Assembly: GCF_000217935.1 (NCBI RefSeq)
Contig: NZ_AFHI01000011.1
Span: 1-64,000 of the forward strand
Reading direction: 5' to 3'
Length of the DNA stretch: 64,000 bases
Source: Rheinheimera sp. A13L
Lineage (GTDB): Bacteria; Pseudomonadota; Gammaproteobacteria; Enterobacterales; Alteromonadaceae
Both the position numbers and the translations under genes were made by a program. Of the stretch, positions 1 to 64,000 are shown piece by piece. Under the pieces are notes generated by a model that was not told where the DNA came from, searched no databases, and saw only the letters and a program-made list of their open reading frames with translations. Each line of letters starts with the position of its first letter. Position 1 is the first letter of the stretch.

Positions 1-38
1 CCTGCGGGTTGGTTTTTTTTATGGGCGTTAAGCGTCGG

Positions 39-809
39 TCAGCTTTGTGCGCTGTTAATCAGTTTTCTGCTGTAATCGTGTTGAGGCTGTTCAAAGACTT
101 GATTGGTTGGACCGTAATCCAGTGCTTTGCCCTGATGCAAAACCAGCATGCTGTCGCTGATATGTCGTACCAGACGCAGATGATTGGTGATCAGCAGATA
201 AGATAAACCAGTAGTTTGTTGCAGTTCCAGCAGCAGATTGACAATCTGAGCCCGTAACGAGGGGTCTAAGGCTGTTAAAGCTTCATCCAGTATCAGCAGC
301 TTCGGATCCATAATAAGAGCTCTGGCAAGCGCTACACGCTGTAATTGCCCCCCTGAGAACATATGAGGATAATAGGCGGCGTGTTCTTCCATTAAACCAA
401 GTTGGTGCAGGGTTTGGTGGATTTTTTGCTGTCGTTGTTCTTCGTCCAGTGCTGTGCTGTAGCGCAACACATCATCGAGCATCTGTCCTACTTTATGGTG
501 GGGATTCAGCGAGCGGGCAGGGTCCTGAAAAATATAGCGGATCACATGATTGTATTTTTTATGGTCGCTGATAGTGACGGCCTGACCTTCCAGCAGTATT
601 TCACCGCTGTCCGGGCTTTCTATACCCACCAGCAATTTAGCCAGGGTGCTTTTACCTGAGCCTGTTTCTCCGACTATAGCCAGCGTCTGGCCCGGATATA
701 GACTAAAGCTGATATCGGACAAAGCCTGAACGGTTTTACGACCAAAGATACCCTGAGCCTTCTGATAACTTTTATATAGCTGCCGGATCTCGAGTAATGG
801 AGCTGTCAT
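39..809 (-). CDS. sapF: Peptide ABC transporter ATP-binding protein SapF
   Basis: ATPase subunit of the Sap peptide importer, acting on the cytoplasmic face with SapD to power the SapBC permease. The 256-residue protein shows Walker A GETGSGKST near residues 47-55, the signature FSGGQ near 151-155 and Walker B LLILDEA near 171-177, so all ATPase motifs are intact. It is slightly shorter than E. coli SapF. Its ATG overlaps the sapD stop by four bases, so it is translationally coupled as the last gene of pspF-sapABCDF. In enterobacteria Sap is linked to antimicrobial peptide resistance and to putrescine export; which substrate applies here cannot be read from the sequence. Confidence 0.9.
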   Translation of the reverse strand: MTAPLLEIRQLYKSYQKAQGIFGRKTVQALSDISFSLYPGQTLAIVGETGSGKSTLAKLLVGIESPDSGEILLEGQAVTISDHKKYNHVIRYIFQDPARSLNPHHKVGQMLDDVLRYSTALDEEQRQQKIHQTLHQLGLMEEHAAYYPHMFSGGQLQRVALARALIMDPKLLILDEALTALDPSLRAQIVNLLLELQQTTGLSYLLITNHLRLVRHISDSMLVLHQGKALDYGPTNQVFEQPQHDYSRKLINSAQS

Positions 810-1798
810 GATTTTTTACCCTGCAATGGAAAATGGCAACTGAAGTAGTGATTTTGCAGACGCTCCAGCACAGGGGTTTTAACACATTCCTTACGGGCAT
901 TGGGACAACGTGGCCCCAAACGGCAGCCTATAGGCAAATGCTGTAAGGTCGGAATGCTGCCATGCAAGGCGTACAAAGGTTGTTTACTGGCCAGTTGCGG
1001 CTGGAATTCAGGCACACTTTTGATCAGTGCATCGGTATAAGGGTGAAAAGGAGACTTTAAAATAGCCGCAGTTTCACCTGCTTCAACCAACTGGCCACAA
1101 TACAATACGCTTAAGGTCTGAGTATTGCGGGCCACAGTTTCAAGCTCGTGGCTGATTAATAGTATCGACATACCTTTGAGCTGATTAAAGCTGGCTAATA
1201 AGCGAAACAACTGCGCCTGAGTGGTACTTTCCAGCGCTGTTGTAGGTTCATCAGCAATCAGCAGCTTCGGCTTTTTGGCAATAGCCATAGCGATCATGAT
1301 TTTCTGACAGACCCCTTCAGGTAACTGGTAAGGGTAGGAGTTCAAAATAGTCTGGTGATCTCTGATCCCTACTTTGTGCAGCAGTGCTATGGCTTTTTTA
1401 CGCCGCTCAAAAGGGCGGCCCCACCAACTGCCAGTCAGCCCAGAATCCGGAATGGCTTCAAGCAACTGATCCCGAATAGGGGCTGTCGGGTCCATGCTGC
1501 GGCTTGGCTCCTGATAAATCATGGCTATATCGCGACCAATAATTTTGCGCTGTTCTTCATAAGATAAACGCAATAAATCCTGGCCCGCCCAGCTGAATCT
1601 GTCTGCTGTGATATGCCATCTTTTATTCAGTACACCCACTATGGCTTTGGCAATTAAGCTTTTGCCTGAGCCGGATTCGCCCACCAAACCACGAATTTCG
1701 CCTTCACGTATGGTCAGGTTCACTTTATCTACAGCACGAATTAAGCCTTCCGCGGTTTCCAGCTCTATCGTCATGTTTTTAATATCAAGCAAAATCAT
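806..1798 (-). CDS. sapD: Peptide ABC transporter ATP-binding protein SapD
   Basis: Second ATPase of the Sap importer, 330 residues, the same length as E. coli SapD. Walker A GESGSGKS is at about residues 40-47 and Walker B LLIADEP follows later. The signature motif reads LPEG rather than LSGG and the D-loop region reads TTALE; E. coli SapD also has a divergent signature, so this is a family trait rather than decay. The C-terminus carries the cysteine-rich oligopeptide/dipeptide transporter extension (CRLGPRCPNA). In enterobacteria SapD also binds ATP to support Trk potassium uptake. Its start overlaps the sapC stop by one base. Confidence 0.92.
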   Translation of the reverse strand: MILLDIKNMTIELETAEGLIRAVDKVNLTIREGEIRGLVGESGSGKSLIAKAIVGVLNKRWHITADRFSWAGQDLLRLSYEEQRKIIGRDIAMIYQEPSRSMDPTAPIRDQLLEAIPDSGLTGSWWGRPFERRKKAIALLHKVGIRDHQTILNSYPYQLPEGVCQKIMIAMAIAKKPKLLIADEPTTALESTTQAQLFRLLASFNQLKGMSILLISHELETVARNTQTLSVLYCGQLVEAGETAAILKSPFHPYTDALIKSVPEFQPQLASKQPLYALHGSIPTLQHLPIGCRLGPRCPNARKECVKTPVLERLQNHYFSCHFPLQGKKS

Positions 1799-2691
1799 CA
1801 GTTTTCCCGCCGCTTTGTCATCGCTGTGCGTAAGCCATCGCCGACCAGATTCACCGACAGTACAGCAGCAAAAACTAAAAGACCAGGCAAGGCTATGGCC
1901 CAGGGGGCCAGATAAATCAAATCCAGCGCATCAGCGATCATCACACCCCATTCAGAAGTGGGGGCCTGAGCGCCTAAGCCCAAAAAGCCCAGGGCTGCGA
2001 CGTCAAGGATGGCGGTCGACAACGCCATAGTGGCCATCACAGTAATATGTTCCCAGATATTGGGTAAGACAGCATAACGTAACACCTGCCAGTTTGAGGC
2101 GCCGTCCAGCCGGTAGGCCGCGACATAATCTTGTTTTAAGGTGTCTTGTATCGCATTACGAATGCCGTGCACAAATTGGGGCAGCAGCGCCAGCATAATG
2201 GCCCAGGTGGTGTTCCAAAGCCCTGGGCCTAACACCGCCACTATAATAATGGCCAGCAGCAGAGAAGGGATAGTCAGAGCCAAATCCAGCACATGGTTAA
2301 AAATACTGGATTTCAGCCCTTTGCTCATGCCAGCCATAGCGCCTAAAGCCAAACCCATCAGTAAAGACCCTATCACTGTGATCAGGGCGATGCCAAAGGT
2401 ATAAGTGGCCCCTTTCATCAGCCGCGACATTAAATCACGGCCTAAATCATCAGTGCCAAAAGGATACTGAACTAAACCTTGCTCACTCCATGATGGTGGC
2501 AGCAGCAATAAATCAGAATTTTGTAAATAGGGGCTATGGGGCGAAAGAAGTGGCGCAAAAATCGTCAAAAGTAAAAAGAATACAAAAATGACCAGGCCAA
2601 AAACCGCAACATGCTGGCGTTGAAACTGCTGCCAGAGCTGAGTTAAAGGTCCGCGGTTATGTTCCTCAAAATACAGCCGGAATTTTTTCAT
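1798..2691 (-). CDS. sapC: Peptide ABC transporter permease SapC
   Basis: Inner-membrane permease of the Sap importer, 297 residues, matching E. coli SapC in length. One hydrophobic segment near the N-terminus (about 30-50) is followed by a periplasmic stretch and a block of five predicted membrane segments. The EAA-type loop that docks onto the ATPases is recognisable around YRLDGASNW...LPNIW. The conserved N-terminal OppC-like region precedes the first helix. One base separates it from sapB and its stop overlaps the sapD start, so it is an internal operon gene. Confidence 0.92.
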   Translation of the reverse strand: MKKFRLYFEEHNRGPLTQLWQQFQRQHVAVFGLVIFVFFLLLTIFAPLLSPHSPYLQNSDLLLLPPSWSEQGLVQYPFGTDDLGRDLMSRLMKGATYTFGIALITVIGSLLMGLALGAMAGMSKGLKSSIFNHVLDLALTIPSLLLAIIIVAVLGPGLWNTTWAIMLALLPQFVHGIRNAIQDTLKQDYVAAYRLDGASNWQVLRYAVLPNIWEHITVMATMALSTAILDVAALGFLGLGAQAPTSEWGVMIADALDLIYLAPWAIALPGLLVFAAVLSVNLVGDGLRTAMTKRREN

Positions 2692-2692
2692 C

Positions 2693-3712
2693 TTAAGCTT
2701 TCCTGGCCAGAGGATTAAACAAGGTATGCAGTATTTCAGTCAGCATATTCACCACTATCACTAAACAGGACACCACTAATAAGCCCCCCTGAATAGCGGG
2801 GTAATTACGCTGATAAATACTGTCCAGTAACCACTGGCCTATACCTGGCCAGGAAAAAATGACTTCGGTAATCATCGCCAGTGTGATCAAAGTACTGAAT
2901 TGCAAACCAATCTGACGGATCACGGGTAACAAGGCATTACGTAAACCATGATGATACAGCACCTGAGCCCGGCTTAAGCCTTTAGCGCGAGCTGTTTTAA
3001 TATAACTTTGTTCCAGCACCGCCAGCATCGAATCCCGGGTAAAGCGGATCATCACAGTAGTGGGATAAGTGGCCAGTACTATGGCGGGCAACAACAAGTG
3101 CCGAAGAGCATCCTGGGTAGCTTCTGATTTATAGGGGATATCAGAGAGCCAGATATCCGGCAACATAAAACCCGTTGTTGTAGGTATATCAAACAAGACA
3201 TTAATGCGTCCTGCTGTAGGTAACAGGCCAAGGGTCAGAGAAAACAGCATGATAAGCAATAATGCCCACCAGAAAATAGGAATAGAATAAGCGACCAGCG
3301 TAATGCCGGAGATCAGTTTACCGAAAAAGCTGTCGGCTTTGACTGCGGCAAATAAACCCAAAGGAATTCCCAATACAAAAGATAAAATCAGCGCATAACT
3401 TGCCAGCTCCAATGTGGCTGGAAATACTGCAATAATTTCAGCTAAGACAGGCTGTTGGCTGGAAAAAGACAGACCCCATTCACCAGCCAGAATACGATGG
3501 ACATACCCCAGATACTGCATAATCACAGACTGATCCAAAGCGTAATACTGAATTAGCGCTTGCTGCTGCTCAGGATCAATGCTGGTCAGGCCTGAAACAT
3601 TATTCAGCACTTCGCCGGGGAATAAATAACTTAAACTGAAAGCCAGCACCGTCAGGGCAACAAAAACAAAAGCTATTAAAAAAGTGCGGCGTAAAAAGTA
3701 GTGCAGCATCAT
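2693..3712 (-). CDS. sapB: Peptide ABC transporter permease SapB
   Basis: Second inner-membrane permease of the Sap importer (339 residues; E. coli SapB is about 321). It has an N-terminal membrane helix typical of DppB/OppB permeases, a long periplasmic loop and a C-terminal block of helices. The cytoplasmic EAA-type motif is visible as the ARAKGLSRAQVLYHHGLRNALLP region. It starts with two methionines in a row, so the true start is 3712 or 3709. Its start overlaps the sapA stop by four bases. Confidence 0.92.
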   Translation of the reverse strand: MMLHYFLRRTFLIAFVFVALTVLAFSLSYLFPGEVLNNVSGLTSIDPEQQQALIQYYALDQSVIMQYLGYVHRILAGEWGLSFSSQQPVLAEIIAVFPATLELASYALILSFVLGIPLGLFAAVKADSFFGKLISGITLVAYSIPIFWWALLLIMLFSLTLGLLPTAGRINVLFDIPTTTGFMLPDIWLSDIPYKSEATQDALRHLLLPAIVLATYPTTVMIRFTRDSMLAVLEQSYIKTARAKGLSRAQVLYHHGLRNALLPVIRQIGLQFSTLITLAMITEVIFSWPGIGQWLLDSIYQRNYPAIQGGLLVVSCLVIVVNMLTEILHTLFNPLARKA

Positions 3713-5325
3713 AAGGACTTTCTCGCTGCGGCCATGGAAATACCACCATAGGGGTTAATGGTGACCCCGGTAATTTTGACACTTTTGGCCTGAAAGCGCT
3801 TGGAGTGCGCAATACTGACCAGCGGCATTTGCTCATCAAGATAAAGCTGAGCTGTTAAATAAAAACTGCGTCTTTGCTTAATATCTGCGGTCAGCAGGGC
3901 CTGGTTAATCAGATTGTCAAAATTCGGGTCGCACCAGTTGGCTCTGTTACTGCCAGACTCTGCAGCGCTGCAACTTAACAGCGGCCGGAAAAAGTTATCA
4001 GGATCTGCGTTATCAGCCGCCCAGCCAATCAGCACTGAATCATGCTCAAACTCGGAAAGTTTGCGCCTGAAACTGTTCCATTCAAAAGAAACAATAGAGG
4101 CTTTGACGCCAATTTTTGCCAGGTCGGCTTGCATCAGTTCTGCCATTTTTAACGCATTCGGGTTATACAAACGTTGTACCGGCATAGCCCAGATGTCCAT
4201 GCTAAAGCCTTTAGGGTAACCGGCTTGCGCCAGCAACTCTTGGGCTTTGATCGGATCATATTGCTGTTCAGGCAAGTCATGGTAAAAAGCCCATGAGGTG
4301 GGGGGAAGCAAAGTCTTCGCTTTGTCGGCATAGCCAAAATACACTGCGTCCAGAATGGCGTCTTTATTAATGGCATAAGCTAAGGCTTTGCGCACCAGTA
4401 CATTATCAAAAGGTGGTTTTTGGGTATTAAAAGCCCAGAAACCAACGTTCATGCTGATCTGACTTTGCACTTCAACATCAGGCCGCTCAGCGATGAGTTT
4501 CAGCTCGGCATTGCGGGGGTAGGCCACTACATCACATTCATGAGTCAGTAATTTTGCCATACGTTTGGCGTTATCCGGCACTAAGTCAAATACCAGCTGA
4601 GTCAGTTCCACTTTGCCGCGCCAGTATTCAGGATGACGGTAATAACGGATAAACTGATTTTTTTTATACTCTTTAAAGAAAAATGGTCCAGTGCCTATAG
4701 GTCTTTGATCCAATAATTCCGGCTGATTTTGTTGCAGCAACTGTTCAGCATATTCAGCAGATAAAATAGCAGCAAAGTCAGTGGCGAGATTGGATAAAAA
4801 TGAGCTGTCAGGGCGGCTGAGCTCAAAGCGCACTGTGTTACTGTTTTCTGCTACTACGGCTTTCACCAGGGATCCCCAGTCGACACTCTGAAAATAAGGA
4901 TAAACGGCTCCACCAGTGGCATGGTAAGGATGATCCGTCTGGGTGATACGATTAAAAGTAAAAGTGACATCCTTGGCGTTTAAGGTTCTGCTGGGCGAAA
5001 AGAAAGCGGTGTGATGAAACTGCACATCAGGGCGCAAGGTAAACCAGTAGGTTTTGCCATCGTCACTTAAGCGCCATTGGGTTGCCAGAGCGGGTAACAG
5101 TTCACCGCTTGCCGGGTCTATATCCAGCAGACGGTCGTAGAGTTGCTGACTGATAGCATCAATGGTGGTGCCCGAAGTGACCCGCTGTGGGTTAAAGCTC
5201 TCCGGAGAGCCTTCGGAACAATACACCATACCTTGCTGAATAGTTTCAGGAATATCAGGTTGGCAAGCGCTGAGTATCAACACAGAGCCACAGGGGACCA
5301 TCAGGCTCAGTAAGGCTTTGATCAT
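3709..5325 (-). CDS. sapA: Peptide ABC transporter substrate-binding protein SapA, predicted lipoprotein
   Basis: Solute-binding component of the Sap system (538 residues, SBP family 5). It aligns by eye with E. coli SapA throughout, for example FYDRLLDVDP-like, RPIGTGPF, MNVGFWAFNT and DPDNFFRPLLSC segments. The N-terminus has a hydrophobic signal ending in LSAC near residues 17-20, a good lipobox, so the mature protein is predicted to be membrane-anchored, unlike the soluble E. coli protein. Its ATG overlaps the pspF stop by four bases, placing the sap genes in the same transcription unit as pspF. Confidence 0.92.
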   Translation of the reverse strand: MIKALLSLMVPCGSVLILSACQPDIPETIQQGMVYCSEGSPESFNPQRVTSGTTIDAISQQLYDRLLDIDPASGELLPALATQWRLSDDGKTYWFTLRPDVQFHHTAFFSPSRTLNAKDVTFTFNRITQTDHPYHATGGAVYPYFQSVDWGSLVKAVVAENSNTVRFELSRPDSSFLSNLATDFAAILSAEYAEQLLQQNQPELLDQRPIGTGPFFFKEYKKNQFIRYYRHPEYWRGKVELTQLVFDLVPDNAKRMAKLLTHECDVVAYPRNAELKLIAERPDVEVQSQISMNVGFWAFNTQKPPFDNVLVRKALAYAINKDAILDAVYFGYADKAKTLLPPTSWAFYHDLPEQQYDPIKAQELLAQAGYPKGFSMDIWAMPVQRLYNPNALKMAELMQADLAKIGVKASIVSFEWNSFRRKLSEFEHDSVLIGWAADNADPDNFFRPLLSCSAAESGSNRANWCDPNFDNLINQALLTADIKQRRSFYLTAQLYLDEQMPLVSIAHSKRFQAKSVKITGVTINPYGGISMAAARKSL

Positions 5326-6404
5326 TGTTGGCTGTCCAGCAGTTTGTACTTTTTCATATAACCACGTAACTGATGATAGGTCAGATTCAGTGCTTCAGCT
5401 GTTTTCTTCTGATTAAACTGGTTAGCAGCAAGTGCTTGTTTAATCAGATCCATTTCAAAATTTTCAGACAAGACTTTAAAATCCTGCACCTGATTAAAAT
5501 CAAAGGACGAAGCCGCTTTGACTAAAGCGGGCGGATTATCGCTGCTTTGTTCTCTGATAGCTACCACTGCGTTTTCTGCTGCTGGCCTGCGGTCTAAAGT
5601 ACGAACGCGGTTCCGGGGACGGAACGGAGACTCAAAAGGGTCCAACTGAATATGATGCACTGGTACATAAGGGTTGTTGGTGCGATAGACACTACGTTCC
5701 ACCACGTTTTTCAGCTCCCGCACATTACCTGGCCATTCATGCTCCAGCAAAATACGTTTGGCTTTTTCGCTAAAACCGCTGAACAACTCAAACCCCAGTT
5801 CCCGTGCCATATTGACGGCAAAGTGTTCGGCAAGAACCAGAATATCTTCCTGCCGCTCGCGCATCGGCGGCAGTGTGATGACATCAAAGGCCAGCCGGTC
5901 GAGCAAGTCAGCCCGAAACTCTCCTTGTTCAGCCATGGAAGGCAAATCCTCGTTGGTGGCGCAAATTAAACGTACGTCTACTTTGACAGAGCGACTGCCG
6001 CCCACCCGTTCAAATTCTCCGTATTCGATCACCCGCAGTAATTTTTCCTGCACCATAGCTGGTGTATTGGCTAATTCGTCCAGAAATAAAGTGCCGCCAT
6101 TGGCCCGCTCAAACCTGCCTTCATGGCGTTTGGCTGCACCGGTAAAAGCGCCGGCTTCATGGCCAAAGAGCTCACTTTCCAGCAGATTTTCATTCAGCGC
6201 AGCGCAGTTTAAGGTTAAATAATTTTGATCCCAGCGCTGGGACAGGTAATGTAAGCGGGCTGCAATCAGCTCTTTACCTGTGCCCCTTTCACCAATGATC
6301 AGCACAGGTTTGTGCAAAGGTGCAATTTGGGACACCTGGTCCAACACGTTTAAAAAACTGTTGGACTGACCTATTAAGTTGTCTTGCTGAAAACTTCTGC
6401 TCAT
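5322..6404 (-). CDS. pspF: Phage shock protein operon transcriptional activator PspF
   Basis: Sigma-54-dependent AAA+ activator of the psp genes (360 residues). It has no N-terminal receiver domain, as expected for PspF: the AAA+ domain starts almost at the N-terminus, with Walker A GERGTGKE at 38-45 and an intact sigma-54 contact loop GAFTGA at 85-90. A Fis-type helix-turn-helix closes the protein (ALNLTYHQLRGYMKK). In E. coli PspA binds PspF and inhibits it until membrane stress occurs. It is divergent from pspA and leads into sapABCDF on the other side through an ATGA overlap. Confidence 0.95.
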   Translation of the reverse strand: MSRSFQQDNLIGQSNSFLNVLDQVSQIAPLHKPVLIIGERGTGKELIAARLHYLSQRWDQNYLTLNCAALNENLLESELFGHEAGAFTGAAKRHEGRFERANGGTLFLDELANTPAMVQEKLLRVIEYGEFERVGGSRSVKVDVRLICATNEDLPSMAEQGEFRADLLDRLAFDVITLPPMRERQEDILVLAEHFAVNMARELGFELFSGFSEKAKRILLEHEWPGNVRELKNVVERSVYRTNNPYVPVHHIQLDPFESPFRPRNRVRTLDRRPAAENAVVAIREQSSDNPPALVKAASSFDFNQVQDFKVLSENFEMDLIKQALAANQFNQKKTAEALNLTYHQLRGYMKKYKLLDSQQ

Positions 6405-6528
6405 CAGGGCTCACGAAGTGGTGAATTTAACTAATAAGTAGTGTATTTCATAACGAAGGCTTGGCATAGCTTTTTTCGGACATAAATAAAATCAATATAA
6501 AACAATGGTTTAAAATAGTTTGGCAAGT

Positions 6529-6544
6529 TGGCAAGAAACCTGAA
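6529..6544 (+). promoter_or_regulatory. Candidate sigma-54 promoter for pspABC
   Basis: TGGCAAG followed by four bases and CTGAA gives a -24/-12 element with GG and G at the required 12-base spacing; the -12 dinucleotide is GA instead of GC. It lies 43 bases before the pspA start, downstream of the divergent pspF gene, where the PspF-dependent promoter is expected. The overlapping TGGCAAG at 6521 has the wrong spacing. Confidence 0.55.
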
Positions 6545-6586
6545 TAGGTAATAGCGAATCCAACAAGTCATTAAGAGGTAAATAGT

Positions 6587-7255
6587 ATGGGTATCTTCTC
6601 TCGCTTTTCAGATATCGTAAATTCCAACATCAATGCTTTATTAGATAAAGCAGAAGATCCGGAAAAAATGGTCCGCCTGATCATTCAGGAAATGGAAGAC
6701 ACACTGGTTGAAGTACGTTCTACCTCAGCCAAAACCATTGCAGAGAAAAAAGAACTGCAACGTGTAGTGTCTAAATTAGAAGCTGAAGTGGCCGATTGGC
6801 AGGCAAAAGCTGAACTGGCTTTAAGCAAAGAACGTGAAGACTTAGCCCGGGCTGCCCTGATTGAACGTCAGAAAGCAGCAGACCAGGCCGCAGCAGTCGC
6901 TGCCGACATTAGTCATTTAGATGAGCATGTCAGCAAGTTACAAGACGAAGTGGGTCAGTTGCAGGACAAGTTAGCAGATGCCAAAGCTCGTCAAAAAGCG
7001 ATGCTGATGCGTCAGAAAACTGTGTCATCCCGTTTGGATGTGAAACGTAGTCTGGACAGCAACCGTTTAAACGACGCTATGTACAAGTTTGAACGTTATG
7101 AGCAAAAAATCGATTCACTGGAAGCTCAGGTTGAATCGTACGATTTAGGTAAAAAAACCTTAAAAGATGAGTTTGCAGAATTGGCTTCATCTGAGAAAAT
7201 CGATAACGAATTGGCTGAATTAAAAGCTAAAATGTCTAAAAAAGATAACGCCTGA
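6587..7255 (+). CDS. pspA: Phage shock protein A (PspA/IM30 family)
   Basis: Peripheral inner-membrane protein that both inhibits PspF and stabilises damaged membranes. It has 222 residues, identical in length to E. coli PspA. The N-terminal amphipathic helix (MGIFSRFSDIV) and the FEDPEKM-like segment (KAEDPEKMVR) are present, followed by a long, almost entirely alpha-helical coiled coil. The Shine-Dalgarno AAGAGGT lies just upstream. It is the first gene of pspABC, and a perfect hairpin overlaps its stop codon. Confidence 0.96.
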   Translation: MGIFSRFSDIVNSNINALLDKAEDPEKMVRLIIQEMEDTLVEVRSTSAKTIAEKKELQRVVSKLEAEVADWQAKAELALSKEREDLARAALIERQKAADQAAAVAADISHLDEHVSKLQDEVGQLQDKLADAKARQKAMLMRQKTVSSRLDVKRSLDSNRLNDAMYKFERYEQKIDSLEAQVESYDLGKKTLKDEFAELASSEKIDNELAELKAKMSKKDNA

Positions 7256-7267
7256 TACTCAGGCGTT
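7247..7267 (+). other. Perfect hairpin spanning the pspA stop codon
   Basis: AACGCCTGA and TCAGGCGTT are perfectly complementary (9 bp) around the three-base loop TAC. The pspA stop TGA lies in the left arm, and the pspB Shine-Dalgarno (GTAGGAG) starts immediately after the right arm. No T-tract follows, so this is not a standard terminator; it could limit 3' decay of the pspA message or set the PspA:PspB ratio. Confidence 0.7.
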
Positions 7268-7280
7268 GTAGGAGCTAAAG

Positions 7281-7517
7281 ATGGAAATTAGTGAGGTCAT
7301 TGGTATACCGTTCATCCTGTTCATGATTTTTGTCGCGCCACTGTGGGTCTTTATGCACTACAGAAGCAAAAACAAAATTGGTGAAGGTTTGGGTGACAGT
7401 GAACTGGCTCAACTGAATGAGTTATCTCATCGCGCCGAGAAAATGGCGGACCGCATCAAAACGCTGGAAGCGATTTTAGATGCGGAGTCACCGAAGTGGA
7501 GAGAAAAACATGACTAA
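7281..7517 (+). CDS. pspB: Phage shock protein B, envelope stress response membrane protein
   Basis: Small inner-membrane protein (78 residues; E. coli about 74). One N-terminal membrane segment (IPFILFMIFVAPLWVFMHY) is followed by a charged cytoplasmic coiled-coil tail (SELAQLNELSHRAEKMADRI...LEAILD). With PspC it senses secretin mislocalisation or membrane damage and draws PspA away from PspF. The strong ribosome site TAGGAG precedes it, and its end overlaps the pspC start by eight bases. Confidence 0.94.
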   Translation: MEISEVIGIPFILFMIFVAPLWVFMHYRSKNKIGEGLGDSELAQLNELSHRAEKMADRIKTLEAILDAESPKWREKHD

Positions 7518-7920
7518 AATACGCAAAGAGCTGTTGCGGGATGACCGCAACGGCAAACTGGCCGGGGTCTGTGCAGGTATTGCAGACTACTTTGGCTGGG
7601 AAGTGTGGTTAGTTCGGTTGATTGTGGTCACTTCGGTGTTATTAGGTTTAGGCGGTTTGTTACCTGTATTGTACGTGGCGGCCTGGTTTATTCTGGAAAA
7701 AAAATCAGTGTATGAAGCCAAAAAAGGTGTCACAGAACCTTCGTACGATGAACGTCCGGTTGAAGTGAAAACCCGGGTATGGCAACGCGGTGAGGCGCCA
7801 AAATCAGCTGTGCATCATCTGGTCAATCAATTTAACAGTATGGAATTACGTTTACGCGACATGGAAACTCATGTCACCTCTGCTAAGTTTCAACTGAACA
7901 GAGAAATAAGTAAGTTATAG
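7510..7920 (+). CDS. pspC: Phage shock protein C, envelope stress response membrane protein
   Basis: Integral membrane partner of PspB (136 residues). It has the PspC-domain N-terminus (LLRDDRNGKLAGVCAGIADYFG) followed by a long hydrophobic segment (LIVVTSVLLGLGGLLPVLYVAAWFI) and a soluble tail with a coiled-coil end. The ATG at 7510 is preferred over an earlier in-frame start because it aligns with E. coli PspC and follows GGAGAG. No pspD or pspE follows; ycjX comes next. Confidence 0.93.
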   Translation: MTKIRKELLRDDRNGKLAGVCAGIADYFGWEVWLVRLIVVTSVLLGLGGLLPVLYVAAWFILEKKSVYEAKKGVTEPSYDERPVEVKTRVWQRGEAPKSAVHHLVNQFNSMELRLRDMETHVTSAKFQLNREISKL

Positions 7921-7955
7921 TGAGTCTGCTCACAGACGCCACATAGGAACACTGC

Positions 7956-9335
7956 ATGGATTGGTTAAAAAAGGCGCGCTGGCATTCAGAACAACTGACA
8001 CAGCGGGCCTTTCACCGTCAGCTCAGACTGGGAGTCACAGGCTTAAGTGGTGCAGGAAAAACTGCACTCTTAACCGCACTGGTGCACCAACTGACCCAAA
8101 GTCATTCGTCTCATTTACCCTTTTTCTCTGTAATGCAAAAGCGTTGGCTGGGTGCTCGTATTGATGACAATCAATTGCCGCAGCTTCCCCGTTTTGGCTT
8201 TGAGAAAAACTTAAGTTACCTGCAGCAACAACCGGCCTGCTGGCCCCCATCTACTGTTGGCTGGAGTCAGTTGACCTTAGCATTACGTTATCAGAGCGAA
8301 TCCAGCTTACGTGCCCGCTTTCAGGATTATCAGGAAACTGAACTGGTACTGGTGGATTATCCGGGTGAGTGGCTGCTGGATTTACCCATGTTGCAACAGA
8401 ATTACCAGCAGTGGTGTGAACAAAGCTGGTTGCTGTTTGCTCAATCCCATAGGGCTGCCACCGCAAAGGGCTTTAAACAGCGGCTACAGACTATTGATTT
8501 AAATGATACGTCAGTGCTGGCAGTGCAGGAGTTGTGCGCTGACTACAGCACCTTACTAAAGCAATTCCGTGAAGTGGCTGGGGCTTATTTAAATCAGCCG
8601 GGCCGACTATTAGTACCTGGTGAATTTGAAGGCACCCCTTTGCTGCAATTATTGCCCTTGTTACCTGAACAGCTGGCACAAGGTGGGGCTTTGGTGGAGC
8701 TGATGCAAAAACATTTTGCCAGCTACCAAAGCAAAGTGATTGAGCCTTTTTACCGTCAGTACTTTTCAGGTTTAGACCGTCAGGTGGTGCTGGTTGATAT
8801 TTTGGGCGCACTGAATGCTGGTGAAGCCGCGCTTTTAGAGCTGAAACAAAGTTTATTGCTGATTTTGCAAAGTTTTGATTATGGCCCTGAACACTGGCTG
8901 CGGCGTATTTTTAAACCACGCATCAGTAAAGTGTTATTTGCGGTCAGTAAAGCCGACCACGTCACACCGGATCAGCATCAGGCGCTGACATTATTATTAC
9001 AACAGCTGTTGCTGCAACATCTGCAGAGCGTGAAATTTCAGCTGTGTCCGTACGAAGTGATGGCGATAGCGGCTATCAAAGCCAGCGAAGCAGGTTTTGT
9101 GAAACAGAATAGCCAGCAGCAGCCTTGTTTACGTGGTATCAGTGCAACAACAGGTGAAGCGCTCACCTATTATCCAGGCGACGTGCCACGTTATTGGCCT
9201 GATCATCAGCTGTTTACCGAACATCATTTTGAGTTTCAGTCCCTGGCTCCCTTGCCATGGCCTAAACAGCAAATGCTTGGGCATATCCGTTTGGATCATC
9301 TGCTCGAGTACTTGTTAGGAGATAAACTGACATGA
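7956..9335 (+). CDS. ycjX: YcjX family P-loop protein (DUF463), stress-associated
   Basis: YcjX/DUF463 family protein, 459 residues, close to E. coli YcjX in length. A P-loop GLSGAGKT is at residues 29-36, and a DYPGEWLLDLP segment near 134-144 is the family's DxPG motif. The molecular activity is poorly defined; it is a nucleotide-binding protein whose gene is co-induced with psp genes in enterobacteria. It lies 35 bases after pspC and overlaps ycjF by four bases, so it is probably part of the psp transcription unit. Confidence 0.9.
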   Translation: MDWLKKARWHSEQLTQRAFHRQLRLGVTGLSGAGKTALLTALVHQLTQSHSSHLPFFSVMQKRWLGARIDDNQLPQLPRFGFEKNLSYLQQQPACWPPSTVGWSQLTLALRYQSESSLRARFQDYQETELVLVDYPGEWLLDLPMLQQNYQQWCEQSWLLFAQSHRAATAKGFKQRLQTIDLNDTSVLAVQELCADYSTLLKQFREVAGAYLNQPGRLLVPGEFEGTPLLQLLPLLPEQLAQGGALVELMQKHFASYQSKVIEPFYRQYFSGLDRQVVLVDILGALNAGEAALLELKQSLLLILQSFDYGPEHWLRRIFKPRISKVLFAVSKADHVTPDQHQALTLLLQQLLLQHLQSVKFQLCPYEVMAIAAIKASEAGFVKQNSQQQPCLRGISATTGEALTYYPGDVPRYWPDHQLFTEHHFEFQSLAPLPWPKQQMLGHIRLDHLLEYLLGDKLT

Positions 9336-10345
9336 CCGATCTAAAACAAGCCAAAACCTTTAAAGAGGCCGATTTTATTGGCTCTGATGCGGTTTCAGAA
9401 CTGCCTCTGACCAAGGCAGTACAATTTGAGCTGGCAGATTTTGTGGTTGAGCCACAAGTCGGGCCGGAACCATCAAAACGCAAGCCTGTGTCCGCGCTGC
9501 TATGGGCTGGCGTCAGCAGTCTGCTGTTGTTAGTGGCTATCGCTTTATACAGCGCCCTGACCAGTATCCAGCAGGCTTTTACAGCGCCAGGTATCAGTAC
9601 TGTGCTGGAAGCCTTATTTTGTGTTGCTTTATTAACTTTAGGCGGCTTGCTGCTGCTGCGTGAATGGCGTTTATGGCGGCGTTTAGCAAAAACCAGAAAG
9701 TGGCAACAAGCACATCAGCGTATTCATGCCAGTATTCAGTATGGTGAAGCTGAACAGCTGTGTCTGGATATCGCCGCCGTTTTACCTGAATCAACACAGC
9801 AGGATGTGGCAGACTGGAAAGTACAAAAACAAACAGAACACAGTGATCAGGAACTGCTGGATTTGTTTGAATTAAAGGTGCTGAGTAAAGCCGATGCCCG
9901 TGTGCGGCAACAGATCCATCAAGCCTCTGCCGACACTGCTATGGCTGTGGCTGTCAGCCCTTTTGCTTTAGCAGATATGTTGCTGGTGCTCTGGCGCACC
10001 AGTAAATTGTTACGCCAGATGGCAGAAAGTTATGGCGCTTCTTTGGGGCAATTGCGTAGCCTGCTGTTGATCAAACATTTGTTTGCCGCTTTATTGTGGG
10101 CGGGCAGCTCAGAACTGGCGCTGGATTTAGGCTCAGATCTGATAGGAGCTGAACTGACCAGCAAATTATCCATGCGGGCAGGGCAAGGCTTAATAGCAGG
10201 TATGCTGGTCGCCCGCTTAGGTTTAGCTGCGCAGCAGTTGTTACGGCCTTTGCCTTTGGCGCAAAGCCAAAAGCTAAGTTTGTTGGATTTAAGTAAAGCC
10301 TTAGTGCGGCGTCTGCTGGGCAAAGCTGCTTCTTTGTCAACTTAA
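9332..10345 (+). CDS. ycjF: YcjF family inner-membrane protein (TIGR01620/DUF697)
   Basis: Membrane protein of 337 residues (E. coli YcjF about 353). A charged N-terminal cytoplasmic region is followed by two membrane segments near 50-70 and 90-110, then a helical domain with further hydrophobic stretches (GLIAGMLVARLGLAAQQLL). The function is unknown; it is nearly always coupled to ycjX, as here through an ATGA overlap. The psp-ycjXF order resembles that of E. coli, where tyrR also follows. Confidence 0.88.
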   Translation: MTDLKQAKTFKEADFIGSDAVSELPLTKAVQFELADFVVEPQVGPEPSKRKPVSALLWAGVSSLLLLVAIALYSALTSIQQAFTAPGISTVLEALFCVALLTLGGLLLLREWRLWRRLAKTRKWQQAHQRIHASIQYGEAEQLCLDIAAVLPESTQQDVADWKVQKQTEHSDQELLDLFELKVLSKADARVRQQIHQASADTAMAVAVSPFALADMLLVLWRTSKLLRQMAESYGASLGQLRSLLLIKHLFAALLWAGSSELALDLGSDLIGAELTSKLSMRAGQGLIAGMLVARLGLAAQQLLRPLPLAQSQKLSLLDLSKALVRRLLGKAASLST

Positions 10346-10374
10346 CGTTACATCTGTTGTTGTTTTTGTTAAAA

Positions 10375-10400
10375 CTGACGGTGCTGCTTCAGACCGTCAG
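10375..10400 (+). repeat. Inverted repeat upstream of megL
   Basis: CTGACGGT and ACCGTCAG are perfect 8-bp arms around a 10-base loop, 85 bases before the megL start. It may be a ycjF terminator lacking a T-tract or part of a megL control region; the adjacent AGATGTCT (10399-10406) matches seven of eight positions of the MetJ box consensus AGACGTCT. Confidence 0.4.
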
Positions 10401-10484
10401 ATGTCTATATGCCTTGTCGCTGATCTGCCTGCTCGGTATAAAAAACTCATAAAAAATAAAACAGTAGTAATGACAGGTGTTTTT

Positions 10485-11705
10485 ATGAGTAAGCAGCAGT
10501 ACAGTCATCCTGATACGGTATGTATTCATGCCGGAAAAACAGGTTTAAATCCACACGGCGCCTTAGCCACTCCTTTGTATCAGACCTCCACTTTTGTATT
10601 TGACAGTGCCGAACAAGGCGCAGCGCGTTTTGCCGGAGAAGAGCAGGGTTATATCTACACCCGTTTGGGTAACCCAACCACAAGAGAGCTGGAATTAAAA
10701 GTCGCAGCGCTGGAGGGCATGGAAGATGCGGCAGCTACTGCCACTGGTATGGGGGCAGTGGCTGCTGCCACTATGGCCTTTTTACAGCAAGGTGATCACC
10801 TGATCGCCAGCAAAGCGATTTATGGTTGTAGTTTTGCACTCTTTAACCATCAGTTTGCCCGTTATGGCATAGACGTCAGTTTTGTCGATATGACAGATCA
10901 TCACGCCATCAAACAGGCGCTGAAAGCCAACACCAAAATGATTTTTGCGGAAACACCAATTAACCCGACTCTGACCGTGCTCGATTTAGACTTTATTGGT
11001 CAGTTTGCTAAACAGCACCAACTGCTCTCAGTGATTGATAACACCTTCCTGACGCCTCTGCTGCAAAGACCAGCTGACTATGGCATAGATCTGATTTTGC
11101 ACAGTGCCACCAAGTACCTGAACGGCCATGGTGATGTAGTGGCAGGTATTATTGTTGGCAGTGCTGAACACATTACTCAGATTAAACTCACCACCCTGAA
11201 AGATATGGGCGCGACTATCAGTCCCCATGATGCCTGGTTGATTATCCGTGGCCTGAAAACCTTATCAGTGCGGATGGAGCGGCATTGCCAGAATGCGCAA
11301 AAAGTTGCGGAATATCTCGAAGCGCACCCGGCTATAGGGCAGGTGTATTACCCGGGGTTAAAATCTCATCCCGGCCACAAGTTTATCGGCAAGCAAATGA
11401 AAGCCGCTGGTGGCGTTCTGGCCTTTGAGCTCAATGGCAGTCTGGATGATGGCCGTTATTTTATTAATCAGTGTCAGTTACTGAGCCTTGCCGTCAGTCT
11501 CGGCGATGCAGAGTCACTGATCCAGCATCCGGCGTCAATGACTCATAGTCCTTATACGCCAGAAGAACGTCAAATGGCGGGTATTAGTGATGGCTTGATC
11601 CGTATTTCTGTAGGGCTTGAGCATGTCGAGGATATTATTGCTGACCTTAAGCAGGCACTGACATTAATGCAGCAAAAGCAGCAGAAGCCCCCCTTGTCGT
11701 TGTAA
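10485..11705 (+). CDS. megL: Methionine gamma-lyase
   Basis: PLP-dependent enzyme splitting L-methionine into methanethiol, ammonia and 2-oxobutyrate. It belongs to the Cys/Met metabolism PLP family. The PLP lysine lies in SATKYLNGHGD at residue 210. Cys115 in YGCSF corresponds to the cysteine (Cys116 in Pseudomonas putida) that distinguishes true methionine gamma-lyases from cystathionine enzymes. C-terminal motifs SLGDAESL, HPASMTH and YTPEER match the family. The start at 10485 (406 residues) fits homologues; earlier in-frame starts at 10401 and 10470 are possible. It appears to be monocistronic. Confidence 0.9.
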   Translation: MSKQQYSHPDTVCIHAGKTGLNPHGALATPLYQTSTFVFDSAEQGAARFAGEEQGYIYTRLGNPTTRELELKVAALEGMEDAAATATGMGAVAAATMAFLQQGDHLIASKAIYGCSFALFNHQFARYGIDVSFVDMTDHHAIKQALKANTKMIFAETPINPTLTVLDLDFIGQFAKQHQLLSVIDNTFLTPLLQRPADYGIDLILHSATKYLNGHGDVVAGIIVGSAEHITQIKLTTLKDMGATISPHDAWLIIRGLKTLSVRMERHCQNAQKVAEYLEAHPAIGQVYYPGLKSHPGHKFIGKQMKAAGGVLAFELNGSLDDGRYFINQCQLLSLAVSLGDAESLIQHPASMTHSPYTPEERQMAGISDGLIRISVGLEHVEDIIADLKQALTLMQQKQQKPPLSL

Positions 11706-11718
11706 CCATAGCTTTACA
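11701..11718 (+). promoter_or_regulatory. TyrR-box-like operator upstream of phhA
   Basis: TGTAAC-N6-TTTACA matches 11 of 12 fixed positions of the TyrR consensus TGTAAA-N6-TTTACA. It overlaps the megL stop codon and lies 120 bases before the phhA ATG. A TyrR gene lies downstream in the same cluster, so control of phhAB by TyrR is a natural inference. Confidence 0.65.
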
Positions 11719-11724
11719 AAAACA

Positions 11725-11752
11725 GCAGAGTTGACGTTCACGTCAACTCTGC
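11725..11752 (+). other. 12-bp perfect hairpin between megL and phhA
   Basis: GCAGAGTTGACG and CGTCAACTCTGC pair perfectly around the tetraloop TTCA. No T-run follows, so termination of megL would be inefficient or Rho-assisted; it could instead be an operator or a message-stabilising structure. Confidence 0.6.
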
Positions 11753-11837
11753 AATGGGTTAACAGCTGTTGTCCAATCCTCTAGTATCTGCCGCAACTAA
11801 AGGGTTCTGCCCATATAAAAGTGTTGAACAGGGTTCT

Positions 11838-12638
11838 ATGAGTAAATCAAGCAAGTATGTATCGCATCAGTCGGATAAAGATGGCTTTATTCACTGGTCG
11901 GCTGAAGAAAACCAAATCTGGTCTGAGCTTATGCAGCGTCAGCTTTCCTGTATTGAAGGCAAAGCCTGTGACGAATATCTGGATGGCCTGAAGAAGCTGA
12001 ATTTGCCTGTGGATCGTATTCCACAGCTGGCTGAAATTAATGAGGTATTAGAGCCAAGCACAGGCTGGAAAGTGACTGAAGTGCCGGCCTTGATTAGTTT
12101 TGATCGGTTTTTTCAGCTGTTAGCCAACAAAGAATTTCCGGTTGCCACTTTTATCCGCAGCAGGGAAGAGTTTGATTACCTGCAAGAGCCCGATGTGTTT
12201 CATGAAATATTTGGCCACTGCGCTATGCTGACTCATCCGGCTTTCGCTGAATTTACTCATACCTATGGCAAACTGGGCTTAGCCGCCAGCAAAGAAGACC
12301 GTGTGTATCTGGCGCGTTTGTACTGGTTTACTATTGAATTTGGCTTATTGAGCAGCAAAGATGGTTTACGTATTTATGGTGGCGGTATTTTGTCTTCACC
12401 AGGCGAAACTTTATACGCCATCAGCTCTGACGTACCAGAGCGCAGAGTGTTTGATGTAGTAGATGTGCTGCGCACGCCTTACCGTATCGACATTATGCAG
12501 CCTGTGTATTTTATGATTAATTCGATTAACGATTTATTTGATGTATCCCAACTGGATTTAATGGCTATGGTCCAACAGGCCCGTTCCCTGGGTTTACATG
12601 CACCTAAATTTCCGCCTAAAGAAAAAAAGGCGAGCTAA
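11838..12638 (+). CDS. phhA: Phenylalanine-4-hydroxylase
   Basis: Iron- and tetrahydropterin-dependent monooxygenase converting phenylalanine to tyrosine. The iron ligands are visible as His122 and His127 in HEIFGHC and Glu167 in FTIEFGL. At 266 residues it is a typical single-domain bacterial enzyme with no regulatory ACT domain. A TTG at 11769 could give a 23-residue extension, but the ATG at 11838 (MSKSSKY) fits homologues and is preferred. phhB follows after 27 bases and regenerates the pterin cofactor. A TyrR-like box upstream suggests induction by aromatic amino acids. Confidence 0.95.
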   Translation: MSKSSKYVSHQSDKDGFIHWSAEENQIWSELMQRQLSCIEGKACDEYLDGLKKLNLPVDRIPQLAEINEVLEPSTGWKVTEVPALISFDRFFQLLANKEFPVATFIRSREEFDYLQEPDVFHEIFGHCAMLTHPAFAEFTHTYGKLGLAASKEDRVYLARLYWFTIEFGLLSSKDGLRIYGGGILSSPGETLYAISSDVPERRVFDVVDVLRTPYRIDIMQPVYFMINSINDLFDVSQLDLMAMVQQARSLGLHAPKFPPKEKKAS

Positions 12639-12665
12639 GCTCTGCCTATAACTGAGAACACACTG

Positions 12666-13007
12666 ATGTCTGAATTAAAACAAGCCAAATGTGAAGCCTG
12701 CCGTGCTGATGCACCAAAGGTATCGGATGAAGAATTAGCCCAACTGATGCACCAGATCCCGGATTGGACCCCAGTGGCCCGTGATGGAATTTTACAGCTG
12801 GAACGTGAGTTTAAGTTTAAAAACTTTAAACTGGCCTGGGCTTTTCATCAGAAAGTGGCGCAGCTGGCTGAAGATGAAGGCCACCATCCGGCCTTGTTGC
12901 TGGAGTGGGGCAAGCTCACAGTGACCTGGTGGTCGCATTCGATCAAAGGCCTGCATAAAAATGATTTTATTTGTGCAGCGAAAACGGATGCGTTGTTAGT
13001 TTCTTAA
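12666..13007 (+). CDS. phhB: Pterin-4a-carbinolamine dehydratase
   Basis: Small enzyme (113 residues) that dehydrates 4a-hydroxytetrahydropterin formed by PhhA, allowing cofactor recycling. The family signature is visible: [12 protein letters not shown] with its paired histidines, followed by [16 protein letters not shown]. An N-terminal extension with two cysteines (CEAC) is seen in many gammaproteobacterial copies. It is cotranscribed with phhA. Confidence 0.95.
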
Positions 13008-13017
13008 CAGCTTCTGT

Positions 13018-13046
13018 TGTAGGGGATGGGCTTGTCCCATCCCGTT
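13018..13046 (+). repeat. REP-like palindrome with GTAG head, copy 1
   Basis: GTAG is followed by GGGATGGG, a short loop and CCCATCCC, then GTTTT. The architecture (GTAG head, G-rich arm, C-rich arm, CCCGTTT) is shared with the element at 39684-39715. It could also act as a phhB terminator because a T-rich stretch follows. Confidence 0.5.
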
Positions 13047-13130
13047 TTCTCTCCTCTGCTACACACTGTCCCCACACTGTGCTCCCTTCCTGCCGCGATT
13101 CCCCATGCTACGTACAAAGTACGAAGCGGA

Positions 13131-13148
13131 TGTGCATATTTCTTTACA
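13131..13148 (+). promoter_or_regulatory. TyrR-box-like operator upstream of tyrR
   Basis: TGTGCA-N6-TTTACA matches 10 of 12 fixed positions of the TyrR consensus. It lies 74 bases before the tyrR ATG. E. coli TyrR represses its own gene, so autoregulation is the likely role. Confidence 0.5.
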
Positions 13149-13221
13149 AATAGTACTGGTCTGCCTGAGCCTCTTTACCGTATGATTAAGATTAAGCAAA
13201 AGCTTGAGGTGGTTTTTTATC

Positions 13222-14784
13222 ATGAGGTTAGAAATTCATTGCCAGGACCGACTGGGTATTACTCAGGAAGTGTTAAATATCCTGGTCAGCTATCAGTTGG
13301 ATTTACGTGGTATTGAAGTGGACCCGATCCTAGGCCGGATTTATGTGTCGTTCCCGACTGTCGAGTTTGAAAAATTCCAGGAATTGATGGTGAAAATTCG
13401 CCGCATTCCCGGTGTCGACGATGTAAAAACTACGGCTTTTATGCCATCGGAGCGGGAGCACAATGAACTGACCACCTTATTACGCACTCTGCCGGACGGC
13501 ATTATTGCGGTAGACACCCGTGCTAATGTGACCATTATTAATGAAGCTGCGCTTGAAGCTTTATCTATGGAGCGCAGTGATATTGAAGGACAGTTGCTGA
13601 CCGCTATGGTCAAAGGTTTTAATTTAAGCCGCTGGCTGGAAAGTGATGATGTGCTGGCCCAAACCCGCAGGGTAGAAATTCAGAACAAACGCTTTATCGC
13701 TGACTTATTGCCTGTGTTGGTGCCGGGGGACGCGGGCAAAGATATTCTGGCCGGGGCTGTACTAAACCTGAAATCTGAAAGCCGTTTGGGTGAGCAGATG
13801 GTGGTGTTTAAAAAAGGCGATCAGGAAAGCTTTAATAATTTACATGCCCACAGCAATTTGATGCGCAAAGTTGTACGTGAAGCAAAGAAAATGGCTCAAC
13901 TGGACGCCCCGATTTTGATTATGGGTGAAACAGGCACAGGCAAAGAAGTTCTGGCGCGGGCTTGCCATGCGGCCAGCAGCAGAACAGGCAAACCCTTTTT
14001 AGCAGTGAATGTGGCCGCTATGCCGGATTTAGTCGCAGAATCTGAACTCTTTGGTCATGGCCCGAACGCCTTTCCCGGCGCCAGCGAAGCAAAAAAAGGT
14101 ATTTTTGAGCAAGCTAATAAAGGCACTGTGTTTCTCGATGAAGTGGGCGAGATGTCGCGTGAGTTGCAAACCAAGCTGATTCGCTTTTTGCAGGATGGCA
14201 GTTTCCGCCGTGTTGGTGATGAAAACGAAGTCAAAGTAGACGTGCGGGTAATTTGCACTACACAAAAAGACTTACCGGCTATGGTGCAGGAAGGCAAATT
14301 CCGTGAAGACTTATTTTACCGTTTAAACGTATTGACGCTGAACTTGCCACCGTTGCGTGAGCGTAAACAGGATGTTGTGCCTCTGGCCGAATTTTTTATC
14401 GCTCGTTTCGCTGCCCGCTTAGGTCGTAAAGCTCCGAAATTGACCGACTCCTGCGCACATTTTCTGCAGCATTACCCCTGGCCTGGTAATGTGCGTCAGC
14501 TAGAAAATGCTTTGTACCGGGCAGTGACTTTACTCGAAGGTTATGAGCTGGATAAAGAGCATATGCAGCTGCCAAGCTACACCAGTGACTTTGGCTATCT
14601 GGAAAAAGATTTTGATGGCACGCTGGACGAAGCAGTACGGAATTTTGAAGCGGACTTATTACGAAAACTCTATCCGGCTTATCCAAGTTCACGCCAGTTG
14701 GCGAAAAAACTCGGTTTAAGTCACACAGCTGTCGCTAATAAATTGCGCGAATATGGCATTAACCGTAAGAGCGTAAAAATTTAA
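13222..14784 (+). CDS. tyrR: Transcriptional regulator TyrR/PhhR
   Basis: Regulator of aromatic amino-acid metabolism (520 residues; E. coli TyrR 513). Domain order: ACT domain (1-72), PAS (about 85-190), AAA+ with Walker A GETGTGKE at 235-242, and a short C-terminal helix-turn-helix (SSRQLAKKLGLSHTAVANKL). The sigma-54 contact loop reads NAFPGA (282-287) instead of GAFTGA, losing the key threonine, so it probably acts at sigma-70 promoters as E. coli TyrR does. The ATG at 13222 (MRLEIHCQDRLG) matches the TyrR N-terminus; a GAGGTGG ribosome site lies upstream. Confidence 0.94.
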   Translation: MRLEIHCQDRLGITQEVLNILVSYQLDLRGIEVDPILGRIYVSFPTVEFEKFQELMVKIRRIPGVDDVKTTAFMPSEREHNELTTLLRTLPDGIIAVDTRANVTIINEAALEALSMERSDIEGQLLTAMVKGFNLSRWLESDDVLAQTRRVEIQNKRFIADLLPVLVPGDAGKDILAGAVLNLKSESRLGEQMVVFKKGDQESFNNLHAHSNLMRKVVREAKKMAQLDAPILIMGETGTGKEVLARACHAASSRTGKPFLAVNVAAMPDLVAESELFGHGPNAFPGASEAKKGIFEQANKGTVFLDEVGEMSRELQTKLIRFLQDGSFRRVGDENEVKVDVRVICTTQKDLPAMVQEGKFREDLFYRLNVLTLNLPPLRERKQDVVPLAEFFIARFAARLGRKAPKLTDSCAHFLQHYPWPGNVRQLENALYRAVTLLEGYELDKEHMQLPSYTSDFGYLEKDFDGTLDEAVRNFEADLLRKLYPAYPSSRQLAKKLGLSHTAVANKLREYGINRKSVKI

Positions 14785-14817
14785 ATACGCTTTGTGTGAT
14801 TTGCTCTACAAAGACCA

Positions 14818-14846
14818 GGCCCTAAAGCTCGTTTTAGGGCCTTTTT
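14818..14846 (+). terminator. Intrinsic terminator after tyrR
   Basis: GGCCCTAAA pairs with TTTAGGGCC (9 bp) around GCTCGT and is followed by TTTTT. It is placed 34 bases after the tyrR stop. Confidence 0.9.
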
Positions 14847-14866
14847 GTTTCTTATTTAAGCGAAAA

Positions 14867-14907
14867 GGCATTTTTGTCAGTTATTCTGTACAAAAATGCC
14901 CTTTTTT
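14867..14907 (+). terminator. Second terminator between tyrR and hppD
   Basis: GGCATTTTTGT pairs perfectly with ACAAAAATGCC (11 bp) around a 12-base loop, then CTTTTTT. With the preceding terminator it forms a tandem pair insulating hppD from tyrR. The A-rich left flank means it might work in both directions. Confidence 0.8.
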
Positions 14908-15000
14908 CGTCGCTCAGTCATCCGTGGAGTCTCTCTTCCATTTTTTTTGGGCAAGCGCAAGATAAGCACAAATTAGCCTGATTTTTTTCTGGAGATACTG

Positions 15001-16065
15001 ATGTTTGACCCTATTAACCCTTTGGGTACCGATGGTTTTGAATTTGTTGAGTACACTGCGGCCACAGAGCAGGGTATTGAGGATTTGAAGCAACTCTTTA
15101 GTTCTTTAGGTTTTACTGAAGTTGCTAAACACCGCTCTAAAGAAGCCTGGTTATACAAACAAGGTGATGTGAATTTTATTGTGAACGGTCAGCCAAATTC
15201 TCAGGCTGAACAGTTTGCAGCTGAACATGGCCCAAGCGTCTGTGCTATGGCATTCCGGGTGAAAGATGCAGCCGAAGCCTTACAGCACGCTGTGGCTAAC
15301 GGTGCTAAGGCCTACCAGAATCAGGTTGGCCCTATGGAGCTGAATATCCCGGCAGTGTATGGCATTGGCAGCAGCCTGTTGTATTTTGTTGACCGTTATG
15401 GTCAGAATTCTGTGTATGACGTTGATTTTAAATTCTACGATAACTGGCAAGCTGAAATGGCGAAAAACCAGGTGGGTTTAGAGGTAGTTGACCACCTGAC
15501 TCACAATGTACGTCGTGGCAATATGGCGCTATGGGCTGGTTTTTATGAGCGTATAGGTAACTTCCGCGAAATCCGTTATTTTGATATTGAAGGCAAGCTG
15601 ACAGGTCTGGTGTCTAAAGCCATGACTGCGCCTTGTGGCAAAATCCGTATTCCAATCAACGAGTCGTCTGATGATAAATCTCAGATTGAAGAGTTTATCC
15701 GTGAATACAAAGGTGAAGGTATTCAGCATATCGCCATGACCACAGAGAATATCTATGAAACAGTACGGACACTGCGTCAGCGTGGCATGGATTTTATGCC
15801 AACGCCAGATACCTATTACGAACGTGTAAACGCCCGTGTTGAAGGCCACACTGAAGATCTGGAACAGTTAAAAGAGCTGCGTGTACTGATTGATGGTGCG
15901 CCAATGAAAGACGGTATTTTATTGCAGATCTTTACCAAAACAGTGATTGGCCCTGTATTCTTTGAAATTATTCAGCGTAAAGGCAACGAAGGTTTTGGCG
16001 AAGGCAATTTCAAAGCTTTGTTTGAATCCATTGAAGAAGATCAAATCCGTCGCGGAGTACTGTAA
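15001..16065 (+). CDS. hppD: 4-hydroxyphenylpyruvate dioxygenase
   Basis: Fe(II) dioxygenase converting 4-hydroxyphenylpyruvate to homogentisate, the committed step of tyrosine breakdown (354 residues). Two vicinal-oxygen-chelate halves are visible; the iron ligands are His165 (VDHLTHN), His243 (GIQHIAM) and Glu322 (FFEIIQ). The Shine-Dalgarno CTGGAGA lies just before the ATG. It starts the operon hppD-hmgA-fahA, with two bases between it and hmgA. No clear TyrR box was found directly upstream. Confidence 0.96.
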   Translation: MFDPINPLGTDGFEFVEYTAATEQGIEDLKQLFSSLGFTEVAKHRSKEAWLYKQGDVNFIVNGQPNSQAEQFAAEHGPSVCAMAFRVKDAAEALQHAVANGAKAYQNQVGPMELNIPAVYGIGSSLLYFVDRYGQNSVYDVDFKFYDNWQAEMAKNQVGLEVVDHLTHNVRRGNMALWAGFYERIGNFREIRYFDIEGKLTGLVSKAMTAPCGKIRIPINESSDDKSQIEEFIREYKGEGIQHIAMTTENIYETVRTLRQRGMDFMPTPDTYYERVNARVEGHTEDLEQLKELRVLIDGAPMKDGILLQIFTKTVIGPVFFEIIQRKGNEGFGEGNFKALFESIEEDQIRRGVL

Positions 16066-16067
16066 CT

Positions 16068-17210
16068 ATGCGTAAGTGGGCGTCTTTTCCGGTAAAAGAA
16101 GGCGAAATTTCCCGTCAGGCTCATGCTGATTTTCCAGACAGAGCCATTTATGAACGTGAAACCGGCCGTAGTGGCTTTTTTGGTCCAGCCACCCATTTCC
16201 ATCACACCCATGCCCCAACAGGCTGGAGTGACTGGGAAGGGCCGTTAAAACCACGTTTATATAACTTTAATGACATTGCAGGTAATCAAAACGTTTCACC
16301 CTGGCAGGTGCCCACGTTGCTGCACAATGCTCACTGTAAAATGCGTACCTGGCGTTTAACAGAGTCGATGGATTATCTGGTGCGTAATGCTGACGGTGAC
16401 GAGCTGTTGTTTGTGCATGAAGGTGCTGCTGAACTGTATTGCGACTATGGCCATTTAACCTTAAAGGATGGTGATTATGTGGTGATCCCACGTTCCACCA
16501 TGTGGCGTTTGGAGGTCACAGAGCCGCTGTTTTTGTTGCTGATTGAAGCGACCAACGATTCATACCAGTTACCAGAAAAAGGTTTAGTTGGTAATCATGC
16601 TATTTTTGATGCGGCGATGATCGACACACCAAAAATTGATGATGCTTTCAAAGCGCAGTACAGCGAACAGCAAAGTCGGGTGCAGGTAAAACGTCACGAT
16701 CAGGTGTCGGTCATTACTTATCCATACAATCCACTTGATGCGATTGGCTGGCATGGCGATTTAACAGTGATGCGGATTAACTGGCGTGATATCCGGCCTT
16801 TAATGAGCCACAGATACCACTTACCACCCTCAGCGCACACGACTTTTGTCGCGCAGCGTTTTGTGGTTTGTACTTTTGTCCCTCGTCCTATTGAAAGTGA
16901 TCCTGGTGCGTTAAAAGTGCCGTTTTATCACAACAACGACGATTACGACGAAGTGCTGTTTTACCATGCAGGCGATTTCTTCAGCCGCGATAATATTGAA
17001 CGTGGCATGGTTACATTTCACCCTGCAGGTTTTACCCACGGCCCTCATCCTAAAGCTTTTCAGGCCGGTCGTGAGTACAAAAAGAAATTTACCGATGAAG
17101 TGGCTGTAATGCTGGATACCCGCGATGCACTTTTTGTAGGTGATGCGGCTTTAGCCACTGAAAACCCGGACTATGTGAATAGCTGGAAAATCAAACCGGC
17201 CACTCTGTAA
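16068..17210 (+). CDS. hmgA: Homogentisate 1,2-dioxygenase (short bacterial form)
   Basis: Ring-opening dioxygenase forming maleylacetoacetate from homogentisate. It has 380 residues, shorter than the roughly 430-residue Pseudomonas enzyme, and belongs to the compact cupin form found in marine gammaproteobacteria. Cupin segments and conserved motifs such as RTWRLTESMDYLVRNADGDELLFVHEG, and a late THGPHP motif carrying candidate metal histidines, are visible. Placement between hppD and fahA fixes the assignment. Confidence 0.9.
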   Translation: MRKWASFPVKEGEISRQAHADFPDRAIYERETGRSGFFGPATHFHHTHAPTGWSDWEGPLKPRLYNFNDIAGNQNVSPWQVPTLLHNAHCKMRTWRLTESMDYLVRNADGDELLFVHEGAAELYCDYGHLTLKDGDYVVIPRSTMWRLEVTEPLFLLLIEATNDSYQLPEKGLVGNHAIFDAAMIDTPKIDDAFKAQYSEQQSRVQVKRHDQVSVITYPYNPLDAIGWHGDLTVMRINWRDIRPLMSHRYHLPPSAHTTFVAQRFVVCTFVPRPIESDPGALKVPFYHNNDDYDEVLFYHAGDFFSRDNIERGMVTFHPAGFTHGPHPKAFQAGREYKKKFTDEVAVMLDTRDALFVGDAALATENPDYVNSWKIKPATL

Positions 17211-17219
17211 GGATCAAAA

Positions 17220-18236
17220 ATGAAGTTAGCAAGTTTAAAAAATGGTCAGCGTGATGGTCAGTTAGTAGTGGTTAGCCGGGACTTATCCCGTTGCATCGCT
17301 GTACCTGCTATTGCCGGCACTATGCAACAGGCGCTGGATCACTGGTCTGTGGCCGAACCACAACTTTCTGAAGTCTATCAGGCGCTGAATTCGGCTTCTG
17401 TGCAGGGTGAACAGAGCTTTGACCAGGCGCAGTGTGAATCGCCGTTACCACGAGCTTATCAATGGGCTGACGGCAGTGCTTATGTCAATCATGTGGAGCT
17501 GGTACGTCGTGCCCGCAATTCAGAAATGCCGCCAAGCTTCTGGACTGATCCTCTGATGTATCAGGGCGGTTCAGATGATTTCATTGGTCCACGCGATCAG
17601 ATTGAAGTGGTCAGCGAAGACTACGGCATCGATTTTGAAGGCGAAGTGGCAGTGATCACTGATGACGTGCCCATGGCCATCAGTGCTGAAGAAGCCCGTC
17701 ATAAAATCCGTTTGGTGATGTTGGTGAACGATGTGTCTCTGCGCGGTTTAATTCCAAACGAACTAGCGAAGGGCTTTGGTTTCTTTCAATCAAAACCTGC
17801 TTCGGCCTTTAGCCCTGTAGCTGTGACTCCTGATGAGTTAGGCGGCGACTGGTTAGATGCCAAACTGCATCTGCCTCTGGTATCGCATTTAAACGGCAAG
17901 CTGTTTGGTAAACCAAACGCTGGTGTTGATATGACCTTTGATTTTGGTCAACTGGTAGCTCATGCAGCGAAAACACGCAATTTAGGTGCTGGTGCCGTGA
18001 TAGGTTCAGGTACAGTGTCGAATAAACAAGGCACGGATTACGGTACTTCTATTGATGAAGGTGGTTTAGGCTACAGCTGTATCGCTGAAATTCGTATGAT
18101 TGAAACCATTCGTGATGGTGCGCCTAAAACCTCATTTATGAAGTTTGGTGATAGCATCCGTCTGGAAATGCTGGATGCTAAAGGCCAGTCGGTATTTGGT
18201 GCTATTGAGCAAAAAGTAGTGAAATACGGCGTTTAA
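17220..18236 (+). CDS. fahA: Fumarylacetoacetate hydrolase family protein
   Basis: Last enzyme of tyrosine degradation, cleaving fumarylacetoacetate to fumarate and acetoacetate. It has 338 residues, the shorter bacterial FAH type. Metal-binding acidic residues lie in DFEGEVAVI, and VNDVSLRGL, SKPASAFSP and GSGTVSNKQG are FAH fold motifs. It follows hmgA after nine bases with an AAGGATC ribosome site and ends before a strong terminator. Confidence 0.92.
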   Translation: MKLASLKNGQRDGQLVVVSRDLSRCIAVPAIAGTMQQALDHWSVAEPQLSEVYQALNSASVQGEQSFDQAQCESPLPRAYQWADGSAYVNHVELVRRARNSEMPPSFWTDPLMYQGGSDDFIGPRDQIEVVSEDYGIDFEGEVAVITDDVPMAISAEEARHKIRLVMLVNDVSLRGLIPNELAKGFGFFQSKPASAFSPVAVTPDELGGDWLDAKLHLPLVSHLNGKLFGKPNAGVDMTFDFGQLVAHAAKTRNLGAGAVIGSGTVSNKQGTDYGTSIDEGGLGYSCIAEIRMIETIRDGAPKTSFMKFGDSIRLEMLDAKGQSVFGAIEQKVVKYGV

Positions 18237-18252
18237 TTGACGTGATGAACTA

Positions 18253-18292
18253 AGCCGGTCGATTTCTCCGTCAGGGGACGACTGGCTTTTTT
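18253..18292 (+). terminator. Intrinsic terminator between fahA and maiA
   Basis: AGCCGGTCG pairs with CGACTGGCT (9 bp, one G-U) around a 17-base loop and is followed by TTTTTT. It separates maiA from the three upstream pathway genes. Confidence 0.88.
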
Positions 18293-18320
18293 GTATCTGC
18301 TTTACAGGGTAAATCATAAA

Positions 18321-18959
18321 ATGAAATTACATGGTTACTGGCGCTCCAGCGCCGCCTACAGAGTGCGTATTGCGCTGAATCTAAAAGGTTTGCAGGCGGA
18401 GCATTGTCCTGTACATCTGATTAATAATGGTGGTGAGCAGCATAGTGCGGGCTATCAGCTGTTGAATCCGGCACAACTGGTGCCTACCCTGGAAGATGGT
18501 GAGCTGAGTCTGAATCAGTCGCTGGCCATTATGCAGTATCTGGAAGACTGTTACCCGCACGCCCCTCTGTATCCGAAAGAACCAGAACAGAAAGCGGCTG
18601 TAATGGCTTTTGCGCTAGATATAGCCTGTGACATTCACCCTTTGAATAACTTGCGGGTACTGCAGTACCTGACTGGGCCTCTGGCGTTATCCGAAACACA
18701 AAAAATGCAGTGGATTAAACACTGGTTGGCAGTGGGTTTTGACGCGCTTGAAAAACGTTTACAGGCAAGGGCAGGGCTTTACTGTTTCGGCGATACTGTG
18801 ACTTTGGCCGATCTGTGTTTAGTGCCTCAGGTGTATAACGCTATACGCTTTCAACTGGATATGACGGAGTATCCTTTAATCAACGCTATTTATCAGCGCT
18901 GTAATACGTTGGAGGCCTTTCAAAAAGCAGCTCCGGAGCAACAGGCTGATGCTGTTTAA
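18321..18959 (+). CDS. maiA: Maleylacetoacetate isomerase (zeta-class glutathione transferase)
   Basis: Glutathione-dependent isomerase turning maleylacetoacetate into fumarylacetoacetate (212 residues). The zeta-GST active-site motif SSAAYRVRI is near residues 8-16, followed by NPAQLVPTLEDG and NQSLAIMQYLE, the glutathione-binding region. The C-terminal helical domain contains TLADLCLVPQVYNA. The ATG at 18321 is favoured because SSAAYR then lies at the usual distance from the N-terminus. The gene sits after a terminator, so some expression may be independent of hppD-hmgA-fahA. Confidence 0.93.
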   Translation: MKLHGYWRSSAAYRVRIALNLKGLQAEHCPVHLINNGGEQHSAGYQLLNPAQLVPTLEDGELSLNQSLAIMQYLEDCYPHAPLYPKEPEQKAAVMAFALDIACDIHPLNNLRVLQYLTGPLALSETQKMQWIKHWLAVGFDALEKRLQARAGLYCFGDTVTLADLCLVPQVYNAIRFQLDMTEYPLINAIYQRCNTLEAFQKAAPEQQADAV

Positions 18960-19022
18960 GTCGCCTCAGCTTAGTGTTTTTGTTAATCTGGCTTTATAGA
19001 AATAGTCACAGAGTAAAGCGAA

Positions 19023-19238
19023 ATGAAACTGCCAAAAAAACCTGTTAATGCAGTGCTGTTTTACATCGGCGCTTTAGGATTGTTGACTCAGGTGCTGGTT
19101 AGTTTTTACTTATTGACTCAGGGCCGTACCATGGAATGGCACTGGTGGTTTCACTGGATGGCGCCTACGCTTTGTTTATTGTGGGGCCTGATCCCGAGAC
19201 TGCAATTGCAAAAAGAAGAGCAGGACAGGCGGCCATAG
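19023..19238 (+). CDS. Small two-helix membrane protein of unknown function
   Basis: A 71-residue predicted inner-membrane protein. Two hydrophobic segments (about residues 10-32 and 42-60) are separated by a short polar turn rich in Trp and His (MEWHWWFHW). It has a lysine-rich N-terminus and a charged C-terminal tail, suggesting both ends are cytoplasmic. It lies 63 bases after maiA and is convergent with the next gene, with four bases between them. I do not recognise a family. Confidence 0.65.
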   Translation: MKLPKKPVNAVLFYIGALGLLTQVLVSFYLLTQGRTMEWHWWFHWMAPTLCLLWGLIPRLQLQKEEQDRRP

Positions 19239-19242
19239 TGAC

Positions 19243-19731
19243 CTAGCGTCCCGGTGTAAACATACCTTCAATGCGAACTTCACTGACCCCGTCTTTATTA
19301 AAGTGAAATTTGATTTGCGCCATATTTTTGTGAAAGAAGTACGGCGTATTATCAAACATCAGTACATAACCACCACGGGCTTTATCCTGGTATTTAGGAT
19401 CGGTGTTTTTACTGAGTTTAAAACTGTGTTTTCCCACTGACCAGTCAAATCCTTGTAAAGGTTTGTTGATCCAATCTGTAACCCAGATTTGTTCGTCCTG
19501 ATGCAAAACCAAGGCTAAGGTATATTTGGATGGCAACTCAGCAACTTCAACCACCTGAATACCAGCCTGAAATACTTCAGTACCATTTTGCTGTTTAAAG
19601 GAAAAACCAAACTGCAGGCTTTGTTTTGTTCCGTCCAGCAAGGTCAGCTGGCCTTGTCCAGGTACAGTAAAATAGGCCCATGTGGCGGGAACCCATAGCA
19701 AAAAGAGCAACATCAGGCTCGTTTTAACCAT
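19243..19731 (-). CDS. Secreted protein of unknown function
   Basis: A 162-residue protein with a signal peptide (MVKTSLMLLFLLWVPATWA) and a mature part rich in beta-strand-like sequence. The ATG at 19731 is chosen because GAGGTG precedes it at good spacing; a TTG at 19743 is less likely. No catalytic motif or cysteine pattern is apparent. It lies downstream of mltD on the same strand and could be cotranscribed with it. Confidence 0.7.
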   Translation of the reverse strand: MVKTSLMLLFLLWVPATWAYFTVPGQGQLTLLDGTKQSLQFGFSFKQQNGTEVFQAGIQVVEVAELPSKYTLALVLHQDEQIWVTDWINKPLQGFDWSVGKHSFKLSKNTDPKYQDKARGGYVLMFDNTPYFFHKNMAQIKFHFNKDGVSEVRIEGMFTPGR

Positions 19732-19766
19732 ACAACACCTCAAACTCCATGTGAGACTTCAGTCAG

Positions 19767-21350
19767 TTAGCTTGTCAAATACAAAGTGAGTTCTTGACCA
19801 GGCTGTAAGTACTTATTTGTTTTAATATTATTCCATTTCACGATATCAGCAACTTTTACCTTAAAACGCAGAGCTATGCTGGCTAAGGAGTCACCAGGCC
19901 TGACTTTATAGGTCATGCTTTTTGCCGCAGCTGTAGTTTGTGGCTTTGACTCACTGTAGTAGGTCAGCTTTTGGCCTGGTTTCAATTGAGCTTTGGTGCC
20001 TAATTTATTCCAGTTGCTCAGTTGCTCAGTACTGACATTTAGCTTTTTACCTATCTCCCATAAGCTATCACCACTTTTAACGGTGTAAGTTTGCCCCCCT
20101 GAAACCGTTGTACTGGATTTTTTTGTCGAACGAGCGGCTACAACGGGTTCTTCAGGTTGTACTAAGCCTGGGATGGTCAACATCTGCCCAATCTTTAGCT
20201 GACTAGAACTCAAATTATTGGCGCGCTGCAGGGCTTTTACCGAAGTTTTATGCGCTGCAGCAATCTTACTTAAGCTGTCACCGGATTTTACTTTGTAGCG
20301 GCCAGTGGAAGCAACAGGGGCTACTTTTACTTTGGGTAAAGCGGCTATCTGCTGCTCTATATCATCAGCACTGCTAAAAGGTACCACCAATGGGTAACTG
20401 GCACTGGGTACTGTTGTGGTTTTAAAACCCGGATTCAGGCGTCTGAGTTCCGCGACTCTCAGGTTTAACAGATCTGCAGCTTTGACTAAATCCAAACCTC
20501 TGTTGATTTGGAGCACTTTGGTTTGTGGCTGATTAGCCAACACTGGCATAGGAATAGCGTATTTTTCCGGGTGTTTTAAAAGTTCTGCCAACGCCAGTAA
20601 TTTGGGTATATAGCTGGTATTTTGTTTTGGCAAATTTAATGACCAGAAATCCGTTGGTTTTCCTTTGGATCTGTTGCGTTCAATAGCTTTAAAAACCCGG
20701 CCTTCACCTGCGTTAAAAGCGGCCACTGCACTTAGCCAGTCCTGATCAACATTACTGTACAGATACTGCAAATAATCCATAGCAGCGCGGCTGGACTCAA
20801 TCACATCACGGCGACCGTCATACCAGGCATTTTGTTTTAAACCAAAATTGCGGCCCGTACCTTGAGTGAATTGCCAGATCCCCAGCACTCCGGAAAATGA
20901 ACCCGCTTTAGGATTATAGGTACTTTCAACTATAGGTAGCAGTGCCAGTTCAAGTGGCATTTTGCGTCGTTCAAGTTCTGTGACTATATGGTACAAAAAG
21001 GGCTCTGCATTATCCGAAGCAGTTTTTAACAACTTTTGATTACGGATAAAAAAACGCTTTTGGCTTTCAATATCATCGTTGTCTGGCACAGCCAGCGTCA
21101 TTTGAGCAGCGATACGTTGCCACAAATTATCGTATTGAGCTAATTGTGCATCAGGTTCTAATGGTGAATTATGTCTCAATAAGGCGTTGGCGACTTGCTG
21201 CGCTGTAGCCGCTTTGTCCTGAATGGGAGCATCAGAGGCTGATGTCTGGTATTGATCCTCAGCAGAGCCTGCTGTTTTATCCTGTGAGGTTGGAACGGCA
21301 CAACTGGCCAGCAGTGCAGCCGCTACAGCGACAGATAATTTTTTCAGCAT
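19767..21350 (-). CDS. mltD: Membrane-bound lytic murein transglycosylase D
   Basis: Periplasmic lipoprotein that cleaves peptidoglycan glycan strands to 1,6-anhydro products. The lipobox LLASC lies near residues 13-17. The family 1 lytic transglycosylase domain shows LLPIVEST with the catalytic glutamate, then GIWQFTQGTGRNFGL and AVAAFNAGEGRV. Three LysM repeats follow at the C-terminus (roughly 350-397, 424-471 and 481-527), each opening with a YxVxxGDSL pattern; E. coli MltD has two. At 527 residues it is correspondingly longer. Confidence 0.93.
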   Translation of the reverse strand: MLKKLSVAVAAALLASCAVPTSQDKTAGSAEDQYQTSASDAPIQDKAATAQQVANALLRHNSPLEPDAQLAQYDNLWQRIAAQMTLAVPDNDDIESQKRFFIRNQKLLKTASDNAEPFLYHIVTELERRKMPLELALLPIVESTYNPKAGSFSGVLGIWQFTQGTGRNFGLKQNAWYDGRRDVIESSRAAMDYLQYLYSNVDQDWLSAVAAFNAGEGRVFKAIERNRSKGKPTDFWSLNLPKQNTSYIPKLLALAELLKHPEKYAIPMPVLANQPQTKVLQINRGLDLVKAADLLNLRVAELRRLNPGFKTTTVPSASYPLVVPFSSADDIEQQIAALPKVKVAPVASTGRYKVKSGDSLSKIAAAHKTSVKALQRANNLSSSQLKIGQMLTIPGLVQPEEPVVAARSTKKSSTTVSGGQTYTVKSGDSLWEIGKKLNVSTEQLSNWNKLGTKAQLKPGQKLTYYSESKPQTTAAAKSMTYKVRPGDSLASIALRFKVKVADIVKWNNIKTNKYLQPGQELTLYLTS

Positions 21351-21417
21351 TCGCTTTTCCCAAAATCAAAAATCCGCTTTATGTTACCTGCTCAGTCTTC
21401 AAAAGCAAGGTTGTCGA

Positions 21418-22173
21418 TCAAAATCGATCTTTGGCGAATCGTAACGCGGTGAACAGGTCCACTGCATTGTGTTGTTGCCAGCGGTGTTGTAATGCCGCAT
21501 CTCCAGCCTTTAAAAAAGGGTTGATTTGCCGCTGTACAGCTAAGGGGGTAGGCAAGGTGGCTTGCTGTTGTTCCCTTTGTTGTTGACACCAGTGTTGATA
21601 GTCTGCAAGTTTTGTATTGTCCGGATCGGCCCAGCGGGCAAATTCCAGATTAGCTAAGGTATATTCGTGAGTGGCGTACACTAGTGTTTGATCCGGCAAA
21701 GTCAGAATACGTGACAAACTTTGCCACATCTGCGCTGCCGACCCTTCAAACAAACGACCACAACCAGCGTTAAACAACGTATCACCGCAAAACAGAACGG
21801 GCGCTGAATAGTAGGCTATATGACCCAGTGTATGACCAGGAAGTTGCATCACCTGAAAAGTTAAACCGAAATCGGACAGTTCAATCTGATCATTGTCCTG
21901 TAACCAGATATCCGCATAAGGGATTTTTTGCTGTTCTAACGCCGGAGCATAAACCACAGCGTCAGGCCAACGTTGTTTTAGTTCGTTGATGCCCCCTGTA
22001 TGATCCGGATGATGGTGAGTGATCAGGATCACTGCTAATTGCAACTGCTGCTGTTGCAGGTGGCGCTGCACTACGGCGGCATCACCCGGATCGACAATCA
22101 AAGCCAACTCTGCTTGGCGCAGGCACCAAATGTAGTTATCCTTAAAAGCGGCTAGAGCAGTGATGTCTGGCAT
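21418..22173 (-). CDS. gloB: Hydroxyacylglutathione hydrolase (glyoxalase II)
   Basis: Metallo-beta-lactamase-fold hydrolase that converts S-lactoylglutathione to lactate and glutathione, the second step of methylglyoxal detoxification (251 residues). The binuclear metal motif THHHPDHTGG is near residues 53-62, with LPGHTLGHIAYY and FCGDTLFNAGCGR downstream and YATHEYTLANLEFA near residue 167. It is divergent from the YafS-like methyltransferase gene, as in E. coli, where gloB and yafS are neighbours. Confidence 0.95.
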   Translation of the reverse strand: MPDITALAAFKDNYIWCLRQAELALIVDPGDAAVVQRHLQQQQLQLAVILITHHHPDHTGGINELKQRWPDAVVYAPALEQQKIPYADIWLQDNDQIELSDFGLTFQVMQLPGHTLGHIAYYSAPVLFCGDTLFNAGCGRLFEGSAAQMWQSLSRILTLPDQTLVYATHEYTLANLEFARWADPDNTKLADYQHWCQQQREQQQATLPTPLAVQRQINPFLKAGDAALQHRWQQHNAVDLFTALRFAKDRF

Positions 22174-22218
22174 ACATAATTTCCATAGCTGATGTTCTGA
22201 TAAAGTGAAGTGTACCTG

Positions 22219-22959
22219 ATGAAGCCTGCGTTAAGTTACCACAGTACAACAGTACCCCGACAGTGGCAGCAATTGCCGCAGGGCGAACTGATGGCTAAAG
22301 CTTTGGAAAAGCAGCTAAGTCAATGGTGGCCAAAAATTTTTGGTTATCATTTGCTTAAAGTGGGTAGCTTAAGCAGTGGTTTAGACACATCCGCCTGTAA
22401 TATCAAGCACCAAATTTGTTTAAACGAACATCTGGAACAAGCTTCTGTCGTGGCTGACCCTGATGCTCTGCCTTTTCTGGAACACTCAATAGACGCTGTA
22501 TTGCTGGCGCATTGTCTGGAATTTTACCCGGATCCTCACCATATAGTACGTGAAGCGCATCGAGTGCTGATGCCTGACGGCTACTTATTATTAAGTGGTT
22601 ACAATCCATTAAGTAGCGCCGGATTACTGAAACTCTGGCCCGGAGTTAAACAGCAATTACCTTGGGCTGGTCGTTTTTTTACGCCGTCCCGCGTGAAAGA
22701 CTGGTTGCATTTATTAGGTTTTGAAGTGATGTACGAGCAACGCTTTTTCTGGTCCAGTTTACTTGGGCAGCATAAACCTGACAGCCGCTGGCAAAAATGG
22801 TGTGAAACTTATCTGGGGTATTTTGGAGCGTCTTATGTATTGGTTGCACGTAAAAGAGTACTGCCTTTAACTCCAATACGGCCAAAATGGCAAAGAGCGC
22901 CCGCTTTTCAAACCGCAGTAAAAGGCATCAGCGCACGGCAAGAGGTCAATCAGGATTAA
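22219..22959 (+). CDS. SAM-dependent methyltransferase, YafS-like
   Basis: Class I methyltransferase of 246 residues. The late Rossmann motifs are clear: LPFLEHSIDAVLLAHCLEF, then EAHRVLMPDGYLLLSGYNP. The usual GxGxG motif I is weak in this family (LKVGSLSSG). The substrate is unknown. The ATG at 22219 (MKPALSY) is chosen; a GTG nine bases earlier is possible. Placement beside gloB mirrors E. coli yafS. It converges with the DUF188 gene, overlapping it by four bases. Confidence 0.82.
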   Translation: MKPALSYHSTTVPRQWQQLPQGELMAKALEKQLSQWWPKIFGYHLLKVGSLSSGLDTSACNIKHQICLNEHLEQASVVADPDALPFLEHSIDAVLLAHCLEFYPDPHHIVREAHRVLMPDGYLLLSGYNPLSSAGLLKLWPGVKQQLPWAGRFFTPSRVKDWLHLLGFEVMYEQRFFWSSLLGQHKPDSRWQKWCETYLGYFGASYVLVARKRVLPLTPIRPKWQRAPAFQTAVKGISARQEVNQD

Positions 22960-23411
22960 GGCGTTTTTGGCTGTTTTTGCAGCCACTGATCCAATTGATT
23001 AGCAAATTGTTGTTTATCCTGCGCTCCTAAAGGGGCAGGCCCTGAAAGTTGCACACCGCTGTTGCGCAGTTCTTCCTGCAAATTACGCATGGTGAGCCTG
23101 TCGCTGATATTGTCTGGCGTCAGTAACCTGCCTTTGCTGGTAATACAAAGCGCTCCTTTAGCAACAACAGCTGCGGCTAGTGGAATATCATTACTGATCA
23201 GCAAATCACCTGATGCTATACGTTCTTCGATATAACGGTCTGCTACATCAAAACCAGATTCAACCTGCACAGCTCTGATATAGGGACTGCGCGGAATTTG
23301 AAAGCTGTGATTCGCAACCAGATAGAGTGGGATCTGTCGGCGTTCTGCTGCTTTAAATAAAATTTCTTTTAATACTTTGGGGCAGGAGTCTGCATCAACC
23401 CAGATTGGCAT
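22956..23411 (-). CDS. YaiI/YqxD family protein (DUF188)
   Basis: A 151-residue protein of the YaiI/YqxD family with a PIN-like or NYN-like fold. The N-terminus WVDADSCP and the internal SNDIPLAAAVVAKGA carry conserved aspartates of a possible nuclease site. The biochemical function is not established. Its start overlaps the end of the GNAT gene upstream by 17 bases, indicating coupling within a small minus-strand group (TraB/GumN-GNAT-YaiI). Confidence 0.88.
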   Translation of the reverse strand: MPIWVDADSCPKVLKEILFKAAERRQIPLYLVANHSFQIPRSPYIRAVQVESGFDVADRYIEERIASGDLLISNDIPLAAAVVAKGALCITSKGRLLTPDNISDRLTMRNLQEELRNSGVQLSGPAPLGAQDKQQFANQLDQWLQKQPKTP

Positions 23412-23913
23412 CCTGATGCTCCTTTAATAGTTGTCTGGCTTGTTTGTGGCTTAATTTCATAAAAAACAGCAGCGGGTCGGCAATACCTGGTTGTTCGGCT
23501 TCAACAAAACCTAATTGGCGATAACACTGCACCGCAATTTGGTTGTTCTGATAAACAAATAACGAAAAATCCCGTTGTGGCTGCTGTTGTAAACCTTGCG
23601 CAATCAAACCTTTGATCAGAGTCTTGCTGTGGCCCCGACCTCTGCTCTCCGGATGCACCAGTAAACGGGCAAGATGATTACAGTCAAAACGATCGCAAAG
23701 TTGACCAAAGGCAACACGTTGTCTGTGCTGATACAGCCAGTAACTTTGTGTGCCCGGCAAATACAGTTGCTGTAAAAATTGTAAGGCTCTGATGGGGAAC
23801 TGAAAGCCTTCACCACCCCACTGATCCAGACTTTGTTGTGATTCAAACCAGTTATGCAAATAAGCGGATTGCTCAGGCGTGACTGGGCTTAACTGGTAAG
23901 GAGCATGCTTCAT
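23395..23913 (-). CDS. GNAT family N-acetyltransferase
   Basis: Acetyl-CoA-dependent acyltransferase of 172 residues. The acetyl-CoA loop lies in LLVHPESRGRGHSKTLI (R/Q-x-x-G-x-G/A type), followed by LFVYQNNQIAVQCYRQLGFVEAE, the typical C-terminal GNAT segment. The substrate cannot be inferred. It overlaps both neighbours (four bases with the TraB/GumN gene and 17 with the YaiI gene). Confidence 0.85.
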   Translation of the reverse strand: MKHAPYQLSPVTPEQSAYLHNWFESQQSLDQWGGEGFQFPIRALQFLQQLYLPGTQSYWLYQHRQRVAFGQLCDRFDCNHLARLLVHPESRGRGHSKTLIKGLIAQGLQQQPQRDFSLFVYQNNQIAVQCYRQLGFVEAEQPGIADPLLFFMKLSHKQARQLLKEHQDANLG

Positions 23914-24767
23914 AACTTGTCCTTCAGCGGCGTGATCTGGTATCCCTGCTGAGTGAGCTGCTGAATTAAACCCTGCTCACCGGCCAGATGCAAAGCACCA
24001 ACCACAACAAAAACCGGCTTAGCCTTAGGTTCAGCGACCAGCAGTTTTACCCATGCATTGTTTCTTTTAACAATAAGCGTCTGATAAATAGCTGGGTAGT
24101 TTTTTAAATCGTCCAGATATAAGTGGTCTAACTGCGCCAAATCGCCGCTACGCCAGGCTTTTCGCATTGCATCGAAGTCTTCGCTGCTGTCTTTTAAATC
24201 ATCCATGGTGCTTTTTATTAACGTTTCAGCGCCGCTGCTGTTCAGCTCTGTAATCACGTCCAGATGCTGTTGCATAGTTTCAAGGCCTGCTATTTTTTTA
24301 CCGGATTTTTTGGCTTCATCCTGCAAAAAGGCATCGACTCCCGGTGCTGTGGCTCCCTGGGCTTGCAGTTGCGTTGTGGTCAGCATAATGGCGGCAAACG
24401 CAGGTTTAAAGCGGGTGATCTGCTCCAGTGGGATTTTATGCACTCTGCAGTAGTCAGCCAGTTGTTTTGCTAAAGGTGCAGAGAGGTGTTGCAGCAAGTT
24501 TTCACCTGAAGGATAAGAGTTTAAAGCGATCATTTGTTGTATGCCCGAGGGACTTGATAATTGCTCTAAATCTGTTTCCAGCACTAAAGTCTCACTCTGC
24601 TGCAGTGCAAGCAGGTATTCAGGTGGTAAAGGATAGTCCCGGGCACTTAGCATATGAACAGAGCCGGCCAGATAAAAAAGTTGTTTGCCTTTGCTTACTT
24701 TCCAGACGCCATCGGCTACTACAGTGCTGCTAAGCAGTAGAGTAAAGAAGAGAAAAATACGGGTCAC
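23910..24767 (-). CDS. TraB/GumN family protein, putative periplasmic metalloprotease-like
   Basis: A 285-residue protein with a signal peptide (first ~18 residues, ending VVADG) and the TraB/GumN fold. Two GxxH-type motifs typical of the TIKI/TraB superfamily are present: GSVHML near residue 35 and GALHLAG near residue 260. Those residues are proposed metal ligands in the TIKI proteases; whether the bacterial GumN group is proteolytic is unproven. It heads a small operon with the GNAT and YaiI genes. Confidence 0.85.
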   Translation of the reverse strand: MTRIFLFFTLLLSSTVVADGVWKVSKGKQLFYLAGSVHMLSARDYPLPPEYLLALQQSETLVLETDLEQLSSPSGIQQMIALNSYPSGENLLQHLSAPLAKQLADYCRVHKIPLEQITRFKPAFAAIMLTTTQLQAQGATAPGVDAFLQDEAKKSGKKIAGLETMQQHLDVITELNSSGAETLIKSTMDDLKDSSEDFDAMRKAWRSGDLAQLDHLYLDDLKNYPAIYQTLIVKRNNAWVKLLVAEPKAKPVFVVVGALHLAGEQGLIQQLTQQGYQITPLKDKL

Positions 24768-24797
24768 TGCACAAAACCTCTGGTGTAAAACATCTGA

Positions 24798-25226
24798 CTA
24801 ATCAAAAGAGCCTACTTTGCCCCGTAGTTTTTTTCGTTCTTTGTGCTGAGTTTTTTGCTTCAGCCTGTCCATTCGAGCGCCAAAAGTGGGTTTAGTTGCA
24901 CGCCGCTTTTTTGCTTCAAAACTGGCACTTTGCAGCAGTTGCATCAATTTAGCCACCGCATCTTCTTTGTTCATATCCTGACTTCGATGCGCCTGAGCTT
25001 TAATCACTATGACGCCACTTTTACTGATCCTGTCATCCGGATACTGCAACAGCTTTTGTTTAAACTCATCCGGCAGACTGCTGCGCTCTATATCAAAACG
25101 CAGTTGCACCGCAGTAGATACCTTATTGACATGCTGACCGCCGCTGCCCTGAGCCCGGATAAAACTGAATTCCAGTTCATCCAGATTAAGCTCAAGGCCA
25201 GCTTTGATCTCAACTAAAGTTACCAC
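24798..25226 (-). CDS. arfB: Alternative ribosome-rescue factor ArfB (peptidyl-tRNA hydrolase)
   Basis: Ribosome-bound hydrolase that releases nascent chains from stalled ribosomes lacking a stop codon (142 residues). The release-factor motif GGQ is seen in GSGGQHVNKVSTAVQLR near residues 28-44, and the basic C-terminal tail (KKRRATKPTFGARMDRLKQK...KKLRGK) is the part that enters the mRNA channel. It starts with GTG at 25226, overlapping the end of the DUF2058 gene by seven bases. Confidence 0.95.
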   Translation of the reverse strand: MVTLVEIKAGLELNLDELEFSFIRAQGSGGQHVNKVSTAVQLRFDIERSSLPDEFKQKLLQYPDDRISKSGVIVIKAQAHRSQDMNKEDAVAKLMQLLQSASFEAKKRRATKPTFGARMDRLKQKTQHKERKKLRGKVGSFD

Positions 25227-25762
25227 ATTAAATCGTCCGGAATTTGATAGGCTGCATACGGATCATCTTCAGCCTGCACTTCGGCACTTTGACCTGTGTT
25301 ATGCAGCACTACGATAGTTTCAGCTAAACGTTGCTGGATTTTTTCCGCCACTTTCACCGGGATCACATAATACTGGTCTGCAAGTTTTGCTATTGCTGCC
25401 TGGCCTTTGGTCAGTTCTGCATGAATACGGTTGCTGACGTACAAACGTTTTACCAGGCTGCCATCGGTAAAGTTAAATGCGGTTTCACCTTTATGCGTAA
25501 TAGTATTGAGCTCAACCAGTTGTTTGACCTGAGCTGCCAGTGCTTTTTTATCCTGTTCGGCTTTACGCTGACGGTTTAATTCCTGATCGCGTTGCAATTG
25601 CTGCTGTCTGGCTTGTTCGGCGAGCACTGAAGCTTCATTGACCACTGTGCCATTTTTTCCAGCCTGCACCCGCTCTTTATGTTTTTCTTTTTTAATAGCT
25701 TTTAATTTTTTCTCATTGCCTAAACCGGCTTTGAGTAATTGTTCCTGCAGTGATTTACTCAT
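25220..25762 (-). CDS. yaiL: DUF2058 (YaiL-like) nucleoprotein/polynucleotide-associated protein
   Basis: A 180-residue DUF2058 protein. The N-terminal half is highly charged and probably a coiled coil (KKLKAIKKEKHKERVQ; QLQRDQELNRQRKAEQDKK), followed by a conserved globular C-terminal domain (FNFTDGSLVKRLYVS). Related YaiL proteins are annotated as nucleoprotein- or polynucleotide-associated, but the function is not demonstrated. It is coupled to arfB and divergent from the DEAD-box helicase gene. Confidence 0.85.
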   Translation of the reverse strand: MSKSLQEQLLKAGLGNEKKLKAIKKEKHKERVQAGKNGTVVNEASVLAEQARQQQLQRDQELNRQRKAEQDKKALAAQVKQLVELNTITHKGETAFNFTDGSLVKRLYVSNRIHAELTKGQAAIAKLADQYYVIPVKVAEKIQQRLAETIVVLHNTGQSAEVQAEDDPYAAYQIPDDLMW

Positions 25763-25900
25763 AAAAAAGTCCTGTCGATCTGATGAGGCTATTGTTTCAT
25801 GTTCCGGCCACGCTGCAAAGAGCAGAAGGCCAGACTAACTGCCTATGCCAAAAATGCGTTATGATAAGGCACTTTTATTGAATTTGTCCGGGACCTTATC

Positions 25901-27217
25901 TTGTTATTTCACGATCTTGCGTTAGACCCTCGTTTAGTCCGTTCTATCCAGCACCTTGGCTTTGCGCAACCAACGCCAATTCAGCAGGAAGCTGTGCCTG
26001 CCGCTATGACTGGCAAAGACTTAATGGTTTCTTCGCAAACCGGTTCAGGAAAAACTTTGGCGTATTTGCTGCCGATGATGCAGCGCTTATTACGCAGCAG
26101 ACCTTTATCCAAACAAGATGCCCGGGCTTTAATTCTGGTGCCAACCCGTGAACTGGCGCATCAGGTGTATGCCAAATTACGTTTGTTTGTCGCGAATACG
26201 CCGTTAACCAGCGCTTTGATTGTTGGTGGTGAAAACTTTAACGAGCAGGAAAAAATCCTGAAGCGTCAGCCAACTATAATAGTGGCCACACCAGGGCGTT
26301 TTATTGATCACCTGCAGCATAAAACCTTTTTTATTCAGGGTTTGGAAATGCTGATTTTAGATGAAGCAGACCGGATGCTGGATTTAGGCTTTATGCCACA
26401 GCTCAATGAAATCAATAAAGCCGCTGATCACCGCTTGCGCCAAACCCTGATGTTTTCTGCGACTTTAGATCACGCCGAAGTCAATGAACTGGCGATGTCG
26501 TTATTAAAATCGCCACACCGAGTTTCAGTGGGCGCGTCTTATCAACAGCATGAAGATATAGAACAGCGCTGTTATTTTGCCGATCATTTGTCCCACAAAG
26601 AGGCCTTATTGGCTTATTTGTTAAAGCAGGAACAAATAAGCCAGCTCATTATTTTTACCGCAACTCGTGAAGATACCGATCGTCTGGCCAAAATATGTGA
26701 CTCTTTAGGTTATCCGGCTGTAGGTTTAAGTGGCAAGTTAACCCAAGGCCAGCGTAATGCGGTAATGCAGGGCTTTTCTGCCAATAAACATCAGGTGCTG
26801 GTCACCACAGATGTCGCGTCACGTGGCCTGGATTTGTTGCAGGTCAGTCATGTGGTTAACTTTGATTTGCCTAAACATGCTGAAGAGTATGTACACCGTA
26901 TAGGTCGGACTGGCAGGGCTGGTGCCAAAGGTATAGCTATCTCCCTGGTCGGCCCAAAAGACTGGGTCGCTTTTTGTGCCATTGAAAGTTTCTTGCGCCG
27001 TCCTTTACCTATGCAAAGTGTGGAATCTTTACCTGCCAAATTTAAAGGTGTGGATATACATGCACCGGTAAAAGCAGTGAAAAAAACCAAGCCAGTGGTG
27101 AGAAAAAATAAACTAAAAGCAACGGATACCACATCGGCAATCAAGGTCGCGCCTAAACCTAATTTTTATCAGGCAGGCGATGATGGCATGACACCAGTGA
27201 AGAAAAAGATCAAATAA
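25901..27217 (+). CDS. DEAD-box ATP-dependent RNA helicase (SrmB-like)
   Basis: RNA helicase of 438 residues, with all core motifs: Q motif (GFAQPTPIQQ), I (SQTGSGKT), Ia (PTRELAHQ), II (LDEADRMLDLGF), III (SAT), V (TTDVASRGLD) and VI (HRIGRTGRAG). A short lysine-rich tail replaces a long extension. The DEADRMLDLGF context and overall length suggest the SrmB/RhlE group involved in large-subunit assembly, but the exact subfamily is uncertain. The start appears to be TTG at 25901; no better ATG exists before the Q motif. Confidence 0.88.
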   Translation: MLFHDLALDPRLVRSIQHLGFAQPTPIQQEAVPAAMTGKDLMVSSQTGSGKTLAYLLPMMQRLLRSRPLSKQDARALILVPTRELAHQVYAKLRLFVANTPLTSALIVGGENFNEQEKILKRQPTIIVATPGRFIDHLQHKTFFIQGLEMLILDEADRMLDLGFMPQLNEINKAADHRLRQTLMFSATLDHAEVNELAMSLLKSPHRVSVGASYQQHEDIEQRCYFADHLSHKEALLAYLLKQEQISQLIIFTATREDTDRLAKICDSLGYPAVGLSGKLTQGQRNAVMQGFSANKHQVLVTTDVASRGLDLLQVSHVVNFDLPKHAEEYVHRIGRTGRAGAKGIAISLVGPKDWVAFCAIESFLRRPLPMQSVESLPAKFKGVDIHAPVKAVKKTKPVVRKNKLKATDTTSAIKVAPKPNFYQAGDDGMTPVKKKIK

Positions 27218-27250
27218 TTTACAGTAGTATGTTTTTTATTCGAAAAATAG

Positions 27251-27506
27251 TGCTACACTCAAGTCGTTACTTTGTAGATTTGTTCGACAGTTTTTATTGC
27301 AAGCAATTGTTTTGGCTGAAGAATTATTTAGAGTAACTGGAACGGCCAAAACCAGAAAAACTATTTTTCTGTTGGATTAGTAATAGCTATTGACCACTTT
27401 GTCAGGTTCACTGATAATGGGGTCGTAATATGTACTAGCTCGAATACGGCCGGTAATATTTAAGTCGCCAAACAATTGGCAAATTTAGTTAAAGTAAGAG
27501 AATGTT
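27251..27506 (+). promoter_or_regulatory. Cold-shock gene promoter and long 5' untranslated leader
   Basis: TGCTACACT at 27251-27259 is an extended -10 element (TG-N-TACACT), putting the transcript start near 27266 and leaving a leader of about 240 bases before the cold-shock gene. Such leaders act as cold-responsive RNA structures in cspA-type mRNAs. The -35 region is weak, as is common with extended -10 promoters. Confidence 0.5.
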
Positions 27507-27719
27507 ATGTCACAATTAATTTCCGGTACCGTTAAGTGGTTCAACGAAGATAAAGGTTTTGGTTTCATCGAGCGTGAAGGCGGCAAAGACGTATTCGTAC
27601 ATTTCCGCGCTATCAATGGCACAGGCCGCAGAACTTTAGTTGAAGGTCAACGCGTAACTTTCGAAGTTACTGAAGGCCAAAAAGGTCCTCAGGCTGAGAA
27701 CGTAACTGTTACCGGTTAA
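27507..27719 (+). CDS. Cold-shock protein, CspA family
   Basis: Single-stranded RNA/DNA-binding chaperone of 70 residues made of one cold-shock domain. RNP1 (KGFGFIER) and RNP2 (VFVHFRAI) are intact. It probably melts mRNA secondary structure. A good Shine-Dalgarno (AAGTAAGAG) precedes the ATG, an intrinsic terminator follows, and a long leader suggests regulation at the RNA level. Whether it is cold-induced or constitutive (CspC/E-like) cannot be told. Confidence 0.95.
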
Positions 27720-27735
27720 TAGTTTTCTGAAAAAG

Positions 27736-27760
27736 AGCCAACTTTAAGTTGGCTTTTTTT
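27736..27760 (+). terminator. Intrinsic terminator after the cold-shock gene
   Basis: AGCCAACTT pairs with AAGTTGGCT around a tiny loop and is followed by a run of seven T residues, 16 bases after the stop codon. Confidence 0.92.
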
Positions 27761-27835
27761 ATATCTGAAATTCAGAGGATTGAATTTTAACTAATTGTTT
27801 TTATTGAATAATTTTAATTTGTTGTTGAGTGGTAG

Positions 27836-28888
27836 TCAGAGCTCTAACGACAACTGAGCCTGAGCTTCCTGCGCTTTTAATCCAACATGAATCCCCACCA
27901 ACCGTACTTTTTTGCCATGACCCCTGTTCCAGGCTTGTTCCAGCAATTGCTTTAAACTGGCCATATCCAATTCCGGTTGTTGTTTCTCTACTGTGGTTTG
28001 CTGAAAATCAGCAAATTTGAGTTTAATGCCAATTTTCTGAATATGAGCACTAGCTTCACAGCGTTCAATACGGCGCCGAAGTTTTGGTAGCAACTCGGAT
28101 AAACTTTGCCGACCGGCGTCCAGATCCGGTAAGTCTTCCGTATAAGTATGCTCAACAGCGACAGATTTTCGTGGGTAATCGTTTTGTACATCACGGCTGT
28201 CGCGGCCAAAACTACGCTCTATCAAGGTTTCTGCAAAACTTCCGAAGTGTTTGACCAGCATATGCAAAGGTGCGTTTTGAATATCGACACATTTGTATAA
28301 GCCTAAAGTGGCCAGTCGTTCAGCGGTTTTTTTGCCTACTCCCGGGATTTTATGTAAAGGCAGGAATTTGACGAAATCGCTGATTTTGTCAGGCGGTAAC
28401 ACAAATAAACCATCAGGCTTGTTTTCGTCACTGGCAATTTTGGCGAGAAACTTATTCGGCGCTACACCAGCTGAAGCTGTTAAACCAGTTTCAGCAAAAA
28501 TGACCCGGCGAATTTCTTCCGCTATAAGGGTAGCGCTGCCTGAAAACAAAGCGCTGTCACTGACATCCAGATAAGCTTCATCTAAAGACAGTGGCTCTAC
28601 CTTGTCGGTATACCGATGAAAAATGGCCTGAATTTGCAAACTGGCTTCTTTGTATTTTTCCATATTGCCGGGCAACAGCAGCAGGTGAGGGCAGAGCTTT
28701 AAGGCTTGTCCTGTAGGCATAGCAGAACGCACACCATAAACTCGGGCAGGGTAATTGCAGGTGCTGATCACGCCTCGTTCGGTGCGACTACCGCCTATGG
28801 CCAGCGGAATAGTACGCCAGTCTGGTCTGTCCCGCATTTCTACCGCAGCGAAAAAACAGTCCATGTCGATATGAATGATTTTTTTCAT
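27836..28888 (-). CDS. dinB: DNA polymerase IV (Y-family translesion polymerase)
   Basis: Error-prone translesion polymerase of 350 residues, typical for DinB. Catalytic acidic residues are seen in HIDMDCFFAAVE near the N-terminus and in LSLDEAYLDVS near residue 103. The helix-hairpin-helix region LHKIPGVGKKTAERL and the little-finger domain follow. The C-terminus lacks the canonical beta-clamp peptide of E. coli (ends AQAQLSLEL, where QLSLEL is a plausible clamp-binding motif). Two perfect CTGT-N8-ACAG sites upstream indicate LexA control. Confidence 0.95.
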   Translation of the reverse strand: MKKIIHIDMDCFFAAVEMRDRPDWRTIPLAIGGSRTERGVISTCNYPARVYGVRSAMPTGQALKLCPHLLLLPGNMEKYKEASLQIQAIFHRYTDKVEPLSLDEAYLDVSDSALFSGSATLIAEEIRRVIFAETGLTASAGVAPNKFLAKIASDENKPDGLFVLPPDKISDFVKFLPLHKIPGVGKKTAERLATLGLYKCVDIQNAPLHMLVKHFGSFAETLIERSFGRDSRDVQNDYPRKSVAVEHTYTEDLPDLDAGRQSLSELLPKLRRRIERCEASAHIQKIGIKLKFADFQQTTVEKQQPELDMASLKQLLEQAWNRGHGKKVRLVGIHVGLKAQEAQAQLSLEL

Positions 28889-28898
28889 TTATAAAGCA

Positions 28899-28914
28899 CT
28901 GTTGGTTTATACAG
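28899..28914 (-). promoter_or_regulatory. LexA (SOS) box 1 upstream of dinB
   Basis: CTGT-N8-ACAG exactly matches the gammaproteobacterial LexA half-sites (spacer TGGTTTAT). It lies 11 bases before the dinB start codon, where bound LexA would block transcription or elongation. Confidence 0.8.
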
Positions 28915-28955
28915 TTGTATAATTGACCAGTTTTTGCATTTTGTAAAGCCGGACA

Positions 28956-28971
28956 CTGTTTATAATTACAG
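28956..28971 (-). promoter_or_regulatory. LexA (SOS) box 2 upstream of dinB
   Basis: A second exact CTGT-N8-ACAG site (spacer TTATAATT), 57 bases further from dinB. The AT-rich spacer is closer to the LexA consensus than box 1. Two boxes suggest tight cooperative repression. Confidence 0.75.
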
Positions 28972-29122
28972 TTAATCATCTGACTCAACCGACCACTGCT
29001 TAGATATTTAATTTTGGATGTTTAGATGGCTATTTAATAGCTGCATCTTTAGTAGATTCCATGTAGAATGCTGCGCAGTTTTTTGTAAATAGTCTGGCCC
29101 TTTTGGCCCACTGGGAGCAAGC

Positions 29123-30376
29123 ATGTTAAAGCGCGAAATGAACATTGCCGATTTTGATCCGGAATTATGGCAATCCATTACCAACGAAACCCAACGTCAG
29201 GAAGATCACATCGAGCTGATCGCTTCTGAAAACTATGCCAGCCCACGTGTATTGCAGGCTCAGGGTTCTCAGTTAACCAACAAATACGCTGAAGGTTATC
29301 CGCATAAACGTTATTACGGTGGTTGTGAGTACGTGGACGTGGCTGAAGATTTAGCTATCGCCCGTGCCAAAGAACTATTTGGTGCAGATTACGCAAACGT
29401 GCAGCCGCACTCTGGCTCTCAGGCCAACTCAGCGGTGTTTTTAGCTTTATTAAATGCAGGCGATACTATTTTAGGTATGAGTCTGGCTCACGGTGGTCAC
29501 TTAACGCACGGTGCATCTGTTAGTTCTTCAGGTAAGTTGTACAAAGCTGTGCAATATGGCCTGCATCCAGAAACAGGTGTGATTGACTACGCCCAGGCTG
29601 AAGCTTTAGCACTGGAACACAAGCCAAAATTGATCATTGCGGGCTTCTCAGCCTATTCAGGCATTATCGACTGGCAGAAATTCCGTGAAATCGCCGACAA
29701 AGTGGGCGCTTACCTGATGGTAGATATGGCACACGTCGCTGGTTTAGTTGCAGCTGGTTTGTATCCAAACCCAGTGGCTGTGGCCGATGTTGTAACCACT
29801 ACCACGCACAAAACTTTAGCTGGCCCTCGTGGCGGTTTAATTCTGGCCCGTAAAAACGAAGAGATCGAAAAGAAACTGAACTCTGCTGTTTTCCCTGGTG
29901 GTCAGGGTGGTCCTTTGATGCATGTCATCGCAGCAAAAGCTGTTGCATTTAAAGAAGCGCTGCAACCAGAATTTAAAGTCTATCAGCAACAAGTGTTGAA
30001 AAACGCTGTGGCTATGTGTGATGAAATGATCAAACGTGGCTACAAAATTGTATCTGGTGGCACACAAAACCATTTATTCCTGATGGATTTAATCGACAAA
30101 AACATCACGGGTAAAGAAGCAGATGCATGGTTAGGTCTGGCTCATATCACTGTGAATAAAAACTCAGTGCCAAATGATCCACGCTCTCCATTTGTGACCA
30201 GTGGTTTACGTATAGGTACTCCTGCTATTACCCGTCGTGGTTTTAAAGAAGCAGAAGCCCGTTTAGTCGCGAGCCTGATTTGTGACGTGCTGGACAGCCG
30301 CGGTGATGCTGGTGTGATCGACAAAGTTCGTGCACAGGTGTCTGAAGTCTGTGGCCGTCTGCCGGTTTATGCCTGA
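29123..30376 (+). CDS. glyA: Serine hydroxymethyltransferase
   Basis: PLP enzyme interconverting serine and glycine while charging tetrahydrofolate with a one-carbon unit (417 residues, the same as E. coli GlyA). The PLP lysine is in [13 protein letters not shown] near residue 230; HSGSQAN and VDMAHVAGL are further cofactor-site motifs. A GGGAGCAAG ribosome site precedes the ATG at 29123. A terminator-like hairpin separates it from nrdR. It probably has its own promoter in the 234-base gap after dinB. Confidence 0.97.
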
Positions 30377-30412
30377 TTGCCAGCTATGACTGAACAAAGA
30401 TAGAGTGTTATG

Positions 30413-30439
30413 ATGGCCGCCTGATGCGGCCATTTTTTT
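30413..30439 (+). terminator. Intrinsic terminator between glyA and nrdR
   Basis: ATGGCCGC and GCGGCCAT pair perfectly around CTGAT and are followed by six T residues. It ends 12 bases before the nrdR start, so nrdR transcription must begin within this gap or arise by read-through. Confidence 0.85.
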
Positions 30440-30451
30440 CGGAGAAATTCC

Positions 30452-30904
30452 GTGTTTTGTCCTTTTTGTCGTGCCGACGATACCAAAGTTATAGACTCCC
30501 GCTTAGTGGCTGAGGGGTCTCAAGTAAAAAGAAGACGTGAATGTGGTGCTTGCCACGAACGTTTCACTACTTTTGAAGCTGCCGAACTGGTGATGCCCCG
30601 TATTGTGAAACGGGACGGTTCCCGCGAGCCTTTTAACGAGGCCAAGTTACGCAGTGGCGTAATGCGTTCACTGGAAAAACGTCCTGTACCCACAGAACAA
30701 ATTGAATCTTTGATCAGCAAAGTAGAAAGCTTATTACGTGCCACAGGCGAGCGTGAAGTACCAAGCCAATTACTGGGCACTCTGATTATGGATGAACTGG
30801 TGAAACTGGATAAAGTGGCTTACGTGCGTTTTGCATCAGTCTACCGCTCCTTTAAAGATATCCGCGAGTTTGGCGAAGAAATTGCCCGGCTTGGAGATAA
30901 TTAA
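30452..30904 (+). CDS. nrdR: Transcriptional repressor NrdR
   Basis: ATP/dATP-sensing repressor of ribonucleotide reductase genes (150 residues). The zinc ribbon uses Cys3, Cys6, Cys31 and Cys34 (CPFC...CGAC), followed by an ATP-cone domain ([21 protein letters not shown]). The start is GTG at 30452 after GGAGAAATTCC. It is the first gene of nrdR-ribD-ribE-ribBX-ribH-nusB-thiL-pgpA, an arrangement widespread in gammaproteobacteria; its stop is directly followed by the ribD GTG. Confidence 0.97.
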
Positions 30905-32029
30905 GTGAGTTTTACTGAACTCGATCAGCACTATATGGCGCGCGCTATAGAGCTCGCCTCTAAAGGCCGTTTTACCACAGCACCTAATCCTAATGTTGGC
31001 TCCGTGATAGTCCGGGATGGCGAGATAGTAGGGGAAGGTTATCATCGTCAGGCCGGCGGACCTCATGCAGAGGTGTTTGCCTTGCGTCAGTCAGAGCATC
31101 TTGCTTCAGGTGCTACTTGCTATGTCACTTTAGAACCCTGCAGCCATTACGGCCGCACTGGTCCTTGTGCTTTGGCTCTGGTAAACGCTGGTGTGAAAAA
31201 AGTGATAGTGGCTATGCTTGACCCCAATCCTTTAGTCGCTGGCAAGGGCATTCAAATTCTAAAAGACGCAGGCATAGAAGTGCAGGTGGGTCTTTTAGAA
31301 GAGAAAGCCCGTGCTTTAAATCCAGGTTTTTTAAGCCGAATGGAGCGGCAAAAGCCTTATATCCGGCTTAAACTTGCCACCAGTCTCGATGGTCGTATTG
31401 CGCTATCGAACGGCAAAAGTCAGTGGATAAGCTCAGCAGAGTCCCGTTCTGACGTGCAGATGATGCGTGCCCAGTCTCATGCTGTTTTATCGACTGCTAC
31501 CACTGTGCTTGCTGACAATGCTCGTTTAACAGTGCGCTCTGAAGGTCTTGCTATACCCTCTTTGGACGATGGCTCCGTGCGTCAGCCAGTTCGGATTATT
31601 TTAGACCGCAGCCTTAAATTAACAGGTCAGGAGCTTTTGTTTTCACAAAATGGCCCCATAGTGCTGGTGCATGACAAGCAATTCAAACCTGCATTTGAGC
31701 ATCCGCATGTGCGTTTTATTGCGCTTGATGCGGATGAGTCAGGACTGAGTTTAAATAAATTAATGCCTGTATTAGCCGCAGAAAATATCAATGACCTGTG
31801 GGTCGAAGCCGGTGCTGTGCTTGCAGGTTCTTTGTGGCAGGCAGGGTTGGTGGATGAATTGATTATCTATCAGGCGCCTGTGCTTTTAGGTGATAAAGCC
31901 AAAGCCATGTTGCAGTTACCAAACTACAGTGAGCTGTCAGAGGCACAATATTTTGTATGGACTTCAGTCGAGACACTGGGGCCTGATTTAAAATTAACAG
32001 CAAGGTTAGAACCATGTTTACCGGAATAA
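30905..32029 (+). CDS. ribD: Bifunctional riboflavin deaminase/reductase RibD
   Basis: Carries out the second and third steps of riboflavin synthesis (374 residues). The N-terminal cytidine-deaminase-like domain has the zinc motif HAE (in GPHAEVFAL) and PCSHYGRTGPC; the C-terminal half is a dihydrofolate-reductase-like reductase (RLKLATSLDGRIAL). It starts with GTG at 30905 immediately after the nrdR stop and overlaps ribE by 16 bases. Confidence 0.96.
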   Translation: MSFTELDQHYMARAIELASKGRFTTAPNPNVGSVIVRDGEIVGEGYHRQAGGPHAEVFALRQSEHLASGATCYVTLEPCSHYGRTGPCALALVNAGVKKVIVAMLDPNPLVAGKGIQILKDAGIEVQVGLLEEKARALNPGFLSRMERQKPYIRLKLATSLDGRIALSNGKSQWISSAESRSDVQMMRAQSHAVLSTATTVLADNARLTVRSEGLAIPSLDDGSVRQPVRIILDRSLKLTGQELLFSQNGPIVLVHDKQFKPAFEHPHVRFIALDADESGLSLNKLMPVLAAENINDLWVEAGAVLAGSLWQAGLVDELIIYQAPVLLGDKAKAMLQLPNYSELSEAQYFVWTSVETLGPDLKLTARLEPCLPE

Positions 32030-32664
32030 TCGAAGCGACTGGTCGGGTGAGCGCTATTAAAGCGTCAGGCGTGGATTTAAAGCTGACTATTGAATCCGAC
32101 AGTCTGGATTTTTCTGATGTCAAACTCGGCGACAGTATTGCCAGTAATGGCGTCTGTCTGACTGTCACGGCACTCAATGGTCAAAGTTTTGATGCCGATG
32201 TGTCTGGTGAAACCGTCAAACGCACTTTGTTTGGTCAGTACAAAGCTGGTCAGTTACTGAATCTGGAAAAAGCCTTGCTGGCAACAGGTCGCTTAGGCGG
32301 ACATTTGGTTAGCGGTCATGTCGATGGCATCAGCAGCGTTGAAAAAATTGAGAAATTTGGTGAAGCCTGGCAAGTCTGGATCAAAATGCCAAAAGACTTA
32401 GCACATTACATCGCTGAAAAAGGTTCTATTACGGTGGATGGCATCAGCCTGACTGTCAATGAATTAAGTTCTACCGCTTTTCGTTTAACCATAGTGCCTC
32501 ATACGGCACGGGAAACCACCTTGATGAGCTTCAAAGCGGGCAGTCAGGTGCATCTGGAAGTGGATTTAATAGCGCGTTATTTAGAACGTTTGCTGCAAGG
32601 CCGCGAAGGGGCGGGCAGTAAAGGCGTGACTATGGATTTATTGCAACAACGTGGTTTTTTATAA
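32014..32664 (+). CDS. ribE: Riboflavin synthase subunit alpha
   Basis: Catalyses dismutation of two 6,7-dimethyl-8-ribityllumazine molecules into riboflavin (216 residues). Two tandem lumazine-binding repeats are visible, the first beginning MFTGIIEATGRV and the second GHLVSGHVDGIS...ITVDGISLTVNE. It is called ribE (ribC in E. coli nomenclature). It overlaps the ribD end by 16 bases and is followed by ribBX after 30 bases. Confidence 0.96.
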   Translation: MFTGIIEATGRVSAIKASGVDLKLTIESDSLDFSDVKLGDSIASNGVCLTVTALNGQSFDADVSGETVKRTLFGQYKAGQLLNLEKALLATGRLGGHLVSGHVDGISSVEKIEKFGEAWQVWIKMPKDLAHYIAEKGSITVDGISLTVNELSSTAFRLTIVPHTARETTLMSFKAGSQVHLEVDLIARYLERLLQGREGAGSKGVTMDLLQQRGFL

Positions 32665-32694
32665 CGCAGTAAGGCCCGGGGCCTGAGGTAAAGT

Positions 32695-33804
32695 ATGCAA
32701 CTGAATACACCAGCAGAAATTATTGAAGATATTCGTCAGGGCAAAATGGTTATTCTGATGGATGACGAAGACCGCGAAAACGAAGGCGATTTAGTGATGG
32801 CGGCTGAATACGTCACGCCTGATGCTGTCAACTTTATGGCCACTCATGGCCGTGGTTTAATTTGTTTAACGCTGACGAAAAAACGCTGTGAACAATTAAA
32901 ATTGCCTCTGATGGTGGATAAAAACTTATCGCCATTTTCTACTGCTTTTACCTTATCCATTGAAGCTGCTGAAGGTGTCACTACAGGTATTTCAGCGGCC
33001 GATCGCGCTCGCACTGTCAAAGCCGCCGTAGCCCGTGATGCTAAGCCGACAGATATTGTGTATCCGGGGCATATTTTTCCTTTGATGGCACAAGACGGCG
33101 GTGTCTTGGTGCGCGCTGGTCACACCGAAGCGGGTTGTGACTTAGCGCGGATGGCGGGTTTAGAGCCAGCTGCAGTGATTGTTGAAATTTTAAATGAAGA
33201 CGGTACCATGGCGCGTCGTCCGGATTTAGAAATTTTTGGTAAAAAACACGGCATTAAAATTGGCACCATTGCCGATTTAATCGAATACCGTAACCTGCAT
33301 GAAACCACGATAGAGCAAGTGGCGAGTTGTCAGTTACCTACTGAATTTGGCGAATTTAATCTGGTCACTTTCCGTGACACTATCGACAATCAAATTCATT
33401 TTGCCTTGGTCAAAGGCGAGATCGAAGCAGAGCAGCCGACTTTAGTGCGGGTGCATCTGCACAATACCTTCAGCGATTTATTGTTATCCGACCGTGGCGC
33501 TAATCGCAGCTTCTCTTTGCACTGTGCAATGAAGCGTATTGCCGACGAAGGTGGCGTGCTGGTGCTTTTAGGCAAAAACGAAAGCAGCGAAGAGCTGGTT
33601 CAGATGGTGCAAAACTTTGAAGCCGAAGATAAAGGTGAAAAAGCCAAAACTGAACTTTGGAAAGGCACTTCACGTAATGTTGGGGTGGGTTCACAAATTC
33701 TGGCCAGTTTAGGCGTGAAAAAAATGCGCCTGTTAAGCGCGCCGAAAAAATACCACGCACTTTCAGGTTTTGGCCTGGAAGTAGTAGATTACGTTTCTGA
33801 GTAA
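32695..33804 (+). CDS. ribBX: 3,4-dihydroxy-2-butanone-4-phosphate synthase with degenerate RibA-like domain (RibBX)
   Basis: The N-terminal half (about 1-200) is a full DHBP synthase: [22 protein letters not shown] and [14 protein letters not shown] motifs. The C-terminal half resembles GTP cyclohydrolase II but lacks its zinc-binding cysteine cluster; the place of the CxxG...CxC motif is taken by [11 protein letters not shown]. This matches the RibBX variant described for many Proteobacteria, in which the RibX part has no cyclohydrolase activity. It is often annotated ribBA. A separate ribA would therefore be required elsewhere in the genome. 369 residues, in operon. Confidence 0.88.
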
Positions 33805-33820
33805 ACATATAAATGCCATG

Positions 33821-33946
33821 TATAGCCAAAGTAATTGATGTTGCAGCTAGGCGACAAGTGCACGAGATCCCGGGAGCATAGTTACCTATGTGACTGGGGC
33901 GAGCAGCGCGGTCAACAACGCTGCAGCTTCAAGTACGAAGGCGATA
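33821..33946 (-). repeat. ERIC-like palindromic element, copy 1
   Basis: A roughly 126-bp imperfect palindrome between ribBX and ribH. Read on the minus strand it matches the copies at 39496 and 48704 over its whole length. Its core GTGACTGGGG/TCCCGGGA-type halves and the central CATAG...CTATG resemble the enterobacterial ERIC core (GTGACTGGGGTGAGC and GCTCCTGGGG). The ends TATAGCC/GGCGATA are near-inverted. It lies inside the riboflavin operon and would be transcribed as a long hairpin. Confidence 0.8.
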
Positions 33947-34056
33947 AAGATTTACTAGCCGTGAAATGGCTATCTTGTGTTATCATGGCGCCCGTTTTTT
34001 TGAATTCTGGTTTTTAAAACCATTTTTTTGCAGCTCAATTGCAATAAGGACCTCCA

Positions 34057-34521
34057 ATGCAGGTGATTGAAGCCGGTTTAACCGCTAAAGGTAAAAAGTT
34101 TGCCATCGTTGTGGCCAGATTCAACAGCTTTATTGTCGAAAGTTTATTAGACGGTGCTGTAGATACCTTAAAGCGTGTAGGTGACATCGCTGATCAGGAT
34201 ATCACTGTGGTTCGCATTCCAGGCGCTTTTGAAATGCCATTAGCGGTACAAAAAGTAGCGGCCAGTGGTAAATACGACGCGATCATCGCCTTAGGTGCTG
34301 TGATCCGTGGTGGTACACCTCATTTTGAATATGTAGCTGGCGAATGCACCAAGGGTCTGGCTCAGGTGATGATGCAGCACAGTATTCCTGTTGCTTTTGG
34401 CGTATTGACTGTTGACAGTATCGAGCAGGCTGTTGAGCGTGCTGGTACCAAAATGGGCAATAAAGGCGCAGAAGCAGCGATGTCCTCGCTGGAAATGGTT
34501 AACGTTCTCTCTCAGTTGTAG
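34057..34521 (+). CDS. ribH: 6,7-dimethyl-8-ribityllumazine synthase
   Basis: Condenses the RibBX product with the pyrimidine intermediate to form lumazine (154 residues). Family motifs are [18 protein letters not shown]-like ([11 protein letters not shown]), [15 protein letters not shown] and [12 protein letters not shown]. An AAGGACC ribosome site precedes the ATG. The 252-base gap after ribBX holds the ERIC-like element and probably a separate promoter, so expression can be uncoupled from ribBX. Confidence 0.97.
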
Positions 34522-34530
34522 GATTTGTTG

Positions 34531-34944
34531 ATGAAACCTAATGCACGTCGTTTGGCCCGTTCTTTGGCCGTTCAGGGAGTTTATAGCTGGCAGGTCAGCA
34601 AGAACCCTATTGGTGATATTGAACAGCAGTTATTGCTGGAACAAAACACCAAACATCTGGACGTGGGCTATTTCCAGGATATTTTGCGTGGTGTGGCCGT
34701 AAATCATCCGGTATTGGATGAAGCCGTAAAGCCGTTTTTAGACCGTCCTTTTGAAGAAATTGACCTGGTCGAAAAAGCCATATTACGTGTCTCAGCTTAC
34801 GAGCTGAAATACCGTCTGGATGTGCCTTACAAGGTGGTGATCAACGAGGCCATCGAACTGGCAAAAGCCTTCGCGGCCGATGACAGCCACAAGTTTGTCA
34901 ACGGCATACTTGATAAAGCCGTTAAACGCCTGCGAACCGAATAA
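34531..34944 (+). CDS. nusB: Transcription antitermination protein NusB
   Basis: Antitermination factor that binds boxA RNA with NusE during rRNA transcription (137 residues; E. coli 139). The sequence is all-helical, with the conserved [17 protein letters not shown]-terminus, [15 protein letters not shown] and [14 protein letters not shown]...[11 protein letters not shown] at 34531 is chosen over two TTG codons just upstream because it gives the usual MKPNARR start. It lies nine bases after ribH and 32 bases before thiL. Confidence 0.97.
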
Positions 34945-34952
34945 AAAATGGA

Positions 34953-34976
34953 GAGCCGGCGTAAGTCGGCTTTTTT
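34953..34976 (+). terminator. Terminator-like hairpin abutting the thiL start codon
   Basis: AGCCGGC pairs with GTCGGCT (7 bp, one G-U) around the loop GTAA and is followed by six T residues; the thiL ATG begins on the very next base. The nearest purine-rich ribosome site (GGAG, about 34950) lies before and inside the left edge of the stem. It looks like an intrinsic terminator after nusB that also controls thiL translation. Confidence 0.75.
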
Positions 34977-35936
34977 ATGGGTGAATTTGAGTTAATTCAA
35001 CGTTGTTTTGCCGAAGCGGGCCGTAAACGCACGGACGTTGCCATTGGTATTGGCGACGACGGAGCTGTGTTGCAGGTGCGTGAAGGCTGTGATCTGGTGA
35101 TCACCACCGACAGCATGGTCGAAGGCATCCATTTTTTCCCGGACGTCGATCCGCGCTCGCTTGGGCATAAATTGGTGGCAGTTAATGTCAGCGATTTAGC
35201 CGCTATGGGCGCAGAGCCGTGCTGGTTATCTTTAGCTTTAACTTTACCTAAAGTGGATGAAGACTGGTTGCTTGCTTTTGCCGAAGGTTTAAGTGAAACA
35301 GCGGATTACTACAATTGCCAGCTGATTGGTGGTGATACCACCCGTGGGCCTTTGAGTTTAACCATGATTGCCAAGGGTTTAGTGCCTAAGGGCAAAGCTA
35401 TTACCCGTGCTGGAGCTCAGAACGGTGACTATCTGTATGTGACAGGCACTTTGGGTGATGCCGCTTTGGGTTTACAACTGGTGCAAAACAAAGTCGAGAT
35501 CAGCAAAAAACACCGGGCTCATATACTGCAACGTTTTCACTATCCAACAGCCCGTGTCGCTTTAGGTCAGGCGCTGCGGAACATTGCAAGTTCAGCTATG
35601 GATATCTCTGATGGCCTTGCAGGTGATTTACCTCATATTTTACGTCGCTCCAAAGTAGGGGCTGTGGTGGATGTCTGCAAACTGCCGATGTCGCAAGCGT
35701 TAAAAGACAGCTGTAGTGCAGAGCAGGCCTTGAACTATGCCTTGTCAGGTGGTGAGGATTATGAACTTTTGTTCACTGTGCCGGAGAATCGCCGGGGCTC
35801 ATTAGAAGTATTACTTTCTCCTTATGGTGTGCCAGTCACTTGCATTGGTCGTATTACAGGTGCAGTGGGTAAGCTGGACTTTAAGCAGGGCGAATTGCCC
35901 TTTGTTTACCAGCATCAGGGTTTTGAGCACTTTTAA
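34977..35936 (+). CDS. thiL: Thiamine-monophosphate kinase
   Basis: Phosphorylates thiamine monophosphate to thiamine pyrophosphate (319 residues). The PurM-like fold is marked by GIGDDGAVL, TTDSMVEGIHF, LVAVNVSDLAAMGA, GGDTTRGPL and MDISDGLAGDL motifs with metal-binding aspartates. The start at 34977 aligns with E. coli ThiL (GEFxLI near the N-terminus), so translation begins just after a T-tract, an odd arrangement with no conventional ribosome site. Its stop overlaps the pgpA start by one base (TAATG). Confidence 0.95.
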   Translation: MGEFELIQRCFAEAGRKRTDVAIGIGDDGAVLQVREGCDLVITTDSMVEGIHFFPDVDPRSLGHKLVAVNVSDLAAMGAEPCWLSLALTLPKVDEDWLLAFAEGLSETADYYNCQLIGGDTTRGPLSLTMIAKGLVPKGKAITRAGAQNGDYLYVTGTLGDAALGLQLVQNKVEISKKHRAHILQRFHYPTARVALGQALRNIASSAMDISDGLAGDLPHILRRSKVGAVVDVCKLPMSQALKDSCSAEQALNYALSGGEDYELLFTVPENRRGSLEVLLSPYGVPVTCIGRITGAVGKLDFKQGELPFVYQHQGFEHF

Positions 35937-36430
35937 TGAGATCCACACAAAAATCCACCCCTAAATTTGATTTGAGAAAATGGACGCATTTTCTTGCTTT
36001 GGGTTTTGGTTCAGGTCTTGCGCCTAAAGCGCCTGGTACTTTTGGTACCCTTGCGGCCCTCCCTCTGATTTTTCTGCAATCCTTAGTGAGTCCTCAATGG
36101 GCCATGGTTTGGATTTTGTTTGCTTTTGTATTGGGTTGCTATGTCTGTGGACAAACAGCCAAAGATATAGGTGAGCATGATCATGGCGCTATCGTCTGGG
36201 ATGAAGTGGCGGGTTATAGTCTGGCCATGTGGTGTATTCCGTTCGAATGGCAATATCTGCTGATTGGTTTTTTACTTTTCCGCTTTTTTGATATCGTTAA
36301 ACCCTGGCCCATTCGGTTGCTGGATAAAAAAATCCACGGTGGTTTTGGCATTATGATTGACGATATGCTTGCTGGTTTCTTTAGCTGGCTGATCCTCTTC
36401 GCGCTGGTGCAGTGGCAAGCTTTTAGTTAA
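35936..36430 (+). CDS. pgpA: Phosphatidylglycerophosphatase A
   Basis: Inner-membrane phosphatase producing phosphatidylglycerol from its phosphate (164 residues). The motifs LALGFGSGLAPKAPGTFGTL, WDEVAGYSLAMW, RFFDIVKPWPI and GGFGIMIDDMLAG are diagnostic of PgpA; several hydrophobic segments span the membrane. It ends the nrdR-rib-nusB-thiL unit, with its ATG overlapping the thiL stop. Confidence 0.96.
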   Translation: MRSTQKSTPKFDLRKWTHFLALGFGSGLAPKAPGTFGTLAALPLIFLQSLVSPQWAMVWILFAFVLGCYVCGQTAKDIGEHDHGAIVWDEVAGYSLAMWCIPFEWQYLLIGFLLFRFFDIVKPWPIRLLDKKIHGGFGIMIDDMLAGFFSWLILFALVQWQAFS

Positions 36431-36453
36431 TATAAATTTTTCCCTGCAACCTG

Positions 36454-39400
36454 GTGATCTGTGTGCGTTTTCCGCTCTTGGTTTTTTTAGCCTTTTTCTC
36501 TACTGCCAGCTTAAGTCAGGGCCCATCTGGTTCTATTTATGATTTTGATATTAAGCACTGGAACAGCGCTGATGGTTTGTCATCAAATTCCGTGCGGGCT
36601 GTCAGTCAGGACCAATTGGGTTATGTGTGGGTTGGCACTTTATATGGTCTAAATCGTTTTGACGGCCATCATTTTACCCAGTTCAGTACCAAAACCAGCC
36701 GCCAGCTTGCCAGTAATTCCATCAATAAACTTTTGTTGGATCAACAAGGCTATATGTGGGTCGGCACTAAAGCTGGCCTTTCTGGTTTTAACCCCCAAAC
36801 TCTGAAGTTCGACCGTTACCCTATTTTGGCTGAAGTGACCTCTATAGTGCAGGTGGCGCCGGATGAAATATGGGTTGCTGCGGAAAATTTATTTAAGGTA
36901 AAACAAGGTAAAGTCAGCCGGGTGCAAAGCATTAAAGAATCTGTAGTACAGATTGAAATGGCAGGCGACTCAGTATTAATCAGCACCACTAAATATTTAT
37001 ATAAATTAAGCCCAGAGGGCGAAATTCAAAAAATCCCCTTACCTGACGAACTGCAACAACATCCGCTGTACGATTTAAGCTGGTTTAACGATACCTTGCA
37101 TTTCGCCAGTGAGTCTGGTTATTTCCATCTGGATAAAAAGCAGCAGGTGGTTCGTTGTGATATTCACGGCGTGGATAATTCAGCTATTTATAAGTTGTTT
37201 AAAGACAGCTCAGGCAACGACTGGATCTCTGGTTATAACAAGTTGTATCACCGCCATGCCGGACAAGAGTGGCAACATATCAGTGCGGAAGAACTGGGCA
37301 GCTCGCCCTGGTTCAGTGATATTTTTGAAGACAGAGATCATAACATCTGGCTGGCGAGTTTCAGCGAAGGTTTATACCGTGCTTCTCCCGGCAAAATGCG
37401 CCGTGTGGTCGGTGTTGGCCAGCAGGATATGGTGGTGCGCAGTGTGCGCTATTCAGCGCGTTTAAATAGCCTTCTGGTGGCAACCCAAACCAATGTTGGC
37501 TTGTTGAAAGCCGATCAGCATTTTGTTGAGTTGGTGGATCATCAGTCGCTGGGCCAAAGTACAGTTTATGATTTTTATGACAGGAGCAATCAGCTGTGGC
37601 TGGGCACTGACAATGGTTTACTGCTGTATAACTTTGACGATCGCAAGGTGAGCCGACCCTTCAAAGAGTTAGCTACAGCCTCAATTCGCGTGGTGCAACC
37701 TCATGCAGAGACGGGCTTATGGTTTGGTGGTGCCAATGGTTTGTATCACTATGATGGTGAAACACTGAAAGCCGCTCCTTTTAATGCGGATCTCGAATCG
37801 GCTTTTGTCACAGTCATTGAAAGTCAAGGCCAGGATTTACTGGTCGGCACGACCAGCGGTTTGTATTGGTATCAGCAGGAAAAACTCAACAGGGTAGGGT
37901 TAGGTACGCCTTTATTCGGCGCTTACATCACCAGCGTTTTGACCTTAGCAGATCAACAAATGCTGGTGGCTACGCTGGACGATGGTTTGTTTATCAAAAC
38001 TCCGCAAGGGCAGTGGCAGCAGTACGACAGCAGTAACGGTTTGCCTTTGGATCCGGTGATTAGTTTATGGTACGACAGAGACTCGGATTATCTGTGGGCA
38101 AGTAGCTTAAAAGGTGTGTTCAGGTTTAGACCTCCTGCCGCGAAAGACAGTGGTAAGGTACTTCATTTCGAGCTGGTATTGTCGCCCTACGATCGCCAAT
38201 TAGGCACTGCACCCGGTCGTTGTTGTAATGGTGCCGGTCACAGCAAAGTGGCGAAATGGCAGGACCAGCTATGGTTTCCCAGTTTAAAAGGTCTGGTGGC
38301 TGTGCCTTTGCAATTGACCATGGCACCGGACAGACCCTTACAGCCTTTACTTCAGGATGTTATAGGGCAAAAGTCTTATGCTTTATTGCCAGAGCAGCAA
38401 CAATTGGTGCTGGAAACCTCAGACCGTAATATCAGTATCCGTTACAGCGCGCTGGAGTTTATTAAAGCCAATGCCATTGAATTTCGCTATCAGTTGAGTG
38501 GTTTTGATCAGGAATGGCAGCAAGTGGGTCAGAGACGCGAGGCCATTTATACCAACTTACCACCTGGCAGTTATCAGTTTGTAGTGCAGGCCCGTTATGC
38601 CAGCCAGGGCTGGACGGAGCAACAGCAATTAAAGCTGGATCTGGTGGTGCCCCGATTATTTACAGAAACCATAGTGTACAAAGGCTTATGGGCCTTGTTG
38701 GTGGTTCTTGCTTTGTATGGTTTGGCCTGGTTGTGGCGTCGTAATGCGGTGATGCAACAGCAGGAGTTGAGTAAACTGGTGCGTCTGCGTACAGCAGAGC
38801 TGGAGAACAGCAACCAGCGGTTGAGTGAGCTGAATGAGCAGCTATCGCAGCTGACGCATAAAGACACTTTAACTGGCCTTAGAAACCGCCGTTTCTTATT
38901 TGAACAACTGCCCAAAGACGTAGAGCAGTATCAGCACAACAGAGACGCCATGCTGCAACAGGGCAAATGTATAGCGTTGTTGCAACTGGATATGGATAAC
39001 TTTAAATCCATCAATGATCTGTACGGCAATAGCGCAGGAGACAGCGTATTACAGCAAATCAGTGGTTTGTTATTACGTGAAAGCCGTGGTGCTGACTATG
39101 TGGTGCGTTTTGCCGGTGAGCAGTTTGTCCTGGTGCTGCGAGATGTTGAATTTGCCACAGTGCGTGATTTTGCATTGCAGCTTAATCAGTTGGTTGCACA
39201 AGCTAATTTTCAAATCCCGGATGGGCGAACCGTGTCTTTGACTTGCTCCATTGGTTACAGCTGTTTTCCGCTGGAGTTGTTAGGCGGGCAACTTATTTCA
39301 TGGGAAATCTCTTTGCAACTGGCTGAAATCGCACTGAGTAAAGTGAAGGAATCAGGGCGTAATGGTTGTGCTACTGTAGGTTTTGATCCGCAGGTCGATG

Positions 39401-39498
39401 CCTTTGAGTTTGAAGACTCGGGGCATATAGATATGCAGATTGAGAAACTACTGGCTGATGGCCTGGCATGGTTTGAAGTAAAAAGCTACCGCCCTTAG
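36454..39498 (+). CDS. Beta-propeller sensor with degenerate GGDEF domain
   Basis: A 1014-residue membrane sensor. After a signal peptide comes a large periplasmic region of two-component-regulator propeller repeats (for example GYVWVGTLYGLNRFDG, GYMWVGTKAGLSGFNP), a Y_Y_Y domain near 640-740, one membrane helix (about 740-765), a coiled coil and a GGDEF domain from about 830. The signature is AGEQF (887-891), so the fourth position Glu is Gln; the inhibitory site RGAD (878-881) is intact. It may bind c-di-GMP rather than make it. The start is GTG at 36454 or 36463, with no strong ribosome site. The stop codon TAG lies in an ERIC-like repeat. Confidence 0.88.
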   Translation: MICVRFPLLVFLAFFSTASLSQGPSGSIYDFDIKHWNSADGLSSNSVRAVSQDQLGYVWVGTLYGLNRFDGHHFTQFSTKTSRQLASNSINKLLLDQQGYMWVGTKAGLSGFNPQTLKFDRYPILAEVTSIVQVAPDEIWVAAENLFKVKQGKVSRVQSIKESVVQIEMAGDSVLISTTKYLYKLSPEGEIQKIPLPDELQQHPLYDLSWFNDTLHFASESGYFHLDKKQQVVRCDIHGVDNSAIYKLFKDSSGNDWISGYNKLYHRHAGQEWQHISAEELGSSPWFSDIFEDRDHNIWLASFSEGLYRASPGKMRRVVGVGQQDMVVRSVRYSARLNSLLVATQTNVGLLKADQHFVELVDHQSLGQSTVYDFYDRSNQLWLGTDNGLLLYNFDDRKVSRPFKELATASIRVVQPHAETGLWFGGANGLYHYDGETLKAAPFNADLESAFVTVIESQGQDLLVGTTSGLYWYQQEKLNRVGLGTPLFGAYITSVLTLADQQMLVATLDDGLFIKTPQGQWQQYDSSNGLPLDPVISLWYDRDSDYLWASSLKGVFRFRPPAAKDSGKVLHFELVLSPYDRQLGTAPGRCCNGAGHSKVAKWQDQLWFPSLKGLVAVPLQLTMAPDRPLQPLLQDVIGQKSYALLPEQQQLVLETSDRNISIRYSALEFIKANAIEFRYQLSGFDQEWQQVGQRREAIYTNLPPGSYQFVVQARYASQGWTEQQQLKLDLVVPRLFTETIVYKGLWALLVVLALYGLAWLWRRNAVMQQQELSKLVRLRTAELENSNQRLSELNEQLSQLTHKDTLTGLRNRRFLFEQLPKDVEQYQHNRDAMLQQGKCIALLQLDMDNFKSINDLYGNSAGDSVLQQISGLLLRESRGADYVVRFAGEQFVLVLRDVEFATVRDFALQLNQLVAQANFQIPDGRTVSLTCSIGYSCFPLELLGGQLISWEISLQLAEIALSKVKESGRNGCATVGFDPQVDAFEFEDSGHIDMQIEKLLADGLAWFEVKSYRP

Positions 39499-39620
39499 CC
39501 GTCGTCCTTGAAGCCACAGCGTTGTTGCCTGCGCTGCTCGCCCCAGTCACATAGGACAACTATGTTCCTGGGGTCTCGTGCACTTGTCGCCTAGCTGTAA
39601 CATCAATGACTTAGGCTAAT
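39496..39620 (+). repeat. ERIC-like palindromic element, copy 2
   Basis: About 125 bp, same family as 33821 and 48704. The core CTCGCCCCAGTCACATAG and CTATGTTCCTGGGG-type halves are well conserved. The first three bases TAG are the stop codon of the GGDEF-domain gene, so this insertion or its boundary defines the end of that protein. A truncated copy follows directly. Confidence 0.8.
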
Positions 39621-39665
39621 AGCCGTCGTCCTTGAAGCCACAGCGTTGTTGTTTGCGTGCTTTAG
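39621..39665 (+). repeat. Truncated ERIC-like element, copy 2b
   Basis: The left ~40 bases of the element (AGCCGTCGTCCTTGAAGCCA onwards to TTGCGTGC) are repeated immediately after copy 2, then the similarity stops. This is a partial tandem duplication. Confidence 0.75.
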
Positions 39666-39683
39666 CGTAAATTGGAATTTGAA

Positions 39684-39715
39684 ACGGGCGCGGGTAAACC
39701 GCGCCCCTACGGCAG
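39684..39715 (-). repeat. REP-like palindrome with GTAG head, copy 2
   Basis: On the minus strand GTAG is followed by GGGCGCGG, a TTTA loop and CCGCGCCCG then TTT. The layout is the same as the element at 13018-13046, although the stem sequence differs, suggesting compensatory changes in a structured repeat. It lies between the GGDEF gene and dxs, both of which end here. Confidence 0.5.
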
Positions 39716-39722
39716 GACAGGA

Positions 39723-41588
39723 TTAACGACTAAGAAAAGCTTCTACTTTGGCCTGAATACCGACACAGTCTAAACCCAGTTCAGCGTAGATCTGTTCCTG
39801 AGTACCGTGTTTGATAAAAATATCAGGCAGGCCGATATTCAGCAGTTTCACCTTGAGCTGCTCTGCGATGCAAAATTCATTGACTGCAGAACCAGCGCCG
39901 CCCATCAACGCATTGTCTTCAATGGTCACAAAATGGCTGTGGCTTTGACTCAGCTCTGTCAGCAACTGCTGATCCAGAGGTTTAACAAAACGCATATCCA
40001 CCAAAGTGGCGTTTAACTGCTCTGCCACTGTGTGACAAGCCTGCAATAAAGGACCAAATGCCAGTAAGGCAACTTTTTCACCCTGACGGCGAACCAGCCC
40101 CCTACCTAAAGCCAATTCGCTCATGACGGCTTCCGGAGCTTCACCAGTGCCGCTACCACGAGGGTAACGCACTGCGGCAGGCCCTTTGTGCTGATAGCCT
40201 GTATACAACATCTGGCGGCATTCGTTTTCATCCGAAGGCACCATAATCAGCATATTGGGAATGCAGCGCATAAAGCTTAAATCGAATGAGCCCTGGTGAG
40301 TGGGACCATCAGCTCCAACCACACCAGCACGGTCTATCGCAAATAACACATCCAGGTTCTGGATGGCGATATCGTGAATAAGCTGATCGTAACCACGTTG
40401 CAGGAAGCTGGAATAGATAGCCACTACAGGTTTTAAGCCTTCAATTGCCATACCAGCAGCTAAAGTCACTGCATGTTGTTCAGCAATAGCCACATCAAAA
40501 TAGCGATCGGGATAGCTTTTTGAGAACTGCACTAAATCTGAGCCTTCGCGCATGGCTGGGGTAATGCCCTGCAGTTTTGGATCTGCCGCTGCCATATCGC
40601 AAATCCACTGGCCAAAAATATTAGAGAAAGTGGCTTTGCCGGCTTTTTTCGCGGGCTGACACTGGGCTGCCGGGTCAAATTTGCTGACCGCATGATAACC
40701 AATAGGATCTTGCTCTGCCGGTAAATAGCCTTTGCCTTTTTTGGTCACCACATGCAGTAATTGCGGGCCTTTGAGGTTGCGCATATTACGAATAGTATCC
40801 GCCAGACCTGTGACATCATGACCATCAATAGGACCTATGTAGTTAAAGCCCAGCTCTTCAAAAAAAGTACCAGGGGTCACCATGCCTTTGAAATGCTCTT
40901 CGGCCCGGCTGGCTAGCTGATGCAAAGGCGGAACGCCACTTAGAATTTTTTTGCCGCCTTCACGCAGGCTGGTGTAAAAGTTACCGGATAAAATGCGGGC
41001 AAAATAACGATTCAGCGCTCCGACATTTTCGGAAATCGACATTTCGTTATCGTTTAAAATCACCAGCATATCGGGTTTGACTTCACCTGCATGGTTCAGC
41101 GCTTCAAAGGCCATACCTGCGGTAATAGCGCCATCGCCAATTACGGCTACAACTTTACGGTTTTTCTGTTCGACACGGGCAGCTATCGCCATGCCTAAAG
41201 CGGCACTGATGGAAGTGCTGGAATGGCCCACACTTAGGGTGTCGTACTCACTTTCTTCCCGCCATGGAAAAGGATGCAAGCCATCTTTTTGGCGGATACT
41301 GTGCATCTGATCGCGGCGGCCAGTCAGAATTTTATGTGGATAAGCCTGATGGCCTACATCCCAGATCAGCCTGTCAAAAGGGGTGTTGTAGACATAATGC
41401 AAAGCAACAGTCAGTTCAATAGTGCCAAGGCCTGAGGCAAAATGGCCACTGCTTTGGCTGACGGTTTTTAATAAAAATGCTCTTAATTCGTCGCTGAGTG
41501 CAGGTAATTGATCCTGCGGTAACTGGCGCAGTTCAGCGGGCCAGTTGGCTTTTTGCAGCAGAGGGAAATCGTGACTAGCTCGTGTCAT
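39723..41588 (-). CDS. dxs: 1-deoxy-D-xylulose-5-phosphate synthase
   Basis: Thiamine-diphosphate enzyme opening the MEP isoprenoid pathway by joining pyruvate and glyceraldehyde 3-phosphate (621 residues; E. coli 620). The TPP motif [18 protein letters not shown]...LNDNEMSI is intact, as are [15 protein letters not shown] and the transketolase-like [15 protein letters not shown]. The ATG at 41588 gives the homologous N-terminus; the upstream in-frame extension falls in ispA. It is the last gene of xseB-ispA-dxs. Confidence 0.97.
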
Positions 41589-41601
41589 GAGAATGCCTGT
41601 A

Positions 41602-42504
41602 TTAAAACTGTCGGGCAATAACGTACCGGGCCAACGCCACCAGTTCGTCTGTTGCATAAGGGAGTTCGCGCAAAGCGGCCAGAGCCTCTTCAACTAATAA
41701 TTGTGCTTTTTGTCTGGCTTGTTCCAGGCCCAATAAAGCCGGATAAGTGGCTTTATTGGCTTTTTGATCTGAGCCAGCGGTTTTACCCAGTACTTGGGTG
41801 TCGCCTTCAATATCCAGAATGTCGTCCTGCACCTGAAAGGCTAATCCTATGGCTCTGCTGTAGCGCACCAAGGCGTCTAAATGGGCTGCATTATCTACTG
41901 GACTGGCCAGATAAGCAAAACGCACTGAACATTCGATTAAAGCGCCGGTTTTTAACTGATGCATCTGTTCCAAAGCTTCAACCGACATTTTCTGATTGGT
42001 ATGCGCCAAATCAATAGCCTGACCACCGCACATACCGTTGTAGCCCGCATGCAGAGCTAGTTGTTGCACCATTGCAAGAACACGTTGTGCCGGAACCTGT
42101 TGGTAGTCATGACTACTTAACAGTTCAAAAGCGAAGGTCTGCAGCGCATCGCCAGCCAAAATAGCTGCGGCTTCATCAAAAGCTTTGTGACAGGTCGCTT
42201 TACCACGACGTAAATCGTCATTATCCATAGCGGGCAAATCGTCATGGATTAAAGAATAGGTATGTAGAGCTTCAATAGCGCCAGCCGGCCCATCTAAATC
42301 TGCCAAAGAAGCGCCTAACATCTGACCGCAGCTATAGACTAAAAAGGGCCTCATGCGTTTGCCGCCCAGCAGCAAACTGTAAGCCATGGCCTGATGCAGG
42401 CGCGGATCGGTCAGAGGTTTTTTTTCTAATTGGTGTTGCAGCACCTGTTCCAGCCGTTGCTGGTAAGAGGTTAAAGAAACTAACGTCAAATCATTCACCT
42501 TCAC
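41602..42504 (-). CDS. ispA: Farnesyl diphosphate synthase
   Basis: Prenyltransferase forming farnesyl diphosphate from DMAPP and IPP (300 residues). Both aspartate-rich motifs are present: the first in [17 protein letters not shown] and the second in [21 protein letters not shown] binds the pyrophosphate. It overlaps xseB by 14 bases and is 13 bases from dxs, linking isoprenoid precursor and chain synthesis. Confidence 0.96.
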
Positions 42505-42736
42505 TTGTCACAAAAGGCTCCAGCTGGTCCTGACCTGCATCCTGGACTAATAACTGGACTTTTTGTTGTGCAGCCTGTAATTGCTGCTGACTGGTACGGG
42601 AGAGTTCGATACCACGTTCAAATTGTTGCAAGGCTTGATCAAGGCTTAAGTCGCCTTGCTCCAGTTGCTGAACTATCTGTTCCAGCTCAGCAATGCTCTG
42701 CTCAAAGTGGCTGAAATCTGTTTTCTTTTTTGTCAT
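42491..42736 (-). CDS. xseB: Exodeoxyribonuclease VII small subunit
   Basis: Small subunit of exonuclease VII, 81 residues. The typical FEQSIAELEQIVQQLEQGDLSLDQALQQFERGIEL segment is an all-helical coiled coil that binds XseA. The ATG at 42736 (MTKKKTDFS) is chosen because the family starts there; a longer open frame upstream has no similarity. It heads the conserved xseB-ispA-dxs operon. Confidence 0.95.
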   Translation of the reverse strand: MTKKKTDFSHFEQSIAELEQIVQQLEQGDLSLDQALQQFERGIELSRTSQQQLQAAQQKVQLLVQDAGQDQLEPFVTSEGE

Positions 42737-42946
42737 ATTTTCGCCTGATAATGGATGTCTGACCAAGCCCAGCGCGCTATTATGAGCAATCAGGACCGCA
42801 TTAGGAAAGGATAAATTTGTTTGAGGCCAGAATTTATAGTTAACTATCCCATACTTTTGCCGATAACTCACTATAAGCTAAGATAAAACCAGCTTAATGC
42901 TGGGACAAAACCAAATATTTGCATTCAGTTTTCCGGGAGATACGCA

Positions 42947-43720
42947 GTGGATTTAGCAACCGTCATAGGATTAGTCGCGGTCATGGGCATGATGGGCTGG
43001 GCGATGTTTTTAAGCTCCAGCGGCAACATTGGCATGTTTTACGATTTTGTTTCTATCGTTATAGTGTTTGGTGGCAGTCTGACGGCTGTCATCATAAAGT
43101 TCACTTTTACTCAGTTGGCTGATGCAATGAAAGCCATTGGGAAAGCCTTTATGTTTAAAATTGAATCGGCAGAGGAGCTGATTGAAAAAGCTGTGCAATT
43201 GGCTGATGCCGCCCGTAAAGGTGGTTTTCTGGCATTAGAAGAAGCGGAAATTCCTAATGCCTTTATGCAAAAAGGCATCAACATGCTGGTGGATGGTCAT
43301 GATGCCGATGTGGTACGGGGCACTTTAGAAAAAGACATCGAATTAACCTATTCCCGCCACAACAACGCTATCAATGTGTTTAAACAGTTAGGGGACTTAG
43401 GCCCGGCCATGGGCATGATAGGTACCCTGATAGGTTTAGTGGCGATGTTATCTAATATGTCTGATCCAAAGGCGATTGGACCCGCTATGGCAGTTGCTTT
43501 ATTAACGACCATGTATGGTGCTATTCAGGCTAACTGTATCTTCCTGCCGTTGTCAGAAAAAATGGCGGTACGTAATGAGGAAGAGAAAACCAATAATGAG
43601 CTGATTCTCGATGCCATTATGGGCATACAGGATGGCCAGAACCCTAAGGTTATTGAAGGCATTTTGCGTAATTACCTTGCCGCCAAAAAACGTGAACCTG
43701 CAGCGCCTGCAGCAGAGTAG
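42947..43720 (+). CDS. pomA: Flagellar motor stator protein PomA (MotA family)
   Basis: Four-helix stator subunit, 257 residues, of the sodium-driven type. Membrane segments lie near residues 3-24, 28-50, about 150-170 and 180-200, with the charged cytoplasmic loop between. Conserved LGPAMGMIGTLIGLVAML and GPAMAVALLTTMYGA segments form the last two helices. The start is GTG at 42947, after a GGGAG ribosome site. Eight bases separate it from pomB. Its linkage beside xseB-ispA-dxs is common in Vibrio and Shewanella. Confidence 0.94.
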   Translation: MDLATVIGLVAVMGMMGWAMFLSSSGNIGMFYDFVSIVIVFGGSLTAVIIKFTFTQLADAMKAIGKAFMFKIESAEELIEKAVQLADAARKGGFLALEEAEIPNAFMQKGINMLVDGHDADVVRGTLEKDIELTYSRHNNAINVFKQLGDLGPAMGMIGTLIGLVAMLSNMSDPKAIGPAMAVALLTTMYGAIQANCIFLPLSEKMAVRNEEEKTNNELILDAIMGIQDGQNPKVIEGILRNYLAAKKREPAAPAAE

Positions 43721-43728
43721 GAGTTTGT

Positions 43729-44673
43729 ATGGCAAAGTGTAAAAAGTGTCCACCACCGGGTTTACCAGCCTATATGGGGACCTTTGCTGATTTGATGGCG
43801 CTGTTAATGTGCTTCTTCGTTTTGTTATTGTCATTTTCTGAAATGGACGTACTGAAATTTAAGCAAATCGCAGGCTCAATGCAGTTTGCTTTTGGTGTGC
43901 AAAATAAAATTGAAGTTAAAGACATCCCTAAAGGCACCAGTGTGATTGCAATGGAGTTCCGTCCGGGCCGTCCTGATCCAACCCCTATTGATACCATTCA
44001 GCAACAGACAGTCGAAATGACTCAGCAAATGCTGAATTTCCAGGCAGGTAAAGAAGACGAAGCCGGAGGCAGGCAAGAACAGCGGGAAGACAAAACCGGT
44101 GGTCAATCTACCAGCACTGAAGAAGAACCGATGGATACGGTTGCAGCAGCTGCTGAGTTACAGGAACAGACCAATGAGCTGCTGAAAAAAATTGCCGAGC
44201 AACTGGAAAAACAAATTATGGATGGCGCTATAGAGCTGGAATCTTTAGGCCAGCAAATCATTATCCGTATTCGTGAAAATGGCTCTTTTCCGTCAGGTTC
44301 TTCGTTTTTACAGCCGAGGTTTAAACCTATTATTCAGAACATCGGTGCTTTATTAAAAGATGTGCCTGGTGAAATCACAGTCTCTGGCCACACGGATGCT
44401 GAGCAAGTGTCAGATGAATTGCATAGTAACAACTGGGATTTATCGGCTCAGCGTGCTGTGTCTGTGGCGTCTGAAATGATTAAAGCGCCAGGTTTTGATA
44501 AAAACCGTCTGGTGGTGATGGGGCATGCTGAAACCCGTCCTTTGGTACCGAACGACAGTGAAAGTAACAAAAGACGAAACCGCCGGGTAGAAATTTCTAT
44601 TATGCAGGGTAAGCCTAAAGAGTCAGAGCCTATTAGCCTCGAACCTGCGGCTCAAAGCACGCCTAATCAATAA
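43729..44673 (+). CDS. pomB: Flagellar motor stator protein PomB (MotB family)
   Basis: Ion-conducting and peptidoglycan-anchoring stator subunit (314 residues). The single membrane helix contains the essential aspartate in GTFADLMALLMCFFVLLLS (about residue 23). A plug region follows, then a charged linker (QEREDKTGGQS), and an OmpA-like peptidoglycan-binding domain ends the protein (TVSGHTDAEQVSDELHSNNWDLSAQRA...RRNRRVEI). The N-terminal CKKCPPPGLPAYM pattern is typical of PomB rather than proton-type MotB. Confidence 0.94.
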   Translation: MAKCKKCPPPGLPAYMGTFADLMALLMCFFVLLLSFSEMDVLKFKQIAGSMQFAFGVQNKIEVKDIPKGTSVIAMEFRPGRPDPTPIDTIQQQTVEMTQQMLNFQAGKEDEAGGRQEQREDKTGGQSTSTEEEPMDTVAAAAELQEQTNELLKKIAEQLEKQIMDGAIELESLGQQIIIRIRENGSFPSGSSFLQPRFKPIIQNIGALLKDVPGEITVSGHTDAEQVSDELHSNNWDLSAQRAVSVASEMIKAPGFDKNRLVVMGHAETRPLVPNDSESNKRRNRRVEISIMQGKPKESEPISLEPAAQSTPNQ

Positions 44674-44708
44674 AGGCCTGGTCAATAAAAACTAAACTGT
44701 TGATGCAA

Positions 44709-44740
44709 GGCGCGGTATAATCCGCGCCTTTATTTTTTTA
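44709..44740 (+). terminator. Intrinsic terminator after pomB
   Basis: GGCGCGG and CCGCGCC pair perfectly around TATAAT and are followed by TTTATTTTTTT. The loop is itself a perfect -10 hexamer, but no -35 lies 16-18 bases upstream, so I call it a terminator. Confidence 0.85.
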
Positions 44741-44754
44741 GTGAGTTCTTTGTG

Positions 44755-46215
44755 ATGGAATTTTTAGTCAAACTGCACCCGGAAATTTCGATTAAAAGTA
44801 AATCGGTCCGGAAACGTCAGACCATGCTTTTAGAGCAAAATCTGAAGACCATTTTGTTGCGGTTAGACCCATCCGTTCGCATCAAAAACAACTATGACCA
44901 TTTGCTGGTGCAACTGGCGTCAAATAGCCCTAAATTACGCCAGCAAATGATTGATCACTTAGCCTGCATACCAGGCATAGTGCAGTTTATGGAAATGCAG
45001 TCTGGTACTTACAGCTCATTGCACGATATTTTTGAGCAGGTCAAAGCTGTGTTTGCGCCAAGGCTTGAGGGTAAAAGTTTTTGTGTGCGGGTAAAACGTA
45101 CTGGCGAACATGAATTCAGCTCGCTTGAAGCCGAGCGTTATATAGGCGGTGGTTTAAACCAGCATATTCCATCTGCTCGGGTTCAACTGAAAAAACCTGA
45201 AGAAGTGGTGCGGGTTGAGATTAAACGTGATCAGTTGATTATTGTCAGTCAGGTGTTTGAAGGCATGGGTGGTTTTCCTTTGCCAAGCCAGAGTGATGTG
45301 TTGTCTCTCATCTCCGGTGGTTTTGACTCAGCTGTGGCCAGCTATCTGATGATCCGTAAAGGTTTACGTACTCATTACCTGTTTTTTAATTTGGGTGGTG
45401 CAGCTCATGAAACCGGAGTGCGGCAGATGGCATTTTATTTATGGCAAAAATTCAGCTTGTCGCACAAGGTAAAATTTATCAGTGTTGATTTTGCTCCTGT
45501 AGTGACTGAAATTCTGGAAAAAGTCGACAATGGTCTGATGGGCGTCATACTCAAGCGCCAGATGATGCGCGCTGCTGCTATTGTGGCTGAGCGTTTAGGC
45601 ATTCAGGCCATAGTGACAGGGGAGAGTGTGGGCCAGGTAGCCAGTCAGACTATCGCCAACTTAAGTGTGATAGATAAAGCCACTGATACCCTGGTGTTGC
45701 GCCCGCTGATTTATCAGGACAAACAAGAGATCATCGATTTAGCCCGGAAAATCGGCGCCGAAGATATGGCCAAAACCATGCCTGAGTACTGTGGTGTGAT
45801 TTCAAATAAACCTACTATTAATGCCGATTTAAACAAGGTGCTACACGCTGAACAGCAACTGGATCTGGCCGCGCTTGAACAGCTTGCGCTGGATGCTCAT
45901 GTGCTGGACATCCGCACTGTTGAGTTTCAGGCAGAGCAGCAAATCAGCACAGTGCTGGATGAAAATGCGATGGCCGCTGACGCTGTTATTCTGGATATTC
46001 GTGCGCCGGATGAAGTGGATGTTAAACCTTTAACTGGGGTAAGCCATCAGGTGCAGCACTTACCTTTTTATAAATTGGCCAGTCAGTTTAGTCAGTTGGA
46101 TCAAACTCAGCAGTATTATTTGTACTGTGAACGTGGCGTGATGAGCCGTCTGCAGGCGTTATTGCTGACGGAGCAGGGCCATGCGAATGTAGGCGTTTAT
46201 CGCGGCGACTTTTGA
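44755..46215 (+). CDS. thiI: tRNA 4-thiouridine synthase / thiazole sulfurtransferase ThiI
   Basis: Transfers sulfur to tRNA uridine 8 and to ThiS for thiamine thiazole synthesis (486 residues; E. coli 482). A ferredoxin-like and THUMP region leads to the ATP PP-loop SGGFDS (from residue 187). Cys346 in EYCGVIS and the rhodanese Cys458 in YCERGVMSRLQ are the two catalytic cysteines. ATG at 44755 matches E. coli (MxFxxKLxPEIxIKS); a GTG one codon earlier is possible. Confidence 0.97.
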   Translation: MEFLVKLHPEISIKSKSVRKRQTMLLEQNLKTILLRLDPSVRIKNNYDHLLVQLASNSPKLRQQMIDHLACIPGIVQFMEMQSGTYSSLHDIFEQVKAVFAPRLEGKSFCVRVKRTGEHEFSSLEAERYIGGGLNQHIPSARVQLKKPEEVVRVEIKRDQLIIVSQVFEGMGGFPLPSQSDVLSLISGGFDSAVASYLMIRKGLRTHYLFFNLGGAAHETGVRQMAFYLWQKFSLSHKVKFISVDFAPVVTEILEKVDNGLMGVILKRQMMRAAAIVAERLGIQAIVTGESVGQVASQTIANLSVIDKATDTLVLRPLIYQDKQEIIDLARKIGAEDMAKTMPEYCGVISNKPTINADLNKVLHAEQQLDLAALEQLALDAHVLDIRTVEFQAEQQISTVLDENAMAADAVILDIRAPDEVDVKPLTGVSHQVQHLPFYKLASQFSQLDQTQQYYLYCERGVMSRLQALLLTEQGHANVGVYRGDF

Positions 46216-47105
46216 AGCAACAGTTGATAAACCGCCTGATGTGCAGGCAGGTCCAATTGATGTAGTTTGGCCTGTCTGAGCAAGAACCCTGTAATGTACT
46301 CCAGTTCAGAGCTGCGGGCCTTAGCAAAATCCTGTTGCATTGACGAATAGTTGTCGGCAGTTTGCTTAATCACCAGCGCTACTCTTTGTTCTATAGCCTC
46401 AAGGCTGAAGTTCTGGTTTGATGCTTTTGCGACCAGCACAAATTCCTCAATCAATACCCGGATAGCTTCGGCATATTTTGTTTCACCAAGTTCGCCATTT
46501 TTACACTGATGTAATGCAGTCAGCGGATTGATCACTGCATTGACTGCCAGTTTTTGCCACAGCGCTGGCCAGATATCATCCAACACTGTGAGCGGACCTA
46601 AAGCGGCTTGCATAGCCTGTTCAATAACTGCTTGTTGTGCAAAAGCCGCCTGATTTAACGCACCTGACACCGACTGTCCCATGCCGCTGTGGATCACTGT
46701 TGCATCATCAGGCTTAAAAGCGCCATGGCTGGTGCTTAAAAACCATAATCCCTGGCTGGGTTTCAACAGCGACAGCACTTGTTCTATGGTACCCATACCA
46801 TTATGGCTCAGCACCAGTTGAGCATCATCAGCCAGTAAGGGCATCAACTGCTGCAGGGCATCTATGACTGCATAAGCTTTGACAGGCAAAAGCACATAGG
46901 AATAAGGCGCTTGAGTTTGATTTGACAGATGGACCCGTTGCGAAGCCCCGGCAGACTGAAAAACAAATTGAAAAGGGCCCTTGATACGACGATGCAGTTG
47001 CACCGGATAACCAGCCCTGTGCAACCGGGCTGCCGAAAGAAGACCAATGGCTCCTTCACCTACGACAGTCCAGAGCGGAAAAACTACTGAGTTCGGTTGC
47101 GCCAT
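46197..47105 (-). CDS. panE: 2-dehydropantoate 2-reductase
   Basis: NADPH-dependent ketopantoate reductase in pantothenate synthesis (302 residues). The Rossmann motif is unusual: GEGAIG in VVGEGAIGLLSA in place of the usual GxGxxG at the start of the protein. The catalytic lysine region LPVKAYAV and LSHNGMG and the C-terminal KLAVNAVINPLTALHQCKNGEL segment fit the family. It overlaps the end of thiI on the other strand by 19 bases, and its start overlaps the VanZ-like gene by 22 bases. Confidence 0.88.
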   Translation of the reverse strand: MAQPNSVVFPLWTVVGEGAIGLLSAARLHRAGYPVQLHRRIKGPFQFVFQSAGASQRVHLSNQTQAPYSYVLLPVKAYAVIDALQQLMPLLADDAQLVLSHNGMGTIEQVLSLLKPSQGLWFLSTSHGAFKPDDATVIHSGMGQSVSGALNQAAFAQQAVIEQAMQAALGPLTVLDDIWPALWQKLAVNAVINPLTALHQCKNGELGETKYAEAIRVLIEEFVLVAKASNQNFSLEAIEQRVALVIKQTADNYSSMQQDFAKARSSELEYITGFLLRQAKLHQLDLPAHQAVYQLLLQKSPR

Positions 47106-47434
47106 TTTTTAACGGCGAAGTAACAAAGATAAAAGGCAGCCATACCTAAAACATCAGCAACCCAGTCCATAAACTCGGCTCTGCGGTAGCTGGTCAGATA
47201 CTGTTGCAGGAATTCAATAGCGACACCATAACCCGCCATAATCACTACGGCTTGCCATAATTTAGGTTTGTAGCTCCATTGCAACAGAGCGGTAAGGCAG
47301 AAAAAAACCAAAAAATGCAGATGCTTGTCGTAGCTGTTTAAATTCAAACCACTACTTTTTACTTCCATCAGAAAGCCATAAGTGGCCCCGGTAAACACCA
47401 GCAAACAAATCGCATGGTAAAGATGACGTTTCAC
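47084..47434 (-). CDS. VanZ-like family membrane protein
   Basis: A 116-residue inner-membrane protein with about four hydrophobic segments. The VanZ-like signature is present (DKHLHFLVFFCLTALLQW and GVAIEFLQQYLTSYRRAEFMDWVADVLG). VanZ-like proteins occur widely outside vancomycin resistance and their role is unknown. It is coupled to panE through a 22-base overlap. No resistance genes surround it, so no antibiotic role is implied. Confidence 0.85.
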   Translation of the reverse strand: MKRHLYHAICLLVFTGATYGFLMEVKSSGLNLNSYDKHLHFLVFFCLTALLQWSYKPKLWQAVVIMAGYGVAIEFLQQYLTSYRRAEFMDWVADVLGMAAFYLCYFAVKKWRNRTQ

Positions 47435-47814
47435 AAGATTCTCTTCTTTAAAAGACCTGGCCAGATTGTATCAGTTTTAAGGTTACAATCTCCAGCCTGA
47501 AACAAAGAGCTCTTAGTGCCTTCATTTGACATAGTGTCAAAAATTGATCAATAAAACGTCTTGAACAAGCAAGATAACCCTAAGCCTGAACTGGCCTGCG
47601 GTGTTTGTTTCCGTGCTGTACAGGCCCGCTATGAATGAACAGACAAGCAAGTCTGTATGACTGCTGAAGGTAGTGTTTCTTTAAAAAAAACTTTATAGCT
47701 CTGTTAAACGTTCATCTAAAAGCATTTGGGGCTTTTGCAGCATGGGGAGACGTTGCCGTTTTTGTGGTTCGGTGTCTTCTCCCCAGGTGCTACTCAGACC
47801 TTCAGAGAACGAAA
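47435..47814. other. 380-base intergenic stretch between yajQ and the VanZ-like gene
   Basis: No convincing gene. It holds the presumed promoter of the VanZ-like-panE pair, a 6-bp hairpin (ACAGAC/GTCTGT, 47640-47657) and a larger inverted structure near 47742-47784, where TGGGGAGA pairs with TCTCCCCA across a loop containing its own small stem. The latter lies downstream of yajQ and may help end its transcript. TTCAGAGA/TCTCTGAA (47801-47826) surrounds the yajQ stop codon. Confidence 0.5.
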
Positions 47815-48297
47815 TTAATCTCTGAAGTTTTTAAACTGGAATGGCTGACCCAGGTCACTTGTTCTGACCAACTGCATCACAGCTTGCAAGTCATCGCGCT
47901 TTTTACCTGTGACACGCAGCTCTTCTCCCTGAATGGCCACCTGTACTTTAATACTACTTTCTTTGATCAGTTTAATGACCTTTTTTGCTATCTCTTTGTC
48001 GATGCCTTGCTTGATGGTGACATGGCGCGTGATGTATTTGCCGTGACGATCTTCTTTTTCAATTTTGAAACTACTGACGTCCAACTGAAGTTTGCTTGCC
48101 TTGGTGGCAAAAATATCAAACAGTTGCATCACCTGCTGATCCGCTTCAGCGGTCAGTTCTATGTGCTCTTTATTCAGCTCAATTTTGGCATCAACACCAC
48201 GAAAATCGAATCGGGTTTCAAGCTCGCGTTTTGCGTTCTCAACTGCGTTTTTTGCTTGGTTCATATCAATTTCAGAAACAATATCAAATGAAGGCAT
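47815..48297 (-). CDS. yajQ: YajQ family nucleotide-binding protein (DUF520)
   Basis: A 160-residue protein with two ferredoxin-like RNA-binding-type domains. Conserved DIVSEID, NAVENAKRELETRFDFRG and SDLGQPFQFKNFRD segments define the family. The Xanthomonas homologue binds c-di-GMP and affects virulence gene expression; E. coli YajQ binds nucleic acids. The function here is inferred only at family level. It is monocistronic, with a Shine-Dalgarno (AGAGAGAG) before its ATG. Confidence 0.93.
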   Translation of the reverse strand: MPSFDIVSEIDMNQAKNAVENAKRELETRFDFRGVDAKIELNKEHIELTAEADQQVMQLFDIFATKASKLQLDVSSFKIEKEDRHGKYITRHVTIKQGIDKEIAKKVIKLIKESSIKVQVAIQGEELRVTGKKRDDLQAVMQLVRTSDLGQPFQFKNFRD

Positions 48298-48509
48298 GGC
48301 TCTCTCTTTTTTCCATTGAAATTTATGGGGCCATTATAAGCTAAAGAATCCAAGGAGCGAACCTCATCTGCATCGAATTACAGGTTGTTTGAAGATTGGG
48401 GGGCAGATTTCAAAGCAGAGCCAAAGCATCCGGATTTCTCTCTCAAATCAAGTGACGTCATAGCTTAGTTTTTTGCACTTATCGACGAAAAGGGACGTCT
48501 GGATTTCTA
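48298..48509. other. Intergenic region before the btuB promoter
   Basis: About 210 bases between the divergent yajQ and btuB units. It must contain the yajQ promoter; I see no gene, repeat copy or recognised RNA in it. Confidence 0.5.
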
Positions 48510-48537
48510 TTGACTTTAATATTGCCGCCGCTACACT
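48510..48537 (+). promoter_or_regulatory. btuB: Sigma-70-like promoter for btuB
   Basis: TTGACT (48510-48515), a 16-base spacer and TACACT (48532-48537). The predicted start, about 48544, falls just before the first paired base of the riboswitch at 48548. Confidence 0.65.
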
Positions 48538-48547
48538 GAGGCCGCGT

Positions 48548-48867
48548 TTTTCAGGTGCCCAGAGGATGTTCTAAACATCGCAGGGTGAAACGGGAATCTG
48601 GTGAAAACCCAGAGCTGCCCCCGCAACGGTAAAACAACAGAGAGCTTTGCTCTGGCTTTAATCAAACCACTGTCTACGGATGGGAAGGGATTAAAGTGGC
48701 TTTTATATCCTTCGTACTTGAAGCTGCAGCTTTGTTGACTGCGTGCTCTCGCCCCAGTCACATAGGTTAACTATGCTCCTGAGGTCTCACGCACTTGTCG
48801 CCTCCCTGCAACTCCAATTGCTTTGGCTATAGATTGCTTGTTGTCAGCCCGGAGACCGGCCTGAAAA
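48548..48867 (+). promoter_or_regulatory. Cobalamin riboswitch of btuB, interrupted by an ERIC-like element
   Basis: The conserved core is visible: CAGGTGCC, a GGGTGAAACGGGAA-type segment, GGTGAAAACC, GCTGCCCCCGCAACGGTAA, then CACTGTCTACGGATGGGAAGG. The conserved 3' strand GTCAGCCCGGAGACC is at 48844-48858. P1 closes with TTTTCAGG (48548-48555) against CCTGAAAA (48860-48867), a perfect 8-bp match. Between the core and the 3' strand lies a 128-bp ERIC-like repeat, so the aptamer is about 320 bases instead of about 200. Downstream, GACGC/GCGTC (48885-48899) forms a hairpin next to the btuB ribosome site, a likely expression platform. Binding of B12 should repress btuB translation. Confidence 0.9.
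48704..48831 (+). repeat. ERIC-like palindromic element, copy 3, inside the btuB riboswitch
   Basis: About 128 bp, in the same orientation as copy 2. It carries the shared CTCGCCCCAGTCACATAG, the central TAACTATG, GCTCCTGAGG and CACTTGTCGCCT segments, and near-inverted ends TATATCC/GGCTATA. It is located in the variable arm of the cobalamin aptamer. Confidence 0.82.
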
Positions 48868-48912
48868 GTTCATTCACTATTCAGGACGCGGTGGGCGTCT
48901 TTGGGAGCTATT

Positions 48913-50730
48913 ATGTTTAAAAAATCTTTGCTGGCGACACTTGTCGCTGGCCTGCCTGCTTTTGTTTTTGCTGCCGATTTTGCCGAAAGCCCGGACGAAC
49001 CACTGGAACATATCAGTGTCTATGCCACTCGCCAGGCCCAGCCTGTGCATCAGATTTTATCCTCAGTCACTGTATTAGACCGCGAGCAAATTGAACAGGC
49101 TCAGGTGTCTGATCTACCTGCTTTGCTGCGTCAGGTGGCCGGTGTGCAAATTAGTCGTTCTGGTGGTAAAGGCCAGACCAATACCGTATTTTTACGGGGT
49201 GGATCTGCAAGCCATACGCTGGTGTTGATTGACGGCGTTCGGGTCGGTTCTGCTACTTTGGGTTATGCCTCTTTGGCTGAATTGTCTTTGCAACAAATTG
49301 AAAAAATTGAGGTGATTAAGGGGCCAAAAGCAGCTCTGTACGGCTCTGACGCTTTAGCTGGTGTGATTGCTATTAGCACCCGTAAAGCCGACAACACCTC
49401 GATACAATTAAAAACTGGTCGTTATCAAAGCCATGAAGCTGACATAGCCACCAGCCAGACTTATGGTGCTTTAACTGTTCGCAGTAATTTAGGCTGGTCT
49501 GGTAGTGATGGTTTTGATGTAAGGCCTGGTACTCAAGCGGACAAAGATAGTTTTGATCAGCGCTACGGTAAATTGGGCGCAGACTACAACACAGCTTATG
49601 GTGTATGGTCTGCGGATCATAATGTACTCCGAAGCCGCGCCCACTATGATTTTGATCCGACATTTGGGCCAGGCGCTGATCAGGTTGAAACAAGAACCAA
49701 TCAAAGTCGTTTGGGCTGGGCTTTAGACAGTGATAAATCAAAGCAGAAGCTAAGTCTGTCTCAGAACCAGACCGAAGATCTAAACTGGGGTGAAGACAGT
49801 CCGCTCAGCCTGTTTGAAACAAAACGGCGGGAGTTTGACTACCAATACAGTCGTCGACTGACTCAAAGCTTAACGGCGTTAACTGGCGTGAATTGGTATC
49901 AGGAAGATGTATCGGGAAGTGATTTAGTGTATGACGTGGATTCACGTATTAATAAAGCCATTTTTGCCGGTGTCAGTTATCAGTCTGGCCATTGGCTGGC
50001 TGATGTCACCGGTCGTCACGATAAACAAAGCCAATATGGTCATTCCAATACGTACGAGTTGGGCTTAGGGTATCAACTGACGAACGAGTGGTTAGTTCGT
50101 GCCAGTCGTAGCAGTGCTTTTAAGGCACCAAGCTTTAACGATTTGTATTACCCCTCAGGTGGTAATGCTGATTTGGTGCCTGAAACTGCAACTTCCGATG
50201 AACTGGGTTTACGCTACCGTAGCAGCGATTTACAAATTGAAAGCTCTGTTTACCAGCAAAGCGTCAACAACCTGATCCAGTGGGCGCCAATGCCTGATGG
50301 CAATTGGGTGCCACAAAATGTCGGTGAAGCAAAAGTCAAAGGGGCTGAGCTGAGCGTCAGTCACAATTGGCAGCAACTGCATCAGCAACTGGCGTACAGC
50401 TACACAGACGCCAAAGACAAAACCACAGGGGCCGCTCTGATTAAACGCTCTAAGCACACAGTGCATTGGCAGGGCGCTTACCAGTGGCAGGATTGGCGGG
50501 TCTTTGTCACTTCTGATTATCAAAGCGATTTCCGCACTGGTGACTTTACAACCCCGAAACTGGGTGGCTATACCCTGTGGGGGGCTGGTGTCAGCTACCA
50601 GTTAAGTCACAGTCTGCAGATCGCAGCCAAAGCGGATAATCTGACCAATAAAGAGTATGTGTACTTACCAGGTTATGCCACTGCAGGTGCTGAATGGTCG
50701 CTGCGTTTAAATTGGACCCCTGATTTTTAA
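48913..50730 (+). CDS. btuB: TonB-dependent vitamin B12 outer-membrane receptor BtuB
   Basis: Outer-membrane cobalamin transporter, 605 residues. A signal peptide (MFKKSLLATLVAGLPAFVFA) is followed by a TonB-box-like stretch (EHISVYAT), a plug domain (VTVLDREQIEQAQVSDLPALLRQVAGVQISRSGG; FLRGGSASHTLVLIDGVRVG) and a 22-strand-type barrel ending in a terminal phenylalanine. Start ATG 48913 follows GGGAG at ideal spacing. It is controlled by the cobalamin riboswitch upstream. It delivers B12 to BtuF and BtuCD, encoded 6-13 kb downstream. Confidence 0.95.
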   Translation: MFKKSLLATLVAGLPAFVFAADFAESPDEPLEHISVYATRQAQPVHQILSSVTVLDREQIEQAQVSDLPALLRQVAGVQISRSGGKGQTNTVFLRGGSASHTLVLIDGVRVGSATLGYASLAELSLQQIEKIEVIKGPKAALYGSDALAGVIAISTRKADNTSIQLKTGRYQSHEADIATSQTYGALTVRSNLGWSGSDGFDVRPGTQADKDSFDQRYGKLGADYNTAYGVWSADHNVLRSRAHYDFDPTFGPGADQVETRTNQSRLGWALDSDKSKQKLSLSQNQTEDLNWGEDSPLSLFETKRREFDYQYSRRLTQSLTALTGVNWYQEDVSGSDLVYDVDSRINKAIFAGVSYQSGHWLADVTGRHDKQSQYGHSNTYELGLGYQLTNEWLVRASRSSAFKAPSFNDLYYPSGGNADLVPETATSDELGLRYRSSDLQIESSVYQQSVNNLIQWAPMPDGNWVPQNVGEAKVKGAELSVSHNWQQLHQQLAYSYTDAKDKTTGAALIKRSKHTVHWQGAYQWQDWRVFVTSDYQSDFRTGDFTTPKLGGYTLWGAGVSYQLSHSLQIAAKADNLTNKEYVYLPGYATAGAEWSLRLNWTPDF

Positions 50731-50749
50731 TCAGTTTTTTCTGTAACAA

Positions 50750-50771
50750 GGTCAGAGCCCCGGCTCTGACC
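50750..50771. terminator. Hairpin terminator between convergent btuB and msrA
   Basis: GGTCAGAGCC and GGCTCTGACC pair perfectly around CC. Read leftwards, after msrA, it is followed by TTGTTACAG and an A-run on the transcript; read rightwards there is no T-tract, so efficiency is uncertain. Placement between two gene ends supports a shared terminator role. Confidence 0.6.
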
Positions 50772-50774
50772 TAA

Positions 50775-51308
50775 TTAAGCCTTCAATAAATTCACAAAAG
50801 TCTGGCGGAATTTTGCCAGCTTAGGTGTGATTAAATACTGGCAGTAAGGCTGACTGGTATTTTGCAAATAATAACCCTGATGGTAGTCCTCAGCCGGGTA
50901 AAAAGTACTGGCCGGGCTTACCTCTGTCACTATGGGCGAGTCAAATAACGCTTGCGCCGTCTGAATGGATGCGACTGTCAGCTGCTTTTGGTGTTCTGAA
51001 TGATAAAACACAGCTGAGCGGTACTGAGTACCTATGTCGTTGCCCTGACGGTTTAACTGAGTTGGATCGTGTAAAAACCACAACACCTGTAACAACTGCT
51101 CAAAACTAACCAGAGCTGGGTCGAACTCCAGCTGCACTACTTCTGCATGACCACTGGTGCCTGTGCACACCTGACGATAGTCCGGGTTTAATGTTTGACC
51201 ACCCATATAGCCGCTGAGCGCCTTTTTTACCCCTTGCAATTGATTAAAGGCCGATTCAATACACCAAAAACAACCTGCGCCAAAAGTGGCTATTTCAGTT
51301 TGACTCAT
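50775..51308 (-). CDS. msrA: Peptide methionine (S)-S-oxide reductase MsrA
   Basis: Repairs methionine S-sulfoxide in proteins (177 residues). The catalytic cysteine is in GAGCFWCIESAFN near the N-terminus, followed by GYMGG, the HAEVVQLEFDP and WFLHDPTQLNRQGNDIGTQYRS motifs. The ATG at 51308 (MSQTEIATFGAG) is preferred; an ATG five codons upstream (51323) lacks a ribosome site. It is divergent from the renalase-like gene. Confidence 0.95.
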   Translation of the reverse strand: MSQTEIATFGAGCFWCIESAFNQLQGVKKALSGYMGGQTLNPDYRQVCTGTSGHAEVVQLEFDPALVSFEQLLQVLWFLHDPTQLNRQGNDIGTQYRSAVFYHSEHQKQLTVASIQTAQALFDSPIVTEVSPASTFYPAEDYHQGYYLQNTSQPYCQYLITPKLAKFRQTFVNLLKA

Positions 51309-51384
51309 AGGGGGATGCTCCATTATTGATCTTAAGCTTATGATACAGCGTAAATCTGTGACCAGTTCAAAAGAAAAAACGACG

Positions 51385-52386
51385 ATGAAAAAAATAGCAG
51401 TTATAGGGGCGGGGCTGACAGGTGCAACAGCGGCAGCCAACCTGGTGCAGCAGGGATATCAGGTTACGGTCTTTGATAAAGGCCGTTCAGCAGGTGGCCG
51501 TATGAGCAGTAAAAGAACAGAGCAGGGGTATCTGGATATGGGCGCTCAGTATTTTACCGCCCGCACCGATGTCTTTAAGCAGCAAGTACAGTTATGGCTT
51601 GATGCGGGCCAGGCGGACGTCTGGCCTTGTACTACAGCACTTTTGTGCAATGAGGATGGCGTTGTATCACTGAAAAGTTCAAAGGACGAGCAAAGGCGTT
51701 TTGTTGGCGTACCATCGATGCACAGCCCGATAAACGCCTTATTGCTGGGCATACCCCTGATCACGGGGTGCCGGATTAGTAAGCTCGACTACAGGCAACA
51801 GAGCTGGATTTTATGGGGGGATAATGGCATTAGTTACGCTGGCTTTGATGCTGTGCTTTTAACCCTGCCTCCAGCTCAGGCGCAGCAGTTAATGACACAA
51901 AGTTCGCTACCAGAAGTTTTTGATACAGCTGCCAATTTGCTTGAACCCTGCTGGGCTGTGGCTATGCAGGCTGAAGCGTCTCCAGCTGGCGATGCTATTT
52001 TTTGTCAGCATCCGAAATTAAGGTTTATCAGCCATCAGCAGTACAAAAGTGGGCGAAACTCCTGTTTTGTCCTGCATTTTAATGCTGCTTTTAGTGCCGA
52101 ACATTTGCAGCAGCCAGCTGACTTTTGGTTTGCCGAAGCCACTGCTGTTTTGCGTGATGAGCTGAATATAAAGCAGACTATTGAGCCCCTGGTGGCGCAT
52201 CGATGGCTTTATGCCAGTCAAAACGATCAAACCGCTGTGCCAGGCTGTATCGAGCTGCCGGATCATCAACTCTGGCTGGGGGGAGACTGGAGTTATGGCG
52301 GTCGGGTAGAAAATGCCTATCTGGCTGGATTTGCCCTGGCCCAGGCTGTTATTCGCAACTACAAGCTGCAGCAGGAGAATGCATGA
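51385..52386 (+). CDS. FAD-dependent NAD(P)/FAD-binding oxidoreductase, renalase-like
   Basis: Flavoprotein of 333 residues with the N-terminal dinucleotide-binding motif GAGLTGATAAANL and VTVFDKGRSAGGRMSSKR, followed by LDMGAQYFTAR, a pattern of the renalase/amine-oxidase-like group. The C-terminal FAD motif LGGDWSYGGRVENAYLAGFALA is complete. The physiological substrate is unknown. The ATG at 51385 lies one residue before the Rossmann strand (MKKIAVIGAG). Its stop overlaps the SDR start (ATGA), so the two are coupled. Confidence 0.82.
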   Translation: MKKIAVIGAGLTGATAAANLVQQGYQVTVFDKGRSAGGRMSSKRTEQGYLDMGAQYFTARTDVFKQQVQLWLDAGQADVWPCTTALLCNEDGVVSLKSSKDEQRRFVGVPSMHSPINALLLGIPLITGCRISKLDYRQQSWILWGDNGISYAGFDAVLLTLPPAQAQQLMTQSSLPEVFDTAANLLEPCWAVAMQAEASPAGDAIFCQHPKLRFISHQQYKSGRNSCFVLHFNAAFSAEHLQQPADFWFAEATAVLRDELNIKQTIEPLVAHRWLYASQNDQTAVPGCIELPDHQLWLGGDWSYGGRVENAYLAGFALAQAVIRNYKLQQENA

Positions 52387-53123
52387 GCGCAGTACTGATT
52401 ATTGGTGCCAGCAGTGCTATAGGTTCTGCTTTAGCGCAACACTATCTGCAACAAGGTAAACAGGTGATTTGGTTGTCCCGCTTTGCCGCCGATTTTACCG
52501 ACCCAAAGCTTTGCAGCATCAAAGCTCCTGATTTAAACGGACAAGACGAATGGGCTTTGCATCAGGACTTTTTCAGTTCGGTGATCAATACACTGCAGCA
52601 GCATCAGGTAAGTGTTATTTTTAACTGTATTGGTTGGTTACATCAGGAAGGTGAATTCAAACTCTTGCCAGAAAAAAGCTTAAGCCAAAGCTCAGCTTTG
52701 TTGTTACGTAAAACCTTTTTGCTGAATCTGGAGCTGCCGGTGTTTTATTTGCAAGGGCTTTGGCCTTATGTAACAAAAACACCACAGCTTCGTTATCTGC
52801 AATTGAGCGCCAAAGTCGGCAGTATCAGTGATAACCAACTCGGGGGCTGGTACAGCTATCGCTCTGCAAAAGCTGCATTAAATCAATGGATTAAAACAGC
52901 AAGCATAGAACTTAAACGCAGCAATAAAACCGCAGCTCTGGTTACCTTGCATCCAGGCACTACAGATTCGCTTTTATCTGCGCCTTTTCAGCGTAATTTA
53001 CCCCAAGGCCAGTTGAGGACCCCGGCTGAGACGGCTGGCTATCTGGCTGCGGTTGCACAGCAGCTTCACTCAGAGCAAAGCGGTTTGCTGCTGAACTGGG
53101 ATGCTAAAGTTCTGAGCTTTTAA
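52383..53123 (+). CDS. Short-chain dehydrogenase/reductase (SDR) family protein
   Basis: A 246-residue NAD(P)-dependent oxidoreductase. The cofactor motif GASSAIG is at residues 8-14 and the catalytic Tyr-x-x-x-Lys is seen as YRSAK in WYSYRSAKAALNQW. The serine position is in LQLSAKVGSI. It starts at the ATG inside the stop of the renalase-like gene. The substrate is unknown; the coupling suggests a shared redox pathway, but this is inference. Confidence 0.85.
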   Translation: MSAVLIIGASSAIGSALAQHYLQQGKQVIWLSRFAADFTDPKLCSIKAPDLNGQDEWALHQDFFSSVINTLQQHQVSVIFNCIGWLHQEGEFKLLPEKSLSQSSALLLRKTFLLNLELPVFYLQGLWPYVTKTPQLRYLQLSAKVGSISDNQLGGWYSYRSAKAALNQWIKTASIELKRSNKTAALVTLHPGTTDSLLSAPFQRNLPQGQLRTPAETAGYLAAVAQQLHSEQSGLLLNWDAKVLSF

Positions 53124-53198
53124 GCCTTGCTGTTAGCCTGATGCAGGGATAAGCTCAGGCTAAATGGGTTCAATAAAGCGTTTGGATAAGGAATAACA

Positions 53199-53576
53199 AT
53201 GGGACTTTTTAGTGGTTTATTAGGCAATGCTGGTCAAATTGATTTAGCTGATGTTGAAGAGGAATTCGGTCAGATTTTATTGCCGGATGAAAAACTACAG
53301 CAGGCCTATAAAGTGATACGCGATTTGATCGTCTTTACTGACAAGCGTTTGATATTGGTGGATAAACAGGGCATCACTGGCTCTAAAAAAGAATTTATGT
53401 CGATACCTTATCGCTCCATAGTGCGGTTCAGCGCCGAAACCAAAGGCCACTTTGATCTGGAATCCGATCTGCATATCTGGTTGAGCAGCACAGATACACC
53501 TGTCACTAAAACCTTTAGTAAGGACGGCTCTATTTTAGAGGTGCAAAAAGCGCTGGCCCTGTATTGCTGCCGTTAA
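53199..53576 (+). CDS. Bacterial PH-domain protein
   Basis: A 125-residue protein matching the bacterial pleckstrin-homology family (bPH type): LPDEKLQQAYKVIRDLIVFTDKRLILVDKQGITGSKKEFMSIPYRSIVRFS is the diagnostic stretch of strand-rich repeats. No membrane segment or signal peptide is present, so it should be cytosolic. Such proteins form rings, but their role is unclear. It lies 75 bases after the SDR gene and 7 bases before the lipoprotein gene. Confidence 0.85.
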   Translation: MGLFSGLLGNAGQIDLADVEEEFGQILLPDEKLQQAYKVIRDLIVFTDKRLILVDKQGITGSKKEFMSIPYRSIVRFSAETKGHFDLESDLHIWLSSTDTPVTKTFSKDGSILEVQKALALYCCR

Positions 53577-53583
53577 CCTCTGT

Positions 53584-54459
53584 ATGAGGTCTTTTGTTTT
53601 GTTCAGGCAGGTTCTGGTAGTGGGCTTTGCGCTGTGCCTGTTGGCTTGTACCTCTGTGCCAAAGCCTGCATGGACAGCCGTAGACTTGCCTGCAGAACTT
53701 TCCGAAAGCTCAGGCCTGCTTTGTATTGGTGATGAATTTATCAGCTTTAATGACTCGGGTGGTTTGCCTCTGTTGTACAGGATAAACGCCGACGGGCGAA
53801 TTCAGCAGCAATTGGAATTGTCGGTCAAAAATATTGACTGGGAAGCCATCACATCGGATGGCCAATTTCTCTATCTGGCTGACGCGGGCAATAATGCAGG
53901 TAAACGCTCAAGCTTACTGATCTACAAAGTACCGCTGGACTGGCGTTTGTTATCACAACCTTATCAGCCTGTGACTTTGGAAATCAGCTTACCTCGTCAA
54001 GGCGAGTTAAAAGCATATCAACACGATCTGGATTTTGAAGCTTTGGTGTATCAGCAGGGCGCTTTATGGCTGATCAGTAAAAGTTGGGCCAGCCAAAAGC
54101 CAGCGCTTTATCGGCTTGATCCCAGCTTAAAGTTTCAAGCCTTAGGGAAGGCTTTACCACTGCAATCACCGGATTTTTTAGTAACAGACGCCAGTTTCAA
54201 CAACAGTACTGAACACTGGTGGCTGGTGGGCTATACAGATCCACGCAAAGCCATTTGGGCCTATTTAACCAACTCAGGTTTTCAGGCGCAAATTGCCCGC
54301 TACGATAAAGAGTTTCAATTGCTGGAGGTGCAAACATTGCCAACACCAGGTCAGGTGGAAGGGCTATGTATAGATCAGCATCAGCAAATTTGGATCAGCG
54401 AAGAGGCGGGCAAACAAAAACCTGCGCGCTTGATTAAAACCGGCTTGAGCAGTCGATAG
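53584..54459 (+). CDS. Predicted lipoprotein with propeller-like fold, function unknown
   Basis: A 291-residue protein with a lipoprotein signal (hydrophobic stretch ending LLAC, cysteine near residue 22). The mature part contains repeated tryptophan- and aspartate-containing strand motifs (IDWEAITSDGQFLYLADAGNNAG; LDFEALVYQQGALWLISKS; QVEGLCIDQHQQIWISEE) resembling a beta-propeller of the SdiA-regulated/esterase-like phytase group. No enzymatic assignment is justified. It converges with the alpha/beta hydrolase gene. Confidence 0.7.
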   Translation: MRSFVLFRQVLVVGFALCLLACTSVPKPAWTAVDLPAELSESSGLLCIGDEFISFNDSGGLPLLYRINADGRIQQQLELSVKNIDWEAITSDGQFLYLADAGNNAGKRSSLLIYKVPLDWRLLSQPYQPVTLEISLPRQGELKAYQHDLDFEALVYQQGALWLISKSWASQKPALYRLDPSLKFQALGKALPLQSPDFLVTDASFNNSTEHWWLVGYTDPRKAIWAYLTNSGFQAQIARYDKEFQLLEVQTLPTPGQVEGLCIDQHQQIWISEEAGKQKPARLIKTGLSSR

Positions 54460-54493
54460 ACGGCGTCTGTTGTAGCCTGTTCGCTTTGGGTGC

Positions 54494-55375
54494 TTATTGA
54501 GACTGCTGTATAAATGTGATGATGTCATGTTGGTATGTTCTGCCCAATCCACCATGTCCCGCGCCGCTGACTTTCAAATGCTGGCTGCGAAATTTGTAGT
54601 GATGTTGCCGCAATCTGGACATCATTCGATCAGACATCTCACTGGAAGGCCACAATTCATCGGCGGTCCCACTGATAAAAAGCACATCAGCTGTCATCTG
54701 TTCAACCGGGATCTTCGCCTGCTGATAGCGCTTTTGGTCTTGCATGGCTATCTCATAACCTCGGCGATAATCAGCTTGCATCAGAGCTGCCGCTGATTTC
54801 AGTGTAAAAGGAACAAAAGGTAAAGGCTGTTGCTGCCAGCTCCAGGACGAACTGGTGCTGTACCATTCAGGGCTGCCAAATACTGCATCACTGCCAACAA
54901 CACTAATGACTGTGCTGAATTGATTAAACTTACTGGCCAGCACTAAAGCTAATTCAGCACCTTTGGATACTCCGAGCATCGCCAGTTTTTCTGCCTTGAT
55001 TGCAGGGTGTTCTGTTGTGCTGTTTATGGCTTCTATAATGCCGCTCAGTTCTATCCGGTCAAGCCCGGTTGGCGTACCAGGTAAGCCAAAATAGCCAATG
55101 ACCAATAAAGCGAAACCGGCATCCAGATACTGTTGCCTTTCCTGAGTGCTGCGTGAGTTGGTCATAGACATTCCTCCCTCTGAGCCGCCTAAAAACACCA
55201 GTAAAGGGGCAGGATTGGTATGACTTGCAGTTGCAGGTAAATACAGCTGAGTTTGCACTTGCCCCTGATGAGACAACGGCCTGACAGCGGTAATTAGCTG
55301 TGGCAACTGACTAAGTATCAGCAACAGACTAGTCAGTAATGCGACAAGGATAAATTTTGATGAACGGAAGAACAT
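54494..55375 (-). CDS. Alpha/beta hydrolase of the BAAT/dienelactone hydrolase type, membrane-anchored or exported
   Basis: A 293-residue protein with an N-terminal hydrophobic segment (FILVALLTSLLLILSQL) acting as signal or anchor. The nucleophile elbow GVSKGAEL, a later SGTADELWPSS supplying the acid, and GAGHGG supplying the histidine form a plausible catalytic triad. The LVFLGGSEGGMS segment resembles the oxyanion region of acyl-CoA thioester/bile-acid-CoA transferase proteins. The ATG at 55375 (MFFRSSKF) places the helix at the N-terminus. The substrate is unknown. Confidence 0.78.
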   Translation of the reverse strand: MFFRSSKFILVALLTSLLLILSQLPQLITAVRPLSHQGQVQTQLYLPATASHTNPAPLLVFLGGSEGGMSMTNSRSTQERQQYLDAGFALLVIGYFGLPGTPTGLDRIELSGIIEAINSTTEHPAIKAEKLAMLGVSKGAELALVLASKFNQFSTVISVVGSDAVFGSPEWYSTSSSWSWQQQPLPFVPFTLKSAAALMQADYRRGYEIAMQDQKRYQQAKIPVEQMTADVLFISGTADELWPSSEMSDRMMSRLRQHHYKFRSQHLKVSGAGHGGLGRTYQHDIITFIQQSQ

Positions 55376-55645
55376 ATAGTTTGCCTTAGATAAGATGATC
55401 AACAGACCTATTATTTCTAATTGAACAGCTGCAGACCACTGTGTTTTGTCACCTTAAGCTCATGACAAATGTCAGTATCCAGAGCCATAGTTCAGGTGAT
55501 TGAGCGGCAAACCAGATGATGTGTTTGTAGGGCAGGAGAAAACAAAAAAAACTGGTCTTAACTCTGTAATACCAGTGTATAAACGGCTGGCTTCAAGGCT
55601 TAACTGAAACCAGCTTATCAGGAGTAGTTACAACAGCAGATAAAC

Positions 55646-56293
55646 TTACACTTTCAAAGAAAAGCGCAGTTCGCTGCCGGTATTGGCGGCAACTGATTCA
55701 GTTATATCTTGACCTTCAGTGGTTTTATCCGGGTTTAAAATCATTTCCCGGAATTTAGCGAAACCGTCCTGGATCAGTGAATAGGTGCTGTCAATGTCGT
55801 CAGCAACTTTTCCTTTCAGTACACCCAAACCATCCAGAATGCCGCGGGCATCTTCAAAGCCTTTGTCTACACCACCACCTACTAAAGCGATAAATTTATC
55901 CAGACGTTCTTCTTCTGGCATATCCGGGTTTTGTTCAGAAAACTTTTGGTAAAAAGCGGTCGCAAAACCAACGATGCGATCTGCCGTTGCTTGCGGTGAA
56001 GTATCTACACCACTGTTTTTAATTTTTTCAGCCGCATTAGGGCCAAATTCAGCTTCTAATTCGCTGTTAATGCCTTCAAGCGCGGTTTTGTACAATAACT
56101 TCATCGAGTTATCGTCGTCACCTGTGCTGAGCTTCAGCTGGTTTTCCATAATGGTGGCATTCAGCTTCTGCTTGTTCATGCGTGACGATTCGTAACCTGA
56201 CAGTTTTTTCTCTTCAGTCGTTTCGCTGCTTTCTGCCGTTTTGCTGGCTGCAGCCTGAGCATTTGACGAGCCGACACCGTTAACAGATGACAT
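55646..56293 (-). CDS. DUF5610 domain-containing protein
   Basis: A 215-residue protein with a low-complexity Ser/Ala/Glu-rich N-terminal 40 residues, then a helical DUF5610-like region (LLYKTALEGINSELEAEFGPNAAEKI; TADRIVGFATAFYQKF; GGGVDKGFEDARGILDGLGVLKGKVADDID). No signal peptide or membrane segment is present. The function is unknown. It is monocistronic with a GGGAG ribosome site. I recognise the family from alteromonad genomes; a profile search was not possible. Confidence 0.7.
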   Translation of the reverse strand: MSSVNGVGSSNAQAAASKTAESSETTEEKKLSGYESSRMNKQKLNATIMENQLKLSTGDDDNSMKLLYKTALEGINSELEAEFGPNAAEKIKNSGVDTSPQATADRIVGFATAFYQKFSEQNPDMPEEERLDKFIALVGGGVDKGFEDARGILDGLGVLKGKVADDIDSTYSLIQDGFAKFREMILNPDKTTEGQDITESVAANTGSELRFSLKV

Positions 56294-56370
56294 AACACAC
56301 TCCCTTTGGGCGTTAATGAGCTTCAGTATAGTTCTGACTAATCATGCTATCGGCCTGTGCTTAAATAACT

Positions 56371-57219
56371 TTAGGATTTTTTGGCAAAAAATTGCCGCGC
56401 CTTATCTATGTCGGCGCAAAGTTGCCGTACACCTTGCAGCATCCTGCTGCTGGTTCTGTGCACTAAGTCGGCATCTGGCTGGCTAAACTGTTGATATTTA
56501 ACAGCGGGAATAGCAGGCCATCGGCTCCAGTCGAGTAAAGCCCGTGGCTCATTCACTGACACTGGCTGAATAATAAGTTGAGGTTGGCTGGCTACCACAT
56601 GCTCTAAATTGACTTGCGGATAATCTCCTGTGGCGGTGGCAAAAGGATTGGTTGCACCACAAAGTTCCAGTTGCTGCTGAGGCCAGGCATTTTGTGCCAC
56701 TGTAGACAGAGGTTGTTGCCATAACTCATAAAAAACCACCACTTTAGCTTTTGAACTGTAGTTTTGGCGCAGCTCTGCAAGGCCTTGTTCCATCAATAAA
56801 GCTTGTTGTTCTGCTGCGTCTACTGCGCCTGTATGCTGGCCCAATATACGCAGTTCTTTGGCAATATCTGTCAGCTGCAAGGGGTTAGAGTCCACCACAT
56901 TTAAACCAAACTGGCGCAGTTTATTCAGATCGGCGGGTGGATTGCCGTCTGTCCAGGCTAAAACCAGATCAGGTTTTAACGCCAGAATTTTCTCCACCTG
57001 CAATTGGTTATAGTTGCCCACCCTAGGGATGTTTTTCGCCTGCTGCGGATAATCTGCATGGTCAGTAGTACCGACTATTTTGTCACCCACCCCAATGCTG
57101 TAGAGCTGCTCTACCAGATGAGGGGAGAGTGCAATAATACGTTGAGCAGGTGCGGCTTGTGATTTTACTGCGAATAGCGCGCAGCAGCACAACACAATGT
57201 GTAGCACGTACATTACCAA
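56371..57219 (-). CDS. btuF: Cobalamin ABC transporter periplasmic binding protein BtuF
   Basis: Periplasmic B12-binding protein (282 residues), class III metal/B12 binding fold. A signal peptide (to about residue 22, SQAAPAQ) is followed by RIIALSPHLVEQLYSIGVGDKIVGTTDHADYP and LKPDLVLAW, characteristic of BtuF. It passes cobalamin from BtuB to BtuCD. It is the last gene of the btuDC-cobTSUCO-btuF operon; its start overlaps cobO by seven bases. Confidence 0.9.
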   Translation of the reverse strand: MVMYVLHIVLCCCALFAVKSQAAPAQRIIALSPHLVEQLYSIGVGDKIVGTTDHADYPQQAKNIPRVGNYNQLQVEKILALKPDLVLAWTDGNPPADLNKLRQFGLNVVDSNPLQLTDIAKELRILGQHTGAVDAAEQQALLMEQGLAELRQNYSSKAKVVVFYELWQQPLSTVAQNAWPQQQLELCGATNPFATATGDYPQVNLEHVVASQPQLIIQPVSVNEPRALLDWSRWPAIPAVKYQQFSQPDADLVHRTSSRMLQGVRQLCADIDKARQFFAKKS

Positions 57220-57824
57220 TCTACTCCTTTTTGTACTTGTATTCCTGCATCAAAGGCATGTTTGATCGACTGTACTTCACTAACGGTGTCTGCCATTTCT
57301 ATTAAAGTGCGGTGTGCTGCCCTGCCAGTGATCACCACATGTTGGGTAGAAGGCCTGTTGTTTAGTGCAGTGACTATCCGGTCTAAATCAATGTAATGGT
57401 AACTGACCATATAGGTCAGCTCATCAAGCAATACCAATTGAATAGTCTCGTCCTGTAAAAACTGCTCTGCTTTAGCCCAGACCAATTCAGCGGCAGCAAT
57501 ATCTGCGGCTCTGTCCTGAGTATCCCAGGTAAAACCTGTATTCATCACTGCAAACTCAACGCCGTGTTGTTGCAATAAGTTACGCTCCCCACAATCCCAT
57601 GTGCCTTTAATAAATTGCGCTACCGCAGCTTTTAAGCCATGACCCACAGCGCGGGCCACAGTGCCAAAACCAGCTGTAGATTTGCCTTTGCCATTGCCGG
57701 TGATCACCAGGAGCAAAGCTTTGTCGGTACTGGCGGCGGCGATCCGGCTGTCGACCTGTTCTTTCAGTTTTTGCTGGCGTTTTTTATGGTTTTGCTGTTT
57801 TACATCTGTTTTTTGTTCAGTCAT
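57213..57824 (-). CDS. cobO: Cob(I)yrinic acid a,c-diamide adenosyltransferase
   Basis: CobA/CobO/BtuR-type corrinoid adenosyltransferase (203 residues). The P-loop is GNGKGKST, with KGTWDCGERNLL, and LVLLDELTYMVSY carrying the Walker B-like region. It converts salvaged corrinoid to the adenosyl form. The ATG at 57824 (MTEQKTDVKQQ) is chosen because upstream in-frame residues lie in cobC. It is called btuR in E. coli. Confidence 0.94.
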   Translation of the reverse strand: MTEQKTDVKQQNHKKRQQKLKEQVDSRIAAASTDKALLLVITGNGKGKSTAGFGTVARAVGHGLKAAVAQFIKGTWDCGERNLLQQHGVEFAVMNTGFTWDTQDRAADIAAAELVWAKAEQFLQDETIQLVLLDELTYMVSYHYIDLDRIVTALNNRPSTQHVVITGRAAHRTLIEMADTVSEVQSIKHAFDAGIQVQKGVDW

Positions 57825-57844
57825 ATAAGTTCTCTTCGGAAAAG

Positions 57845-58435
57845 TTAAAAGCCAGCGCTGCCGATACACTGCACCTGCCATGGGCTTTGCTCGTTATAAC
57901 GGCTGATGCGGCTGACACTGCCATAGGCAATCGACAAGTGCTGTAGCCACAGGCTTTGTTGTAAATCAATATTTAATAAGGAGGCGAGCAGTACGCGGAT
58001 CACGCCGCCATGCAGCAGCCATAACGCCTGTTTGTTTTGCTCCTTGCTATGGTGCTCAAAAGCCTGCAGAACACGCCGCTGAAACTGAATTAGAGATTCG
58101 CCTTCAGGTGGCGTTATAGCAAAAGGCTGTAACCAGAATTGTTGTTGCTCTGGCCAGTCTGGGCTTTGCTCGTCAAAAGGCACGCCATCCCATAAGCCAA
58201 AATTCATCTCTTTTAAATCGGGTTCACTATGAAGTTCCAGCTGCAAACGTTTTGCCTGCTGTTCAGCACTTTTACGACAGCGCTCTAAAGGCGAAGTCAG
58301 TATATGTTGATAAGTCTGCGCAGAAAGCCACGACAGGCAAGCAGGGGATGATTCCTTTAGCTGGACATCAGTCCAACCGTATAATGCCGCTGGGCCGACG
58401 ACAGGGCCATGGCGCACTAAATCAATCTGCTGCAT
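57845..58435 (-). CDS. cobC: Alpha-ribazole phosphatase
   Basis: Histidine phosphatase that removes phosphate from alpha-ribazole 5'-phosphate or its cobamide (196 residues). The catalytic motif is LVRHGP near the N-terminus, with the second histidine in WLLHGGVIR. It completes nucleotide-loop assembly together with CobT, CobS and CobU. Its start overlaps the cobU end by 14 bases. Confidence 0.9.
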   Translation of the reverse strand: MQQIDLVRHGPVVGPAALYGWTDVQLKESSPACLSWLSAQTYQHILTSPLERCRKSAEQQAKRLQLELHSEPDLKEMNFGLWDGVPFDEQSPDWPEQQQFWLQPFAITPPEGESLIQFQRRVLQAFEHHSKEQNKQALWLLHGGVIRVLLASLLNIDLQQSLWLQHLSIAYGSVSRISRYNEQSPWQVQCIGSAGF

Positions 58436-58988
58436 CAGAGCCTCCTTTTAAATAAAGCGGTAAGCCGGCGGCAACAAAAATCACCTGATCACAGACTTTT
58501 GCCAGGTGCTGATTCAGCCAGCCTTGCTGATCAACAAAAACACGATTCAGCTCGCCGATGGGTACTAGCCCCATACCCACTTCATTGCTCACAAGAATGA
58601 GCTGGCCATTGAACTGACTTACAGCATCAGCTAACAGCTGGCGTACAAGAGTAAAATCCTGCTCTGGTTGATGATACAACTGATTATTCAACCAGAGTGT
58701 TAAACAATCGACCAGTACGGTCTGGCCGGAACCTGAGAGCTGCTGCAAAGCTTCAGTGAGTAATAAGGGGCATTCGAGCAACACCCAGTCTTTGGGTCTT
58801 TGCTGCTGGTGCAGTTTTATCCGAGCCGTCATTTCCGCATCAAAAGCTGTAGCTGTGGCCATATAAGTGACGCTCTCTGATGATTTCGCCAGAGTTTCTG
58901 CCAGACTGGATTTACCACTGCGGGCGCCGCCCAAAATCAGAGTTTTTTTCACTGAGCTTTTCACTGCATCCTCCACCAGATCAGCCAT
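58422..58988 (-). CDS. cobU: Adenosylcobinamide kinase/guanylyltransferase
   Basis: Bifunctional enzyme activating cobinamide to GDP-cobinamide (188 residues). The P-loop GGARSGKSSLAE is near residues 19-30; ISNEVGMG-like (LVSNEVGMGLVP) and LWLNNQLY motifs define the family. It overlaps cobS by 28 bases. The open frame could start at 58988 or at nearby downstream codons; the first residues are not diagnostic. Confidence 0.93.
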   Translation of the reverse strand: MADLVEDAVKSSVKKTLILGGARSGKSSLAETLAKSSESVTYMATATAFDAEMTARIKLHQQQRPKDWVLLECPLLLTEALQQLSGSGQTVLVDCLTLWLNNQLYHQPEQDFTLVRQLLADAVSQFNGQLILVSNEVGMGLVPIGELNRVFVDQQGWLNQHLAKVCDQVIFVAAGLPLYLKGGSDAAD

Positions 58989-59743
58989 ACCAGATATAAA
59001 CTGAGTTCAGTCACTTGCTGAGCCGCCCCTAATAAATCGCCTGTGTACCCCTGTAGCTGACTACGGTAATAAAAAAACAGCAAGGCAAAACACAAGATCA
59101 AGGTAACAACCAAAGACAAAGTTAAAGATAAAGGGAAGAAATACAAAAGCGGTAATACAAAAAGCCAGATCCAAAGCAAAGCTCGTTTTTGCAGCGAAGT
59201 TGCTATAGGTTTGGTTTTACTAAGCGCATCCAGCTGCTGGTAAGGCAGGACAAAAGTCAGGCTGACTGCGGTCGCGCGCGATAATCCAGCCACCAGCACT
59301 AAAGCCCAGATGGCTTGTGTCTCCAAAGCCAGCAGGCTTTGCCATTTGACTAAAAACACAGACAACAGCGTTACTACCCCATAAGTGCCCACTCTGCTGT
59401 CTTTCATAATTTCAAGCTTACGCTCGAAAGTAAAACCACCGCCTAAGCCATCAGCTGTATCGGCCAGGCCATCTTCGTGGAAAGCGCCAGTCAGCACCAG
59501 TCCGGCCATTAAGGTCAACAACACGGCGATGGAAAAAGGCAGCAAATGGGTAGTAGCAGCCAGTACTAAAGCTTGCAGGGCGCCAAGTAATAATCCCACC
59601 AGACTTAAATAACGGCTGCTTTGATTCAACAGTTGTGGACTGTATGGCGTGGATTTGGGCACTGGAATGCGGCTGAAAAATGACAAAGCCAGACAAAATA
59701 ACTGCCATTGTCTGAGCGGCCACTGCAGCATCTGCCTGATCAC
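58961..59743 (-). CDS. cobS: Adenosylcobinamide-GDP ribazoletransferase (cobalamin synthase)
   Basis: Integral membrane enzyme joining GDP-cobinamide and alpha-ribazole (260 residues). It has about six hydrophobic segments and the diagnostic acidic motif GAFHEDGLADTADGLGGGF, with SRVGTYG downstream. FFSRIPVP near the N-terminus is also conserved. It overlaps cobT by four bases. Confidence 0.94.
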   Translation of the reverse strand: MIRQMLQWPLRQWQLFCLALSFFSRIPVPKSTPYSPQLLNQSSRYLSLVGLLLGALQALVLAATTHLLPFSIAVLLTLMAGLVLTGAFHEDGLADTADGLGGGFTFERKLEIMKDSRVGTYGVVTLLSVFLVKWQSLLALETQAIWALVLVAGLSRATAVSLTFVLPYQQLDALSKTKPIATSLQKRALLWIWLFVLPLLYFFPLSLTLSLVVTLILCFALLFFYYRSQLQGYTGDLLGAAQQVTELSLYLVWLIWWRMQ

Positions 59744-60792
59744 TGGCTTACTCCGGTTTCGACCACTTGAGTCACGCCTGCATCAGCAAAACTTGCCATA
59801 TCGTTGTAAAAACTGATGGCAGCTTTTACTAGTGGTACAGCCAGAGCAGCACCAGTGCCTTCGCCTAAACGTAAACCTAAATCCAGCAATACAGTGGCGT
59901 CCAAAGCTTTGAGCACAGCTTCATGGCCAGCTTCTGCACCCTTGTGAGCAAAAATTAAATAATCACGGCAATCCGGAGCTATCTGACAAGCCAATAAAGC
60001 CGCCACCGAAACAATAAAGCCATCAATCAGCACAGGTTTTTTCAGCGCAGCAGCGCCTAAAATAGCGCCACACAGCTGGACTATTTCAAAGCCACCAAAT
60101 TCAGCGAGTATCGACTGCGGATCTTTTGCATAAGGCCGCTGTAACGCCTGTTTTATCAAGGCCAGTTTTAATTCAAATTGCTCGTCGCTGATACCAGTGC
60201 CACGGCCGACACAAGTTTCAACCGGCAAATCAGTGGCAGCCGCCAGTAAAGCAGCAGCACTGCTGGTATTGGCGATACCCATTTCACCCAAGAGTAATAA
60301 GTCGCAGCCAGCCATAATGTGTTGGTTGGCGACATGACGGCCTAAAGCCAAACCTGCTTCCACCTGAGCCATAGTCATGGCCGGGCCCTGGCTGAAATCT
60401 GCAGTGCCGCAGCCTAAAGATTGTTGGATTACACCTGTTGCATCTGGCAATGGTTTTACTATTCCTGCATCCACCACAAAAAGCTCAATGCCATTAGTGC
60501 GGCAAAAACAGTTGGCGGCAGCGCCACCTGCCAAAAAATTCGACACCATCTGTTGGGTGACTTCGCTTGGCGCTATGCTAAGCCCATGGCTATTGATGCC
60601 ATGATCGGCGGCAAAAATCAGCAGCACGGGTTTATTCAGTGATAAGCGGCTTTTGCTTTGAATCAGCGCAAGCTGCAACGCCAAGTTCTCCAGCAGACCC
60701 AAAGCACCTGCTGGTTTGGTTTTTAAATTGATACGCTGCCGTATAGCTGGCGTTGCCGTTTTATCTAAAGCAGGGATCACGAAACTCATCAC
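59740..60792 (-). CDS. cobT: Nicotinate-nucleotide-dimethylbenzimidazole phosphoribosyltransferase
   Basis: Makes alpha-ribazole 5'-phosphate from dimethylbenzimidazole and nicotinate mononucleotide (350 residues). FAADHGINSHGLS, LLLGEMGIANTSSAAAL and GRGTGISDE are family motifs, and the catalytic glutamate lies in GEGTGAAL near the C-terminus. It allows the organism to attach a lower ligand to salvaged corrinoids; no dimethylbenzimidazole synthase is in the window. Confidence 0.95.
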   Translation of the reverse strand: MMSFVIPALDKTATPAIRQRINLKTKPAGALGLLENLALQLALIQSKSRLSLNKPVLLIFAADHGINSHGLSIAPSEVTQQMVSNFLAGGAAANCFCRTNGIELFVVDAGIVKPLPDATGVIQQSLGCGTADFSQGPAMTMAQVEAGLALGRHVANQHIMAGCDLLLLGEMGIANTSSAAALLAAATDLPVETCVGRGTGISDEQFELKLALIKQALQRPYAKDPQSILAEFGGFEIVQLCGAILGAAALKKPVLIDGFIVSVAALLACQIAPDCRDYLIFAHKGAEAGHEAVLKALDATVLLDLGLRLGEGTGAALAVPLVKAAISFYNDMASFADAGVTQVVETGVSQ

Positions 60793-60818
60793 TGGCTGTA
60801 CTCCATTTCAATCGGCAA

Positions 60819-61817
60819 TTAACCGCGACGGTATTTAAATAACATGGATAAAAAGAACAGGCTGCCGATGGCTGAAGTAAGGACGCCAATAGGTAACTCC
60901 TGATCGGGCAGAAGGATTCTGGATAAGGTATCCACTCCTGTTAAAAACACTGCTCCCAACCAGACTGAACCCAATAACAAAGCCACGCTGGATAAACCAA
61001 ATAAAGAGCGCACCAGATGAGGGATCATCAAACCAACAAAAGCTATACCGCCACAAAAAGCCACAATAGCAGCGCTGACGGCGGCACAAAGCAGCAAGAT
61101 CACTAAACGCAAAGGCCGTACATTCACGCCCAAGCTGCGGGCGCTTTCGTCGCTTAATACCAAAGCATCCAGTTGACGGCGATACAATAAACCCAGCAAC
61201 AAAGTGATAAACACCAGAGGGCTGATCAAAGCCACATGAGTCAGACTGGCCTGACTTAAGCTGCCCATCAGCCAGAACATCACTCGGTTGGCAGCAAAAG
61301 GTTCAGATAAATACAACAAGGTCGTCGTTATGGCGCTCAGCATAAAACTGACAGCGACACCACAAAGCAACAAGCTTTCCAATCGTTGCCAGCGACTGCT
61401 GGCGCCAATAAACAACACCAGAAATACCGCCAGCAAAGCACCAAAAAAAGCGAAGAGTGGAGTGAGTAGTTGCCATTGTGGCAGCACTATAGTGGCTATT
61501 GTTGCGCCTAAGGCTGCCCCTGACACTATGCCAAATAAATAAGGATCAGCCAGCGGGTTCCGGCTGGCGTTTTGCAGTAAGGCGCCACAAAGGGCTAAAC
61601 CTGCTCCAGCCAATAAAGACAGCAATAATCTGGGAAAACGCAGTTGCCACAGTACTGTCTCTTGCATTTCATTCAGTGGCGCAAGGCCCAATAATCCGCT
61701 GGTAGCAATAGGGACCGAGCCTGTGCTTAATGCACAGAAGCACACCAGCAATAACAGGACGAGCGCAAGCAAAAGACGCACAGGCAAAGGTAAAGTGGCT
61801 AATAAGGCTTTGCTCAT
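60819..61817 (-). CDS. btuC: Cobalamin ABC transporter permease BtuC (FecCD family)
   Basis: Inner-membrane permease with about nine or ten transmembrane segments (332 residues). FecCD motifs include LRFPRLLLSLLAGAGLALCGALLQ...NPLADPYLFGI, and GGIAFVGLMIPHLVR near the end, which forms the interface with BtuD. It overlaps btuD by four bases and is followed by cobT after 26 bases. Confidence 0.93.
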   Translation of the reverse strand: MSKALLATLPLPVRLLLALVLLLLVCFCALSTGSVPIATSGLLGLAPLNEMQETVLWQLRFPRLLLSLLAGAGLALCGALLQNASRNPLADPYLFGIVSGAALGATIATIVLPQWQLLTPLFAFFGALLAVFLVLFIGASSRWQRLESLLLCGVAVSFMLSAITTTLLYLSEPFAANRVMFWLMGSLSQASLTHVALISPLVFITLLLGLLYRRQLDALVLSDESARSLGVNVRPLRLVILLLCAAVSAAIVAFCGGIAFVGLMIPHLVRSLFGLSSVALLLGSVWLGAVFLTGVDTLSRILLPDQELPIGVLTSAIGSLFFLSMLFKYRRG

Positions 61818-62599
61818 ACGTTGTCCTTATAGCCAAAACTGACGCGTGGGCAATCACCAAAAGGGTTTTGATCGATCAGACAAGGAATACGGAACACTTC
61901 TGTCAGCAGGTTTTGAGTCAGTACTTGTTCTGCCGTGCCGTCGGCCACCAGTTGGCCTTTGCTTAGCAGCAATAAACGGTCGCAGTAACGTGATGCCAGG
62001 TTTAAATCGTGAATGCTTGCGATGACGGTGACCTTCAGCGCCCTGGCAATACGCAGCACCTGATGCTGATAATACAAATCCAGATGGTTGGTCGGCTCAT
62101 CCAGTAATAACAACAGGGGTTTTTGCATCACAGCGCGGGCCAGCAATACCCTTTGTTGTTCGCCTCCGGATAAATGGGCGAAGGAGTGACGTTCTTTATC
62201 AGCCAGCCCCACCAGTTCCAGGCTCTGTTTTAGTTGCTGTAGATCCTGTTCTGTGTTGGTTTGCCATAAAGCTTTATGGGGAATAAGCCCCATCAGCACC
62301 ACATCAGCCACTGTTAAATCAAACAGAGGGCCAGAGAGCTGACTGACCAGCGCTACTTTGGCTGCAAGTTCAGATTGGCCAAAACGGTTAAGGGGCTGAC
62401 CCTGAAATTTAATCTGGCCTGAAGAAGGTTGATATTCTTTTTGCAACAATCTGAGTAAGCTGGTTTTACCGGCGCCATTAGGGCCCAATAAACCAACAAA
62501 TTGGCCTGCTTGAATAGCAAAAGTCAGCGCCATTAAAATCTGCTGCTGATCGATGTGCAACTGCACGTGCTGAAATTCGATGACCGGGGTTTGGTCCAC
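61814..62599 (-). CDS. btuD: Cobalamin ABC transporter ATP-binding protein BtuD
   Basis: ATPase of the B12 importer (261 residues). Walker A GPNGAGKTS, signature LSGGEQQRV and Walker B LLLLDEPTNH are intact. It pairs with BtuC, its immediate downstream neighbour. It is the first gene of the operon, 116 bases after the cobalamin riboswitch. The ATG is at 62599; the Shine-Dalgarno is weak. Confidence 0.92.
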   Translation of the reverse strand: MDQTPVIEFQHVQLHIDQQQILMALTFAIQAGQFVGLLGPNGAGKTSLLRLLQKEYQPSSGQIKFQGQPLNRFGQSELAAKVALVSQLSGPLFDLTVADVVLMGLIPHKALWQTNTEQDLQQLKQSLELVGLADKERHSFAHLSGGEQQRVLLARAVMQKPLLLLLDEPTNHLDLYYQHQVLRIARALKVTVIASIHDLNLASRYCDRLLLLSKGQLVADGTAEQVLTQNLLTEVFRIPCLIDQNPFGDCPRVSFGYKDNV

Positions 62600-62718
62600 T
62601 GAAAAGCTCCATTATAAAACGGGCAGGGACCAGGAAATAGCAGCTAAAAAACTGCAAAGTTCCGGCACAGTGTAAGCCCGCACTGTGTGTTGCAAAAAGT
62701 TGCAACGCCTGAGGTTTG

Positions 62719-62858
62719 TTAAGGCAGGACATCTGACTTACCGAACCCTGAACAGGTCAGAGTGGTTTACAGTTGCGGGTACAGTACAGGATTTACACCT
62801 GTTTCCCTCTTCGGTTCATTGCATTAGCCAATAGCTTTTGCAGAACACCTTAAACAAA
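62719..62858 (-). promoter_or_regulatory. Cobalamin riboswitch of the btuDC-cob-btuF operon
   Basis: On the minus strand the conserved elements are AAGGTGTT near the 5' end, GAAGAGGGAAACAGGTGTAA, a CCTGTACTGTACCCGCAACTGTAA-type box, and the 3' strand AGTCAGATGTCCTGCC (ending about 62723). P1 pairs TTAAGG (5') with CCTTAA (3'). At about 140 bases it is a compact aptamer, in contrast with the enlarged btuB copy. B12 binding should turn off the operon. Confidence 0.92.
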
Positions 62859-62866
62859 ACCAGCGC

Positions 62867-62896
62867 AGTGTAGCAGAGCAGGGGGCCAAACGTCAG
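62867..62896 (-). promoter_or_regulatory. Sigma-70-like promoter for btuDC-cob-btuF
   Basis: On the minus strand CTGACG (62896-62891), an 18-base spacer and TACACT (62872-62867), with an extended TGC before the -10. The predicted start lies at the first bases of the riboswitch. The same -10 hexamer is used before btuB. Confidence 0.5.
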
Positions 62897-62951
62897 CAGA
62901 AATGTCTGGCTGTCTGGAAGGCTTAACTGAAGTAAGCAGAGTCAAACAAGG

Positions 62952-63308
62952 CTACTCTGCAACCACAGTTTTTGCCAGTTCAGTACCATCGGCTTGTTTG
63001 ATCAACAAAGTGACAGACTCACCCCGGCGCTTTTTCATCAGGGATTTGGCATCATCCGCAGGGCAACCTGGAATGCTGCAGTCGGCGATCTTCAGGATCT
63101 GATCACCAACCAGCACCCCGGCTTTTTCCGCAGCACCACCTGCAGCAACACCTTTCACTTTAGCACTGGCCAGGGTGGGATTAAAAAAGCCACCTTCGAC
63201 AGCAATATCCAGCGCCAGGCCCATTTTCCCTTTTTCGGCAGCCAGAGCTGAACCACAAAAAACAGAGCAACAAAATCCAACAGATAACAGCAGTAATTTT
63301 TTATTCAC
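62952..63308 (-). CDS. Secreted PDZ-domain protein
   Basis: A 118-residue protein made of a signal peptide (cleavage after GSALA) and one PDZ domain (VKGVAAGGAAEKAGVLVGDQILKIADCSIPGC). No protease domain is attached, so it may act as a binding or regulatory module in the periplasm. A cysteine pair within the domain (CSIPGC) could form a disulfide. It is not obviously linked to the B12 genes and is divergent from the next gene. Confidence 0.8.
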   Translation of the reverse strand: MNKKLLLLSVGFCCSVFCGSALAAEKGKMGLALDIAVEGGFFNPTLASAKVKGVAAGGAAEKAGVLVGDQILKIADCSIPGCPADDAKSLMKKRRGESVTLLIKQADGTELAKTVVAE

Positions 63309-63494
63309 GACTATGATTTCCTATCTTTAACTTAACGAATAAAACCAACTATTTACATCACTGACAATAAAACGAATACAAGACACAAACAAGCAGAGCC
63401 TGAACAAATTCATCAAAGCCAGAGCATCGATTCTGGTAAAGCTGTTTCGGCCGTGCAATAGTAGAGTTGTCTGATCTGAGCCATGGGATAGTCA

Positions 63495-64000
63495 ATGCTG
63501 AAACACCTATTGTCCGCTGTTGTGCCTGTGCTGCTGTTGTACTGTGGCCTGAGCCATGCTTGTGTGTTGCGGATGGCGGCGGAAACTGACTTTCCCCCTC
63601 ATTTGATTTTAAAAGATCAACACTGGCAAGGGCAGAGTATTGAACTGCTGCAATTGCTGGCAAAAGAAGTGGATTGTGAACTGCAGTTTATCAACAGCCC
63701 TTGGTTACGTTCTTTGGCACAAATTAAATCCGGCGAGCTGGATTTGGTCAGCCACCTGTCTTACAGCGAAGGCCGAAAAACCGACTTTGCGTTTATCGGC
63801 CCTCATCATATTGAATCTGTTTGGCTTATTGGTGATCCGGATAAACTACCTAAAGTCTCAAACTTAAAAGATTTAACTCAAGATGTGGATCTGGGGCGCA
63901 TCGCTGAATTAAATGGCGCTTATTACGGTGAAGAATTTGCTCTGCTCAAACAAAATCCTTTGTTTGCCAGACAATTGGTCAGTATCAGCAGTATTCAGGA
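63495..64000 (+). CDS. Periplasmic solute-binding-type protein (SBP family 3-like), partial
   Basis: Open frame running off the right edge (about 168 codons seen). A signal peptide (first ~22 residues, ending GLSHA) precedes a family 3 binding-protein pattern: LRMAAETDFPPH, SIELLQLLAKEVDCEL, INSPWLRSLAQIKSGELDLVSHLSYSEGRKTDFAFIGP. Similar proteins act as amino-acid receptors or as stand-alone sensory proteins in alteromonads. No transporter genes are visible within the window. Confidence 0.8.
   Translation, partial: MLKHLLSAVVPVLLLYCGLSHACVLRMAAETDFPPHLILKDQHWQGQSIELLQLLAKEVDCELQFINSPWLRSLAQIKSGELDLVSHLSYSEGRKTDFAFIGPHHIESVWLIGDPDKLPKVSNLKDLTQDVDLGRIAELNGAYYGEEFALLKQNPLFARQLVSISSIQ

Follow-up and report, generated by a model that had tools for sequence, protein, structure and literature searches.

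Can a mobile palindrome lie within the aptamer of a riboswitch and leave the switch in working order? The btuB leader of Rheinheimera sp. A13L raised this question within a stretch of 64,000 nucleotides (the window). An earlier note, made from the letters alone, had proposed that a 128-bp repeat at 48704–48831 split the core of a cobalamin aptamer from its 3' conserved strand. By covariance-model search, a cobalamin riboswitch (RF00174) was located at 48536–48878 of the forward strand, with a score of 75.9 bits (E 6.6e-17) and a gathering score of 31.5 bits. The alignment spanned positions 1–189 of the 189 in the model, and the repeat was placed as an insert that separates model positions 151 and 152. 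The proposed split was thus borne out, and in this search, which the note had suggested for the region, the 3' strand at 48844 lay within the match. The repeat at 48704–48831 is a true insertion of a complete ERIC element in the riboswitch. The insertion was probably tolerated in a dispensable arm, arm C, and the btuB riboswitch most likely still works, a reading to which a probability of about three in four was given. The features of the locus are listed in Table 1.

Table 1. Features of the btuB leader and ERIC copies in the window
Feature	Position	Strand	Basis
Sigma-70-like promoter site TTGACT-16-TACACT, 5' of the aptamer	48510–48537	+	Consensus scan, 9/12
Cobalamin riboswitch aptamer enclosing the ERIC	48536–48878	+	RF00174, 75.9 bits
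P1 5' strand (partner 48860–48867)	48548–48555	+	Sequence; pairing probability 0.97
L5 GCCCCCGC, complementary to L13 except for one bulged base	48617–48624	+	Sequence
Junction helix (P6 region) 5' strand (partner 48838–48843)	48635–48640	+	MFE; probability 0.51 with and without the ERIC
Hairpin arm A (AGAGC...GCTCT)	48641–48653	+	MFE; probability 0.76
Arm B, 8-bp stem CTTTAATC/GATTAAAG, CCACTG motif	48656–48696	+	MFE; probability 0.95
Arm C, variable arm, now mostly ERIC	48697–48837	+	Genus alignment and arm folds
ERIC element, 128 bp, TATATCC...GGCTATA	48704–48831	+	Genome copies, E. coli matches, fold
3' conserved core strand and P1 3' strand	48841–48867	+	RF00174 alignment
P13 hairpin with L13 GCGGTGGGC, expression platform	48884–48900	+	6/6 pairs kept in 22/22 genomes
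Ribosome binding site GGGAG	48903–48907	+	Sequence
btuB, TonB-dependent B12 receptor	48913–50730	+	TIGR01779, PRK10641
Another ERIC copy	33821–33941	-	Genome search
Another ERIC copy	about 39495–39619	+	Ends read by eye

The pairing of P1, described as perfect in the earlier note, was found between TTTTCAGG and CCTGAAAA, and the hairpin reported beside the btuB ribosome site corresponded to P13. L5 pairs with L13 with one bulge; according to passages of PMC10653944, the L5–L13 contact stabilises P13, and the ribosome site is blocked. The gene behind the leader encoded a BtuB-type receptor, with TIGR01779 as the best family (407 bits, short of the family's 599.7-bit cut-off) and PRK10641 at 284 bits. 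Its relatives in nine close records, including R. soli, R. faecalis, R. tangshanensis, and R. mesophila, shared 82–92% protein identity, and the identity of the gene as btuB was checked for the window and nine named relatives among the 22 genomes of the genus. The promoter scan gave two sites, compared with 0.5 expected. The only site on the forward strand was located upstream of the aptamer, its flanking letters were mostly kept across the 12 aligned relatives, and the consensus scan found no promoter inside the ERIC.

The repeat has at least 47 matches in its own genome, with 40 of the 128 candidates scored, and the occurrences placed by the earlier note near 33821 and 39496 were both recovered as copies. 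A further ERIC began, head to tail, directly behind the copy at about 39495–39619; in another genome (G015, contig C1, 693154–693903), six ERICs were arranged head to tail in a row. Matches at E ≤ 1e-5 were present in 3788 of 5426 E. coli genomes. The two ERIC primers, with sequences taken from PMC3696847, agreed with the element at 16 of 22 and 17 of 22 letters; the means of 1000 shuffles were 11.0 and 11.6 and their maxima 18 and 16, so the primer likeness is modest taken alone. The RNA of the element was predicted to form a single long stem-loop of -35.6 kcal/mol (z -2.85; 0/200 shuffles equally stable). Four traits of an ERIC were found, namely a size of about 127 bp, dispersal in multiple copies, similarity to enterobacterial ERICs, and one long stem-loop.

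ERIC matches were found in 24 of the 60 sampled genomes, including the window's own, which comprised all 22 of the genus and two others (G044 and G057), whereas the 14 other sampled genera of the family gave no match (0/14). G044 and G057 belong to other families of the same order and contained 12 and 2 matches, respectively, a patchy distribution. The element resembles the ERICs of Enterobacteriaceae and Vibrionaceae, as described in parts of PMC10969869 and PMC2267715, in length, long stem-loop, and sequence, but occurs in Rheinheimera, outside both families, and within a riboswitch.

The leaders of the genus carry the evidence for insertion. An RF00174 match of the btuB-leader type was present in 22/22 genus genomes, and a BLAST search with 60 ERIC copies detected ERIC sequence in three of these leaders only. 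The window carried the full element, and R. mesophila (G009) and R. tangshanensis (G014) carried an internally deleted ERIC at the same place. The arm segment measured 26–52 nt in 19 of the 22 leaders, 88 and 87 nt in the two short carriers, and 155 nt in the window. The comparison of btuB leaders among relatives proposed in the earlier note therefore revealed no equally long unrelated arm, which indicates an insertion and not an ancestral arm. The three longest of the 87 RF00174 hits in the 60 genomes were those of the three carriers (343, 276, and 275 nt), followed by one of 254 nt.

The most similar locus overall, that of G012, was empty, with 88.7% identity outside the insert and the best match in 19 of 27 comparison intervals. 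Over 47100–49800, the most similar relative shifted along the btuB neighbourhood, with G012 best in these 19 intervals, others in seven, and one tie; such a shift is the pattern expected from recombination between species. A TA target duplication is a feature of ERICs. The element ended in TATA on both sides, and the empty site of G012 read CTATATAG; the arm has diverged, and the duplicated bases were uncountable. The length and sequence of arm C varied freely within the genus. Since the arm showed no stable hairpin (-0.4 to 0.0 kcal/mol) in three non-carriers (G002, G008, and G012), it appears facultative, and the ERIC need not have struck a hairpin loop.

An assembly artefact, or a long ancestral arm in place of an insertion, was disfavoured as very improbable. 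The genome of the window is in 71 contigs and holds the repeat in many copies, a setting in which misassembly might arise. However, the riboswitch ERIC differed from all other matches in the genome, and the next best copy was only 95% identical, so that it is no assembly echo; two other genomes had a shortened ERIC at the same place, and 19 of the 22 leaders lacked ERIC sequence.

A preference of ERICs for hairpin targets was considered and rejected. The complementarity of the flanks of 60 copies (30 of the 47 matches in the window genome, G000, and 30 of the 54 in G015) was no higher than that of re-paired flanks, with 2.83 versus 3.09 pairs of 8 (p 0.94) and 4.65 versus 4.70 at the best offset (p 0.69). 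Among the 59 other copies with flanks (29 from G000 and 30 from G015), none was located within an Rfam match. One of these 59 abutted a lysine riboswitch (RF00168, 83.7 bits) at its 5' end with a 2-nt overlap (G000 contig C49, about 90714–91013; L087:1501–1800). This riboswitch precedes a gene for lysine-sensitive aspartokinase and is a second riboswitch neighbour of an ERIC in the window genome. Further ERIC-split cobalamin riboswitches in the order were sought with two exact patterns in 394 genomes each, one pattern being limited to one ERIC orientation and the exact anchors matching 32 of 47 loci; only the window was returned from this sample, which contained three genomes of the genus, the two short-ERIC carriers not being among them.

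The three carriers did not form one clade, which was rejected by AU tests on btuB (p 2.7e-5) and rpoB (p 2.5e-4). The group tested was chosen with the alignment already in view, R. mesophila was represented by 47% of the btuB columns, and rpoB came from 15 of the 22 genomes, G012 not included. R. tangshanensis and R. mesophila were sisters on rpoB, with support of 98/98. The arm was therefore invaded at least twice, or once with lateral transfer. One insertion spread between species by recombination could have given all three elements, a possibility that concerns history and not function and that was judged to fall somewhat short of even odds. All three elements shared a T at ERIC position 5, found in 3 of the 60 copies including that of the window; both short elements had the window copy as their best match among the 60; and the left flank GCTTTTA and the A at 48676 were common to the window and R. 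tangshanensis. However, the window copy ends on the right in GGCTATA, which would match an element beginning with TATAGCC and hints at a later change of position 5, and the leader at 48536–48620 was closest to G012 (0.93) and not to R. tangshanensis (0.82). Among the matches listed, short ERICs with a similar deletion occurred elsewhere in the genus, and thus the deletion is not unique to the leader site.

The core was defined as 92 positions, from P1 to the 5' strand of the junction helix without P2, together with 48841–48867. The leader alignment and the count of core changes covered 12 of the 22 genus leaders, the close ones; the other ten were covered by folding, the comparison of arm and P13, and the ERIC BLAST search. 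In the nine non-carriers, 89 of the 92 core positions were invariant, including 26 of the 27 columns at 48841–48867, where the window had no change. At these 89 positions, the window and R. mesophila had no change and R. tangshanensis had three; the leave-one-out count was zero for each non-carrier. The three carrier loci were only about 74–78% alike over most of the neighbourhood. As the window insertion may be young, its 0/89 weighs less than the 0/89 of R. mesophila.

Of the 43 invariant columns in arms A and B, one was changed in the window (arm B, 48676), one in R. tangshanensis, and none in R. mesophila. Of the 41 in the platform and start region, two were changed in the window (48908 and 48912, close to the start codon), one in R. 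tangshanensis, and none in R. mesophila. All six pairs of P13 were kept in 22/22 genomes, with two pairs varying on both sides and one pair on one side at a time, which represented compensatory change across the genus.

These comparisons suggest the following course of events. A complete ERIC, which is a mobile palindrome of the MITE-like, non-autonomous kind, inserted into peripheral arm C, probably a dispensable one; on transcription it would fold into one long hairpin and add a third branch to those above the helix of the P6 region. Binding of cobalamin is most likely retained, as the sequences of P1, of the core strands, of both arms A and B, and of the L5–L13/P13 platform are preserved, and repression of btuB translation, exerted by P13 next to the ribosome site, most likely persists as well. 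The proposal of the earlier note that the element landed in a permissive arm and left the switch functional agreed with the core kept in the carriers; from this conservation we infer that ligand binding and translational control persist and that the insert is nearly neutral. The comparisons speak neither for nor against the changed kinetics or ligand selectivity that the note offered as the other option.

In the MFE structure of the 320-nt RNA, the ERIC was predicted as a self-contained hairpin, the third to branch off above the P6-region helix, in line with the independent hairpin foreseen in the earlier note. The probability of P4 in the window RNA was 0.60 with the ERIC and 0.92 with the ERIC removed, whereas that of the junction helix was 0.51 in both cases. 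The leader of R. tangshanensis was predicted to misfold (P4 0.19, junction helix 0.00). P5 did not exceed 0.01 in any of the 13 sequences, and P3 did not exceed 0.10 except in R. tangshanensis (0.77). The fold test is weak because P3 and P5 were hardly predicted in the non-carriers either; energy folding settles little, and the case for a working switch rests on conservation.

The lower P4 probability could mean that the insertion damages the switch, with the ERIC competing with core helices or parting the two halves, btuB partly or wholly deregulated, and the leader decaying. The predicted misfold and three core changes of R. tangshanensis point in the same direction, as does the RF00174 score of 75.9 bits in the window compared with 84.8–103 in the other 21 genus genomes, a difference that is partly an insert penalty. 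Such damage is unlikely, however, given the absence of change at the 89 core positions in both the window and R. mesophila and the retention of P13 and the ribosome site; furthermore, the change at 48635 in R. tangshanensis leaves a G–U pair possible.

The ERIC may instead add regulation, by slowing aptamer closure or by providing a processing site for RNase E or RNase III in the leader. At ordinary rates of transcription, the 126 extra bases between the aptamer halves would cost a few seconds, and the same arm was occupied in lineages that do not form a clade. According to a section of a review (PMC10969869), ERICs at the 3' ends of Yersinia genes alter transcript levels through an RNase E site. 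Added regulation is nevertheless quite improbable, as two species had only a shortened element and 19 of 22 had none, and no conserved function is visible. A bolder form, in which the ERIC is now a working part, is a slightly longer shot still. The 126 added nucleotides would then make a delayed switch, or cleavage of the ERIC would give a split riboswitch of two pieces joined by P1 and the junction helix, and the repeated occupation of the arm would reflect selection and not tolerance.

The favoured reading, a tolerated insertion in arm C, can be set beside known systems. Riboswitches of the btuB type with an L5–L13 kissing loop share with this leader the full-length RF00174 aptamer, the L5–L13 complementarity, P13 by the ribosome site, and btuB downstream; here, however, a mobile element serves as one arm, and the match measured 343 nt compared with at most 276 nt in the other 86 hits of the 60 genomes. 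Riboswitches can accommodate long variable insertions with a stem-loop fold, as described in sections of Barrick and Breaker 2007 (PMC2258182), and the ERIC shares with those insertions a long, non-conserved stem-loop at a permissive site. It differs in having an identified origin, a mobile repeat for which relatives show empty sites; none of the terms 'transpos', 'mobile', and 'repetitive' appears in the main text of PMC2258182. A pneumococcal BOX repeat between two T-box riboswitches, reported in passages of Croucher 2011 (PMC3049150), is likewise a MITE-like repeat co-transcribed with riboswitches that seemingly still function, but the BOX is situated between two complete aptamers, whereas the ERIC is within one. 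In an extract of a MITE review (PMC10969869), the formation of riboswitches by MITEs was called conceivable. Among the papers listed in searches of the open full-text literature, outside which most subscription journals lie, none was found to describe a MITE within the aptamer of a riboswitch or an ERIC in Rheinheimera. Tolerated riboswitch insertions are thus already known, and what is new is the traceable MITE as the source, with empty sites in relatives.

The origin of the long variable arms of riboswitches is seldom traceable. In this leader the insert can be assigned to a named mobile element, and one origin of the additional long arms found in B12 riboswitches is thereby suggested. The natural series of empty, full (one species), and eroded (two species) sites makes the gain of domains by structured RNAs directly testable, together with the importance of a delay between aptamer halves.

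Two further RNA matches were observed on the reverse strand of the window. A second cobalamin riboswitch (62706–62867, 58.6 bits) preceded a gene for an ABC-transporter ATPase and a run of cobalamin genes, which by family matches included cobS, an adenosyltransferase, and a BtuF-like gene; a second RF00174 match of this kind was present in 12 of the 22 genus genomes. A match to V_AS9 (RF02820), an RNA family named for Vibrio, was located at 32795–32895 with 55.5 bits, compared with a gathering score of 50.
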